Positions 1-39,921 of a stretch of 39,921 bases of DNA are shown here, piece after piece. This DNA is from Nanobdellota archaeon. GTDB lineage: Archaea; Nanobdellota; Nanobdellia; Parvarchaeales; Parvarchaeaceae. The notes under the pieces are model-generated. The model was not told the origin of the DNA and made no database searches. It worked only from the letters and a program-made list of their open reading frames with translations. Both the position numbers and the translations under genes were made by a program. The stretch covers positions 74,445 through 114,365 of the forward strand of contig JAKASS010000003.1 in the NCBI GenBank assembly GCA_021818905.1, read 5' to 3'. The stretch's first letter is position 1, and each line of letters opens with the position of its first letter.

Positions 1-666
1 TATCCCCCAGCCTTTCGCCGTTTCGAATCTTTGCTTGCACGCCTCTTTTATCGTGTCGCTGGCTATCTGCCGGTCTGTCTCCTCGATTATATCTTTGAAA
101 TCATATCTCTGCCCGCTTTCTTTTAGCTCTTCTATAACTTTGTTTATCAAAACGCCATACTCGTCGTTTATTGAAAACCCGAACATGTCCGACCAGTCGT
201 TTGCAGATAGATCGGTGATGGTCAGCGAAAACGCGGCGTCCACCATGTTGGGATTCTGGTCCTTTATCGCATCAAATGAACCTTTAGGCACAAAGACTTT
301 TACGTTGCTAAAACCCTTCGGCTCTTCACCCCACTCCTTTAGTATGTTTGCTTCTTTGTAATTCGGATTCTTCATCGTCCAGTATATCCCCATGGTGTCT
401 ATTATAAGAGAAGTTATGTTCTGCGACACTTCGGTAGGCAATGATGCTAGCCCTTCGGCTATTACGCCCATGGTATAGCTTTTACCGGAACCTCGTTTAC
501 CTGCTATTAAAATCACATGTGGCCTAAGCGCATCTAAAAGGATCTGGTTACCTAGGCTTGTGAGATTGCCCATTTGTATATATTGTTTACCTATTTGCGT
601 CGTGGCAAGATCCCCATAAATTTTGAGGTCCCTCTCGTTTCTGCCGATTATTACATTATAAGACAT
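1..666 (-). CDS. HerA-like (DUF87-type) ATPase, C-terminus beyond window
   Basis: The frame is open from ATG at 666 to the left edge (222 codons), so the stop is outside the window. A P-loop LIAGKRGSGKSYTMG lies near residues 54-68, preceded by a beta-rich N-terminal stretch, as in HerA/VirB4-type DNA-pumping ATPases. A hydrophobic strand ending in aspartate (SLIIDTMGIYW) follows about 30 residues later. HerA works with NurA in archaeal DNA end resection, but many stand-alone HerA-like ATPases have unknown roles, and no nurA is visible. The family call is fairly sure; whether this is HerA itself is not. It is divergent from the membrane gene at 802. Confidence 0.8.
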   Translation of the reverse strand, partial: MSYNVIIGRNERDLKIYGDLATTQIGKQYIQMGNLTSLGNQILLDALRPHVILIAGKRGSGKSYTMGVIAEGLASLPTEVSQNITSLIIDTMGIYWTMKNPNYKEANILKEWGEEPKGFSNVKVFVPKGSFDAIKDQNPNMVDAAFSLTITDLSANDWSDMFGFSINDEYGVLINKVIEELKESGQRYDFKDIIEETDRQIASDTIKEACKQRFETAKGWGI

Positions 667-801
667 AAAGTCTATTCTCTCGGTCAGGATTTATCCTTTT
701 TCTAGACGCGGCGCTCCAAAAATAACAACAAAGGATTAAAAGGTGAAAAGCGACTAGATTTATAGTACCTATATCTAGAAACTATCCCGGCAAAATTTAT
801 C

Positions 802-1107
802 ATGGAAAAGAAGTCTCTACATAAAATATTGAATATAGCGAGATGGACATTTGCGGTGCTAGCAGTAATTTTTGTAGCTTATTATTTCTATTCAAGCGAG
901 GCTTCGACATGGGCTTTATTTATAGGCGAAATTTTCTGGTTTTTGGCTGTCGGCTTGACTGCGATTATGATATACGCCCAATTCTATAACCAAAACAGAA
1001 GATCAGAAAAGAATATTGTTCAGTTGGCGCTTTTAATTTCCTTTGTCGGAATAGCCATCGCCTTTGGAGCATTATATATAATTATATATAGTTCTTCGAT
1101 AGGCTAA
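802..1107 (+). CDS. Small three-helix membrane protein, unknown
   Basis: A 101-residue protein with no family I recognise. Three hydrophobic segments are visible, about residues 12-30, 37-58 and 71-95. A polar, basic loop (YNQNRRSEKN) separates the second and third. The N-terminus MEKKS is basic, suggesting it faces the cytoplasm. The gene is monocistronic, divergent from the HerA-like gene and convergent with the MazG-like gene. No motif points to a function. The even helix pattern and clean start after a T-rich upstream region support it being real. Confidence 0.6.
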   Translation: MEKKSLHKILNIARWTFAVLAVIFVAYYFYSSEASTWALFIGEIFWFLAVGLTAIMIYAQFYNQNRRSEKNIVQLALLISFVGIAIAFGALYIIIYSSSIG

Positions 1108-1203
1108 TTAACATTACCTGTATATCCCTTCAGGCGCTTTTGTATCCTGATAGTTACTAAAAGAAGCAATTTGCTATAAATAGGCTTATTTACGCCAAAG
1201 TAA

Positions 1204-1569
1204 CTAATTTTGTGAGGGAATTTTGGTCGGGTCGCCCTTTACTTTCTTTTTGTCGTAACGCGTATCAAGTTCGCCTAATTTTGATAGAAATGCATCGCCT
1301 AGATCGAATCCTGCCTGATCCGCTATCGCAAGACACGAGAAGAAGACATCCGCAGTCTCGTTCTTTATTTTATTTATAAGTTCTTTGTCCTTGCCGCCAA
1401 GTATTTTTTTATCCAATTCTTCCCCGTCCTGCCATAGAAAAAGCTCTAACAGTTCATTCGCTTCAACAGAAGCATTGGCAGCAAGTTCTTTTACAGTCTG
1501 GAATTTTCTCCAATCCCTTTCATCTACAAATTTCTTGGTTTTCTCCTGCAGTTTTTTCAAATCAACCAT
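1204..1569 (-). CDS. MazG-like nucleotide pyrophosphohydrolase (dCTPase/RS21-C6 type)
   Basis: At 121 residues it matches the all-alpha NTP pyrophosphatase superfamily in size. The opening FVDERDWRKFQTVKELA resembles the RS21-C6/DCTPP1 group. The metal-binding glutamates lie in EANELLE (about residues 36-42), and the second acidic pair is in NETADVFFS (about 69-77). Members hydrolyse non-canonical or excess dNTPs to NMP and pyrophosphate, cleaning the nucleotide pool. The substrate is inferred only from family resemblance. A TATA-like TTTATAAAAG lies about 30 bp upstream of the ATG, giving a very short or absent leader. It stands alone, 47 bp from the truncated tRNA-Gly. Confidence 0.85.
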   Translation of the reverse strand: MVDLKKLQEKTKKFVDERDWRKFQTVKELAANASVEANELLELFLWQDGEELDKKILGGKDKELINKIKNETADVFFSCLAIADQAGFDLGDAFLSKLGELDTRYDKKKVKGDPTKIPSQN

Positions 1570-1616
1570 AGATTTAATTATGCGCCAAAGAATAAAAATC
1601 TTTTATAAAAAATAAC

Positions 1617-1680
1617 TGCGGGATTCGAACCCGGGTTAGTGACTTGGAAGGCCACTGTTCTACCGCTAGACCATGGCCGC
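1617..1680 (-). pseudogene. Truncated tRNA-Gly(TCC) copy
   Basis: Reading the minus strand, the 5' acceptor strand (gcggcca), D arm, anticodon stem-loop with TCC and the T loop TTCGAAT are all present. The 3' acceptor strand is missing. Aligned with the intact tRNA-Gly at 3836-3906, exactly 7 nt are deleted at the end of the T stem and start of the acceptor strand, so the acceptor stem cannot form. Its flanking DNA continues to match the flank of the intact gene (see 1776-1847), so this is one end of a larger partial duplication and not an independent tRNA gene. Confidence 0.8.
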
Positions 1681-1775
1681 ATCGACTTAATTATCACGCC
1701 ATTGATTTTTTACAAACGTCTGTGCTATGATTAGCCCAAAATAAGGTTATATACCGAAAGACCTCAATAAATTGA

Positions 1776-1847
1776 GTGGCCAAGGCATTGATCTTAGTCG
1801 ACTTAGACCCTAACAAAAGCGAAGAGACATTCAAAAGATATAATTAA
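1776..1847 (+). pseudogene. 5' fragment of the Lrp/AsnC RAM-domain gene
   Basis: This is a broken copy of the first 20 or so codons of the gene at 4003. It starts with GTG and reads V/M-A-K-A-L-I-L-V-D-L-D-P-N-K-S-E-E-T-F-K, then stops. The intact gene reads MVKALVLVGIDPNKSEETFK. The spacer between the truncated tRNA-Gly and this fragment also matches the spacer at 3907-4002. Homology ends at about 1840, eleven to eighteen bases before the ATG of the following glycosyltransferase, so the breakpoint sits at the start of that gene. Confidence 0.75.
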
Positions 1848-1857
1848 GTAAACGTAT

Positions 1858-3066
1858 ATGAAAATAGCATTTTTAAATTCGGGGCCATCTTCCACAAAAA
1901 ATTTTTCCACGTCAAATGCCTGCAGAAGTATGGCCATGATGCTAGGAAAGTTAGGAGATGACGTAATGCTTTTTGCGATGGGCGAAAAGGAAGCTGAAAT
2001 AAAAGAGAATTTTTACACTGAAAAGATCGTAAGGCGGGTTTCGCCGCCAGGAACTAATTTAAAAGTTAGAATTATGGACATTGTATATTTAACCTTATTT
2101 AAAAAAAGATATAGTAGTATCAAAAATAACCAAAATCGGGATCTGATTAGCGATTTAAAAGAATTTGCTCCTGAAATTATTATAAGTTTTAATCGGTATT
2201 TTGTTGATTTATTGGTAAATTACAAAAAAGTTACAAAAGTTAAATTGTTTGCGGTAACTGATGACATATCCGAAGTTTGTAATGCGGAAAAAATTCGTGA
2301 AGATATGCCAAACGAAAACAATAAGAATGCGATAATAAGATACCTCAAGATACGGGTTCTTAGATTTTTGAGTTATAGGCTTATAAATTTTTATGAGAGC
2401 AAATATGACTTAATGCTCCGAGAATTCAATAAAATAATATTCTTCACAAAAGAAGACATGAAAAGAACATTAAATAAACATCGAGAATTTAAATCGAAAT
2501 TATTGGTTATCCCGCCGTCAATCGAAATAACAAAAACAAAAATTGTTAAACCCAAGAAAGTAGCTAAAAACGTTTTGTTTGTAGGTAACTACACCGACAT
2601 GAAAAATGTCGATGCAATAAGAATAATAAAAGAAAAAATCGCACCTGCGACAAGCGGCCTTGATTTCATAGTAGCTGGTAAGGGCGGAAAAAAGGAAACC
2701 TACAAGAACTTTAAATCGCTTGGACCTGTAAAGGACATTGGGCGTTTAATAGATTCGGCCGACATTTGCATTGTGCCATTAAGATATGGAACCGGAATAA
2801 AAATTAAGATCCTAGACTTTTTAAGCCATCATAAACCTGTTGTTGGCACGAGTATTGCGTTCGAAGGGTTCGACGTAAAAAATGGAAAGAACGCAATAAT
2901 TTGTGATGACTTGGATTCTTACCCGCGTGTCCTTAACGCTCTTGCGATAGATTATAAATTGAGAAAGAAGATATCAGATGAAACTGGAGAGCTACTTGAC
3001 TTTTTCTCAGACAAAAGAGTAAGCAAGATCTGGTTGAAGTTACTGGACGCACAAAAATTAGTTTAA
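1858..3066 (+). CDS. GT4-like glycosyltransferase (GT-B fold)
   Basis: A 402-residue protein with the two-Rossmann-domain layout of GT-B enzymes. The C-terminal domain opens with NVLFVGNYTDMKNVDAI (about residue 237). The nucleotide-sugar site is marked by PLRYGTGIKIKILDFLSHHKPVV (about 303-325), which has the R-x-GTGIK pattern of the Glyco_trans_1_4 subgroup instead of the classical E-x7-E. It probably transfers a sugar from a nucleotide donor to a glycan; the donor and acceptor cannot be read. AT-rich and lysine-rich compared with the genes around it, and placed directly after a duplication breakpoint, it looks acquired. The start follows the Lrp fragment by 10 bp. Confidence 0.85.
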   Translation: MKIAFLNSGPSSTKNFSTSNACRSMAMMLGKLGDDVMLFAMGEKEAEIKENFYTEKIVRRVSPPGTNLKVRIMDIVYLTLFKKRYSSIKNNQNRDLISDLKEFAPEIIISFNRYFVDLLVNYKKVTKVKLFAVTDDISEVCNAEKIREDMPNENNKNAIIRYLKIRVLRFLSYRLINFYESKYDLMLREFNKIIFFTKEDMKRTLNKHREFKSKLLVIPPSIEITKTKIVKPKKVAKNVLFVGNYTDMKNVDAIRIIKEKIAPATSGLDFIVAGKGGKKETYKNFKSLGPVKDIGRLIDSADICIVPLRYGTGIKIKILDFLSHHKPVVGTSIAFEGFDVKNGKNAIICDDLDSYPRVLNALAIDYKLRKKISDETGELLDFFSDKRVSKIWLKLLDAQKLV

Positions 3067-3072
3067 ACCAAA

Positions 3073-3154
3073 CGCCGGGTACAGGATTCGAACCTGTGGA
3101 TCCTTACGGAAACTCGCTCTCGAGGCGAGCGCGTTGCCGCTCCGCCAACCCGGC
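3073..3154 (-). tRNA. tRNA-Ser(CGA)
   Basis: A class II tRNA on the minus strand. The acceptor stem GCCGGGT/ACCCGGC is perfect, and the discriminator is G, as expected for serine. The anticodon stem CTCGC/GCGAG encloses loop CTCGAGA, giving anticodon CGA, which reads UCG. The long variable arm typical of tRNA-Ser is present, and the T loop is TTCGAAT. There is no intron and no encoded CCA. It lies between the first glycosyltransferase and the membrane gene, inside the duplicated segment. Confidence 0.95.
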
Positions 3155-3285
3155 ATAAGCAGATAAAGACAAGATATTATTAATAAAGCTATTTTGCAGA
3201 TACGAGAAAAATTAAGAAACGATAAAGCCATATAGGGATATTTAATGCAGACACATTTTTATATGTCAAATAAATAAGCAAGACT

Positions 3286-3819
3286 ATGTCGTCGAGTCTT
3301 GTTAGTGTTTTATCCTCTACATCGATTTCAAGTAGCGGAAGTCAGAGTTCGACCATAATAATCCTAATAATCATAGCCGTAATACTCACCCTTAGGGCCT
3401 ATCGTGGATTTAAAGGCGTCAAGTTCAGCAAATCCGCCGTTTATTTCAGACCGGTAATTTACACGATATTAACGATATTTTCTGTTTTACTGATCTCTGT
3501 CTCTTACATAGAAATTTTATACGTTGTAATAGCTATCGGGGCGGGATGCTTGATTGGGCTGAAGATAGGCGGCAACGTGCGCTTTTTTGAAAAAGATTAT
3601 TTGGTATATTCCAAAAGATCGGCGATCGTTATGACCTTATGGCTCGCCTCTTACGCGGCGCGGCTTGCAATGGGCTATTTGTATCCATCAAACTTATACA
3701 TTAGCCTTGCCCTCGACCTTTTACTAGCGTCAATCACGGGAATCATAATAGGCGAAGCTTATCATATAAACGACAAATACAAAAAATATATCGAAAAAAT
3801 GACTAGAAAAACAAAGTAA
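3286..3819 (+). CDS. Multi-pass membrane protein, CcdC/DUF1453-like
   Basis: A 177-residue protein with a Ser/Thr-rich N-terminus and five hydrophobic segments at about residues 23-39, 57-75, 76-93, 113-131 and 137-158. The pattern GCLIGLKIGGNVRFFEKD followed by a Lys-Arg-Ser segment and WLASYAARL resembles the DUF1453/CcdC family, a weak match from memory. Function is unknown. A TATA-like TTTTTATATG lies 25 bp upstream of the ATG, implying a leaderless mRNA and supporting this start. Part of the gene (about 3612-3735) is copied at 5610-5734 with about four changes. tRNA-Gly follows on the opposite strand. Confidence 0.75.
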   Translation: MSSSLVSVLSSTSISSSGSQSSTIIILIIIAVILTLRAYRGFKGVKFSKSAVYFRPVIYTILTIFSVLLISVSYIEILYVVIAIGAGCLIGLKIGGNVRFFEKDYLVYSKRSAIVMTLWLASYAARLAMGYLYPSNLYISLALDLLLASITGIIIGEAYHINDKYKKYIEKMTRKTK

Positions 3820-3835
3820 GGCGGCGTCTAAAATA

Positions 3836-3906
3836 TGCGGTCACCGGGATTCGAACCCGGGCTGGCGGCTTGGAAGGCCGCAGTTCTACCACTAGACTAT
3901 GACCGC
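3836..3906 (-). tRNA. tRNA-Gly(TCC)
   Basis: An intact cloverleaf on the minus strand. Acceptor GCGGTCA/TGACCGC pairs fully, the D arm is GTCTAGTGGTAGAAC, and anticodon stem GCGGC/GCCGC encloses CTTCCAA, giving TCC (reads GGA and GGG). The T arm is CCGGG-TTCGAAT-CCCGG and the discriminator is A. CCA is not encoded. This is the parent type of the truncated copy at 1617-1680. The two share flanking sequence running into the Lrp-type gene. Confidence 0.96.
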
Positions 3907-4002
3907 ATCGACTTAATTATTATGTTGTCGTTTTTTATAAGCGTCTTTGTTAAAATTTGTAACGAATAAAAGCTTATATAGCGAAAGTTCAAAATAAATT
4001 GG

Positions 4003-4230
4003 ATGGTCAAGGCTTTGGTACTAGTCGGCATAGACCCGAACAAAAGCGAAGAGACGTTCAAAAAGATAAAATCGATGAATAGTGTGAAAGACGCCATGCA
4101 AGTATACGGCGAATATGACGCTGCGTTTGTAATAGAGACTGAACACACCGTCGGGGTACAAGACTTCGTAAAGGCCGTAAGAAGATTACAGGGGATCACA
4201 AGGACCGTCACCTTGCTGGAATATACATGA
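4003..4230 (+). CDS. Stand-alone Lrp/AsnC effector-binding (RAM) domain protein
   Basis: At 75 residues it consists only of the beta-alpha-beta-beta-alpha-beta RAM domain of Lrp/AsnC regulators, without the helix-turn-helix. Landmarks are a first strand KALVLVGIDP, a helix, VYGEYDAAFVIE and a closing strand TRTVTLLEYT. Such single-domain proteins are common in archaea. They form dimers or octamers that bind amino acids and can pair with full-length Lrp proteins, so a regulatory or sensing role is inferred. Its TGA stop overlaps the rpoN start (ATGA), so the two are translationally coupled. A truncated copy lies at 1776. Confidence 0.88.
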   Translation: MVKALVLVGIDPNKSEETFKKIKSMNSVKDAMQVYGEYDAAFVIETEHTVGVQDFVKAVRRLQGITRTVTLLEYT

Positions 4231-4418
4231 TACCGATTAGATGTTATAGTTGCGGAAAACCCATAGCGCACCTCTGGGAAAAGTATAAGGACATAACAAA
4301 GAGCGAATCGCCTAAAGACGCATTGGATGAACTTGGCCTCAAAAGGTATTGCTGCAGAGCGATATTCTTAGGCACGATAGACGAAGACAATATAATAAAC
4401 TTCTCTAATCTGGATTAA
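4227..4418 (+). CDS. rpoN: DNA-directed RNA polymerase subunit N (Rpb10)
   Basis: A 63-residue protein with the complete Rpb10 signature. It opens MIPIRCYSCGKPIAHLWEKY (first CxxC zinc pair), followed by DALDELGLKRYCCR with the second, adjacent Cys pair. Rpb10 is a structural zinc-bundle subunit that helps assemble the Rpo3/Rpo11 platform of archaeal RNA polymerase. The length is typical. It overlaps the RAM-domain gene by 4 bp; in many archaea rpoN instead sits with ribosomal protein genes, so this context is unusual. An exact 18-bp copy of its last codons occurs at 7068-7085. Confidence 0.97.
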   Translation: MIPIRCYSCGKPIAHLWEKYKDITKSESPKDALDELGLKRYCCRAIFLGTIDEDNIINFSNLD

Positions 4419-4477
4419 TGAGCATTGTAATCATTTTGTATACATCTTTTTATGCATAAACAGAATGTGAGTCTACG

Positions 4478-5626
4478 ATGAAAGATGAAAAGGATTCGAA
4501 GCAAAAGTTAATAGTAACTTATTTTTGTACTAAGCCTACCATCGGTGGCGCGGAATATGTAACTAAGTTACTGATTGAAAATTTAAGTAAATTTTATGAC
4601 GTTACATATGTAGGATATAATGGTTACCAGACAACTATAAAGTGCGATAAAAAATTCTATCCATTTACTAAGGCCTTTGATTTGCTTCCAATGAAAAGCG
4701 GCATTGGCATTGTGATGAGATCTTTACCTTTCTTAAGGCATGTTTTTATCAAGAAAATCGATTTAGACTGTGATGTACTTATCTCAAATAGTACTGATGA
4801 TGACCTACTGTTGATTAACAATAAAATAAATTATAAAGCGCTTGTGGCAGTAAAACACCTCCCGAGGGAATTTTCCCCCGTTTACCCAGACCATTTAATT
4901 TCAAACAGGCCGTTCAAAGCTGTTGCGCTCAACAGGAGTGATTATGCCCGCTTATCTCAAAAATATGGAAAAAATAATACTGTTCTGATATATAATGGGA
5001 TCGATACAAAGAAAAACAAAAAGCCTGCCGGAAGTGGGAATTTAGATATAGACAAAAAAGACAAAATAATCTTTAGCATTTGCAGACTTGAAGATGATCA
5101 GAAAAAACTTTCGTACGGGATAAAAGCCATTGGAAAATTAATAAACGCATATCCAAATATAAAATATCTGATTGCGGGGAGCGGGCCAGACAAAGAAAAG
5201 TACCTAAGATTAGTAAAGGACTTGGGGCTCAAAAAAAATGTTAAATTATTGGGTTTTATAAGCGATGCGGAAAAACTAACTTTATTGGGCCGGGGGGAAA
5301 TAGCATTATATCCATCTGTTACGGAAGGTTTTAGTATAAGTACATTAGAAGCTCTTCGTGCGGGAAAAATCGTTATATCCGGTAAAAGTCTTGGTTCTAT
5401 GGATATAATACAAGACGGCAGAAACGGGTTTTTTACAGAGTTAGATAGTGACGCCATTGCAGATGTGGTTAAGAAGGTATTTCTTAGTAATAAGGAAAAC
5501 ATAAATAAAATAAAAAGAAACGCTGTTCTTACGGCCAAGAAGTTTTCAACTAAAAATATGATAAAAAATTATATCGATGTAATTGACGAATTAGAAAATA
5601 AAATAAAAGATCGGCAATCGTTATGA
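4478..5626 (+). CDS. GT4 family glycosyltransferase
   Basis: A 382-residue retaining GT-B glycosyltransferase. The N-terminal domain has the acceptor loop TIGGAEYVTKLL (about residues 20-31). The C-terminal domain starts near KIIFSICRLEDDQKKLSYGI and carries E-x7-E in TEGFSISTLEALRAGK (about 281-296). The donor and acceptor are not readable; the neighbours suggest surface-glycan assembly. A TATA-like CTTTTTATGC sits about 25-30 bp upstream of ATG. The last five codons (DRQSL) and the stop lie inside a duplicated piece of the membrane gene (5610-5734) read in another frame, so the C-terminus was created by a recombination event. Confidence 0.9.
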   Translation: MKDEKDSKQKLIVTYFCTKPTIGGAEYVTKLLIENLSKFYDVTYVGYNGYQTTIKCDKKFYPFTKAFDLLPMKSGIGIVMRSLPFLRHVFIKKIDLDCDVLISNSTDDDLLLINNKINYKALVAVKHLPREFSPVYPDHLISNRPFKAVALNRSDYARLSQKYGKNNTVLIYNGIDTKKNKKPAGSGNLDIDKKDKIIFSICRLEDDQKKLSYGIKAIGKLINAYPNIKYLIAGSGPDKEKYLRLVKDLGLKKNVKLLGFISDAEKLTLLGRGEIALYPSVTEGFSISTLEALRAGKIVISGKSLGSMDIIQDGRNGFFTELDSDAIADVVKKVFLSNKENINKIKRNAVLTAKKFSTKNMIKNYIDVIDELENKIKDRQSL

Positions 5627-5734
5627 CCTTATGGCTCGCCTCTTACGCGGCGCGGCTTGCAATAAGCTATTTGTATCCATCAAACTTATACATTAACCTT
5701 GCCCTCGACCTTTTACTAGCGTCAATCACGGGGC
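5610..5734 (+). pseudogene. Internal fragment of the CcdC-like membrane gene
   Basis: About 125 bp copy the inside of the gene at 3286 (corresponding to about 3612-3735), with about four substitutions visible. In the original frame it reads TLWLASYAARLAISYLYPSN and onward to LLLASITG, then homology stops at the GGGG run near 5732. It has no start or end of its own. It overlaps the end of the glycosyltransferase gene and supplies its stop codon. The near identity says this duplication is recent or recently homogenised. Confidence 0.85.
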
Positions 5735-5768
5735 CAAAAAACGCCGTCTATCATTTTTTAATCCCATT

Positions 5769-6386
5769 TTACATGGTTCCGAGGAGCCTTTTACCCTCTT
5801 TCGAGAAAGCATGCACATTCGTGTTCAGATACGACAGTATATCGGTATCTCTTGTGCGCAAAAATCCTTTTATTATATCTAGATAATCTTCGTGCTCATA
5901 TTTTATAAGAGTCTCCTTTAAAAGCTTTATACTCAGGTTCTCGTTCAACAGCAAACCTATGACATCGACTTCGTCTTTCTTCCCTTTAGCGCTATCCTTT
6001 CTGGACAGGAAAGCCGCGATTTTTAGCGCTATAAGAACATCGATCCTCGGCAGGAGGAAGCCCCCGATACTTACGGTCAATGATTTTAATATGTCCTCTG
6101 GAGGCACGGCTAGTTTTGAATAGTGTGGCAGATGCACGTCTATATCGAATGACGGCAGCTTTACCTCGTATTTTCTGAGTATGTCATTCTTGTGCAGATT
6201 ATATTTTCTGTTTAGCTCTTCTAGCTCCCCATAATCCACGATTATGTCTATGTCTTTTGATTTATTCAATCCAGTGTACGTATAAGTCGCCCATCCACCT
6301 ATCAGGACGAACCTGATCTCCGCGTTTAAATCCTTAAGTTTTCCCCAGCTCGCGTTGGTTATAGCCTCATTCCAGAATTCCATCAT
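5769..6386 (-). CDS. AbiEii-like nucleotidyltransferase
   Basis: With the start at ATG 6386, which overlaps the upstream gene's TGA as ATGATG, the protein has 205 residues. The motif IRFVLIGGWATYTYTG is followed by KDIDIIVDYGE, giving G-G/W and D-x-D of the polymerase-beta nucleotidyltransferase fold (DUF1814/AbiEii-type). A further acidic residue is in SFDIDVHLP. In AbiE systems this is the toxin or abortive-infection effector, which uses nucleotides to modify targets such as tRNA. Toxic function here is inferred from pairing with an AbiEi-like partner. The earlier in-frame start at 6482 would overlap the partner by 100 bp and is less likely. Confidence 0.8.
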   Translation of the reverse strand: MMEFWNEAITNASWGKLKDLNAEIRFVLIGGWATYTYTGLNKSKDIDIIVDYGELEELNRKYNLHKNDILRKYEVKLPSFDIDVHLPHYSKLAVPPEDILKSLTVSIGGFLLPRIDVLIALKIAAFLSRKDSAKGKKDEVDVIGLLLNENLSIKLLKETLIKYEHEDYLDIIKGFLRTRDTDILSYLNTNVHAFSKEGKRLLGTM

Positions 6387-6988
6387 TTCGCCAGCACGTC
6401 CATCAATCTCTCCGTGAATTCTTTTGCATACCATTCGCGTACGTTCCACAGGTCCACAAATGCCTGTGCGAGACTGACGCACGAATCTTTTAACTCGTTG
6501 CCTGCTATTTTTTTCTCCAGATACCTGTCCGCTTTAAGTACGAAAAGATTCTTCGTACCTTTCTTCTGGGGAAAACGTTCTTTCAAGATGCCAAGTACTG
6601 CTGCACTGGAATATACATACACCTGGCTGTAATCCGCTGGAGGTTCCCCCACAATGAATTTGAATGCTGTAAATGCGGTGAATGCGATGTCTGGTGGCAT
6701 CGAGCTCTCTATCCTGCCGATGTCTATATCTACATGAGTGGAGTATACTACATCCCTATCCAGATTGCGGTGTGTAGCCCAATAAAGAAGCAGCCTTTTG
6801 AAATCGATCACCCTGAAGTTTCTTCTCCCTATGTCGACGATGGAGAGCCTTTTTAGATTATTTATGGTCTTATTGACGGCGCTGACCGCTACCCCCACCC
6901 TCTTCGATATCTCTGACTGCGTAAATGCATGCTCTCCCCCTATGAAAGATTCAGATACTGCTTCTAGCACTATCCCTTCGGTTTTCAT
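6383..6988 (-). CDS. AbiEi-like winged-helix partner (antitoxin/repressor)
   Basis: A 201-residue protein with an N-terminal helix-turn-helix (AFTQSEISKRVGVAVSAVNKTINNLKRL, about residues 21-48), followed by a region resembling archaeal AbiEi-like proteins. It ends with four bases of overlap into the nucleotidyltransferase, so the two are co-translated. By analogy with AbiEi it would repress its own promoter and neutralise the partner. An AT-rich TATA-like ATTTAAATATT lies about 22 bp upstream of the ATG. The module is bounded by a membrane-gene fragment on one side and an rpoN tail copy on the other. Confidence 0.75.
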   Translation of the reverse strand: MKTEGIVLEAVSESFIGGEHAFTQSEISKRVGVAVSAVNKTINNLKRLSIVDIGRRNFRVIDFKRLLLYWATHRNLDRDVVYSTHVDIDIGRIESSMPPDIAFTAFTAFKFIVGEPPADYSQVYVYSSAAVLGILKERFPQKKGTKNLFVLKADRYLEKKIAGNELKDSCVSLAQAFVDLWNVREWYAKEFTERLMDVLAK

Positions 6989-7067
6989 TTCTGTTATTAT
7001 AAATGGTAATATTTAAATCTTTCTCTAAAATGAGAATCGTCTAAAAATTTAGCCTACGATATAGTGG

Positions 7068-7085
7068 CTTCTCTAATCTGGATTA
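7068..7085 (+). repeat. Exact 18-bp copy of the rpoN 3' end
   Basis: The bases cttctctaatctggatta are identical to 4400-4417, the final codons and most of the stop codon of rpoN. Here they are isolated in a non-coding gap between the AbiE-like pair and the sugar genes. Alone the match is short, but the order membrane-gene fragment, insert, rpoN tail mirrors the intact order at 3286-4418, so a remnant of a further duplicate unit is a reasonable reading. Confidence 0.5.
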
Positions 7086-7117
7086 GATTTATTAAATGCC
7101 GCGTCTAATTTTTAGGA

Positions 7118-8326
7118 TTAAAACTTATCTAAGAATCCCGTGAAAGTGTCCTTTATCTTGTCTATGTGCTCTCTCCCTAAGCCTTGATTACAACCGATAA
7201 GTAAACCGTTTTTCATTATATAGTCCGCATTTGGAAACTTTTTTGCGAACTCTGGCGTTTTCAAATTCTTAAAGGCCGGCTGCCTCAAAACGTTTCCGGT
7301 AAACACCGGCCTCGTCTGGATATTATTTTCTTCTAAGTGTTTTACCATGTCTAGTCTACTAAATTTAGCGTTCTCTTTTATTGTTAAGGGGAAGGCTAGC
7401 CACGCTGTATCCGTTTTCATCGCTTGTTCGGGGAGATTGAAGAAATCACTGTAATTAGAGAAAAACTGCCTGAGTTCAGAAAAGTTATTTTTCCTTATTT
7501 TTATAAAATTTGGAAATCTTTTCAATTGTTGTAGCCCGAATGCCGCGCTGATCTCAAGCGGTAAAAAATTATACCCGACTTCTTCGAATATAAATTTTGA
7601 ATCGTATTGTATGCCTTCTATGTCCGCACCAAATCTTTTATTTATGTCTTCAGACTCATCTACAGAAGAGCTTCTCCCCCATCCACGCAATATCCTGGCT
7701 CGCCTATCCAAAGCGTCTTCGTTAACGCACAGCATCCCCCCGCCGCCAGCAGCGGTTATTATATGGGAACCATAAAAACTCGTCGTCGATATATGTGAAT
7801 ATTCGCCTGAAGGTCTGCCATCAAATCTGGCTCCTAATGTATCACAAGAATCTTCTACGTAAGACAGCGAATTTTTAGCGGCTATCTTGTTTATTTTTTC
7901 CATGTCCGGCAGATTTCCTAACAAAGATGGGATCATTAGGACTTTCACTCCCGGCTCAAGCGCTTCTTCTATCTTTCCACTGTCCACAACATACGTCTGC
8001 AAGTTAACATCGACAAAAACCGGGTCCAACTTCTTTTGTAAAATCGGGGCTAAAGTCGTCGAGAATGTCAAAGCGGGAGTTATGACTTTGCTGCCTTCCT
8101 TTAAATTTAGCAGCTCCAGTGCCAATAAATTTGCCGAAGACCCAGAATTAACCATCACGCCGTGTTTCTTACCAAACAATCGTGCTACTTCTCTTTCAAA
8201 TTCGGTTATGTTTTCTGAAAGATGCGATTTGTGTTCTTTTAGAACCGTAGAAACTGCGTTTATCTCTTCATCGCCATAAACAGAAAGAGCGTAAGGCACC
8301 CTCAAATTGTTTTTAGATTTTTGCAT
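7118..8326 (-). CDS. rfbH: CDP-4-keto-6-deoxyglucose-3-dehydratase-like, PMP-dependent (RfbH/DdhC/ColD type)
   Basis: A 402-residue DegT/DnrJ/EryC1-fold protein. Where aminotransferases carry the PLP lysine, this protein has histidine: TTSFYGSHIITAAGGG, His188. The Lys-to-His change marks the sugar 3-dehydratases E1 (RfbH/DdhC) and ColD, which use PMP to remove the C3 hydroxyl. The coenzyme-contacting VEDSCD (158) and the SGSSAN loop (61-66) are present. E1 enzymes carry a [2Fe-2S] cluster with Cys in WGRxCxC; here the stretch reads WGRSSSVDE, so the cluster ligands are lost, as in ColD. It would make a 3,6-dideoxy-4-keto sugar. Divergent from the epimerase gene. Confidence 0.88.
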   Translation of the reverse strand: MQKSKNNLRVPYALSVYGDEEINAVSTVLKEHKSHLSENITEFEREVARLFGKKHGVMVNSGSSANLLALELLNLKEGSKVITPALTFSTTLAPILQKKLDPVFVDVNLQTYVVDSGKIEEALEPGVKVLMIPSLLGNLPDMEKINKIAAKNSLSYVEDSCDTLGARFDGRPSGEYSHISTTSFYGSHIITAAGGGGMLCVNEDALDRRARILRGWGRSSSVDESEDINKRFGADIEGIQYDSKFIFEEVGYNFLPLEISAAFGLQQLKRFPNFIKIRKNNFSELRQFFSNYSDFFNLPEQAMKTDTAWLAFPLTIKENAKFSRLDMVKHLEENNIQTRPVFTGNVLRQPAFKNLKTPEFAKKFPNADYIMKNGLLIGCNQGLGREHIDKIKDTFTGFLDKF

Positions 8327-8402
8327 GACTACATAAAATATTGCGCTTATTTAAACTTTAATAAGTTAAGATTTATATATCGATAGATTCAATTGTCTCT
8401 CT
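8327..8402. promoter_or_regulatory. Divergent promoter of rfbH and rfbC
   Basis: The 76-bp gap holds a TATA-like TTTATATAT at about 8371-8380, 25 bp before the rfbC ATG on the plus strand. A second AT-rich box (TTTAAATAAG on the minus strand, about 8345-8354) lies about 25 bp before the rfbH ATG. Both spacings imply leaderless transcripts. Back-to-back placement would allow joint control of the two arms of the sugar pathway. Confidence 0.6.
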
Positions 8403-8975
8403 ATGCCATTCAAATTCGAGAATACCCAGATACCCGATGTAAAATTGATAACGCCGCATATATTCAATGACGCGCGGGGATTTTTAATAAAACCTTATAT
8501 GCGATCTGAGTTTGAAAAAAACGGCATCCCGTGCGGCTTTAACGAGGAGCTCCATTCAAAATCAGAAAAGGGAGTGATACGTGGATTGCATTTTCAATTA
8601 AGGCCTGCGGCGCAGGGGAAATTACTTAGGGTGATAAAAGGCGAGATATTTGACGTCGCCGTCGATATAAGAAAAAATTCGCCTACATACGGAAAATGGG
8701 TTTCTACCATATTGTCCGAGGAAAATAAGATGCTTTTTTGGGTCCCTGCTGGATTTGCCCACGGATTTTTAGCTCTGAAAGACTGTGAAGTGACATATAA
8801 AGAAACCGCAGAATACTCAAAAGAGAAGGAACGTGGCATCAGGTGGGATGATCCGCACATAAACATAAAATGGCCACTAAACGGCTTGACGCCAAAGGTC
8901 TCAGAAAAAGACGCCGGTCTACCTTTTCTAAAAGATGTGGACAACAATTTAGTGTACGGCGAAAGCGTTTGTTAG
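8403..8975 (+). CDS. rfbC: RmlC-like dTDP/CDP-hexulose 3,5- or 5-epimerase
   Basis: A 190-residue cupin of the RmlC family. The landmarks are FNDARGFLIKPY, the catalytic His in VIRGLHFQ (about residue 63), DVAVDIRKNSPTYGKW and WVPAGFAHGFLAL. RmlC epimerises dTDP-4-keto-6-deoxyglucose; in the ascarylose pathway the homologous AscE epimerises the CDP-3,6-dideoxy-4-keto sugar at C5. No RmlA or RmlB with dTDP specificity is visible here, while a CDP-glucose pathway is, so a CDP substrate is the better inference. It forms an operon with the reductase, separated by one base. Confidence 0.9.
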   Translation: MPFKFENTQIPDVKLITPHIFNDARGFLIKPYMRSEFEKNGIPCGFNEELHSKSEKGVIRGLHFQLRPAAQGKLLRVIKGEIFDVAVDIRKNSPTYGKWVSTILSEENKMLFWVPAGFAHGFLALKDCEVTYKETAEYSKEKERGIRWDDPHINIKWPLNGLTPKVSEKDAGLPFLKDVDNNLVYGESVC

Positions 8976-8976
8976 T

Positions 8977-9867
8977 ATGAAGATACTGATCACGGGCGGC
9001 AGCGGAAGAATCGGCTTTAAGCTGGTAAAGCGATTTGCGTCATCCGGGAATGAGGTCGTTTCCATATCAAAAACCAGCACGATAAACGTTCCTAAAGTCA
9101 AGAGCTCCTTTTTTGATCTAGCAGATGCTGGAAAAACCAGTAAGGCCATGAACGATTTTATCCCGGATATTGTCATACATACCGCAGCCTTGACCAATGT
9201 CGACATGTGTGAGACTGATCCAAAATTAGCTTATGCACAGAATGTAAACGCTACTAGAAATATTATAGAAAGTTGCAAAAAAACGGATAGCAAAGTCGTA
9301 TTCGTATCATCCTCATTCGTATTCGATGGGAAAGGGGAACTTTTTACAGAAGATTCTGGACCGTGCCCAATCAATTATTACGGGAAAACAAAACAGATCG
9401 CAGAAGAAGTCGTAAAAGACAGCGGTTTGGAATACTTGATATTGAGGACTGACCAGCCATACGGAAAATTAGAGGCGTGGCAAAAAGACGACAATGTGCG
9501 TAGGGTCTTGAAAGCTTTGCAGCAAAGTAAGGAGGTCCACGAACCCCTAGATTGGTACAATAATCCTACGTATATCAACAACTTCGTAGACGCGACGGCT
9601 GAATTAATAAAGAAGGGTTCAAATGGTGTATTTAACTTGGTCGGAAAAGATTTTATAAATAGATACGAATGGGCTATAAAAATAGCAAAAATCTTTAATA
9701 AGGACATAACAAAAGTAGAAGGAGTAGACTCAACTAGTTTCCACCTTGCGGCGATACGCCCGACTGCGAATATCAGCAACGATAAAGTCGTAAAAGAAAC
9801 GGGCGTAAGATTCTTTGGTGTCGAAGAAGGTCTTTCAGAATTGAAGAAGGTGGCTTACAGAGACTAA
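8977..9867 (+). CDS. rfbD: RmlD-like 4-keto sugar reductase (SDR)
   Basis: A 296-residue short-chain dehydrogenase. The dinucleotide motif GGSGRIG is at residues 7-13, and the active-site SSSFVFDG and YYGKTK (YxxxK) lie near 112 and 129. IIHTAALTNVDMCE-type sequence follows the RmlD pattern. It would reduce the 4-keto group of the epimerised sugar nucleotide with NAD(P)H, the last step of rhamnose-type or ascarylose-type synthesis. It follows the epimerase by one base and converges with rfbG, sharing 4 bp. Substrate nucleotide is inferred from neighbours, not read from the protein. Confidence 0.88.
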   Translation: MKILITGGSGRIGFKLVKRFASSGNEVVSISKTSTINVPKVKSSFFDLADAGKTSKAMNDFIPDIVIHTAALTNVDMCETDPKLAYAQNVNATRNIIESCKKTDSKVVFVSSSFVFDGKGELFTEDSGPCPINYYGKTKQIAEEVVKDSGLEYLILRTDQPYGKLEAWQKDDNVRRVLKALQQSKEVHEPLDWYNNPTYINNFVDATAELIKKGSNGVFNLVGKDFINRYEWAIKIAKIFNKDITKVEGVDSTSFHLAAIRPTANISNDKVVKETGVRFFGVEEGLSELKKVAYRD

Positions 9868-10865
9868 ACGCTATAATACTTATTTACTCTTTCTACGACT
9901 GAGATCCATTCGGGGTTCGCGTCGTACCATTCTAAAGTCTCTTTAAGCGCTTCTTTTAATGTATACGCGGGCTTCCAGCCAAGAACTCGTCTTATTTTAC
10001 CAGAAGATATATATTGCTTGTCTATTTCCCCCAGTGTATCGCCTTTAAGTAAAATTGGTTTTATCTTCTTTGGCCGGTCCGCAATCGCTATTACCATATT
10101 AGCTAGCTGTATAACCGACGTGGGTTTACCCGTCCCTAGATTAAAAACTTCTCCATTTGACTTGTTTTGTTTTTCTGCTACTAGTTTTATGCCGGCTACC
10201 GCATCTTTTACATACAAATAATCTCTTATATGTTTTCCGTTGCCTCTTATAACTGGCGCTTTGTTGGACAAGACGTTCAATATGAAGTCCGGTACGGCCC
10301 TTAATATATTCGCGTCCCCTCCGCCTATGATGTTTGACATCCTAACTATGCTACTTTTTAAGCCGTAGCTGATATTGTAAGAATTTACCAGACGATCTGC
10401 TGCTAATTTTGCCGCGTCGTATGGAGATTTACTTGAAACGGGGCAGTCCTCATCGATAGGGACGTATTTTGGTTCGCCATATACTTTATCAGTACTTACA
10501 AACAAAAGGAACGGTGGTCTAGCGGATTTCCTTAGAGCTTCGAGTATATTCAACGTACCGTTCGCATCTATATTGAATGTATCTACGGGGTGCGTCTTAC
10601 TATATAAAACTTGAGTTATCGCGGCCAAATGAAAAAGCGCGTCCTGACCATTAACAAGTCCTTTCATTGCGTCTGGGTCTCGTACATCGCCGTATAATAC
10701 TTTTATCGAATTCTCTCTGCCCTTAAATCTGATCAGGCCTCGTGGGCTGTTTTTTCTCATTAGAAGTGTGATATTTGCGCCTTCATCTAAAAGCGAGTTA
10801 GCTAGCCAAGCGCCGATAAATCCGGTCGCACCGGTCAAAGCGATATTTTTACCTTTCCACTCCAT
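9864..10865 (-). CDS. rfbG: CDP-glucose 4,6-dehydratase-like epimerase/dehydratase
   Basis: A 333-residue extended SDR. The NAD motif TGATGFIG is at 13-20, the catalytic STDKVYGE at about 126 and the YDAAKLAAD (YxxxK) at about 151. The wording STDKVYG plus YDAAK resembles RfbG more than the RmlB pattern STDEVYG/YSASK. It would convert CDP-glucose to CDP-4-keto-6-deoxyglucose, feeding the PMP-dependent dehydratase. It sits 9 bp after rfbF in the same direction, forming the usual rfbFG pair. An alternative is another NDP-sugar 4-epimerase, made less likely by the neighbouring cytidylyltransferase. Confidence 0.82.
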   Translation of the reverse strand: MEWKGKNIALTGATGFIGAWLANSLLDEGANITLLMRKNSPRGLIRFKGRENSIKVLYGDVRDPDAMKGLVNGQDALFHLAAITQVLYSKTHPVDTFNIDANGTLNILEALRKSARPPFLLFVSTDKVYGEPKYVPIDEDCPVSSKSPYDAAKLAADRLVNSYNISYGLKSSIVRMSNIIGGGDANILRAVPDFILNVLSNKAPVIRGNGKHIRDYLYVKDAVAGIKLVAEKQNKSNGEVFNLGTGKPTSVIQLANMVIAIADRPKKIKPILLKGDTLGEIDKQYISSGKIRRVLGWKPAYTLKEALKETLEWYDANPEWISVVERVNKYYSV

Positions 10866-10874
10866 TTTTATGTT

Positions 10875-11678
10875 TCAACTCCAAACTTTCCAGGGCGCTT
10901 TTCCTAGATTCTGCCCAGCTTCAGAGAAAACCCCCGTTTCCCACAATTTGTTAAGACGTGTAACGTCCTTATGCGTATCCATACATGCCCAAAAGCCCTC
11001 GTGTTTGTATGCCATTAGTTCTCTTTCGTTAGCAAGTCTTTGTAAAGGTTCCATCTCAAGTACAGAATTCTCAGATAATCGGTCAAATATTCGATCACTA
11101 AAGACAAAAAAGCCACCGTTTATATAACCCGGCAAAGTGGGTTTCTCTTTAAATGAGTCGACTACTCCATTTTTTATTGTAACCACTCCAAACGGGTTCA
11201 TGGTGTGCACGGCAGTAAGCGTGGCGGTTTTTCCTTTCTTTTCATGAAAACTTAACAATTTTTTTATGTCTACATCCGAAACCCCGTCACAATATGTCAT
11301 GAAAAAGGTGTCTGAGTTTACGACGTTTTCCAAACGCTTTAAGCGCCCCCCAGATTCGGTTTCCAATCCGGTTTCTATAAAATTTATATTGAATTTGTAG
11401 TCCTCGAATGGCGCGTAGTCCAAGGTGGCGTCTTCTATCTTTATAGAGAACCTTTTTTCGTGAGATTCTCTTTCAAAGTACTGTTTTATTGAGTCGCCTT
11501 TATACCCAAGAGCGACTATAAAATCATTAAATCCGTAATGTGAATAAATCCGCATAACGTGCTCTATGATGGCCATTTTACCGATAGGTACAAGAGCCTT
11601 AGGAATCCTGGCAGAAAAGTCCCTCATTCTGGTACCTAAGCCTCCCGCCAGTATTACGACCGGAATTTCTTCTGACAT
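10875..11678 (-). CDS. rfbF: Glucose-1-phosphate cytidylyltransferase-like
   Basis: A 267-residue nucleotidyltransferase. It has the signature LAGGLGTRMRDFSARIPKALVPIG (residues 10-33), the RfbF-type IYSHYGFNDFIVALGYKG (45-62), the FIETGLETESGGRLKRL segment and the product-pocket EGFWACMDTHKD near 231. These match RfbF/DdhA, which makes CDP-glucose from CTP and glucose-1-phosphate, better than RmlA. It is the first enzyme of CDP-dideoxyhexose pathways and precedes the 4,6-dehydratase. The final residues GQNLGKAPWKVWS are standard for the family. A TATA-like box is shared with the divergent gene at 11738. Confidence 0.9.
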   Translation of the reverse strand: MSEEIPVVILAGGLGTRMRDFSARIPKALVPIGKMAIIEHVMRIYSHYGFNDFIVALGYKGDSIKQYFERESHEKRFSIKIEDATLDYAPFEDYKFNINFIETGLETESGGRLKRLENVVNSDTFFMTYCDGVSDVDIKKLLSFHEKKGKTATLTAVHTMNPFGVVTIKNGVVDSFKEKPTLPGYINGGFFVFSDRIFDRLSENSVLEMEPLQRLANERELMAYKHEGFWACMDTHKDVTRLNKLWETGVFSEAGQNLGKAPWKVWS

Positions 11679-11737
11679 ATTATCATTAAAGAAAACCGCT
11701 AGTATTTAAATTAGAACGCGTTTGAATTATTAAAAAT
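11679..11737. promoter_or_regulatory. Divergent promoter with near-symmetric TATA box
   Basis: A TATTTAAATT element at about 11702-11711 lies 25-27 bp from the ATG of the plus-strand gene at 11738 and a similar distance from the rfbF ATG at 11678. Its core ATTTAAAT is self-complementary, so it can be read as a TATA box on either strand. No other motif is evident. Confidence 0.5.
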
Positions 11738-12691
11738 ATGGCAAAGGTCGATGGATTAAATAGTCTTTTTACCAGTAAAAACCCTACCGATGTCCTTGAT
11801 TTCTATACGAGATTCAAAGATGCAAATGCTTTGATAAAATGGTCCATGGGTCGCCCCCATGGGCGAGCAAAGATATATGAAGTGCATGGCAGAAAGGACG
11901 TGATAGTGGTGATCCCTACGGCTGACCGATTTGGTGAGATGGCTAAAGACTGCGAAGAGACATTCAGAGGCCAGCAGATAATATTCGTAGAAAGCGGCGG
12001 GCTTGGGGACCAATATTTTAACTACTCAAGAAATTGCAATGTCGGCATGAAATATGCGTTGAAATATAAGCCAAAATGGATCGTTGTTTCTGGTGACGAT
12101 GTTTACAAGATAGACAGTCTAGACATATTGAGAGATGGACTCAAAAAGTTAGATGGTAAGAGGATAGACGCGGTCTTTATAGACCCCCGCCCAGACTACT
12201 ACCATTCCTACCCCTCCAGCATAGTAAAGATCAGGAATTGGACGATGTATATGGCTTATCGTCATTTGCGTAGGCTTCCGTACTTAGAGATTGACCGCTT
12301 TATGCGCAAATTTGATTCTAAATACGTCCTTTATGACCTAAACGACCGCGGCTCAAAGGGTAGCATAAGGACGATTTTAATGAAAATGATATTTAAAAAG
12401 ATCGATGACTTGTTTACAGTCGGAGATTTTTGTGTCTTTAGCCTTGATTTTGTCAAAGGTTCTGGGGGCAAAGTATTCGATGAAACGTACATAAACGGCG
12501 GGGAAGATTGCGACTTATCCGTTCTTATCCGTAAAAGTAAAAGGTATGCTCAAATAAATTTTAGGATAGGGTCTAAGAATGGCGGCGGAAACTCTCTCGG
12601 AAAAGGGGACGCTAGGGGTGCTAGGGGATACCGGGACTTATTTGCTTTTATTTATTTCAATAGCAAGTGCCCTAAATATTTAAAGAGCTGA
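11738..12691 (+). CDS. GT-A-like putative glycosyltransferase, paralogue 1
   Basis: A 317-residue protein, not assigned to a named family with certainty. A Rossmann-like start VIVVIPTADRFG (about residue 51) is followed by IIFVESGG and FNYSRNCNVGMKYALKY, then VVSGDDVYKID with an acidic metal-binding-like motif (about 112-118). Late in the protein FDETYINGGEDCDLSVLIRK resembles the ED motif of GT2 enzymes that binds the acceptor. This order fits an inverting GT-A transferase. The neighbour at 13123 is a paralogue with the same opening (LFTSKNP, GRAKIYE). A role in attaching the dideoxysugar is a guess from position. Confidence 0.7.
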   Translation: MAKVDGLNSLFTSKNPTDVLDFYTRFKDANALIKWSMGRPHGRAKIYEVHGRKDVIVVIPTADRFGEMAKDCEETFRGQQIIFVESGGLGDQYFNYSRNCNVGMKYALKYKPKWIVVSGDDVYKIDSLDILRDGLKKLDGKRIDAVFIDPRPDYYHSYPSSIVKIRNWTMYMAYRHLRRLPYLEIDRFMRKFDSKYVLYDLNDRGSKGSIRTILMKMIFKKIDDLFTVGDFCVFSLDFVKGSGGKVFDETYINGGEDCDLSVLIRKSKRYAQINFRIGSKNGGGNSLGKGDARGARGYRDLFAFIYFNSKCPKYLKS

Positions 12692-13122
12692 AAATTAAAA
12701 ATAGACCTGGTAAAACTATAATGGGTTTCGTAAATACGTTCGGGGCGCATAAACTCCTAAAACTGGAAGCCTTTATAAGGATATTTAAACGGATAAAAGA
12801 CGACGGCCTGGAGTTTCGTATATACGGCCCAAACTTCCCACGCCCGGATCTGATAGCCGATGACAAACGGATAAAATATTTTGGGCGGTTAGACGAATCC
12901 CTTATCGTAGATACTTATAACACTTTCGATGCATACCTGCAGACTTCTCCTAAAGAAGGATTTGGCATCCCGATTATGAAATCAAAGGCCTGCGAAGTGC
13001 CTGTCTTGTGTTACGACCGGCATATCTTTGTCTGTCATAATTTTAATGATGTAATCGCTTATATCAAGAAAAATTATCTGTTGGCCTTAAGGCTTATAAA
13101 TAATAAAACTTACTATACGCGT
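12676..13122 (+). pseudogene. GT4 glycosyltransferase C-terminal remnant
   Basis: Open frame corresponding only to the C-terminal half of a GT4 enzyme. It reads RPGKTIMGFVNTFGAHKLL, FRIYGPNFPRPD, DDKRIKYFGRLDE and TSPKEGFGIPIMKSKACEVPV, aligning with the GT4 proteins at 15888 and 18238. Homology begins upstream of the first ATG (12721), so the N-terminal domain has been lost. The second Glu of E-x7-E is Lys here (E-GFGIPIM-K). The frame runs without a stop into the next gene, so an ORF of 429 codons from 12721 exists, but the junction coincides with the paralogue's own start and promoter. Confidence 0.65.
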
Positions 13123-14010
13123 ATGGACGAATTAAACCGTTTATTCACAAGTAAGAATCCAGAAGACGTTATGAAATTTTATTCTTATTTCAATACGCCT
13201 AAACAATTAATTAAATGGGCTAAGGATAGGCCGCGTGGACGGGCAAAGATATACGAAATAAATGGCGACAGGAATGTGGTAGTCGTTGTTCCAACCGCAG
13301 ATCACAATGGTAAATATGCGAATAACTGTAAGAAACTCTTCAAAGGTCAACAGATAATTTTCGTAGAGAGTGGCGGGGCGAACGATAAGTTTTTTAATTA
13401 TTCACGCAACTGCAACGTTGGCTTAAATTACGCCATGAGATACAAATCTAAGTGGGTAGTGTTAAGCAATGATGATATGTATAAGATTGATGACGTTTCT
13501 AAACTAGCGGGCGAATTACAAGAAGTAGATAATACCAAGTTTGACGCGGCGTTTCACATTAACGACCAAAGAATAGTGTACATAGTAAGGAGGACTCTGC
13601 TTTCTAGACTTGCCATGAAATTTTCACACCAACATAGATCGATAGAGAGGTTGATTGATAAATTTGGGGTCAAATATGCTTTTCTAAATAAAAGAGGGCC
13701 TCTCTATATGATGGCGACTAGAATTATTTATCCAAAACGCTTGATAAAGTTCGCTGATATCCTGGATTTCTGTGCATTTAGCCGTGAATTTCTTAAGACG
13801 CAAAATAAAAAAGTTTTTGATGAAAACTTTATTAATGGCGGCGAAGACTTTGACATTTCACTAAGAATAAGAAAGTTAGCGGATATCTCATTTAGAATAG
13901 GGACCTATGGCGCGAGAACCATCGGTGGCGGTGTAGCCGTAAAACTTAGACGCATCGTGAACAGGGTTTATTTTTTTACAAAACTAGATCTATTAAATCG
14001 TGCTAATTAA
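13123..14010 (+). CDS. GT-A-like putative glycosyltransferase, paralogue 2
   Basis: A 295-residue paralogue of the protein at 11738. The shared segments are NRLFTSKNPEDV, RGRAKIYEINGD, VVVVPTADHNG, QQIIFVESGG, NYSRNCNVGLNYAMRYKSKW, the acidic NDDMYKID and FDENFINGGEDFDISLRIRK. I place the start at 13123 because similarity to the paralogue begins there and a TATA-like CTTATAAATAA lies about 26 bp upstream, giving a leaderless mRNA. A longer reading from 12721 would add the GT4 remnant. Tandem duplication with later divergence is likely; the middle thirds differ strongly, suggesting different substrates. Confidence 0.7.
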   Translation: MDELNRLFTSKNPEDVMKFYSYFNTPKQLIKWAKDRPRGRAKIYEINGDRNVVVVVPTADHNGKYANNCKKLFKGQQIIFVESGGANDKFFNYSRNCNVGLNYAMRYKSKWVVLSNDDMYKIDDVSKLAGELQEVDNTKFDAAFHINDQRIVYIVRRTLLSRLAMKFSHQHRSIERLIDKFGVKYAFLNKRGPLYMMATRIIYPKRLIKFADILDFCAFSREFLKTQNKKVFDENFINGGEDFDISLRIRKLADISFRIGTYGARTIGGGVAVKLRRIVNRVYFFTKLDLLNRAN

Positions 14011-14104
14011 TTATACTAGTATTTAATTACGCCGAATAAAATACTTTAAGATGCGCAGATAGTGATTTATTACGTTACAACGCATAAAAATAATATACAG
14101 TGTT

Positions 14105-14192
14105 GGGGTGGTGATCTAACTTGGCTATGATACCTGACTTGGGACCTAGTCGAGACCTCAGGTTGTTCTGGGTTCAAATCCCAGCTACCCCA
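14105..14192 (+). tRNA. tRNA-Pro(TGG) with 13-nt intron
   Basis: The acceptor GGGGTGG pairs with CTACCCC (one G-U), the discriminator is A, and the T arm is CTGGG-TTCAAAT-CCCAG. Anticodon stem CCTGA (14133-14137) pairs with TCAGG (14158-14162), but the loop between them has 20 nt instead of 7. Removing 13 nt (about 14144-14156 if the intron is at the canonical 37/38 position) leaves CTTGGG plus one base, anticodon TGG with G37, as expected for proline. The exact splice sites were not determined. Confidence 0.9.
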
Positions 14193-14251
14193 CTTTTATT
14201 TTAAAATAAAGACCTGGACAAACGAGAAAAATCACGACCTATCATTAAGAT

Positions 14252-14638
14252 TTACGCTTTGTGAGTCAAGCCCATTATGCTCCCTACCAAGCCAAGTATG
14301 AAGCCTATTACGAAGCCGCCGCCGGAGACTATCCCGATGAGTGTAAAGACAAGACCTATCACGGACCATGTCCTTATCTGGTTGGCATCGGTAGAGTTGA
14401 TGTACATCGCGGCAACGATCATTAATGCGCCGCAAACGACTCCTAATGCGCCGGCAGCTATCATCAATGCGCCGAATGTGCCGGTAGCCATCATTAATGC
14501 ACCAAAACCTGCAGCCGATAATAATAACGATGTAGCGAACAATGAGGCTGAAAGAGCAAACAGGCCGGACAACAGTGTAAGTATACCGCCGACTAAAAGG
14601 AGCACATAAGCAACCTGTCTTTCTTGTTTGTGTGCCAT
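14252..14638 (-). CDS. Small Gly/Ala-rich four-helix membrane protein
   Basis: A 128-residue protein, almost entirely hydrophobic, with segments at about residues 10-33, 35-52, 55-79 and 91-123. Only short loops separate them; the polar loop NSTDANQIRTW comes before the last segment. It resembles the DUF4064-type small membrane proteins in outline, which I cannot confirm. Function is unknown. It lies downstream of the His/Lys-tailed protein, separated by four 14-bp tandem repeats that occupy its entire upstream region. Confidence 0.6.
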   Translation of the reverse strand: MAHKQERQVAYVLLLVGGILTLLSGLFALSASLFATSLLLSAAGFGALMMATGTFGALMIAAGALGVVCGALMIVAAMYINSTDANQIRTWSVIGLVFTLIGIVSGGGFVIGFILGLVGSIMGLTHKA

Positions 14639-14640
14639 AT

Positions 14641-14696
14641 AATAAGTTAAAATTAATAAGTTAAAATTAATAAGTTAAAATTAATAAGTTAAAATT
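14641..14696. repeat. Four tandem 14-bp repeats (aataagttaaaatt)
   Basis: Four perfect head-to-tail copies of aataagttaaaatt fill the 56-bp gap directly upstream of the membrane gene at 14638. They contain no complete strong TATA box but are very AT-rich. They could be regulatory (repeated binding sites 1.3 helical turns apart) or a slippage tract. The last copy overlaps the stop codon of the upstream gene by two bases. Confidence 0.9.
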
Positions 14697-15102
14697 ATTT
14701 CTTCTTAGCGTGATGCTTTGCCGCTTTGTGCTTCACTGCTTTATGTGGTTTTGCCGCTGACATTGCAGCGTGCTTGTGCGGAGTTACTTCCTTCTCTGCG
14801 GCTTCATCTGCAGGTTCCTGTACCACGGTCACTCTGCGTATCGCTTCTAAAGAAGTTAATATTACACCGACGTTGTTCTTTACCTTTGCGTTTATGTCTC
14901 TTACGGCCTCTTCCTTTGAATGTGTAAGGTCTTGGAACTCTTCTCTCGCGATCTCGCCCGCGGCATATCTCTTGCTGTTATCATTATAAGTGGCAAGAAC
15001 ATTTTCCAACTCTTCCTGCATGCCTCTTACAGCATCTGTAGACTCTTTCGCCTGCCTAAGGTCGGTATCTACTTCGTGGATCTCTATTTTCTTGAGCGGC
15101 AT
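14695..15102 (-). CDS. Coiled-coil protein with His/Lys/Ala-rich tail
   Basis: A 135-residue protein without a recognised family. Residues 1-95 are predicted helical with heptad-like spacing (TDLRQAKESTDAVRGMQEEL and onward), suggesting a coiled coil. After an acidic linker (PADEAAEKEV) the last 30 residues are very rich in Lys, His and Ala, ending KHKAAKHHAKKK. Such tails resemble histone H1-like tails and could bind DNA, RNA or metal ions through the histidines. A TATA-like ATTTAAATAC lies about 25 bp upstream of the ATG. It is followed by the repeat tract and the membrane gene. Confidence 0.65.
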   Translation of the reverse strand: MPLKKIEIHEVDTDLRQAKESTDAVRGMQEELENVLATYNDNSKRYAAGEIAREEFQDLTHSKEEAVRDINAKVKNNVGVILTSLEAIRRVTVVQEPADEAAEKEVTPHKHAAMSAAKPHKAVKHKAAKHHAKKK

Positions 15103-15138
15103 AAAACATAGAATAATTTGTAGTATTTAAATGTTGTA

Positions 15139-15819
15139 TCAGGATTGCGACTGACGCCACAGATAGTAAAATGCTATGGCTTGCAGGATGAAAGCGACGA
15201 AGATTATTATCAGACCAAGACCGAAAACCGCTGTAAGGGCCGCGCCAACTAGGTAAACCATACCTGTTGAAGCGAAAAGATGAACGCCCGTTCTTTCTGC
15301 TATCGCATTGAAACTTCGCCTAAGGAATATGGCACTTATCACGAAGGTCGCTACAAGCACAGCCAAAGTCAATACCACTGGTACGAGCAGAGTTTGTATT
15401 ACGGAAGATTCCAATGATGCCGAGATGGAAGTGGCGTTTGTTATCTGAGTCACTAGACTGGAGACCTGCGACGAACTGAGGACGATAAGGATGTAGGTTG
15501 CCGCAGCTGCTATCCCTACTGCGACGGTCACGAGATATAATGCGTAATTCTTAAAGATCGGTGGATAATTGAAGTTTTTAGACAGCGTGTACACGGCTAT
15601 GCCGACAAAGACAAAGCCTACTATCGCGACAGCCCAACCTAAGGACACGAATTCGATTAGCAGTATAAGGATTGAACCGATTATCCCGAAAAGTCCTATC
15701 TTACCCGCGTCCTTAAGCGCTTTTTTAGGACCGAGACCCTTCCCGCAGTGCCCGCAGAACTTTGCGCCCTTCGCATTTTTAAAACCGCAATTTGGACAAA
15801 AGTGGGATTCTTGCTTCAT
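15139..15819 (-). CDS. Zinc-ribbon multi-pass membrane protein
   Basis: A 226-residue protein. The N-terminus is a zinc ribbon, HFCPNCGFKNAKGAKFCGHCG (residues 7-27, two CxxC pairs), like the zinc_ribbon_2 domains at the start of many archaeal membrane proteins. About five to six hydrophobic segments follow, from roughly residues 42-80, 92-115, 135-165 and 185-220. No catalytic motif is visible and the role is unknown. A TATA-like CTTTATAAAT lies about 25 bp upstream of the ATG. It does not overlap its neighbours and may be transcribed alone. Confidence 0.7.
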   Translation of the reverse strand: MKQESHFCPNCGFKNAKGAKFCGHCGKGLGPKKALKDAGKIGLFGIIGSILILLIEFVSLGWAVAIVGFVFVGIAVYTLSKNFNYPPIFKNYALYLVTVAVGIAAAATYILIVLSSSQVSSLVTQITNATSISASLESSVIQTLLVPVVLTLAVLVATFVISAIFLRRSFNAIAERTGVHLFASTGMVYLVGAALTAVFGLGLIIIFVAFILQAIAFYYLWRQSQS

Positions 15820-15887
15820 ATGGTCTAAATAAGATTCCGATTTATAAAGTTTTATTAAATTGACCAGTTTTGGTAGCTTTTTGCTCT

Positions 15888-17042
15888 TTACTGCCCGTTT
15901 TTACGCGGTAAACTGGGGTCATTTTCATTCAAAACTTTTCTGTAAACGTCTAATGTTCTTTTCGCTACGTACTTGGCATCGCATTTTTTGGCATCATTCG
16001 CAGCCTTATCCAAGTCTGCGCTCTTCCACTCTTTGTCATCCAGCATCCGAGTCAAATCTTTCGCATCCTTGAATTGGAGCGTGTTTCTCTTGACGATTTC
16101 TGTTATCTCTCCTTTTGCGTACGTTATCACTGGGACCTTGCACTTCTTTGCCTCCATTACTGGCATCCCAAAGCCTTCCCATATGGAAGGGAATACAAAG
16201 ACATCAAACGAATTCATTATTTTTGGAAGGTCTTCAGTCGCAGGAAAGCCGCGGTATCTTATCCTTTTGTCATCGCTTATCTTATACGGCATCTGCCCAC
16301 CATAAAGCCTTAGCTCCAGGTTTTTGTCCTTCGTCTTCTTAAAGGCTTCTATTAGCATCCTAACGTTTTTATTCGGAAGATAGCTGCTTATGTGGCCTAC
16401 AATCGTCTTTTGGCCGCTCTTTTTTGATCTCTCCGGCTTAAACGAGTCATTTATTATGGGATATATTATAGGACACCGCGCTTCCGATACTTTGTATCTT
16501 TCCATGACTTCTTTCTGCGTCTTTTCGCTGACGCATATGGCTGCCTTCGCACGCCCCATTACAAAACTAGTGGCTGCCATCCTAGTCAGGCTTATAAACG
16601 GGGCAGAGATGACCATGAGGGGCTTCCTCAAAAAATTATGCGGCGCGTTGTATTCCTTTATCATCCCTTTAAGAGTTGGGACCTTGAAAACGTCTAGGTC
16701 GTGCATTGTAACGACATAAGTCGATCTTCTGAGCCCCAGCGGATTAAATAGCGCGTCAAAACTTATGAATCCCGGATCGAGGTAGTGTGTCAGGTCCGCG
16801 CTCTCCTTCGCCTTTGGATGCGCTTGCCTTTCTTTGTACAAGTGCTTTGGCATGTTGAAAACGTTGCCTTTTATCAACGCCGTTTCACAGATATCGAACT
16901 CGCTTTTTTCTTTCTTTAATGCATCCAGCAGCCTGACACCATATTCTATTATACCGACACCGCTGTTTGCAACGAAGCTTCCAGAAACTAGTTTGACCAG
17001 ATATTTTTGCTTTGAACGTGAAATACGTTTTTTATTCAACAT
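15888..17042 (-). CDS. GT4 glycosyltransferase (paralogue of the 18238 gene)
   Basis: A 384-residue GT-B retaining glycosyltransferase. The N-terminal domain has VANSGVGIIEYGVRLLD (about 25-41) as the acceptor loop and VVTMHDLDVFK near 118. The C-terminal domain opens TIVGHISSYLPNKNVRMLIEAF and contains WEGFGMPVMEAKKCKVPV with both glutamates of E-x7-E. Similarity to mannosyl- or rhamnosyl-type GT4 enzymes is general; the substrate is unknown. Part of its DNA is identical to the paralogue at 18238 over 51 bp. It follows the flippase-like gene in the same direction, 75 bp apart. Confidence 0.9.
   Translation of the reverse strand: MLNKKRISRSKQKYLVKLVSGSFVANSGVGIIEYGVRLLDALKKEKSEFDICETALIKGNVFNMPKHLYKERQAHPKAKESADLTHYLDPGFISFDALFNPLGLRRSTYVVTMHDLDVFKVPTLKGMIKEYNAPHNFLRKPLMVISAPFISLTRMAATSFVMGRAKAAICVSEKTQKEVMERYKVSEARCPIIYPIINDSFKPERSKKSGQKTIVGHISSYLPNKNVRMLIEAFKKTKDKNLELRLYGGQMPYKISDDKRIRYRGFPATEDLPKIMNSFDVFVFPSIWEGFGMPVMEAKKCKVPVITYAKGEITEIVKRNTLQFKDAKDLTRMLDDKEWKSADLDKAANDAKKCDAKYVAKRTLDVYRKVLNENDPSLPRKNGQ
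16110..16160. repeat. 51-bp segment identical to 18430-18480 within two GT4 genes
   Basis: The DNA coding for the E-x7-E region to the following strand (MEAKKCKVPVITYAKG) is identical for 51 bp in the two GT4 genes. Near-identity continues on the far side: one mismatch, 21 identical bases, one mismatch, 12 identical bases. Synonymous sites match too, so protein-level selection is not enough to explain it; gene conversion or a recent crossover is more likely. Confidence 0.75.
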
Positions 17043-17117
17043 ATCGGCGCTTGATTAATTGATACGAAACAAAATCAGAATTTAAGCATTTCCAAGCTGA
17101 TTCTGTGGAGTTTATCT

Positions 17118-18161
17118 CTATTTTGCGGTCCGTTTCGTATTCTTTTTAGATTTAGAGTCTGATTTAGAAAAAGGGCTTCTAAAGGCCATTTGCTGGATAC
17201 GCCGTGGGATCACCAACTCGATCCTAGTTAAAAACCCTAGGCCGGCTAAGCAGGCATAGCCGAATATCGGCAATATCATGTTCATGAAAAGCCGGTAAAT
17301 TATTATGGTAGAGAGCGCTATCGCACCTGGAACTCCTAACGCCGCCATAAAGCCTATAAAGGATATGTCGAGGGCGCCTGCTGCGAGCGGTATCAAGGAT
17401 ATCTGGCCTATAATGTCCGCCAAACAGAAGAAAAATAAAACATATAGAAACGAAACGTTTTGGTTGAAAGCAACGAGTATAAAATATACCAGCAGGTTTT
17501 CCGCTATCAGGCTAGGCACAAATGCCAATGTTTCGAATAATATATCTTTTTGGGAAAGAAATGCTCTAGTCTTCTTAAGTGTATGGAAATATTTTAAGCC
17601 CGTCCTTATTATATTTGATTTTAGCCTTAAGTTTACTCTCCTCAAAAAATTTATGGCATACTTAGTCCAGCTAGGTTTGCCGAGCAAAGACATTATAAGA
17701 TAAACCACCGCAAGAAGCGCGATCAGATAAGGGATGTAAACCGAGATGAACAATGACACCACTACTGCTACGCAAATCAAAGCAAAAAATCCCGCCAAAT
17801 TTGTCGACAAGAGAATGCTGCCGGAAAAAAGCTTGATGTTTTTCTTTAATCTTTCCAGATATTCTAATGAGATTACCTGAAAGACCACGGGGATCATGCC
17901 TAGATCAAAGAAGGCCTGCATCGCAAGAAAGCTGTGAAGCAAACCCGCCTTTAGTTCCGTTTGCCTTATGAGATAAGCCCAGGGGAGATATCTTAAAACC
18001 ACGTAGGCTATAAATGCCGCTATGGCGAGCAGCACATAAATCGGCTTTAGATGAGAAAAGGCCTGTATCGCACCGCTAAAGTTATAGGTAAGTATCAATG
18101 CGAGTATTACAATGATCCCTATCGCGAGACTGACTATCCTAAAAATATTCGCTGCCTGCAT
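17118..18161 (-). CDS. Flippase-like/LPG-synthase membrane domain protein (UPF0104/AglD-like)
   Basis: A 347-residue polytopic protein with about eight membrane segments, matching the lysylphosphatidylglycerol synthase TM/flippase-like family. Landmarks are a single helix near the N-terminus, then LAMQAFFDLGMIPVVFQVISLEYLER, the SLIPLAAGALDISFIGFMAALGVPG segment (about 265-290), and IIYRLFMNMILPIFGY. In archaea family members lie in glycosylation loci and may move lipid-linked sugars. I use the ATG at 18161: a TATA-like TTTAAAATA lies about 25 bp upstream; a TTG two codons earlier is possible. It sits between two GT4 genes. Confidence 0.85.
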   Translation of the reverse strand: MQAANIFRIVSLAIGIIVILALILTYNFSGAIQAFSHLKPIYVLLAIAAFIAYVVLRYLPWAYLIRQTELKAGLLHSFLAMQAFFDLGMIPVVFQVISLEYLERLKKNIKLFSGSILLSTNLAGFFALICVAVVVSLFISVYIPYLIALLAVVYLIMSLLGKPSWTKYAINFLRRVNLRLKSNIIRTGLKYFHTLKKTRAFLSQKDILFETLAFVPSLIAENLLVYFILVAFNQNVSFLYVLFFFCLADIIGQISLIPLAAGALDISFIGFMAALGVPGAIALSTIIIYRLFMNMILPIFGYACLAGLGFLTRIELVIPRRIQQMAFRSPFSKSDSKSKKNTKRTAK

Positions 18162-18237
18162 AACCAATATATAACAGAGCGGTATTTTAAATCGCCTTTC
18201 GTCTGCGAAGGAGTATAACGCGATCGGGTCGGGGAGT

Positions 18238-19299
18238 CTATTTATGGCTTAGCGCCTGTCCATATACCTTTATAATTTCCCTTACGACGTTCTTTTCTTC
18301 ACATATTTTCACATCTTCATATGCTTTATCAACGTCCACGTCTCTCCATTTTTCACCTTCTAGAATGCGTACCAAATCCTTTTCGTCTTTAAACTGGAGC
18401 GTGTTTCTCTTGACTATGTCCGGTAAATTTCCTTTTGCGTACGTTATCACTGGGACCTTGCACTTCTTTGCCTCCATTACCGGCATCCCAAAGCCTTCCC
18501 ATGTGGAAGGGAATACGAAGACGTCGAACGAATTGAAGACCGCCGGTAACTCAGCAGACGGCAAGAAACCCAAACGTTTTATACGTGGATCATCGTTTAT
18601 TTTATATGGCATTACTCCTCCGCCTAAGTGCAATTCATAATTTTTATTGTGGACCTTCTTAAAAGCTCGGATCAATACGCCTGCATTCTTACTTCTAGAA
18701 TAACTGCTTATGTGACCTATCACAACGTCGCTTTTCCTATGCTTTTTAAGAGGCCTGAACCTGTCGCCGACTATCGGCGGTATAACGTGGCATTTATCGC
18801 TGTCGACTTTAAATCTTTTGACGAAATCTCTCATGGTCAAGTCGCTTACAAAAATAAAATGGTCTTCGTTTTTTAGGGCTTGCCTTAATCCGATTATCGA
18901 CGGTATCCTCAAGAGATAAAAAAGCAGGTGCTCTTCTGGCTTTGTGAAAAACGTCGACATGCCGCCGGAGTAAGATGTAAACTTATTACTACGGTGATGC
19001 GCATCCAAGAAATCAAGGTCGTGTATAGTTACTATCGATGGCTTTGATTTGAACATAAACTGCACGGAGGCAGCTGAAGGATCCAAATAATGATATATGA
19101 CGTCTTTGTCTTTTGCGTGTAATCTGCCGAACTTGTGCGATAAAAGCTGACGCGGGCTGAAAGCGTCTATCTTTCCGATATGCAAGCCCGTCTTCGCCAA
19201 CGCACTGTAGATCCTAAAGGCGTGTTCTATGACACCGCGCCCGCTTTCTTCTCTTATTATGGGCCCCACCAGCTCTATTACTGAATCTTTTGGCAGCAT
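18238..19299 (-). CDS. GT4 glycosyltransferase (paralogue of the 15888 gene)
   Basis: A 353-residue GT-B enzyme. The N-terminal domain has IREESGRGVIEHAFRIYS (about 14-31) and IVTIHDLDFLDAHH (about 88-101). The C-terminal domain starts VVIGHISSYSRSKNAGVLI, with LGGGVMPYKINDDPRIKRLGF and E-x7-E in WEGFGMPVMEAKKCKVPV. Gene order GT4, flippase-like, GT4 on one strand suggests a lipid-linked oligosaccharide unit. A TATA-like ATTTAAAATC lies about 22 bp upstream of the ATG. Despite overall divergence from the paralogue, a 51-bp stretch is identical at DNA level. Confidence 0.9.
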   Translation of the reverse strand: MLPKDSVIELVGPIIREESGRGVIEHAFRIYSALAKTGLHIGKIDAFSPRQLLSHKFGRLHAKDKDVIYHYLDPSAASVQFMFKSKPSIVTIHDLDFLDAHHRSNKFTSYSGGMSTFFTKPEEHLLFYLLRIPSIIGLRQALKNEDHFIFVSDLTMRDFVKRFKVDSDKCHVIPPIVGDRFRPLKKHRKSDVVIGHISSYSRSKNAGVLIRAFKKVHNKNYELHLGGGVMPYKINDDPRIKRLGFLPSAELPAVFNSFDVFVFPSTWEGFGMPVMEAKKCKVPVITYAKGNLPDIVKRNTLQFKDEKDLVRILEGEKWRDVDVDKAYEDVKICEEKNVVREIIKVYGQALSHK

Positions 19300-19349
19300 A
19301 TTACAGATATTCTATTTGATTTTAAATGGCTTTAGACTGCATTTCAAGT

Positions 19350-20027
19350 TTAGCCGTTATTTGTGCTAAGTTTTTTCATTCTAAAGTATTTGTATGTGCT
19401 TATGAAAGCTTGCGCCGTTACATAGCCAACCGCTATATATATCGCAAGATCGTAACCCTGTATTGCGCCCGGTATGAGTCTTGATGGTTCGTCTATCCAT
19501 TTAGCGAACCCGCTTAACGGAGTATTCGCATACGTCCCTATGCGCCAAGTATAATCTCCCCGCGGCAAAGGCAGCACATTTACTCTACCAGCCATTATAG
19601 CGGCGGACGTATAATCCAGACAGACGGCATGTGGCGCTGTCATAGAAACGCTCATAAGATTTCGTTTCTTGCCCCACCTCTTGTCATAAAGGCTCCACGC
19701 CGCGAGACTACAATCAAGAGCGATTAGCGTCGTCTGATAAAGAAAGTTCGCACCGAAAAACGGAAAATAGGTCTGGAATCCGGATGGCAGGTGATTCTGC
19801 AAAAAAGCGCCTACTTGTGAGAAAGGCAGTGCGTTTCCACCGCCGACAGCATCGAATGCGCCCAAAGTCACAGCCGAAAAAACAAATTTTAAAAGTTTAT
19901 TCGAGGAGGTCTTAAGTTCAGAAAAAACTGAATATGCCGTCGGAAAACGTCGTTGGGACGCACTTGGTTCTACTTCTTTAGGCTCCAGGAGCTTCTCGAG
20001 CAGGCTTCCTTTGGGTTTTTCGTCCAT
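19350..20027 (-). CDS. Hypothetical membrane protein
   Basis: A 225-residue protein that I do not recognise. After a charged N-terminus (about 45 residues, DEKPKGSLLEKLLEPKE) there are hydrophobic stretches around residues 45-65, 90-110 and 190-210, with Gly/Pro-rich loops between. Aromatic and polar residues around 75-95 and 145-175 suggest an outward-facing or lumenal part. No catalytic motif is visible. It lies between the glycan genes and a second orphan in the same direction, with 51 bp to the GT4 gene and 41 bp to its upstream neighbour, so co-transcription is possible. Confidence 0.55.
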   Translation of the reverse strand: MDEKPKGSLLEKLLEPKEVEPSASQRRFPTAYSVFSELKTSSNKLLKFVFSAVTLGAFDAVGGGNALPFSQVGAFLQNHLPSGFQTYFPFFGANFLYQTTLIALDCSLAAWSLYDKRWGKKRNLMSVSMTAPHAVCLDYTSAAIMAGRVNVLPLPRGDYTWRIGTYANTPLSGFAKWIDEPSRLIPGAIQGYDLAIYIAVGYVTAQAFISTYKYFRMKKLSTNNG

Positions 20028-20068
20028 AAAGCGATAAGCTTATCTTTAGAATATGTATCGGAGAATAT

Positions 20069-20635
20069 TTATAGGGCTTTTTGACACTTTGGCAAAAATC
20101 GCCTGTCTTTTCTTTCAAAATACAGTAATCCTTCGCGATAAACGATTCTTGTGCCGTCCTGCTTTACTATTTCTACGGTTTTGCTACGTTTTAGATAGTC
20201 ATAAAGAAAGAATACGTGCCTTAGACCACTTATCTTAAAAGATCCGTTCTCTGAGTTGTTTATCAAAGCCGCTAATAACATCTCTCGTACGCCGCTCCTG
20301 ACGTCGAAATCGGGCGGCATGCTCGGTAACGTTTCAAAGTCTTTTGATTGTTCCAAAGCCATGGAAAAATCGTCCATTATCTGGTTTATCCTGCCGCTGC
20401 ACAGCGTCTTGTAAATGTCTTCTTTATTTATCCTGTGCATAAGATCCTTGTAGAACGCCTCATAAAGCATGAGGTCCGAAACGTATTTTGGGCTGAAGTA
20501 TATCGGCTGGCGTCCCCCCTTCTCTTCTCTCTCGTATAGTCTAAAGTGTTTCGACCTGTATTCGCTGAAAGACTCTTTAAGAGCTTTCGTCGCCTCGCAT
20601 AAAAGTGCGGTTTCTAGCGAAACTTTTCTGTCCAT
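20069..20635 (-). CDS. Hypothetical helical protein
   Basis: A 188-residue soluble, charge-rich protein with no recognised motif. The N-terminal half is amphipathic helices (LETALLCEATKALKESFSEY), the middle is acidic, and the C-terminus carries a possible beta hairpin, TVEIVKQDGTRIVYREGLLYF, before a basic end. A TATA-like TATTTATAGA lies about 27 bp upstream of ATG 20635, implying a leaderless mRNA and a true gene. No function is suggested; it lies upstream of the membrane orphan at 20027. Confidence 0.55.
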   Translation of the reverse strand: MDRKVSLETALLCEATKALKESFSEYRSKHFRLYEREEKGGRQPIYFSPKYVSDLMLYEAFYKDLMHRINKEDIYKTLCSGRINQIMDDFSMALEQSKDFETLPSMPPDFDVRSGVREMLLAALINNSENGSFKISGLRHVFFLYDYLKRSKTVEIVKQDGTRIVYREGLLYFERKDRRFLPKCQKAL

Positions 20636-20695
20636 AATCTCATTGGCTAAGAAAGCACTTTCTATAAATACCTAGTTTAGAGCGGGCGAGGGCTT

Positions 20696-21256
20696 TTAAT
20701 CTTTTAGTATCTCATTCACTCGTTTCAAATCGTCCAAGAAAGTCTGCCTTGGTTTCGTAAATCTCATTGGGAACGACGGATGAAACGTCACAAAAACTTT
20801 TATTTTCATGCCTCCGAATTCCGTATCGGCCGCCTTGCCTCTAACATCTGATAGGTGTTTGTATTTTATACCAAGAGCATTGCAAGCAGACGTCCCGAGA
20901 GCCAGCACGAGCTTTGGTTTTATTATAGAAAGCTGCCTGACGAGATAAGGCCTGCACGCATTTAGTTCTATGTCGTTCGGCTTCCTGTTGTTTGGGGGCC
21001 TGCACTTTACCGCATTGGTAACGAATGCCTCGTCTCTCTTTATCCCGGCGGCCTCGAGGTAGCTGTTAAGAAATTTACCTGAAAGACCTACAAATGGTTT
21101 GCCCTGTTCATCTTCATATCGCCCGGGCGCTTCGCCTATTATCACAAGCTTTGCGGATGCCGACCCGACGCCAGGTACGGCATTTTTCCTTTTCAAGGAG
21201 AGGTCACAAAGGGGACATACGACCGCCCTGGAAGCTATAGTATCCAGCGTTTCCAT
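20696..21256 (-). CDS. Uracil-DNA glycosylase, family 4 (4Fe-4S)
   Basis: A 186-residue family 4 uracil-DNA glycosylase. The four cluster cysteines are visible: C14 and C17 in VCPLCDL, C85 in KCRPP, C101 in ACRPYL. The active-site motif GEAPGRYEDEQGKPFVG (41-57) and the second motif with FHPSF (H159) are intact. It removes uracil from DNA arising by cytosine deamination, starting base-excision repair. Length is typical for archaeal family 4 (about 190-200). It starts one base after the stop of the AlaX-like gene, forming an operon with it and probably glnA. Confidence 0.93.
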   Translation of the reverse strand: METLDTIASRAVVCPLCDLSLKRKNAVPGVGSASAKLVIIGEAPGRYEDEQGKPFVGLSGKFLNSYLEAAGIKRDEAFVTNAVKCRPPNNRKPNDIELNACRPYLVRQLSIIKPKLVLALGTSACNALGIKYKHLSDVRGKAADTEFGGMKIKVFVTFHPSFPMRFTKPRQTFLDDLKRVNEILKD

Positions 21257-21257
21257 T

Positions 21258-22190
21258 TCAGATTATTAGGCTTGAAAACTCGGCCAAAACTAGTTTGGCT
21301 TCGTCGTAATCCAATATTTTCCCGTTTATGTAGTCCGATCTTACATCGCCAACGAAAGCTTTCTTTTCGCGTAGCCTCTCGCCAATCGCCTTAAAATCAG
21401 AATCGTTACTTGCACCCTTGATCGCGATCAGCTGCGAGCTGGACATTAATATAACGGACCTGTCCGGGTTCGATTTCGCGAAATTGTTCATAGTCTTATA
21501 AAATCTTGAAAGGCTTAGATCGCCTACTTCTATAAACTTATTTTCCGAGTTTTTCAGGAGCTGAAGAAATGTTTTTTCTATTTCTTGATTTGTCTGGTCA
21601 AGGTCTTTTAGAAGTTTATTGTAAGCCTTCTTTATTTCTTTTGGATTAAAATTGTTTTGTTGTCCGAGCTCTAGAACGTCATCATTATTCGATAAGAGAT
21701 AGTTTATCGCGTCGCGCCCCGCCTTGAATTCTATCTCTGTTTCGCCGCCGAGATGCGACAAGCCTATTATCACAAAAGCTTCTATTTCAGACGTGTTTTC
21801 GACATGTTTATTCTTGCATGCGCAAACGTCGAAGTCGCCTATTTTTACAAGTCTTATGTTTTTTGTGTCTTTGAGCCTTTCTTCATTGAAACGCAGGTTT
21901 GGGTAGCGCTTAGTTGCGGCATCGATATCATCGAATGTTTCGATCGTCGTTTTTAGATTCTGCGGGATAACCGCATTAACGTTTATTTCCGCTTCGAATA
22001 GTCTAGTCGACGGTATTTTGCCCTGAAGCAGAAGAAATGCTTTTCCATCCGCTCTGAATGTGTCCGCTTTTATGACTTTTACGTTTATCCCCAAGTTCTG
22101 GAGAGACCTTGCGAACATGTGTTCAGCAGAATGCAAAACGTATCCGTTGTCATTTTCTGCCATAAAGCTAAGGCGACACCCACTGTACAT
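21258..22190 (-). CDS. AlaX-type Ala-tRNA editing protein with C-terminal extension
   Basis: A 310-residue protein related to the editing half of alanyl-tRNA synthetase. Zinc motifs are HSAEH (HxxxH, residues 20-24) and CACKNKH (CxxxH, 125-129), and GGETEIEF-type sequence near 145 is shared with the family. AlaX proteins hydrolyse mischarged Ser- or Gly-tRNA(Ala). The C-terminal 170 residues, ending in a segment like DHHA1 (LREKKAFVGDVRSDYING), are longer than in short AlaX forms, so it is a long AlaX or AlaRS-derived protein. The start used has GGTG six bases upstream; an internal ATG at 22163 is an alternative. Confidence 0.8.
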   Translation of the reverse strand: MYSGCRLSFMAENDNGYVLHSAEHMFARSLQNLGINVKVIKADTFRADGKAFLLLQGKIPSTRLFEAEINVNAVIPQNLKTTIETFDDIDAATKRYPNLRFNEERLKDTKNIRLVKIGDFDVCACKNKHVENTSEIEAFVIIGLSHLGGETEIEFKAGRDAINYLLSNNDDVLELGQQNNFNPKEIKKAYNKLLKDLDQTNQEIEKTFLQLLKNSENKFIEVGDLSLSRFYKTMNNFAKSNPDRSVILMSSSQLIAIKGASNDSDFKAIGERLREKKAFVGDVRSDYINGKILDYDEAKLVLAEFSSLII

Positions 22191-22217
22191 TTACAGCACC
22201 AAGAATATAAAGTTGTG

Positions 22218-23624
22218 TTATATAGAACCGTAAACAGAAAATTCAATCGGATTTGGGTAGCTCCCTATTTTCTTTGCTTCCGCGCGTTTTAATCCTAGAT
22301 AGGTATCTATTACGCTGACAGGAAAAGCTTTACGCAAGAATTGATTATCGGATTCGAGTTCGTCCAATGCTGTGTTTAAGTCTCCAGGAAGCTCCTTTAC
22401 TCCGAGCTCATTTCTTTTCTGCTTACTAAGGTGATAAATATTCTCGTCTATCGGGTCTCCCGGTTCTCTTTTCTTTTCTATGCCGTCTAAAGCCGCTAAA
22501 AGTAAAGCTGAAAACGAGAGGTAAGGGTTTGCGAGCGGGTCCGGAGGCCGGTATTCTATTCTTTTTGTTGCTTCTTGGCCACGATGGTAAGTCGGTATCC
22601 TTATTGCCGCGCTTCTGTTTGATTTGCTCCAGGCAATGTATACGGGCGCCTCATAACCTGGGACAAGACGCTTGTAGCTGTTGGTCGATGGCGAAACTAT
22701 AGCTGATAGCGCTCTAGCGTGTTCCATTAGTCCTCCTACGGCATACCTTCCTAGCTGACTCAATTCAGAGTATTTGTCTCTGGCATCGTACATCAGGTTC
22801 TTTTCTTGGGATTCATTCCAAATACTAAAATTAGTGTGCATGCCGCTGCCGTTATCGCCAACGAAAGGTTTTGGCATAAATAACGCTAACATGTTATCTC
22901 CCTTTGCTATGTTCCTAGCAACGAATTTAAGCGTCTGGAATCTATCGGCGGCATCGAGCATTTCAGAATATCTATAGTTAATCTCTGCCTGCCCCGCGGT
23001 CGCAACTTCGTGATGCGTCGCTTCTATTTTGAAGTCAAAATTATTCTTTAGCGTGTTTACGATCTTTAGCCTGGTGCTGTAAGTTTTGTCTAGGGGAGTA
23101 ACCGGATAGTAACCGCCTTTGTATGGTATACTAGAAATGCTACCGGAAGCTGGGGCTTCTGATGATTTTATTTTGTACCCTATCCCCGAAGCCGGGTTGT
23201 CTATGTCAAGCTCCAAGCCATCAAAAAGGAAAAATTCGGATTCTGGTGCAAAGAAAGAAGAATAGCCCTTCCCAGATAAATATCCCTGTGCACGTTCAGC
23301 AACATTTCTTGGGTCTCGTTCAAATCTTTCGGAGCCTGCTTTATAATAAATTTTATTCAAAACCCTCGCTACGCCCTGCGCCCAAGGAAGCATCGTAAGG
23401 CTTTCGGGTATCGGCATTAGGACCATGTCGCTATCTTGAATGTCTGCAAATCCGACGATGCTGCTGCCGTCTAATTTGGCGAAGCCGGTCTTCATCGTTT
23501 TCTCATTAAGCTCGTCTGCTGGAACCAGAACCTGCCTAAGACTACCGAAAAAGTCTGTAAATTGCAATTCGAGCCAATCCACATTATTTTTAGTAAGAAA
23601 GGATTTCACGTTTTTAGAATCCAT
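22218..23624 (-). CDS. glnA: Glutamine synthetase, type I
   Basis: A 468-residue type I glutamine synthetase (ATP + glutamate + ammonia to glutamine). Visible landmarks are the N-terminal TDFFGSLRQVLVP, the active-site FAPESEFFLFD, the NTP region MHTNFSIWNE, SPSTNSYKRLVPGYEAPVYIAWS and RIPTYHRGQEATKRIEYRPPDPLANPY. The tail lacks the adenylylation tyrosine loop of bacterial GSI-beta. I use ATG 23624, not the GTG three codons earlier, because TTTATATA lies about 25 bp upstream of this ATG. Glutamine is the nitrogen donor for the GatCAB enzyme encoded nearby. Its last codons are duplicated inside the hybrid pseudogene at 31205. Confidence 0.96.
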   Translation of the reverse strand: MDSKNVKSFLTKNNVDWLELQFTDFFGSLRQVLVPADELNEKTMKTGFAKLDGSSIVGFADIQDSDMVLMPIPESLTMLPWAQGVARVLNKIYYKAGSERFERDPRNVAERAQGYLSGKGYSSFFAPESEFFLFDGLELDIDNPASGIGYKIKSSEAPASGSISSIPYKGGYYPVTPLDKTYSTRLKIVNTLKNNFDFKIEATHHEVATAGQAEINYRYSEMLDAADRFQTLKFVARNIAKGDNMLALFMPKPFVGDNGSGMHTNFSIWNESQEKNLMYDARDKYSELSQLGRYAVGGLMEHARALSAIVSPSTNSYKRLVPGYEAPVYIAWSKSNRSAAIRIPTYHRGQEATKRIEYRPPDPLANPYLSFSALLLAALDGIEKKREPGDPIDENIYHLSKQKRNELGVKELPGDLNTALDELESDNQFLRKAFPVSVIDTYLGLKRAEAKKIGSYPNPIEFSVYGSI

Positions 23625-23668
23625 TTTATACACGTGAAGACATCTTATATATAAAGAAATATTTTGAA

Positions 23669-25447
23669 TTATTTTTCTATTCTTAGGTTGTAATCATTCT
23701 TAAGTCTGTTTTGTTCTACAGGGGACGGGGAGTTATCCAGAGGAGAATCGAATCTTCTGTTTCTAGGAAATAATATGAAATCTTTTATGTCATCTTGGCC
23801 TGCAAGCGTGGCTACAAACCTATCAAGACCTATCGCGGCCCCCCCGTGGATTGGCGCCCCGTAAGAAAGTCCTTCGATCATGAAGCCCAATGAATTTTGT
23901 ATCTCGTCTTCTGATAGTCCCATCCTTCTAAACACTTTCATTTGTAACTCTGGGTCGTTTATTCTTATGGATCCTCCCGCTATTTCTATCCCGTTTAGCA
24001 CAAGATCGTAACGCTTGCCCAAGACCTTCTCCGGATCCGATTCCATAAAATGCACTGTGTCTTCGGTAGGCGAGACGAATGGATTGTGAGCTGGTTGCAG
24101 CGCTCCCGTTACCTCATCTTTCTCATATAGCGGAAAACGGTCGACCCAAAGAAATGCATGCTGCGTCTTGAACTTGCCGATCTTTATCCCTACGGCCCTT
24201 CTAAGTTTTGACATGGCGGCTAAGAGTACGTTCTCCGAAGTGTCTGCGCCGATTATTATTACGTCTCCATCGCCCGCTTTGGTTTTCACTAGGATTTCTT
24301 TCTCTACGTTCTTGAAAGCGTCTGATATAGATTCCGGAGAAGAATTTAATTTGGAATCCTTTACATACAACCAGGTAAGCCCCTTTAACCCGAGGTTCTT
24401 CGCTGTTTCGACCAAAGAAAGCATGTAATTTTTGTCTATAGATGAACCATCCTTAGAGAAATCCGCCCGGAATGCTATTGCTTTTACGCCGCCTTTATTT
24501 TCGATTACTCTTTTCAAAATATTGTAATTGCTCTTTGCAGATTCTTCGGTCATGTCAAATATCTTGTATCCAAACCTAAGATCCGGCTTATCATTTCCGT
24601 ATTCGGCTATCGCTACTTTGTAATCCATGCGCTCGAATGGGGTCTTGATATCTTGGTTTAACGTTTCCTTGAACACCTGTCTTACAAGTCTCTCGATAAG
24701 GTCCTGTATATATTTTTCGTCTTTGAATGAAACCTCGAAATCTATCTGTGTGAACTCTAGTTGTCTGTCTTCTCTCGGGTCTTCGTCTCTGAATACCCTT
24801 GCGACCTGGAAATATTTATCCAGACCAGAAACCATGCATAGCTGCTTATAAATCTGCGGTGACTGCGGGAGCGCAAAAAATTTGCCTTTATTTGTCCTGG
24901 ACGGAATCAAAAGCGTCCTAGAGCCACTTACATCGTGCGTGTCTCTGACCAGGTTGGGCGTCTCCAGCTCTAAAAAGCCTTCATCCCAAAAGAATTTTCT
25001 TATCGATTTTGTAACATTATCTCTGAATTCTATGTTTGCTATCATTTTCCTTCGCCTTAGGTCGAGGTACCTGTACTTTAATCTTAAATCTTCCGATGGA
25101 AGAAAGCCTTCTTTTTCTTCTACGATTTCAAACGGGGGGACCTTGGATTTGCCGATTATTTTCAATGATTTGGCTTCGACTTCCACCATGCCCGTCGGCA
25201 TTCCGTTGTTTATAGCATCGCTCTCGCGCTTCCTTACCCTTCCGACTACGTTTACCACGTATTCTCGGCCCAATTGGTCGGCGGCTCCTTTTATAGGCCC
25301 TTCAAAGACTACCTGGATTATGCCATATCTGTCTGCTAAATCTACAAATAGCTTTCCGCCGTGGTCTCTTATGTACCTACACCAGCCGTTCAGCGATATC
25401 TCTTTGCCAGCGTCTTTTTCTCTTAAGGCGCCGCAGTTAGTTTCCAT
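23669..25447 (-). CDS. aspS: Aspartyl-tRNA synthetase, bacterial type with GAD domain
   Basis: 592 residues with start ATG 25447, chosen because an AAATATAAATATAAA box lies about 25 bp upstream. Domains are an OB fold (GWCRYIRDHGGKLFVDLADR), a class II core with YRYLDLRRRKM and FRDEDPREDRQLEFTQIDFEV (motif 2), a GAD insertion (about residues 280-400) and motif 3 with GAAIGLDRFVATLAG. Archaeal AspRS normally lack GAD and have about 430 residues; this one is of bacterial type and suggests transfer from a bacterium. With gatCAB close by, it may be non-discriminating, charging tRNA-Asn with aspartate. That part is inference. Confidence 0.95.
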   Translation of the reverse strand: METNCGALREKDAGKEISLNGWCRYIRDHGGKLFVDLADRYGIIQVVFEGPIKGAADQLGREYVVNVVGRVRKRESDAINNGMPTGMVEVEAKSLKIIGKSKVPPFEIVEEKEGFLPSEDLRLKYRYLDLRRRKMIANIEFRDNVTKSIRKFFWDEGFLELETPNLVRDTHDVSGSRTLLIPSRTNKGKFFALPQSPQIYKQLCMVSGLDKYFQVARVFRDEDPREDRQLEFTQIDFEVSFKDEKYIQDLIERLVRQVFKETLNQDIKTPFERMDYKVAIAEYGNDKPDLRFGYKIFDMTEESAKSNYNILKRVIENKGGVKAIAFRADFSKDGSSIDKNYMLSLVETAKNLGLKGLTWLYVKDSKLNSSPESISDAFKNVEKEILVKTKAGDGDVIIIGADTSENVLLAAMSKLRRAVGIKIGKFKTQHAFLWVDRFPLYEKDEVTGALQPAHNPFVSPTEDTVHFMESDPEKVLGKRYDLVLNGIEIAGGSIRINDPELQMKVFRRMGLSEDEIQNSLGFMIEGLSYGAPIHGGAAIGLDRFVATLAGQDDIKDFILFPRNRRFDSPLDNSPSPVEQNRLKNDYNLRIEK

Positions 25448-25553
25448 AAGACAAAGAGAACCGCTGTTTATATTTATATTTCGGATTTTCCGGCGCCGGT
25501 GTCGCACGGATTAGGCCAAACTCCGTAGTTAAACCGCTTGTATCGACAAAAAG

Positions 25554-25580
25554 TTTATATATGTATGATACATACATATA
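25554..25580 (+). promoter_or_regulatory. TATA box overlapped by 10-bp-arm palindrome
   Basis: Positions 25558-25580 form an inverted repeat with 10-bp arms (tatatgtatg / catacatata) and a 3-bp spacer (ata). It overlaps the TATA-like TTTATATATG (25554-25563), and the ATG of the nucleotidyltransferase follows at 25583. A repressor bound here would block transcription directly. The N-terminal ribbon-helix-helix-like region of the encoded protein is a candidate for it, which would make the pair autoregulated. Confidence 0.7.
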
Positions 25581-25582
25581 AT

Positions 25583-26161
25583 ATGGGAAAATTTAAGCAG
25601 ACATTACTAACGGAGGAGGCGTATTCGCAACTTAAAGAAACGAAAGAACTCCTAAGTAAAATCGAAGGTAAGCGAGTCTCGTTCACGGAAGTCATAAAAC
25701 GCATGGTGAGCAAGCCGCTGGTTATGCTGAAGCTTGACATAGACATAAAAAATTATATAACTGCATTCGTTGACAGGATAAGTCTCAACAGACACACCTT
25801 GGGCGTGGTACTCTTCGGTTCCGTTGCTAAAAGCACATTCACAAGATTTAGCGATATAGATGTCGCGATCGTAACTGATTCTGACTTCTTAGATTATTTG
25901 GACTACCTAAATAAAGAAATAAAAGAAATAGATCACGAACAGGACAAATTAATCAAGGCCGGGCTCTCGCTTTACATAAGTCCGCTTATAATAACCAAAA
26001 AAGACACGCAAAGAATCAACCCGATATATTTTGATGTATTGGACGACGGCATATTATTGTACCAAAGGGAAAATACCATTTCGGACTTCTTCGGGGCTTT
26101 GGCGAAAATAAAGCACAAAAGAATAAATACGGCGGCTGGGCAGATCTTAAAATGGGGATAG
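25583..26161 (+). CDS. MNT-type nucleotidyltransferase antitoxin with RHH-like N-terminus
   Basis: A 192-residue protein when started at ATG 25583, just after the operator; upstream in-frame codons fall inside the promoter. Residues 1-45 (QTLLTEEAYSQLKETKEL, ..., FTEVIKRMVSKP) resemble a ribbon-helix-helix DNA-binding domain. The rest is a minimal nucleotidyltransferase: GSVAKSTFTRFSDIDVAIV (79-97) with G-S and D-x-D. In HEPN/MNT modules the MNT protein neutralises the HEPN toxin, in known cases by adding AMP to it. The downstream HEPN gene overlaps its end by 10 bp, confirming the pair. It is divergent from aspS. Confidence 0.88.
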   Translation: MGKFKQTLLTEEAYSQLKETKELLSKIEGKRVSFTEVIKRMVSKPLVMLKLDIDIKNYITAFVDRISLNRHTLGVVLFGSVAKSTFTRFSDIDVAIVTDSDFLDYLDYLNKEIKEIDHEQDKLIKAGLSLYISPLIITKKDTQRINPIYFDVLDDGILLYQRENTISDFFGALAKIKHKRINTAAGQILKWG

Positions 26162-26571
26162 AAATTTCGAGGGAAGCTATCAAAACTGCGGAAAGCTGGA
26201 TAAAAACTGCTGAAACGATGCTTGATAAGAAAGTCTATAATACCGCTCTGTACAGTGAAGAGATGGCTGTAGAGATAGCATTGAAGGCTGTCATGCTGGC
26301 GATGGAGATCGAGCCGCCTAAAGTCCACAATATAACGGAAATCGTGGAGACGAACGTCCTGAATTCTGACAGGTTCCCCCGTAAATACAAGGAAGAGACA
26401 AGGGAGATGACCAGGTCATTATTGCCAGAGCTTTTACGAAGCAGGCAAATAAGCGGATACACGTTCAATTATAACATAAATCAGAAAGATCTGGAGAAGT
26501 TGGCGATAAAATACTTGGAGGCGGCGCAGACCGCAGTTAAAACGTGCAAAAAGGTTGTCGACTGCCTCTAA
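26152..26571 (+). CDS. HEPN-domain toxin-like protein
   Basis: A 139-residue all-helical protein of the HEPN family, the usual partner of MNT antitoxins. Helix 1 is EISREAIKTAESWIKTAETMLDKK, helix 2 YNTALYSEEMAVEIALKAVMLAM, followed by a HNITEIVE turn and a closing helix rich in Leu and Ala. The R-x4-6-H RNase motif of DUF86-type HEPN toxins is not evident, so it may be a non-nucleolytic or binding form (COG2250-like). Overlapping genes mean coupled translation. It converges with gatB, leaving 26 bp. Confidence 0.85.
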   Translation: MGIEISREAIKTAESWIKTAETMLDKKVYNTALYSEEMAVEIALKAVMLAMEIEPPKVHNITEIVETNVLNSDRFPRKYKEETREMTRSLLPELLRSRQISGYTFNYNINQKDLEKLAIKYLEAAQTAVKTCKKVVDCL

Positions 26572-26597
26572 AAACCTATAAATTATATTCAACCGGA

Positions 26598-27878
26598 TCA
26601 AAGTTTATTGATCACGCCCTCTACCCTTGCGGCGGCGTCCCTTGGCTGTATTCCGTATTTCTTTGATATAGTCCCGACTATGAAGTTTACAACGTTTTTG
26701 TTCTTCTTGTATTTTTCCACTATAGTTTTATCCGAGTTTAGCATTTCGCGTATCGTCTCGTCTATCTGCGGCTCAGAGAATTTCTTTATCTCTACTTTAT
26801 CGCCCGCTTTTATCTTTTTAAGAACGTCCCTGGTTATGTCTATCTTCTGATCCGTTAAACCCAGTATCTCTTTGAAAACGCCGCTATTTGCCGGTTCTCC
26901 AAATCTTTTCATTATCTCCAAAGAAGCTATTATAGTTTTGAAATCAAATTCTTCTTCAAACTCGTTAATGAGGTTAAGGGCACCAGTATCAAAAGCTATA
27001 AGCTCAAGTATAGTGCTGTAATTTGCCTTATGCTTGACTGCCAGCCCCATTGCTATTTTTGTCGGTATCCGCATAGCATTTTCAGAAAGATTTTTTGTAT
27101 CATAAACGGTAAGATCTGGTTCGTAAATGAAACCGTATTCCTCTTCGCTTTCTTTTTTACGAGAGGTCTTCGTCGTGCCTGAGGCTGCGTCGAAAGACCT
27201 TGTTTCTTTCTCGGGAACGCCACCTTTTTTAATTATCGCGCCTTGTCTTGTGATCTCATATTGTGCCGCGGCTATTAGATTCTTTATCCCGGTGACGTTT
27301 TTTATTTCGACTCTTTCCTCCGCTAATGATATGTTAAGATCCGTCTTTACCTCTTGATTTACATCGACTCCTTGGTAATGAAGTATGGTCCTTAAAGTAA
27401 ACACCATCTCTCTAAGCTCCTCTTCAGTTGTTATGTCGGGCTCTGTGACTATTTCGACTAAAGGGATGCCGGAGCGATTAAAGTCTAGCAGAGTATAGCC
27501 TTCTTCTCTTATTATCCGCGCCGGATCTTCTTCTATCTGTATTCTCCTTATCCCGACCCTTTTTTTCTCCAATTCTAGGAATCCGTCGCTCCCTATCGAT
27601 TCGGAAAGCTGTGTTATCTGAAAAGACTTCGGCAGGTCGGGATAGAAATAAACTTTTCTTATGAAAGAAATATCTTCCCTTACCCTGCAGTTAAGCGCTA
27701 TCGCGATGGATTTAGCTACCCTGACCGCTTCCTCGTTTAGGACCGGCCTTGAGCCGGGAAAACCGACACATATCGGGCATATTTGTGAGTTTGGTTCCCT
27801 TGTTTCGCTTGTAGAGTCGCTGCAGAACAGTTTTGTTTTGGTCGGAAGTGCAACGTGAACTTCTAGTCCTATCTTCAT
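26598..27878 (-). CDS. gatB: Asp/Glu-tRNA amidotransferase subunit B
   Basis: A 426-residue GatB. The N-terminal start MKIGLEVHVAL, zinc-type cysteines FCSDS and CPICVGFPG (19 to 40), LDFNRSGIPLVEIVTEP (about 147-163) and DVNQEVKTDLNISL are the kinase-like and tRNA-handling core. The C-terminus carries the YqeY-like tail ending RDAAARVEGVINKL. GatB phosphorylates misacylated Asp- or Glu-tRNA before amidation. It is about 50 residues shorter than common bacterial GatB, mostly in the middle of the helical region. The gene overlaps gatA by four bases and ends the gatCAB operon. Confidence 0.95.
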   Translation of the reverse strand: MKIGLEVHVALPTKTKLFCSDSTSETREPNSQICPICVGFPGSRPVLNEEAVRVAKSIAIALNCRVREDISFIRKVYFYPDLPKSFQITQLSESIGSDGFLELEKKRVGIRRIQIEEDPARIIREEGYTLLDFNRSGIPLVEIVTEPDITTEEELREMVFTLRTILHYQGVDVNQEVKTDLNISLAEERVEIKNVTGIKNLIAAAQYEITRQGAIIKKGGVPEKETRSFDAASGTTKTSRKKESEEEYGFIYEPDLTVYDTKNLSENAMRIPTKIAMGLAVKHKANYSTILELIAFDTGALNLINEFEEEFDFKTIIASLEIMKRFGEPANSGVFKEILGLTDQKIDITRDVLKKIKAGDKVEIKKFSEPQIDETIREMLNSDKTIVEKYKKNKNVVNFIVGTISKKYGIQPRDAAARVEGVINKL

Positions 27879-29224
27879 ATGGCACCGATATTATATTTGA
27901 ATCTGTATTTGAATTTCCCTTCCCAATTTTCGACAAAAGATATGGGCGCATAGTCGTTGAAGTGGTCGCCAACTATCTGCGCGCCAATCGGCATGTCGTC
28001 AATATACTCATACGGAAAAGAAACGTGGGGGAAACCGCATAGATTCGGCGGGATAGTCAACATATCCAAAGCATAAGTTTGCACGGGCGAAAGCTTTTCT
28101 ACCTCGGATATTTTAGGCGTGGTTATCGACATAGTAGGAGATATTATGAGACTTTCCCTAAGAATCCTGCGCATCTTTTCGCCAAGCATCGCTCTTACCT
28201 TCAATGCCTTGACATAATACCTGTTCTTGACGCTTGCCCCCCTAACGAACGTCCCTAATATTATCCTTCTCTTGGCTTCCGAACCAAATTGCATCCTGGC
28301 TTCTGTAAAGAAATCGTTATATCTTTTTGAAAAGTCTCCCACCTTAAAACCATATTTGAAGCCAGTATACCTGGCAAGATTCGTCGAGGCCTCCGCGGTG
28401 GATATGATATAATAAGCCGGTATGGCCGCTTCTATGTCTTTCAAATCAACATAGTTTATCTTATAATCCATCGACTTGAGCTTTTCCAAAAGCTTATCAA
28501 ACGCGGACCTTACTTTGTCGTCCAGACCGTTCATAAGCTGGTTTATCACCGAAAACTGTATTTTTGGTTCGTCTCTCAACCTTGCATCAAGAGAAGTCGT
28601 GTCTTTTTCGTCCCTACCAACAGACATGTTTAATACTTTTCTTATATCTGCCGCCGATCTTGCCATAAAACCTATCTTGTCCAGAGAATTTGCATAATCT
28701 ATAAGACCATTCCTTGATACGACCCCATAGGTGGGTGTAAATCCGACGACGCCGCAGAACGCTGCGGGTGCGGATATAGAACCGCCCGTGGACTCTGCCA
28801 CCGCCACATGATATTTTAAGATAGAGGTCGCCACTGCCGCTCCGCTACTCGAGCCGCCCGCGACGTAATCGACATTAAAAGGATTTCTAGCCGGGGTCTC
28901 GCAATTTATGCCAAAACTCCCGAAGCCGAATTCGTCCATGTTTGTTTTGCCTAAAAATGCGAAGCCCTGTCTCTGCAATCTTTCCACAACTGTCGCGTTA
29001 AACGGTGGCTTGTAAGTCTTTAGTATTTTTGATGATGCTGTGCTTTCGACTCCCCTTACACAAATATTGTCCTTCACGCTGAAAGGAAAACCATCTCGCA
29101 AGTCTTCATTAAGATTGTTAAATACGTGTAACTCTCTATTTTTTCCTTTAAGCTCTTCTAAAAGTTTCTGGTAATAGTCCTTGGGTTTGTCTTTTGACTC
29201 AAATTCTGAAATATAACTTTTCAT
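27875..29224 (-). CDS. gatA: Asp/Glu-tRNA amidotransferase subunit A
   Basis: A 449-residue amidase-signature protein. The catalytic triad is visible: Lys in PFSVKDNICVRG (about residue 50), the Gly/Ser-rich loop AGGSSSGAAVATS (about 124-136), and nucleophile Ser in ESTGGSISAPAAF (about 146-158). It liberates ammonia from glutamine for use on GatB-bound tRNA. The N-terminus is rather short compared with bacterial GatA (about 480 residues). It overlaps gatC and gatB by four bases each, as expected for equal subunit amounts. Its first 50 codons are copied, fused to the end of glnA, at 31205-31447. Confidence 0.96.
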   Translation of the reverse strand: MKSYISEFESKDKPKDYYQKLLEELKGKNRELHVFNNLNEDLRDGFPFSVKDNICVRGVESTASSKILKTYKPPFNATVVERLQRQGFAFLGKTNMDEFGFGSFGINCETPARNPFNVDYVAGGSSSGAAVATSILKYHVAVAESTGGSISAPAAFCGVVGFTPTYGVVSRNGLIDYANSLDKIGFMARSAADIRKVLNMSVGRDEKDTTSLDARLRDEPKIQFSVINQLMNGLDDKVRSAFDKLLEKLKSMDYKINYVDLKDIEAAIPAYYIISTAEASTNLARYTGFKYGFKVGDFSKRYNDFFTEARMQFGSEAKRRIILGTFVRGASVKNRYYVKALKVRAMLGEKMRRILRESLIISPTMSITTPKISEVEKLSPVQTYALDMLTIPPNLCGFPHVSFPYEYIDDMPIGAQIVGDHFNDYAPISFVENWEGKFKYRFKYNIGAI

Positions 29225-29493
29225 ACTTCTGGTCCTACGACGTACAGGCGATGGGTCTTTGTGTTGTCCAAAAGCTCTTTCTTTTCCTTAAATTCCTTAG
29301 GAATGTCCTTTCTCATGATGCCTGGTATCTCTACTGGATGGTAAGCAGGTTCTACATTTCCGCATTCTACACCGTCGAGTTTATTAAAATAGTTTATAAC
29401 TTCCTCTAAGTCATTCTTTATTGTTTCTGATTCCGTTTCTGTAAGGCCGATCCTTGCGGTTTCTAGCAAAGATTTGAATTCCCGATCATCCAT
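29221..29493 (-). CDS. gatC: Asp/Glu-tRNA amidotransferase subunit C
   Basis: A 90-residue GatC, the small helper that links GatA and GatB. The family pattern is visible: LLETARIGLTETESETIKNDLEEVINYFNKLDG, then an acidic segment and the C-terminal MRKDIPKEFKEKKELLDN that wraps the partner subunits. It opens the gatCAB operon and overlaps gatA by four bases. A divergent second copy with 21 substitutions occurs at 31444-31716. Start at ATG 29493; an AT-rich TTATAAGGAT lies about 25 bp upstream on the coding strand. Confidence 0.93.
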   Translation of the reverse strand: MDDREFKSLLETARIGLTETESETIKNDLEEVINYFNKLDGVECGNVEPAYHPVEIPGIMRKDIPKEFKEKKELLDNTKTHRLYVVGPEV

Positions 29494-29571
29494 AAATTAG
29501 AAACTAGTTTTATCCTTATAACCATTAATCTGATTATTTGACGGTAGGTTTAGCCGTTTCAGAATTTAAAT

Positions 29572-29717
29572 GAAGAGAACGCTGAGAGGCCGAGGGCTGC
29601 TAAATAGTGCGGCCGTCTTTATCCCGACGTTTAAACGTCAAGGAGCCACTTCCACAATGGGATGAACCTTATCTTCTTGCCTTTTACCTTTTCCTCGGCT
29701 TCGTAGTCCCAGGTTAT
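29572..29717 (-). repeat. 146-bp repeat at the 3' end of ATPase genes 1 and 3
   Basis: The last codons of ATPase gene 1 (WDYEAEEKVKGKKIRF to WLLDV) and about 60 bp of its downstream flank match 33169-33314 at the end of ATPase gene 3. Both stretches are 146 bp. The downstream part can fold: in copy 3, GCCGG and CCGGC surround GATAAAA, and copy 1 can form a similar, weaker stem. It may be a shared 3'-end or terminator element, or just the limit of a gene duplication. Confidence 0.75.
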
Positions 29718-30947
29718 GACATGACCGATATCTAACTTATAAAAATCCATTGCGGCAAGGAGAGCGCTTTTTTCTCTCTCTTTTGTAGGGCTATCCGAAA
29801 CCGTGTATGCACATTGTATCAGTTTTTCTACTTTATTCCCGTCAGTCACGACAAAATCGACTTCTTTCCCGCTTAGATCTTTCCAAAATCCTACGGTAAT
29901 CGTAGCTTTTTCCTCCTTTCTTCTTAATAATTCTATATAAACTAAATTTTCTAATAGCCTGCCTTTTTGCATGTCGGAATTGAAAAGCGTCGCCATCCCG
30001 GTGTCGACAATGTATAATTTTTTGTGGGTCTGGGGCCTCTTTTTTATGCTTCTGGAGTAAGGGAATAATTGATAGAGTAAAAACACTTCCTGTGCGTATT
30101 TTATAAAGCTATTTATCGTCTTCTTACTTGCGTTCACGTCGATAGTCTTGAAAAAATTGTTTATTTTTGTGACGCTGAATTGCTGAGAAAAGCTCCCTAT
30201 CGAATAGCGGATAGTCTTGTCGAGGAGGTCTACGTCTCTTATCTTGAACCTCTTTATTATGTCTCTAAAAAATATCGCATTGTAGTATTCAGAGAGGATC
30301 TTTATCTTTTTATTTACGTCCTCCTCCTCGGATACTTCGGGGAACCCGCCGTACACTAGATATTCATCTAAAAGCCCGAGTATGGCCGCTAGTTTTTTCT
30401 GTGAATATATCGTCGTTTTATCGAGTGCGAAAGCTTTCGCTAGAATGAACTCCCGAAATGAAAAGGGGTAGACTATGTAAGTCAAGTTTCTGCCGCTAAG
30501 CGAGGTGGATATTTCCGCACTTAAGAACTTAGAACTTGAGCCCGTAACGAATATATTATATTTTCCGCTATCATACATCCGCCTTATCCACTTCTCCCAG
30601 CCGTCCACGTTTTGTATCTCGTCGACGAACAGCCATATCTTGTCTTTTTTGGCTCCATACAACTCATAATACGCGCCGGTCAAGTCTTCGAGGTCGCCTG
30701 CAGATATACTTCCAAGCCTCTCATCCTCAAAATTTATATAGATTATCGATTTTTTGTCTATGTTTTCATTTACGATTAGATCATTTATTGTCGAGAACAG
30801 CAGGTAGGTTTTACCAGAGCGTCTCACTCCCGTTACCACCACGATTTTCTTGCCGCTTACATCTAGTTTTAATTCCCTGCCGATCATTTCGGGTAGTTTT
30901 CTCTCCGACCATTCTACCAAAAGCTTCTTGAAGATTTCCTTTTTCAT
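29631..30947 (-). CDS. AAA ATPase 1 (AAA_14/DUF4143 family)
   Basis: A 438-residue protein. Walker A GVRRSGKT (40-47), Walker B WLFVDEIQNVDGW (about 111-123), sensor FVTGSSSKFLSAEISTSLSGR and the FSFREFI motif are typical of the archaeal/bacterial COG1373 family (AAA_14 plus C-terminal DUF4143). A winged-helix-like middle part is followed by a nuclease-like end with FWKDLSGKEVDFVV. Function in the family is unknown. I use ATG 30947, because an operator and TATA box lie immediately upstream and inside the longer ORF beginning at 31025. It shares its C-terminus and 3' flank with ATPase 3. Confidence 0.88.
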   Translation of the reverse strand: MKKEIFKKLLVEWSERKLPEMIGRELKLDVSGKKIVVVTGVRRSGKTYLLFSTINDLIVNENIDKKSIIYINFEDERLGSISAGDLEDLTGAYYELYGAKKDKIWLFVDEIQNVDGWEKWIRRMYDSGKYNIFVTGSSSKFLSAEISTSLSGRNLTYIVYPFSFREFILAKAFALDKTTIYSQKKLAAILGLLDEYLVYGGFPEVSEEEDVNKKIKILSEYYNAIFFRDIIKRFKIRDVDLLDKTIRYSIGSFSQQFSVTKINNFFKTIDVNASKKTINSFIKYAQEVFLLYQLFPYSRSIKKRPQTHKKLYIVDTGMATLFNSDMQKGRLLENLVYIELLRRKEEKATITVGFWKDLSGKEVDFVVTDGNKVEKLIQCAYTVSDSPTKEREKSALLAAMDFYKLDIGHVITWDYEAEEKVKGKKIRFIPLWKWLLDV

Positions 30948-30996
30948 GTTTTCTATAGGAAACGTAAATATATAAATCTTGTTTCTTATAAGAAAC
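30948..30996 (-). promoter_or_regulatory. ATPase 1 promoter: two palindromes 33 bp apart around a TATA box
   Basis: A perfect 16-bp palindrome, GTTTCTTATAAGAAAC (30981-30996), and an imperfect copy, GTTTTCTATAGGAAAC (30948-30963, one mismatch), have centres exactly 33 bp apart. Each is followed on the plus strand by GTAA. A TATA-like element (30965-30977) is centred between them, about 25 bp from the ATG at 30947. The proximal palindrome abuts the start codon, so bound protein would clamp both sides of the TATA box. Confidence 0.8.
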
Positions 30997-31204
30997 GTAA
31001 TTATGGCGATGATTTGACCGGTCAAGGCGACGTCGATCGGACATCTGTCGCTACACTGCTGTTATCGTCGCCTGGATGGTCGTAATGGCTTGGGTACCTT
31101 TAGAGCAAGCGGACCTGCCCATATGTCGTCATTTACTCCAAGGCTGACTGAAATCTGTTGATCGTGCTTTGAATCAAGTATCTGACGATGATAATAAGTT
31201 TAGT
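30997..31204. other. Spacer without identified gene
   Basis: About 200 bp between the ATPase 1 promoter and the hybrid pseudogene. Base composition is more GC-rich than the surrounding coding DNA. Short frames are open on both strands but none has a recognisable product or promoter. The last 15-20 bp before 31204 may still be remnant of the DNA downstream of glnA. It could be a decayed insertion; I see no terminal inverted repeats. Confidence 0.4.
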
Positions 31205-31447
31205 TTATATGGAACCGTAAACAGAAAATTCGATCGGATTGGGATAACTTCCTATTTTCTTTGCCTCTGCGCGTTTTAGTCCTAGATAGGTATCTATTAC
31301 GCTGAATGGAAAACCTTCGTGTAACTCTTCATTAAAATTGTTGAAAGCGTGGAGCTCTTTGTTCTTTTCCCTAAGTTCTTCTAAAAGCTTCTGATAATAA
31401 TCCTTTGGCTTCTATTTTGCCTCGAATTCGGATATTAGACTTTTCAT
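31205..31447 (-). pseudogene. In-frame gatA'-glnA' hybrid pseudogene with one internal TAG
   Basis: 81 codons on the minus strand. Codons 1-50 match gatA (MKSLISEFEAK, then KPKDYYQKLLEEL, FNNFNEELHEGFPFSV). Codons about 46-80 match the end of glnA (FPFSVIDTYLGLKRAEAKKIGSYPN to VYGSI and TAA). The frame is kept across the junction. The only disruption is a TAG at codon 12, where gatA has Asp. The junction lies where both parents share TTTTCCTnTCAGCGT. ATG overlaps the gatC' stop as in the true operon. It is best read as the product of a deletion of about 6.8 kb in a duplicated copy. Confidence 0.9.
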
Positions 31448-31716
31448 ACTTCCGGCCCGATGACATAGGAACGATGGGTCTTTGTGTTGTCTAAAAGTCT
31501 TTTCTTCTCTTTGAAATCTTCTGGCGTGTCTTCCCTCATCATGCCGGATATCTCCACGGAGTGATAGGCGGGTCCTACGTTCCCGCATTCGATATCGTCC
31601 AATCTGTTAAAATAGACTATGACCTCCTCTAGGTCTTTCTTTATCTCTTCTGATTCGGCTTCCGTAAGGCTTATCCTCGCGGTTTCCAGCAACGATTTAA
31701 ATTCTTTATCGTGCAT
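31444..31716 (-). CDS. Second GatC copy (gatC')
   Basis: 90 residues, uninterrupted, 69 of 90 identical to GatC at 29221. All helix and tail landmarks are retained: LLETARISLTEAESEEIKKDLEEV, the ECGNV segment and EKKRLLDNTKTHRSYV. Most changes are surface residues, such as G16S, T20A, T24E, N34V, E48G and E73R. It now lies 14 bp downstream of ATPase 2 and so may be transcribed with it, while its own gatA is a pseudogene. It could still compete for GatA/GatB, or be on the way to loss. No bound partner can be identified from sequence. Confidence 0.85.
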   Translation of the reverse strand: MHDKEFKSLLETARISLTEAESEEIKKDLEEVIVYFNRLDDIECGNVGPAYHSVEISGMMREDTPEDFKEKKRLLDNTKTHRSYVIGPEV

Positions 31717-31730
31717 AATTTATGCTCGAA

Positions 31731-32984
31731 TCATTTTAAATCCAGCAGCCACTTCCATAGGGGAATCAACTTTATCCTGCCGCAGTCTACCTTCTCTTCA
31801 AGTTCGTCTTTTTTTGTTATGATAACGCCTTCTTTTTTACCGAATCTTTTCATGAATTCTTCTACTGGCTTTAGATCGTTTTTATCGATTCGCTCCCGGT
31901 ATTTGACTTCTATCGGGACATCCTCGTAGACCATGTCTACCTCATTTGAATTTTTCCAGAAAGCCGAGGCTTTTGCCTTGTTTATCACTGCGGACTCTAC
32001 CATCCTGCCGAAGAACGTGTCGTCTATATTCTGTTTGTATAAGTAAGTTATCGCATTATCTGTAGGATATGCCCTTTTTCTTTTTCTTAACGTAGCTGCA
32101 TTACCTTTTCTGTAATTGCCAAGCATAGAAATCAAAAAGCTCTCCTGAAGATAGGAGATGTAATCTTTTATGACTCTTCTATCCTTTCCAAATTGCCTGC
32201 TTAGAGACTGATAATCCACGTACATGCCGGGGTTTGTAGCTATTAATTCGAGGAGGGTCTTGAGAAATCCTGGATCGTCTATTTTAGAAATCTTCGGGAT
32301 ATCGCGGTATATTATTCTGTCGATCACTAATGCCCCTATATATTCCCTGAACTCAGTGTCGTTTTTAAGAGAGAAGGTTTCCGGGAACCCCCCCATGCGC
32401 ACGAACTTCACGAGGAGTGGCCTAAGTACGGTTTCGTAAGGCGTCTTTTCTTTAATGTTATTGAATTTTAGGTATTCTTTAAACGAAAAAGTCCTTAAAA
32501 TAAACTGGAAAACCCTGCCGGCAAGGGTCTCTTTGGTCTTCTTTTTTATGAACAGCGATTCCGAACCACTTATAATGAATTTAAGTTTCGGATATAAGTC
32601 GTAGTATTTCTTGACCTCGTTTTCCCAATTTTCGCTTTTCTGGATCTCATCAAGGAATATATAAACGCGTCTGGCTCTTAGGTCCTTGCCGTGAATATCA
32701 TTATACGCATTTATTATGTCGCCGAGACCCCCCGAGGTTTCATCAAAGGAGAAAAAGAGCACGTCCGTCGGATCCGCCCTTTCACTGATAAGCTTTTGTA
32801 TCAGTTGATATATCACCGTGGTTTTGCCTGTCCTTCTTAGCCCTACGAGCGCGATGATAAATCTGTCCGCCATGTGCTCTAAGACGTCATAATAGCAATC
32901 TCTTTTGAACGACAGTGCTAGATCGGGATCGACTTTCCCGCTCAGCCACCAATGATTGAATTCTTCGATTACGGCTCTTTCCAT
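31731..32984 (-). CDS. AAA ATPase 2 (AAA_14/DUF4143 family)
   Basis: A 417-residue protein. Walker A GLRRTGKT (48-55), Walker B VYIFLDEIQKSENW (about 111-124), FIISGSESLFIKKKTKETLAGR and FSFKEYLKF match the same family as ATPase 1 and 3 but are more distant. The winged-helix part contains DYQSLSRQFGKDRRVIKDYISYL. The nuclease-like part has FWKNSNEVDMVYEDVPIEVKYR, close to a PD-(D/E)xK pattern with E-x-K. I use ATG 32984, since palindromes and TATA box lie just upstream and inside the longer reading from 33098. gatC' follows by 14 bp. Confidence 0.88.
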   Translation of the reverse strand: MERAVIEEFNHWWLSGKVDPDLALSFKRDCYYDVLEHMADRFIIALVGLRRTGKTTVIYQLIQKLISERADPTDVLFFSFDETSGGLGDIINAYNDIHGKDLRARRVYIFLDEIQKSENWENEVKKYYDLYPKLKFIISGSESLFIKKKTKETLAGRVFQFILRTFSFKEYLKFNNIKEKTPYETVLRPLLVKFVRMGGFPETFSLKNDTEFREYIGALVIDRIIYRDIPKISKIDDPGFLKTLLELIATNPGMYVDYQSLSRQFGKDRRVIKDYISYLQESFLISMLGNYRKGNAATLRKRKRAYPTDNAITYLYKQNIDDTFFGRMVESAVINKAKASAFWKNSNEVDMVYEDVPIEVKYRERIDKNDLKPVEEFMKRFGKKEGVIITKKDELEEKVDCGRIKLIPLWKWLLDLK

Positions 32985-33035
32985 ATGTACATCAGGATGT
33001 ATATGTTTATATATATTACGTACATCGCGATGTAC
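32985..33035 (-). promoter_or_regulatory. ATPase 2 promoter: two palindromes 33 bp apart around a TATA box
   Basis: Perfect palindrome GTACATCGCGATGTAC (33020-33035) and a related TACATCAGGATGTA (32988-33001; mismatched only at the two-base centre), extended with one mismatch to 32985-33004. Centres are at 33027.5 and 32994.5, exactly 33 bp apart. The TATA-like stretch (33006-33018) lies midway, about 28 bp from ATG 32984. The layout equals that of ATPase 1 but with different sequence. Confidence 0.8.
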
Positions 33036-33227
33036 ATGAAAAAGTGGGAAATTTTCCCGCTTTTCTAAATTATTGGTGCCGAAAGAAGCTTTTATCACTT
33101 TGCGTACTAAGTTAACTTTCTTTCTGGGAGAATATCTTTATCGCGATAAAGAAAAATGCCAAAGATATGAAGAGGACGCCGAGAGTCCGAGGACGACTAG
33201 ACAGTGCGGCCGGTTTTATCCCGGCGT

Positions 33228-34508
33228 TTAAACGTCAAGGAGCCACTTCCACAAGGGAACGAACCTTATCTTCTTTCCCTTGACCTTTTCCTCGGCTTCG
33301 TAGTCCCAGGTTATCACGAGAAGGTTGTCGCAACGTAACTCTTTAGAGGCCCCAATAAGATTGTTTATTTCTCTATCGTTTATGTACCGTCTATCCGACG
33401 CATATGTAACTTGGATCAACTCTGTGATTTTACTCCCGTTCTTTAACGCGAAATCGACTTCTCTTTGTTGGTGGTCTTTCCAATAGAATATGCCATATGC
33501 ATTTATGCCGATTTTTGATGTTCTTCTGGATAATTCTACCGCAACTGCATTTTCCATAAGGATGCCCTTCCTCTCACTAAGGGTCGGGCTCATGTAAACT
33601 GAGAGCCCCGTGTCTATGGAATAGATTTTTTTAGGGGCGAACACCGCTTCCTTTAATTTAAAAGAAAACCTTGTTAGCTTCAAAAATAGGTACGCTTCTT
33701 CTAGATATCCGACCCATTTGGATATAGTTATCTTGTGTTTGACCCCAGTCAATTTTATTAGGGAGGAATAACTAAATTCCTTTGAGATGTTGGCCATCAA
33801 AAACGCGGCTACCGCTTTCAAATCCTCTTCATTTTTTACCTTATGGCGCTTTATTACATCCTTCGTTATTATGTCATTGTAAATCGATTTTAAAAAATCT
33901 TTTCCAAATTTTAGGACTTCTGGAAATCCGCCTTCATTTAGATATGTATGCAATGCCACACCTACTCTGGCCCGCTCTGCGGTAGTCAATGCGCCGAGAT
34001 ATTTGGTCCCCATGTATCCCAGATACTCTCTGAAACTAAACGGAAAAAGGATGAAATCTAGATGCCTGCCAGTCAAAGACGTAGCTAATTCTCCGCTCAA
34101 AAGTGCGGAGTTGGAACCGGTCACAATCACTTTTTTTGTGTCTCTCAGCCTACTAACGAATTTTTCCCAACCGTATACCTCCTGTATTTCATCGAGTACT
34201 ATATTTTCTATATCGTCACCATAAAGTTCATAAAATGCCTGCAAAACTTTGTTTAAATCAGAAGTTTCGAGTTTTATCAATCTATCATCATCGAAATTTA
34301 TGTATCCGGATTTTTTGCCTCTAAAAAGTTCCTCAGAGAGTGTTGATTTTCCGCATCTACGTATACCGAGTATGATGATCGCGTTTGGATGAGAAAGATA
34401 TTTTTCTATTTTTATATCCTCTCTATTTATTATCTTTTCTTTCTTAAACTTCTCTTCAAGCTGTGCTCTTTGATCGATTATTACCTGCTTTAGTTGCTCA
34501 ATGTCCAT
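33228..34508 (-). CDS. AAA ATPase 3 (AAA_14/DUF4143 family)
   Basis: A 426-residue protein. Walker A GIRRCGKS (48-55), Walker B NIVLDEIQEVYGW (about 108-120), VIVTGSNSALLSGELATSLTGR and FSFREYLGY follow the family order. The winged-helix part contains FSYSSLIKLTGVKHKITISKWVGYL, and the C-terminus FYWKDHQQREVDFAL ends in the same WDYEAEEKVKGKKIRF block as ATPase 1. The shared block and 3' flank indicate a common origin. It is divergent from a small basic ORF (34598) with a palindromic region between. Function is unknown in the family. Confidence 0.88.
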   Translation of the reverse strand: MDIEQLKQVIIDQRAQLEEKFKKEKIINREDIKIEKYLSHPNAIIILGIRRCGKSTLSEELFRGKKSGYINFDDDRLIKLETSDLNKVLQAFYELYGDDIENIVLDEIQEVYGWEKFVSRLRDTKKVIVTGSNSALLSGELATSLTGRHLDFILFPFSFREYLGYMGTKYLGALTTAERARVGVALHTYLNEGGFPEVLKFGKDFLKSIYNDIITKDVIKRHKVKNEEDLKAVAAFLMANISKEFSYSSLIKLTGVKHKITISKWVGYLEEAYLFLKLTRFSFKLKEAVFAPKKIYSIDTGLSVYMSPTLSERKGILMENAVAVELSRRTSKIGINAYGIFYWKDHQQREVDFALKNGSKITELIQVTYASDRRYINDREINNLIGASKELRCDNLLVITWDYEAEEKVKGKKIRFVPLWKWLLDV

Positions 34509-34528
34509 CCTAAATGATCTATTTTCGC

Positions 34529-34588
34529 ATATAAAAAGCTTTCTATTAAGAATAGAAAGCTTTTATAAAAAGCTTTCTATTAAGAATT
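34529..34588. promoter_or_regulatory. ATPase 3 divergent promoter with large palindrome and 34-bp repeat
   Basis: Positions 34534-34564 form a perfect inverted repeat with 14-bp arms (aaaagctttctatt / aatagaaagctttt) and a 3-bp spacer (aag). A second copy of the left arm plus spacer begins 34 bp further on (34568-34588). A TATA-like TTTTATAAAA (34561-34570) is centred between the two repeat centres, as in the other two ATPase promoters. It faces the small ORF at 34598; a second box, TTTTTATATG on the minus strand (34529-34538), would give a leaderless ATPase 3 transcript. Confidence 0.75.
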
Positions 34589-34597
34589 ACAGTGTAT

Positions 34598-34759
34598 ATG
34601 TTAAAGAAGAATCTGGATCAAATGCCAGACGCCCATACAAAAAAGTTAAAAAAGAGAGCTGCACTGGGAACAGCAAATAGAACAATGAAGCGCCAAAAGC
34701 ATACTGAAAGAAATTTTTTATCCAGTATAGCGGGTACAAATAATAAAAACCGTCAGTAA
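34598..34759 (+). CDS. Small basic protein, 53 aa, unknown
   Basis: An ATG-TAA frame of 54 codons: MLKKNLDQMPDAHTKKLKKR, then AALGTANRTMKRQKHTERNF and a polar tail ending KNRQ. Basic residues are far more frequent than acidic ones (strong positive charge), which fits nucleic-acid binding. A TATA-like TTTTATAAAA is centred about 32 bp upstream, and the repeat region that would control it is shared with ATPase 3. No family is recognised. It is plausible as an antitoxin- or regulator-like partner, but it may be chance in AT-rich DNA. Past it, 34760-34887 shows nothing. Confidence 0.45.
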   Translation: MLKKNLDQMPDAHTKKLKKRAALGTANRTMKRQKHTERNFLSSIAGTNNKNRQ

Positions 34760-34887
34760 ATTTAGCGCATGTTTTCTTGGGTTTATAATTGAGGCCGCTA
34801 TAATGACGATAGCGACAGTAAATTTAAAGCTTACAAGCAAAGCTGACCTTAGTGCCGAAAGAGGCATTTACTTTAGGACATACCAAG

Positions 34888-35979
34888 TCAGCTTTCTTTC
34901 CAGGAAAACACTCTCATAGAAATAAAGAAGAACGCCAAAGAGATCGCAGCGACTATGCCCGTATTAAACAGCAAGCCAGGCACATTCCCGAACAGCATTA
35001 TCGCGTTCATACCGTTTATTACATAGTAAAGTGGCAGGAATTTTGCGATTTCCTGCAGATACATCGGCATCGATGACACCGGGAAAAACGTGCCGGCCAA
35101 AAACATCATCGGGAAGGTTATCACGTTGCCTATTATCGCGGCGGTCTCTTCATTCTTTGAGATAGAGCCGGCGACTATTCCGAGCGAAATGAACCCAAAG
35201 ACTCCAAAGAAAACAATTGGCAATATGTATAGATTGAACGTTATCCCGGCACCGAATACGAGATCCCCCACGCTTATCATCAGGACGATCGCTACCACCG
35301 CCATTATCGCATTCCACGTGAATTTTGAGACCATCCACTCGCCTTTAGTCAAGGGAGTTAGTGAAAGCTGTCTGAATATTTTTTCTTTCTTGTAGGAACT
35401 TACTATGTTTGTCATAGAAAACACGCCTGCAGTCAGCACGGAAAAACCTATCAAGCCGGGTATAAGGTAATTTATGTAGCCGACTGCGGTCGTAGAGACC
35501 GGGCTTACATAAGCGTGTATGATCGGTGTGGCATTGGCGATTTTAAAATTAAAACTTTGTATCACCAAGTTGACTGCCTGTTCTGCTGTCTGGGCGCTAG
35601 ACTGGCTCGGATTATAATAAAAAGAGATGTTCACATTTTGACTAGAAGCTACTTCCTGTGCAAAGTCCGCTGGTATGACCAGCGCTGCATCTATAGAATT
35701 CTGGTTTATGTAAGTCTGTATGTTGGCGTTTGACGGGACGGCGGTTATAGTCACTAGACCTGTACTGTTAAGCGCCGAAACAAAGCTCAAAGATATGGCT
35801 GAACCATTATTTAGATTCTGTACGGACAGCGGCACTTTAGTGCTCCCCCCGGAGAATATTGCGCCAAAGACCAGCAGAAATATTATCGGAAACAGAAGGG
35901 TAAAGAACAAAGCGGAGCGTGTCCTAAGAAAGTTTCTGGCGTACACTACAAAATCTGCTTTTATGTTCGCTAGCCTCAT
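34888..35979 (-). CDS. ABC-2 type exporter permease (system 2)
   Basis: A 363-residue permease. One N-terminal helix (SALFFTLLFPIIFLLVFGAI, about 22-41) is followed by a long extracytoplasmic domain of about 125 residues, then five helices from residue 170 on with INYLIPGLIGFSVLTAGVFS and the ABC-2 pattern KKEKIFRQLSLTPLTKGEW. The C-terminal LAGTFFPVSSMPMYLQEIAKFLPLYYVINGM is the typical end. The extracellular domain makes it like YhgE/drug-export ABC-2 permeases; the substrate is unknown. It begins one base after the ATPase gene stop, so they form one exporter. Confidence 0.92.
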   Translation of the reverse strand: MRLANIKADFVVYARNFLRTRSALFFTLLFPIIFLLVFGAIFSGGSTKVPLSVQNLNNGSAISLSFVSALNSTGLVTITAVPSNANIQTYINQNSIDAALVIPADFAQEVASSQNVNISFYYNPSQSSAQTAEQAVNLVIQSFNFKIANATPIIHAYVSPVSTTAVGYINYLIPGLIGFSVLTAGVFSMTNIVSSYKKEKIFRQLSLTPLTKGEWMVSKFTWNAIMAVVAIVLMISVGDLVFGAGITFNLYILPIVFFGVFGFISLGIVAGSISKNEETAAIIGNVITFPMMFLAGTFFPVSSMPMYLQEIAKFLPLYYVINGMNAIMLFGNVPGLLFNTGIVAAISLAFFFISMRVFSWKES

Positions 35980-35980
35980 T

Positions 35981-36910
35981 TTAATCTTTCTCCTTGGTCC
36001 CTATTAAGTCCAAAAATACGTCTTCCAAAGTCTCGTTGCTTATTTTTAGATTAGACCATTTTTTGCCGCTCTTTTCCAATGCTCTTACCATTTTGACTAT
36101 GTCCTTTTCCGAATTAAAAATTACGGTAAACTTCCCGGATCCGTATTTTGTTTTTATCCCCTTTATTTTTCTAAAAACCTTTAGCAGACCTGCTTCTCCG
36201 TCTACATTTAACCTCATTCCGTTCCCGTACTCTTTTATTATTTCGTGGGGGGTGCCTTCCGCCATTATTTTGCCGTTGTCGACTATCGCCACCCTGTCAG
36301 CCAGCTCTTCCGCTTCTTCAAGATAGTGCGTCGTCAGGATTATAGTCCTTTTTTCCGATTTTAGTTTTCTTATTACTTCCCATATGTTTCTTCTTGCTTG
36401 CGGGTCTAATCCCGTCGTAGGTTCGTCCAAGAAGAGAATCTCCGGGTCGTTTGAAAGCGCAAGACAAAGGCCTACCTTTTGTTTTTGGCCGCCGGACAGA
36501 TCGGTGAATATGACGTTTGAAACGTTTGTAAGATTGGTCATTTTTATTAGTTCTTCGGACCTGTTAGGAACGTTAAAAAGTGTCGAGTAGTAAGCTATCG
36601 CTTCTTTAGGCGTTATTTTCTCTATGAAATTGAATCCCTGCGGGATTATGCCTTCCTTTCTGCGGAGATCCTGTACATTTTTTATCGGATCTAGCCCAAG
36701 GATTTTTATACTGCCCGAGTCGGGAGTCCTTATGCCTTCGAGCATCTCGACCGTAGTGGTCTTACCTGCGCCGTTGGGACCTAGCAGGCTAAAGACCTCC
36801 CCTTTTCTTATCTTAAGATCTATTCCATTTACGGCTTTTATTTTTCCGTAGGATTTAAAAAGTCCCTTGGCTTCGACCGCGAGCGTTTCGTTTTTGTCTT
36901 GATCTTGCAT
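35981..36910 (-). CDS. ABC-2 exporter ATP-binding protein (system 2)
   Basis: 309 residues. Walker A GPNGAGKTTTVEM (about 44-56), Q-loop with GIIPQGFNF, signature LSGGQKQKVG (about 139-148), Walker B EILFLDEPTTGLD and H-loop TTHYLEEAEELADR are all intact. The C-terminal 80 residues form the regulatory extension common to DrrA/NodI-type ATPases. With the permease just downstream it makes a complete exporter. It lies 13 bp after the split permease of system 1, so PadR, both ATPases and both permeases could be one transcript. Confidence 0.94.
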   Translation of the reverse strand: MQDQDKNETLAVEAKGLFKSYGKIKAVNGIDLKIRKGEVFSLLGPNGAGKTTTVEMLEGIRTPDSGSIKILGLDPIKNVQDLRRKEGIIPQGFNFIEKITPKEAIAYYSTLFNVPNRSEELIKMTNLTNVSNVIFTDLSGGQKQKVGLCLALSNDPEILFLDEPTTGLDPQARRNIWEVIRKLKSEKRTIILTTHYLEEAEELADRVAIVDNGKIMAEGTPHEIIKEYGNGMRLNVDGEAGLLKVFRKIKGIKTKYGSGKFTVIFNSEKDIVKMVRALEKSGKKWSNLKISNETLEDVFLDLIGTKEKD

Positions 36911-36923
36911 AGAGATTATTATT

Positions 36924-37463
36924 TTAACCTTTTAAAAGCTTCCAGGAAAGCACTATGCTTATCGCACCCATGCCCGCTGCAAATATCCCCAAATAAAGAA
37001 ATGACAAAAAGACTGGCGTAGCGGCGGTTATGCCCAAGAGCGCGTTTCTGCCTATTGATATGGCATAGCTGACCGGATTGAAACTTGCGACCGTCTGGAG
37101 CCACGCCGGCATTTCAGCTACCGGGAAGAAGGCGTTGCTTGCAAAAAGGAGCGGGAGCATAAGAAGGTTTATTATCATCATCTGGGACTGCCAATCCCTG
37201 GCTCTAAGCGCGAGCAAAATAAACAAAGAAGACATGCCGAAGCTCAATAAAAACAGTGCGGCGAAGGTCGTAAGTAGCCCGGTCACGGTAATGTAAGTGA
37301 GCGTCATGCCCAAAGCCACTGCTATCACGAGTACGACTCCCGCCTGAACTAGAGACCTTATGACCGCATTGAATATTTTACCTAAGATTATGGCTGCGCG
37401 CGTGACGGGGGTACTGAGTATCTTGTCTATGAACCCAAATCTCCTGTCCCATACTATCGACAT
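36924..37463 (-). CDS. ABC-2 permease (system 1), C-terminal part after frameshift
   Basis: Contains the second half of the permease, beginning MSIVWDRRFGFIDKILSTPVTRAAIILGK, the usual ABC-2 cytoplasmic coupling segment, and continuing with four membrane helices to the end (LYLGIFAAGMGAISIVLSWKLLKG). The N-terminal part (37378-37776) is in another frame. With 7 instead of 8 Gs in the tract at 37464-37471 the two would join as MMGGMSIVWDRRFGF, matching the family. The ATG here may be internal and not a true start. Confidence 0.8.
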   Translation of the reverse strand: MSIVWDRRFGFIDKILSTPVTRAAIILGKIFNAVIRSLVQAGVVLVIAVALGMTLTYITVTGLLTTFAALFLLSFGMSSLFILLALRARDWQSQMMIINLLMLPLLFASNAFFPVAEMPAWLQTVASFNPVSYAISIGRNALLGITAATPVFLSFLYLGIFAAGMGAISIVLSWKLLKG

Positions 37464-37776
37464 CCCCCCCCATCATCGAGGTAGAGATTGCCATAAAGGC
37501 GAGCATCCCGACGGCCAGGAATGAAAAGTAACTAGTCGTCCCGAATACGCTTAATAGTACTGAAGTCCCGCCTGCCCCGGTAAAAAGTGCGCCTAGGTTG
37601 AAGGCTTTGCCAAAAAGTGAAAGCCATATCACCGGCTGTGTGAGAGAGATTATCAGGAGCGCCGGGGCGAGATACCATTTCTTCAGGTCTCTATTCGCAA
37701 GCGACCAGACAGTCCTTAGAAAATTAGGACGATGCACTTTTCTTTTATCCTGCGTTTTTGACGATCGTTTGTCCAT
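37378..37776 (-). CDS. ABC-2 permease (system 1), N-terminal part before frameshift
   Basis: Begins with ATG 37776, one base after the upstream ATPase stop; an earlier in-frame ATG would overlap that gene. After a basic N-terminus there is one helix (PALLIISLTQPVIWLSLFG), an extracellular loop and a second helix (YFSFLAVGMLAFMAISTSMMGG). Beyond the G8 tract the frame gives DVDSMGQEIWVHRQDT, unlike the family, and stops at 37378. Together with 36924-37463 it would encode a permease of about 283 residues. Sequencing error, phase variation and real inactivation are all possible. Confidence 0.8.
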   Translation of the reverse strand: MDKRSSKTQDKRKVHRPNFLRTVWSLANRDLKKWYLAPALLIISLTQPVIWLSLFGKAFNLGALFTGAGGTSVLLSVFGTTSYFSFLAVGMLAFMAISTSMMGGDVDSMGQEIWVHRQDTQYPRHARSHNLR

Positions 37777-37777
37777 A

Positions 37778-38773
37778 TCAACGCCTTGTCGCCTGCATCT
37801 GCCTATTTTGGGCAAACTTATCGAAGCCACCCTGCTCTTCTCTTAGCGACTTGCCGGTGTATTCGAGATAAACTTCATCTAAAGAAGGCTTTGTCATCGA
37901 CAGTCTTGTCACTTGGTATTTTTTGGAGGAAAGCAGCGATATCAATTTTGGAGTAAGGGTTTCGGACGACTTCGCCTTTATCCTGTATTCATTGCCGATT
38001 TTCTTGACTTCTTTCACGCCGACTGCATTTTCTAAGATTCTTTTAAGTCCCGGTCTATCGTTGCTTACGCTCAATTGTATTATGTCTCCGCCAAGTTGGG
38101 CTTTTAAAGCCGCCGGGGCGCCGATCTTTATCAGCTTTCCATGATCTATGATCGCTATTCTGTCGCAAAGATGGTCGGCCTCCTCGAGGTAGTGTGTCGT
38201 CATGAAAAGTGTCATCTTATATTTTTCTTTCAGTCTTTTTATGTAAGCCCATACCGCCGTTCTAGTCTGGACATCGAGGCCTAGCGTAGGCTCATCCAAG
38301 AAAAGCACGGGCGGGAAGTTTATCAATCCTATCGCGAGTTCTAGTCTCCTCCTCATGCCGCCGGAGTAAGTAGCTACTTTTCTCTTTGCTGCATTGCCTA
38401 GTTCTACAAGTCCTAGCAACCCCGCTATTCTCTTTTTTGCGACGTCCCTTGGTATCCCGTATAGGTCTGCTAGCAAAAGTATATTGTCATATCCGGTAAG
38501 GTCTTCGTCGGCCGTGTATTCCTGTGGGACGACGCCTATAGACGCCCTGACTTCCGGCGCGTTCCTTTTTATACTGTAACTTAAAACTTGTGCGTCTCCG
38601 GCGGTCGGGGATATGAGAGTCGTAAGCATCTTTATTGTGGTAGTCTTGCCGGCGCCGTTTGGACCGAGGAATCCAAATATTTCGCCTTCTTTTACGTCAA
38701 AAGAGACTCCCTCTACCGCCCTTATGTTTCCATTGAAAACCTTTGACAGGTTCCTTACTTTTATTATGTCCAT
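37778..38773 (-). CDS. ABC-2 exporter ATP-binding protein, DrrA type (system 1)
   Basis: 331 residues. Walker A GPNGAGKTTTIKM (35-47), Q-loop VVPQEY, signature YSGGMRRRLELA (about 137-148), Walker B VLFLDEPTLGLD and the TTHYLEEADHLCDR H-loop are complete. The DrrA-like C-terminal domain (about 220-315) ends with SLDEVYLEYTGKSLRE. This subclass couples with daunorubicin-type permeases to export lipophilic compounds, drugs or lipids. It follows the PadR regulator by 6 bp; PadR-controlled efflux is a common arrangement. Confidence 0.95.
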   Translation of the reverse strand: MDIIKVRNLSKVFNGNIRAVEGVSFDVKEGEIFGFLGPNGAGKTTTIKMLTTLISPTAGDAQVLSYSIKRNAPEVRASIGVVPQEYTADEDLTGYDNILLLADLYGIPRDVAKKRIAGLLGLVELGNAAKRKVATYSGGMRRRLELAIGLINFPPVLFLDEPTLGLDVQTRTAVWAYIKRLKEKYKMTLFMTTHYLEEADHLCDRIAIIDHGKLIKIGAPAALKAQLGGDIIQLSVSNDRPGLKRILENAVGVKEVKKIGNEYRIKAKSSETLTPKLISLLSSKKYQVTRLSMTKPSLDEVYLEYTGKSLREEQGGFDKFAQNRQMQATRR

Positions 38774-38779
38774 AATTTT

Positions 38780-39226
38780 CTAAATCTTTTTGAGTTTTTC
38801 CGCCAATTTCTTTAATTGCGCCTTTGTACTTGGATTTTTATTTATATCTTCCGATTTCTCCGTAAGGTATTCTATCTCGTTTTCCATGTCGTTTAAAGTA
38901 TTCTCTACGGTATTCGTAGTCTGGGGCTGCATGAACTTTTTCCATGGAAACCAGGAATCGTTTATAAGTTCCCTGCCTTTATCCGTTATTTTATAATATT
39001 TTTTACCGTCCTGCGCTTTAAGTTTAAGATAGCCGTCCGATACTAGCGTACTAAGAAGTGGATATACGCTTCCCGGCGAAGGCTTCCAAAACCCCATGGA
39101 AGACCGTTCCATCTTGTCTATAAGCATTGCGCCTGTCGATTCTTGCTTTTCCAGCAAGGAAAGCAACCAAAATTTTAGTCCAAACTCTCTACGGCCCTGA
39201 TGCATATTCCTGATCTTGTCAAACAT
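38780..39226 (-). CDS. PadR family transcriptional regulator
   Basis: 148 residues. N-terminal winged helix with FGLKFWLLSLLEKQESTGAMLIDKMERSS, WKPSPGSVYPLLSTLVSDGYL and the wing KKYYKITDKGREL are exact PadR landmarks; the C-terminal part is the coiled helix that dimerises. PadR proteins usually repress an adjacent exporter and are released by the exported compound. It is the first gene of the exporter operon here. An inverted repeat overlaps its own start codon, so autorepression is likely. Ligand unknown. Confidence 0.93.
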   Translation of the reverse strand: MFDKIRNMHQGRREFGLKFWLLSLLEKQESTGAMLIDKMERSSMGFWKPSPGSVYPLLSTLVSDGYLKLKAQDGKKYYKITDKGRELINDSWFPWKKFMQPQTTNTVENTLNDMENEIEYLTEKSEDINKNPSTKAQLKKLAEKLKKI

Positions 39227-39268
39227 ATCGAAAACCGATATCGTTTTTAGATATTTATTATATAAATA
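39225..39268 (-). promoter_or_regulatory. PadR promoter with inverted repeat at the start codon
   Basis: ATATCG and CGATAT (39225-39230 and 39236-39241) form an inverted repeat with a 5-bp spacer directly at the padR start codon. A second palindrome, CGATATCG, occupies 39236-39243. The TATA-like TTTATATAATAAAT (about 39254-39268) lies 28-40 bp upstream of the ATG. A candidate autoregulatory operator; it does not match the ATGT-N8-ACAT PadR consensus. Confidence 0.45.
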
Positions 39269-39298
39269 CCTTTACATTAGCCGACTCGCCCGAGATAT

Positions 39299-39796
39299 TT
39301 ACTTTGCAAACCTAATGTAAATCCTACGGTACAGCAATAGCACTGATACGATCAGGACCGCTGCTGTCGCCAGATATACGTATAGAAACGGATAAGCCGC
39401 GGCGCTGCCCTTGATGCTTGTGCCTATCGAGATCGCCAAAAGCAGACTTAAGAAGCCTACTACAGCCAGCACCAGGGCGTGCACTGTGAATATCATGCTG
39501 AATGCGATGCTCTGTTTGCTTGTGCCTTTTTGTTCTCCAAGATGATAGAACAACGAGGGAAGAGTCATAAGATATGGATATTTTTCAAATAACGTATATC
39601 TGTATCGGATTATCAAAAGTAGCAACGCTGAAACACAGGTGAATACGAAAGGCGCTATGAACAGTGCGGGCTTGCCGGTTAGCCCGAAATAATAAACTCC
39701 CGCAAACCAGGCAAAAAGAATAAGAAGCAATCCAACGGCGATAAGTATCTTTGCTATGCCTTCCACGCCGTATCTCTTAAGCATTTTCCTAGCCAT
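39299..39796 (-). CDS. Multi-pass membrane protein, unknown
   Basis: 165 residues with a basic amphipathic start (ARKMLKRYGVEG) and four hydrophobic segments at about residues 15-38, 43-63, 95-122 and 131-155. The loop between the second and third (RYRYTLFEKYPYLM and GEQKGTSKQS) is polar. No motif gives a function and I do not recognise the family. It lies upstream of padR in the same direction, with a promoter between them, so it need not be part of the exporter operon. Confidence 0.6.
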   Translation of the reverse strand: MARKMLKRYGVEGIAKILIAVGLLLILFAWFAGVYYFGLTGKPALFIAPFVFTCVSALLLLIIRYRYTLFEKYPYLMTLPSLFYHLGEQKGTSKQSIAFSMIFTVHALVLAVVGFLSLLLAISIGTSIKGSAAAYPFLYVYLATAAVLIVSVLLLYRRIYIRFAK

Positions 39797-39844
39797 TACG
39801 CGTGTGCATAACTCGACCAGTAAACCTTTATTCTAAGCCGAACT

Positions 39845-39921
39845 ATGACTGATATGGCGTCTAATATCGCTAAAAAGGGATCGATAAGAAGTGGAAGTGG
39901 GGGCGATCCCGTCTACAACGA
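39845..39921 (+). CDS. Possible CDS start, cut by the right edge
   Basis: A frame open from ATG 39845 to the window end (25 complete codons), reading MTDMASNIAKKGSIRSGSGG and continuing DPVYN. It is divergent from the membrane gene, with a weak TTTATTC box about 15-20 bp upstream. Too short for any family call. Nothing else is seen in 39797-39844. Confidence 0.35.
   Translation, partial: MTDMASNIAKKGSIRSGSGGDPVYN

Follow-up and report, generated by a model that had tools for sequence, protein, structure and literature searches.

Paired palindromic dyads before archaeal AAA_14/DUF4143 (PDC-S01) ATPase genes are conserved with the gene and are likely private autoregulatory operators

The stretch of DNA analysed here (the window; 39,921 nucleotides, positions 74,445 to 114,365 of contig JAKASS010000003.1, assembly GCA_021818905.1) comes from a DPANN archaeon of the Nanobdellota, whose genome of 0.94 Mb contains 13 DUF4143 genes, several of them in tandem. 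Three of these genes, referred to as ATPases 1, 2 and 3, are considered in detail (Table 1). Pfam profiles AAA_14 and DUF4143 match all three products above the curated cut-offs, and profile comparison assigns them to the PADLOC family PDC-S01 (E-values down to 2.6e-112). The Walker A (GxRRxGKS/T) and Walker B (DEIQ) motifs are present, with G48, R50, G53, K54, D106 and E107 invariant in 26 of 26 sequences. Relatives with a name are metagenome assemblies of Nanoarchaeota/Parvarchaeota; in the nearest, a homologue of ATPase 3 is 80% identical. PDC-S01 is reported to be a candidate defence system with validation pending, the fourth commonest in prokaryotes (9986 archaeal and 29,494 bacterial members in one survey, about 40,000 in all), listed as a single-gene system that combines an ATPase with a PD-(D/E)XK-like domain in one fusion protein and is abundant in archaea (PMC12988326). 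Within the open-licence literature nobody has shown the function of PDC-S01; the accessible part of that literature, where absence is not proof, contains no account of the regulation or operators of DUF4143/AAA_14/COG1373 (PDC-S01) genes, and the open-licence literature yielded nothing relevant on paired palindromes at archaeal TATA boxes.

Table 1. Coordinates, in the window, of the three ATPase genes, their dyads and the repeated 3' ends
Feature	Position	Strand	Remarks
ATPase 1, AAA_14 + winged helix/DUF4143 (PDC-S01)	29631..30947	-	Pfam AAA_14 4.9e-38, DUF4143 2e-26; PADLOC PDC-S01 2.6e-112
ATPase 1 proximal dyad GTTTTCTATAGGAAAC	30948-30963	.	14/16 self-complementary; abuts start codon at 30947
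ATPase 1 distal dyad GTTTCTTATAAGAAAC	30981-30996	.	16/16 self-complementary; 33 bp from proximal dyad (centres)
ATPase 2, AAA_14 + DUF4143	31731..32984	-	Pfam and PADLOC profiles; start codon 32984
ATPase 2 proximal dyad GTACATCAGGATGTAT	32987-33002	.	12/16 self-complementary
ATPase 2 distal dyad GTACATCGCGATGTAC	33020-33035	.	16/16 self-complementary; 33 bp from proximal dyad (centres)
ATPase 3, AAA_14 + DUF4143	33228..34508	-	Pfam and PADLOC profiles; start codon 34508
ATPase 3 complete dyad, 31 bp	34534-34564	.	28/31 self-complementary; 25 bp from start codon
ATPase 3 second copy, half-degenerate	34568-34598	.	first 20 bases as in first copy; right arm lost; 12/31; 34 bp from first
ATPase 1 3' constant end	29570..29720	-	last ~90 bp of gene and ~60 bp past stop; 88% identical to 33167-33317
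ATPase 3 3' constant end, same element	33167..33317	-	88% identical to 29570-29720

The original observation, that each of the three genes is preceded by a pair of palindromes whose centres lie 33, 33 and 34 bp apart, was confirmed at the stated places, and none of 1000 dinucleotide-preserving shuffles of each of the three promoters produced an equally good pair. The proximal dyads of ATPases 1 and 2 extend to the start codon or almost to it, and a TATA-like sequence (ATTTATATA and TATATATAAA, respectively) lies between the two dyads. The accompanying claim that a TATA box occupies the middle of the pair in every case holds for these two genes but fails for ATPase 3 and roughly one in two family members, where the likely box is downstream of both dyads. 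The ATPase 3 box at the usual leaderless distance is TTTTTATAT, centred ~25 nt before the ATG, on the downstream side of both dyads and close to them; between its dyads there is another TATA-like run.

Paired palindromes had also been expected before homologous genes, and they are indeed present there. Dyad pairs in 59 upstream regions, mostly from the same genus, exceed those of 127 control genes (p = 1.8e-17), and in a phylum-wide set of 118 genes 48% reach a pair score of at least 16.5, compared with 3.9% of shuffles, with spacings of 32-34 bp and a second class at exactly 23 bp. Among 231 AAA_14/DUF4143 promoters drawn from this archaeon and its phylum, a strong pair (score at least 18) was detected in 46%, as against 2.8% of 286 control genes taken from the same loci and contigs (p = 6e-58); with this detector, more than half of the family promoters are devoid of a strong pair. 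At a score of at least 19.5 the corresponding fractions are 29% and 1%, and 97% of the pairs at this level are spaced by 23, 32, 33 or 34 bp. With start codons assigned by rule, the proximal dyad ends at one of two preferred positions, either near the start codon, with the TATA between the dyads, or ~31 bp before the ATG, with both dyads upstream of the TATA. In a set of 37 bacterial and other homologues, taken from viral contigs and plasmids, the pair signal is weaker but present: a score of at least 16.5 is reached by 32%, compared with 7% of shuffles, and of 12 such pairs 8 are spaced by 39-40 bp around the -35/-10 region, as exemplified by ATCGATTTAAAACGAT...ATCGATTACAATTGAT at L315. The view that operator sequences differ while the geometry remains constant therefore needs qualification: the operators are private and the spacing is fixed inside classes, but 33 bp is not universal (23 and 32-34 bp; 39-40 bp in bacteria). 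A homologue from Lachnospiraceae (L071) is preceded by three direct repeats TTGCGTACTAT, exactly 34 bp apart.

The operators differ among the 13 paralogues of the one genome. For the ATPase 2 motif no further site was found within 2 mismatches anywhere in the genome, the dyad core of ATPase 3 has a single occurrence and none elsewhere, and the ATPase 1 motif (up to 1 mismatch) recurs only in a remnant at position 40556 of contig C22 and in one weak site on contig 6. As the operators differ between paralogues and the motifs of ATPases 1-3 are absent, or nearly so, from the rest of the genome, each operator belongs to its gene and not to a regulon. For ATPases 2 and 3, whose motifs have no further genomic sites, the idea that each operator governs a genome-wide regulon was discarded; for ATPase 1, with only the remnant and the weak site besides its own pair, it is unlikely. 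The remnant (G000:C22:40556-40571, upstream of L009) consists of GTTTCCTACAAGAAAC followed by a decayed gene start, located between tandem ATPase genes, showing that a copy with an ATPase 1-like operator has been lost.

A homologue 85% identical to ATPase 1 (L034) has the same operator pair. When homologues with 55-85% protein identity and the same spacing are compared, the dyad arms are 81% identical, while the distant flank and the central base are only 29% and 32% identical, respectively. The fraction of gene pairs with similar operators rises with protein identity from 0.7% (below 30%) through 1.5% (30-40%), 7.5% (40-50%) and 26% (50-60%) to 87% (60-80%), although the compared genes are kin and the pair counts are consequently not independent. 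The dyad pairs exist, they are specific to the gene they precede, they are under selection and they are inherited with the gene across genera. That they could be chance palindromes of AT-rich promoter DNA, where weak dyads are frequent according to both the shuffle and the control rates, has a negligible probability and is refuted by the shuffles of the three promoters, by the strong enrichment over control genes and by the conservation of the dyads across genera.

We consider it likely that the dyad pairs are private autoregulatory operators, i.e. that each ATPase binds its own pair and regulates its own gene. The AlphaFold2 model of ATPase 3 (pLDDT 89.9) contains, with high confidence, a winged helix at about residues 227-278 with the recognition helix at 259-271, and over many genera signatures of this helix are associated with particular half-sites and spacings: SVQ(S/T)VIDY with TTTCTATT (23 bp), GSxN(S/T)V with TGTKCATT (23 bp), N(A/S)ITVKEY with TACTAATT (33 bp), SATTIKEY with TTTGGTTTG (33 bp), GS(S/T)TT with TTTCCATT (32-33 bp), SY(D/E)xIKDY with TGTTAC (33 bp) and (T/S)TDSxGEY with TCGATTA (32 bp). 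In partial Mantel tests over all genes the strongest signal fell near residues 5-20 and 106-118, where it is put by the deep subfamily structure; within one subfamily the region 225-300 gave the highest mean, with other windows competing. As regards the proposed covariation between operator and winged helix, operators covary with the whole protein (from 0.7% to 87%) and the helix signatures match half-sites, so that the winged helix is consistent with the data but not singled out by them: in nearest-neighbour prediction of the operator the helix equals the AAA domain and does no better. Taken together, the sequence comparisons are suggestive of a link between operator specificity and the winged helix. 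The failure of the covariation analysis to single out this domain, and the large number of small regulators in archaeal genomes, would also be compatible with a separate transcription factor, encoded elsewhere, as the protein that recognises each dyad pair and governs expression of the ATPase gene. We regard this as unlikely: the operators follow the sequence of the ATPase and are not alike among the paralogues within a genome, so that any such factor would have to be inherited together with every copy. Moreover, the neighbouring genes vary among the loci with inspected annotation, and PDC-S01 is listed as a single-gene system (PMC12988326).

Alternatively, the ATPase might bind the dyads mainly for a purpose other than transcription, such as marking of self DNA, cleavage or recombination, partition, or formation of a platform for sensing infection. 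The C-terminal part of the protein is PD-(D/E)XK-like, many homologues are located on plasmids, and the duplicated flanks and constant 3' end of the genes (see below) are signs of recombination. A search by sequence returned no convincing solved relative. Structure comparison yielded only remote AAA+ matches, the best Foldseek E-value being that of Orc1/Cdc6 bound to origin DNA (2qby), however with a TM-score of only 0.27; Orc1/Cdc6 proteins likewise combine an ATPase with a winged helix, but they are devoid of the DUF4143/PD-(D/E)XK part and their sites are at origins. With the reservation of its low TM-score, this match speaks for autoregulation by the ATPase as well as for the alternative. 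The catalytic motif D..(D/E)xK is not found in ATPases 1 and 3, which read QCA and QVT, respectively, in place of ExK (QxT within LIQVTYAS in ATPase 3), while ATPase 2 retains ExK (EVK within IEVKYRE). As LIQVTYAS or a similar sequence stands in place of ExK in the subgroup with the constant C-terminus, to which ATPases 1 and 3 belong, its nuclease activity has probably been lost. The loss of the ExK motif in ATPases 1 and 3, together with the promoter location of the pairs, whose second dyad prefers to end either near 0 or near -31 with respect to the ATG, makes a primarily non-transcriptional role improbable.

Returning to autoregulation, we infer, as the most economical solution, that it is the ATPase itself that binds; it is likewise conjectural whether it binds as a dimer of dimers, in which direction it regulates and what, if anything, triggers it. 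The encoded ATPase would bind its own pair through the winged helix, with one dimer per dyad, so that two dimers would be held at a set distance (23 or 32-34 bp; 39-40 bp in bacteria). Dimers bound before ATPases 1 and 2 would cover both the TATA box and the start site, leading to repression. Where the pair lies upstream of the likely box, as it does in ATPase 3 and roughly half of the family members, entry of TFB/TBP could be blocked (again repression), or the outcome could even be activation; sites upstream of the TATA are also bound by activators. The AAA domain could set operator occupancy according to its ATP state or to a virus-derived trigger, and the ATP state or a signal of infection would then relieve self-repression. 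Each paralogue would possess its own insulated feedback loop, which would allow many copies to coexist in one genome (13 here). Whether the whole family can be generalised as one-protein regulatory units, each made of an ATPase switch, its own DNA-reading domain and a private operator pair with one of few spacings, with a helix-to-half-site code readable from the sequence and with insulated, orthogonal copies transferred together with their operators, appears to us evenly balanced.

Control of defence-linked genes by a self-made factor that acts on dyad operators at the promoter is known for C proteins of Type II restriction-modification systems and for toxin-antitoxin systems. The resemblance to the ATPase genes lies in the dyad operators at the promoters of defence-linked genes; however, C proteins and antitoxins are separate small proteins, whereas here the DNA-binding part would reside within the ATPase and each paralogue has an operator of its own. 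RptR, the stand-alone repressor of a phage-defence island, forms another parallel, as it binds repeated palindromic sites at its own promoter upstream of the defence locus, but it is a helical protein that recognises 6-bp palindromes, without an ATPase and without pairs spaced by 23 or 33 bp (PMC12255303). Autoregulation of defence genes via palindromic sites is therefore already known (PMC12255303 for RptR); what differs here is that the regulator seems to be the ATPase itself and that very many paralogues each possess a separate operator. The operator pairs of ATPases 1-3 have no counterpart in the accessible part of the published description of PDC-S01 (COG1373-type AAA_14-DUF4143 ATPases), of which they are members by profile.

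Many plasmid-borne homologues were found, and among the loci L216, L323 and L221 one lies between hsdR and a methyltransferase gene in a restriction-modification locus, one is flanked by two Eco57I-type methylase genes and one is positioned between cas3 and cas4 in a CRISPR locus, which is in keeping with a role in defence. The private, conserved operators provide a first handle on PDC-S01, predicting which DNA each ATPase binds, and they suggest a tight self-limitation of these proteins, as is often seen in toxin-like or sensor-like factors. They also make reporter and binding tests immediate, and a readable helix-to-half-site code, if true, could with its many natural variants supply orthogonal regulators for archaea and bacteria.

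The ATPase genes are surrounded by duplications. The 3' end (~90 bp of coding sequence) is nearly constant in 9 of the 13 paralogues (including L208-L210 and L212), while the gene bodies are widely different; the element shared by ATPases 1 and 3 is 87-91% identical in 7 other paralogues on four other contigs, and in several of them the match extends ~60 bp beyond the stop codon. For the last 96 nt the identity is 0.87 within the genome versus 0.55 to other genomes, a pattern suggestive of gene conversion or of recombination anchored at the 3' end. ATPase 1 is flanked on either side by gatC plus the start of gatA (29076-29499 and 31299-31722; the two copies are 76% identical), and the upstream gatC copy is intact (90 aa). 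The 3' tail region of an ABC-2 permease gene is present on both sides of ATPase 3 (33073-33168 and 34849-34944; 72% identity), as if ATPase 3 had been inserted at the tail of that gene. Finally, a segment of 113 bp upstream of ATPase 1 (31205-31317) is 89% identical to positions 22218-22330, which correspond to the 3' end of a gene for a 471-aa protein (22218-23633).

Follow-up and report, generated by a model that had tools for sequence, protein, structure and literature searches.

A broken gatA-glnA hybrid and an intact second gatC beside the native amidation genes of a small archaeal genome

The locus described here resembles several known kinds of genomic arrangement. In pseudogene relics of xenologous or duplicated operons, known from small prokaryote genomes, a partial second copy stands beside the native locus, carries an in-frame stop and has no counterpart in relatives; the present case shares all of these features but is unusually legible, with an intact second gatC (gatC2), fused gatA and glnA ends (gatA' and glnA') and a permease-tail remnant marking several edges of the copy. 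The locus also belongs among the neighbourhoods that bring together GatCAB, AspRS and glutamine synthetase: the native genes run gatC-gatA-gatB-aspS-glnA, and glnA lies adjacent or near in the genomes G012, G016, G007 and G017 as well, whereas the second set retains only gatC plus gene ends. As in microhomology deletion and fusion genes, two collinear genes have been joined at a motif of 7-15 bp with the frame kept, yet here both motifs code FPxSV in one frame and the product is nonetheless broken by a stop at codon 12. Within the genus, glnA itself is patchily distributed, being found in 5 of the 23 genomes searched (here at 22218-23633; elsewhere at loci L005-L008), and where present it lies beside or near gatCAB-aspS.

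The hybrid relic occupies positions 31205-31447 on the minus strand of the window, by which we mean the whole 39,921-nucleotide stretch of DNA that was analysed. Here gatA codons ~1-50 continue in frame into the final ~31 glnA codons, and the minus-strand frame, read from 31447 to 31205, translates as MKSLISEFEAK*KPKDYYQKLLEELREKNKELHAFNNFNEELHEGFPFSVIDTYLGLKRAEAKKIGSYPNPIEFSVYGSI*, with asterisks for stops. A first-pass annotation of this DNA had reported such an in-frame gatA'-glnA' hybrid interrupted by a TAG at codon 12, and both statements are confirmed by the translation and, for the hybrid, by two partial genome matches; its tally of 50 plus 35 codons counted the shared FPxSV twice, the actual length being 80 codons plus stop, of which gatA contributes about 45-50. 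When 31190-31720 was compared with the organism's own genome (0.94 Mb in 25 contigs, listed as 100% complete), only three matches appeared, namely the region itself, the start of native gatC-gatA (76% over 420 nt, E 3e-83) and the end of native glnA (89% over 113 nt, E 3.5e-37), so that the alignment with both parents proposed earlier gave the expected partners, and matches of this strength exclude chance as the origin of the hybrid. The homologue of its first half, established by sequence match and alignment, is native gatA (27875-29224, minus strand), and that of its second half is the terminal segment 22218-22330 of native glnA, also on the minus strand. With two distinct, identifiable parents and a frame disrupted by the TAG, the hybrid qualifies as a short-homology fusion pseudogene. 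TAG is an ordinary stop in this genome (6 of the 30 genes checked), and the codon-12 stop keeps the fused frame from yielding a full product.

The junction falls within 31298-31317 (minus strand), where the hybrid reads TTTTCCATTCAGCGT. Because the alignment gives the gatA letter immediately before TCAGCGT and glnA letters afterwards, the crossover can be placed in or just before TCAGCGT. Among the 1,862,136 15-mer pairs that native gatA and glnA can form, exactly one matches at 14/15 or better, and it is the junction motif, a coincidence well beyond chance; a join through short-homology recombination is therefore well supported. The reading frame survived the join because the two motifs code for FPxSV in the same phase. 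The shared motif reported earlier is thus indeed present at the junction, although the native parents agree at 14 of 15 positions and not over an exact 15 bp. Microhomology joins are typical of amplification chimeras, and likely foreign contigs do occur in assemblies of this genus (G041, contig C1), which together raise the question of whether the hybrid is an artefact of assembly or amplification. We consider this very improbable: each half is distinct from all other sequence in the genome (identities of 76% and 89%), so that the hybrid was not built from the native genes, within a 114-kb contig it possesses a stop and flanking sequence of its own, and ordinary k-mer assembly would not join sequences over as little as 7-15 bp in common.

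The surroundings of the hybrid are best read against those of the closest relatives with useful contigs, G012 (80-90% amino acid identity across the block) and G040 (gatA and gatB, where present, at 86-88%), the contigs of the latter breaking off in the permease tail and within gatA. On the minus strand of the window, native gatC (29221-29493), gatB (26598-27878) and aspS (23669-25507) were assigned from the gene list and the sister comparison, with profile matches in addition for gatC and aspS. G012 carries, in single copy, the order ABC permease, gatC, gatA, gatB, aspS, glnA, tRNA_SAD protein and UDG; its block has neither the HEPN/MNT pair nor the ATPase genes seen here, and no gene separates permease from gatC. 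Homology to G012 stops at 29535 upstream of gatC and restarts at 34885 in the permease gene, and the hybrid therefore sits in an insert of ~5.35 kb, which contains, in gene direction, ATPase3, a permease-tail copy, ATPase2, gatC2, the hybrid and ATPase1. Rfam returned no RNA family at 29000-35000. The MNT/HEPN pair between gatB and aspS (25538-26571, plus strand) is toxin-antitoxin-like; G040 has a different MNT/HEPN pair (35-37% identity) right after gatB, and a contig end of that genome bears a broken, partly inverted pair whose HEPN part is 94% identical (L062 1977-3010; L174 1-530).

The permease 3'-end remnant (33073-33168, minus strand; 96 bp, 72% to 34849-34944), which the first-pass annotation did not include, marks how far upstream the second copy can be traced. 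Because it lies on the outer side of gatC2, the second copy reached upstream into the permease gene, and the permease-to-gatC order was kept. Its identity to G012 (81%, 62 bp) exceeds that to the native tail (73%, 64 bp), which counts weakly against duplication in place. Just downstream of the hybrid, a candidate pilin-like relic (QSALE*MTTYG; 31119-31154, minus strand) matches at 83% over 36 bp a pilin-like gene situated close to the gat genes of a relative; the match is weak, its best E being 8e-5 with few loci searched, similar genes follow the gat genes in G013, G004 and G040, and, such genes being multi-copy, the relic gives only a faint further hint.

Directly upstream of the hybrid lies gatC2 (31444-31716, minus strand), whose intact reading frame encodes a GatC of 90 amino acids with 77% amino acid and 75% nucleotide identity to native gatC and 35.4 bits against the PF02686 profile (curated cut-off 23). 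Third-position GC is 0.56 in gatC2 and 0.40 in native gatC. That gatC2, and perhaps also a short hybrid product, is a working paralog and not a relic would be in keeping with its full length, its dN/dS of 0.06 and its start 14 bp downstream of an ATPase gene. We regard this as improbable, since low dN/dS speaks for past and not for present use, the gatA partner of gatC2 has been destroyed, TAG acts as a genuine stop here, and column 83 of gatC2 holds S, an unusual residue at a mostly conserved position. Loss of conserved residues was otherwise uninformative as a sign of decay, few GatC columns being conserved.

The two halves of the fusion differ in their distance from the native genes. Over the compared stretches, which are short (93 to 270 nt), gatC2 and native gatC differ with pS 0.71, the value also found between native and G012 gatC, and gatA' and native gatA with pS 0.70 and dN/dS 0.055; these synonymous values are near saturation, which makes both dN/dS figures rough. 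In glnA', pS from native glnA is 0.375, with 9 synonymous and 0 nonsynonymous changes. Synonymous differences from native thus stand at ~60/85 for gatC2 plus gatA' versus 9/24 for glnA' (Fisher P = 0.004), and the site patterns relative to G012 (native=hybrid : native=G012 : hybrid=G012), star-like for gatC plus gatA (47:46:40) and skewed towards native=hybrid for glnA (17:3:4), differ between the two parts (P = 0.0015). Counted as third-position differences per 31-codon stretch, the minimum is 10 both for gatC-gatA and for native-G012 glnA, and the glnA tail has 8. The unequal synonymous divergence and the site patterns indicate that the halves do not share one history (P ~0.0015-0.004), unless gene conversion held the glnA copies similar. 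The low dN/dS values show gatC2 and gatA' to have been, as far as such rough estimates reach, under strong purifying selection over most of their divergence, and the purely synonymous changes in glnA' imply that it was part of a functional glnA almost up to the time of the join. Since both halves derive from genes that stayed functional through most of the time they evolved separately, the fusion and the stop are recent relative to the divergence, and the second set still worked until recently.

These observations bear directly on the history proposed at first, in which the whole gatCAB-aspS-glnA block was tandemly duplicated within the lineage, after which a deletion between the two motifs removed about 6.8 kb from one copy. 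The collinear order and orientation, the presence of both intact parents nearby, the weak clustering of gatC2 with native gatC and the closeness of glnA' to native glnA all accord with such an event. A single deletion in one duplicated block predicts halves of equal age, however, and the copies are not uniformly diverged, which gene conversion of glnA could excuse; gatC2 has moreover diverged to the level of a separate species. Traces of the remaining block genes are likewise missing, with no second gatB, aspS, gatA middle or glnA body anywhere in the organism's own genome, so that only gatC, the gatA start, the glnA end and the permease tail are attested, although a complete deletion would leave no such traces either. 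The 6.8-kb figure presumes the native layout including the HEPN/MNT pair; in the sister layout, which has no such pair, the loss would be about 5.65 kb, so that the size follows from the layout assumed for the second copy. We therefore judge the tandem duplication unlikely. Of the original account, the sequence comparisons support that the hybrid derives from second copies of gatC-gatA and of glnA, fused where the two share a short motif; duplication of the whole block, a single deletion and its 6.8-kb extent find no support in the form proposed.

A further possibility is that a complete second block was never present and that short-homology (illegitimate) recombination or template switching between two molecules attached an extra glnA end to a fragment terminating in gatA, in which case there was no single deletion of 6.8 or 5.65 kb. 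The halves do differ in divergence and in their relation to the sister genome, and the middle genes have left no traces; against this, the changes in glnA' point to a working second glnA and not to a fresh copy of the native end, and the collinear order is more simply explained by deletion within one molecule. On balance we hold a join between two molecules to be conceivable but doubtful.

The reading we prefer, with a probability of roughly 60%, is that the hybrid is the dead remnant of a second, divergent copy running from the permease end through gatC and gatA to glnA, most likely from a related Micrarchaeota lineage and later joined at FPxSV. Because gatC2-gatA' has diverged from the native genes to the same extent as the sister species, an origin by transfer from a relative is no less likely than one by duplication in place, and the species-level divergence, the permease tail nearer to G012, the differing third-position GC and the dominance of transfer in Micrarchaeota together make acquisition the more likely origin of the second set. 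On the last point, in gene-tree reconciliation across Micrarchaeota transfer accounted for about 43% of gene-family events and duplication for 2% (PMC12892359). The gatC tree, in which gatC2 groups with native gatC (support 89/31) as expected of a duplicate made in place, would argue weakly the other way, and the glnA half, clearly closest to native glnA (17:3:4), does not come from an equally distant species; duplication in place is thereby kept possible. Under the preferred reading, the divergent copy would have come from the related lineage and integrated beside the native block, perhaps by recombining within or near the repeated ATPase genes; joining by short homology at FPxSV, over 7 to 15 bp, would then have fused gatA to glnA in frame while leaving gatC2 intact, and the stop at codon 12 would have broken the fused frame, probably in that order.

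The ATPase genes, all of the AAA_14/DUF4143 type and on the minus strand, lie between the hybrid and native gatC (ATPase1, 29631-30950), between the permease-tail remnant and gatC2 (ATPase2, 31731-33098) and between the intact permease gene and the remnant (ATPase3, 33228-34508). ATPase1 and ATPase3 share a 151-bp repeat, R, comprising the ATPase 3' end and its 3' flank; the copy at 33167-33317, whose end abuts the permease-tail remnant, is 88% identical to the second window copy at 29570-29720, upstream of native gatC, and about nine or ten copies, several of them shorter, occur in the genome. Although the AAA_14/DUF4143 proteins concerned are only ~23-57% identical, their 3' ends (~90-150 bp, coding plus trailing) reach 83-91% nucleotide identity (L188, L189, L190, L191), a conservation that suggests gene conversion or a recombination site. 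It is a speculative and rather unlikely extension that these near-constant ends form a recurrent recombination site admitting segments from related archaea, with the gatC2/hybrid segment, flanked by two repeats, as one passenger. Upstream of the ATPase genes, at 34508-34888 and 30949-31010, there are palindromic boxes (for instance TTTCTTATAAGAAA and repeated TTCTTAATAGAAAGC) that resemble operator sites. The literature searched yielded nothing on DUF4143 in archaea and nothing directly on the gatC2/hybrid arrangement.

Among the 28 genomes of the genus, neither the hybrid nor a convincingly native second gatC-gatA was found, so that the search of relatives suggested with the first account revealed neither the same fusion nor an intact second block. 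Two gatC matches in G013 proved to be overlapping contig ends of identical sequence, and a second gatC-gatA in G041 lies on a 5.7-kb contig (C1; L053) that is 99.2% identical to G010 over 4.2 kb and is probably a binning contaminant. No donor lineage grouping with gatC2 emerged from these 28 genomes or from a GTDB-wide gatA scan, in which the nearest named records were Micrarchaeota and Marsarchaeota MAGs (57-62% identity); the stretch examined contained one block in each. Where other loci matched the hybrid more widely, the match was the extension of an ordinary gatA or glnA and not a fusion, and viral contigs contained no gatC relative.

The relic is real and well preserved, and it is of an ordinary kind among genome-decay events, with a history more complicated than first proposed; each half of a fusion should be dated before a simple duplication-deletion story is accepted. 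It constitutes a clear fossil showing that the essential tRNA-amidation genes of a Micrarchaeota-like archaeon of ~0.94 Mb once existed in two divergent versions, the surplus one having been broken through a homology of 7-15 bp.
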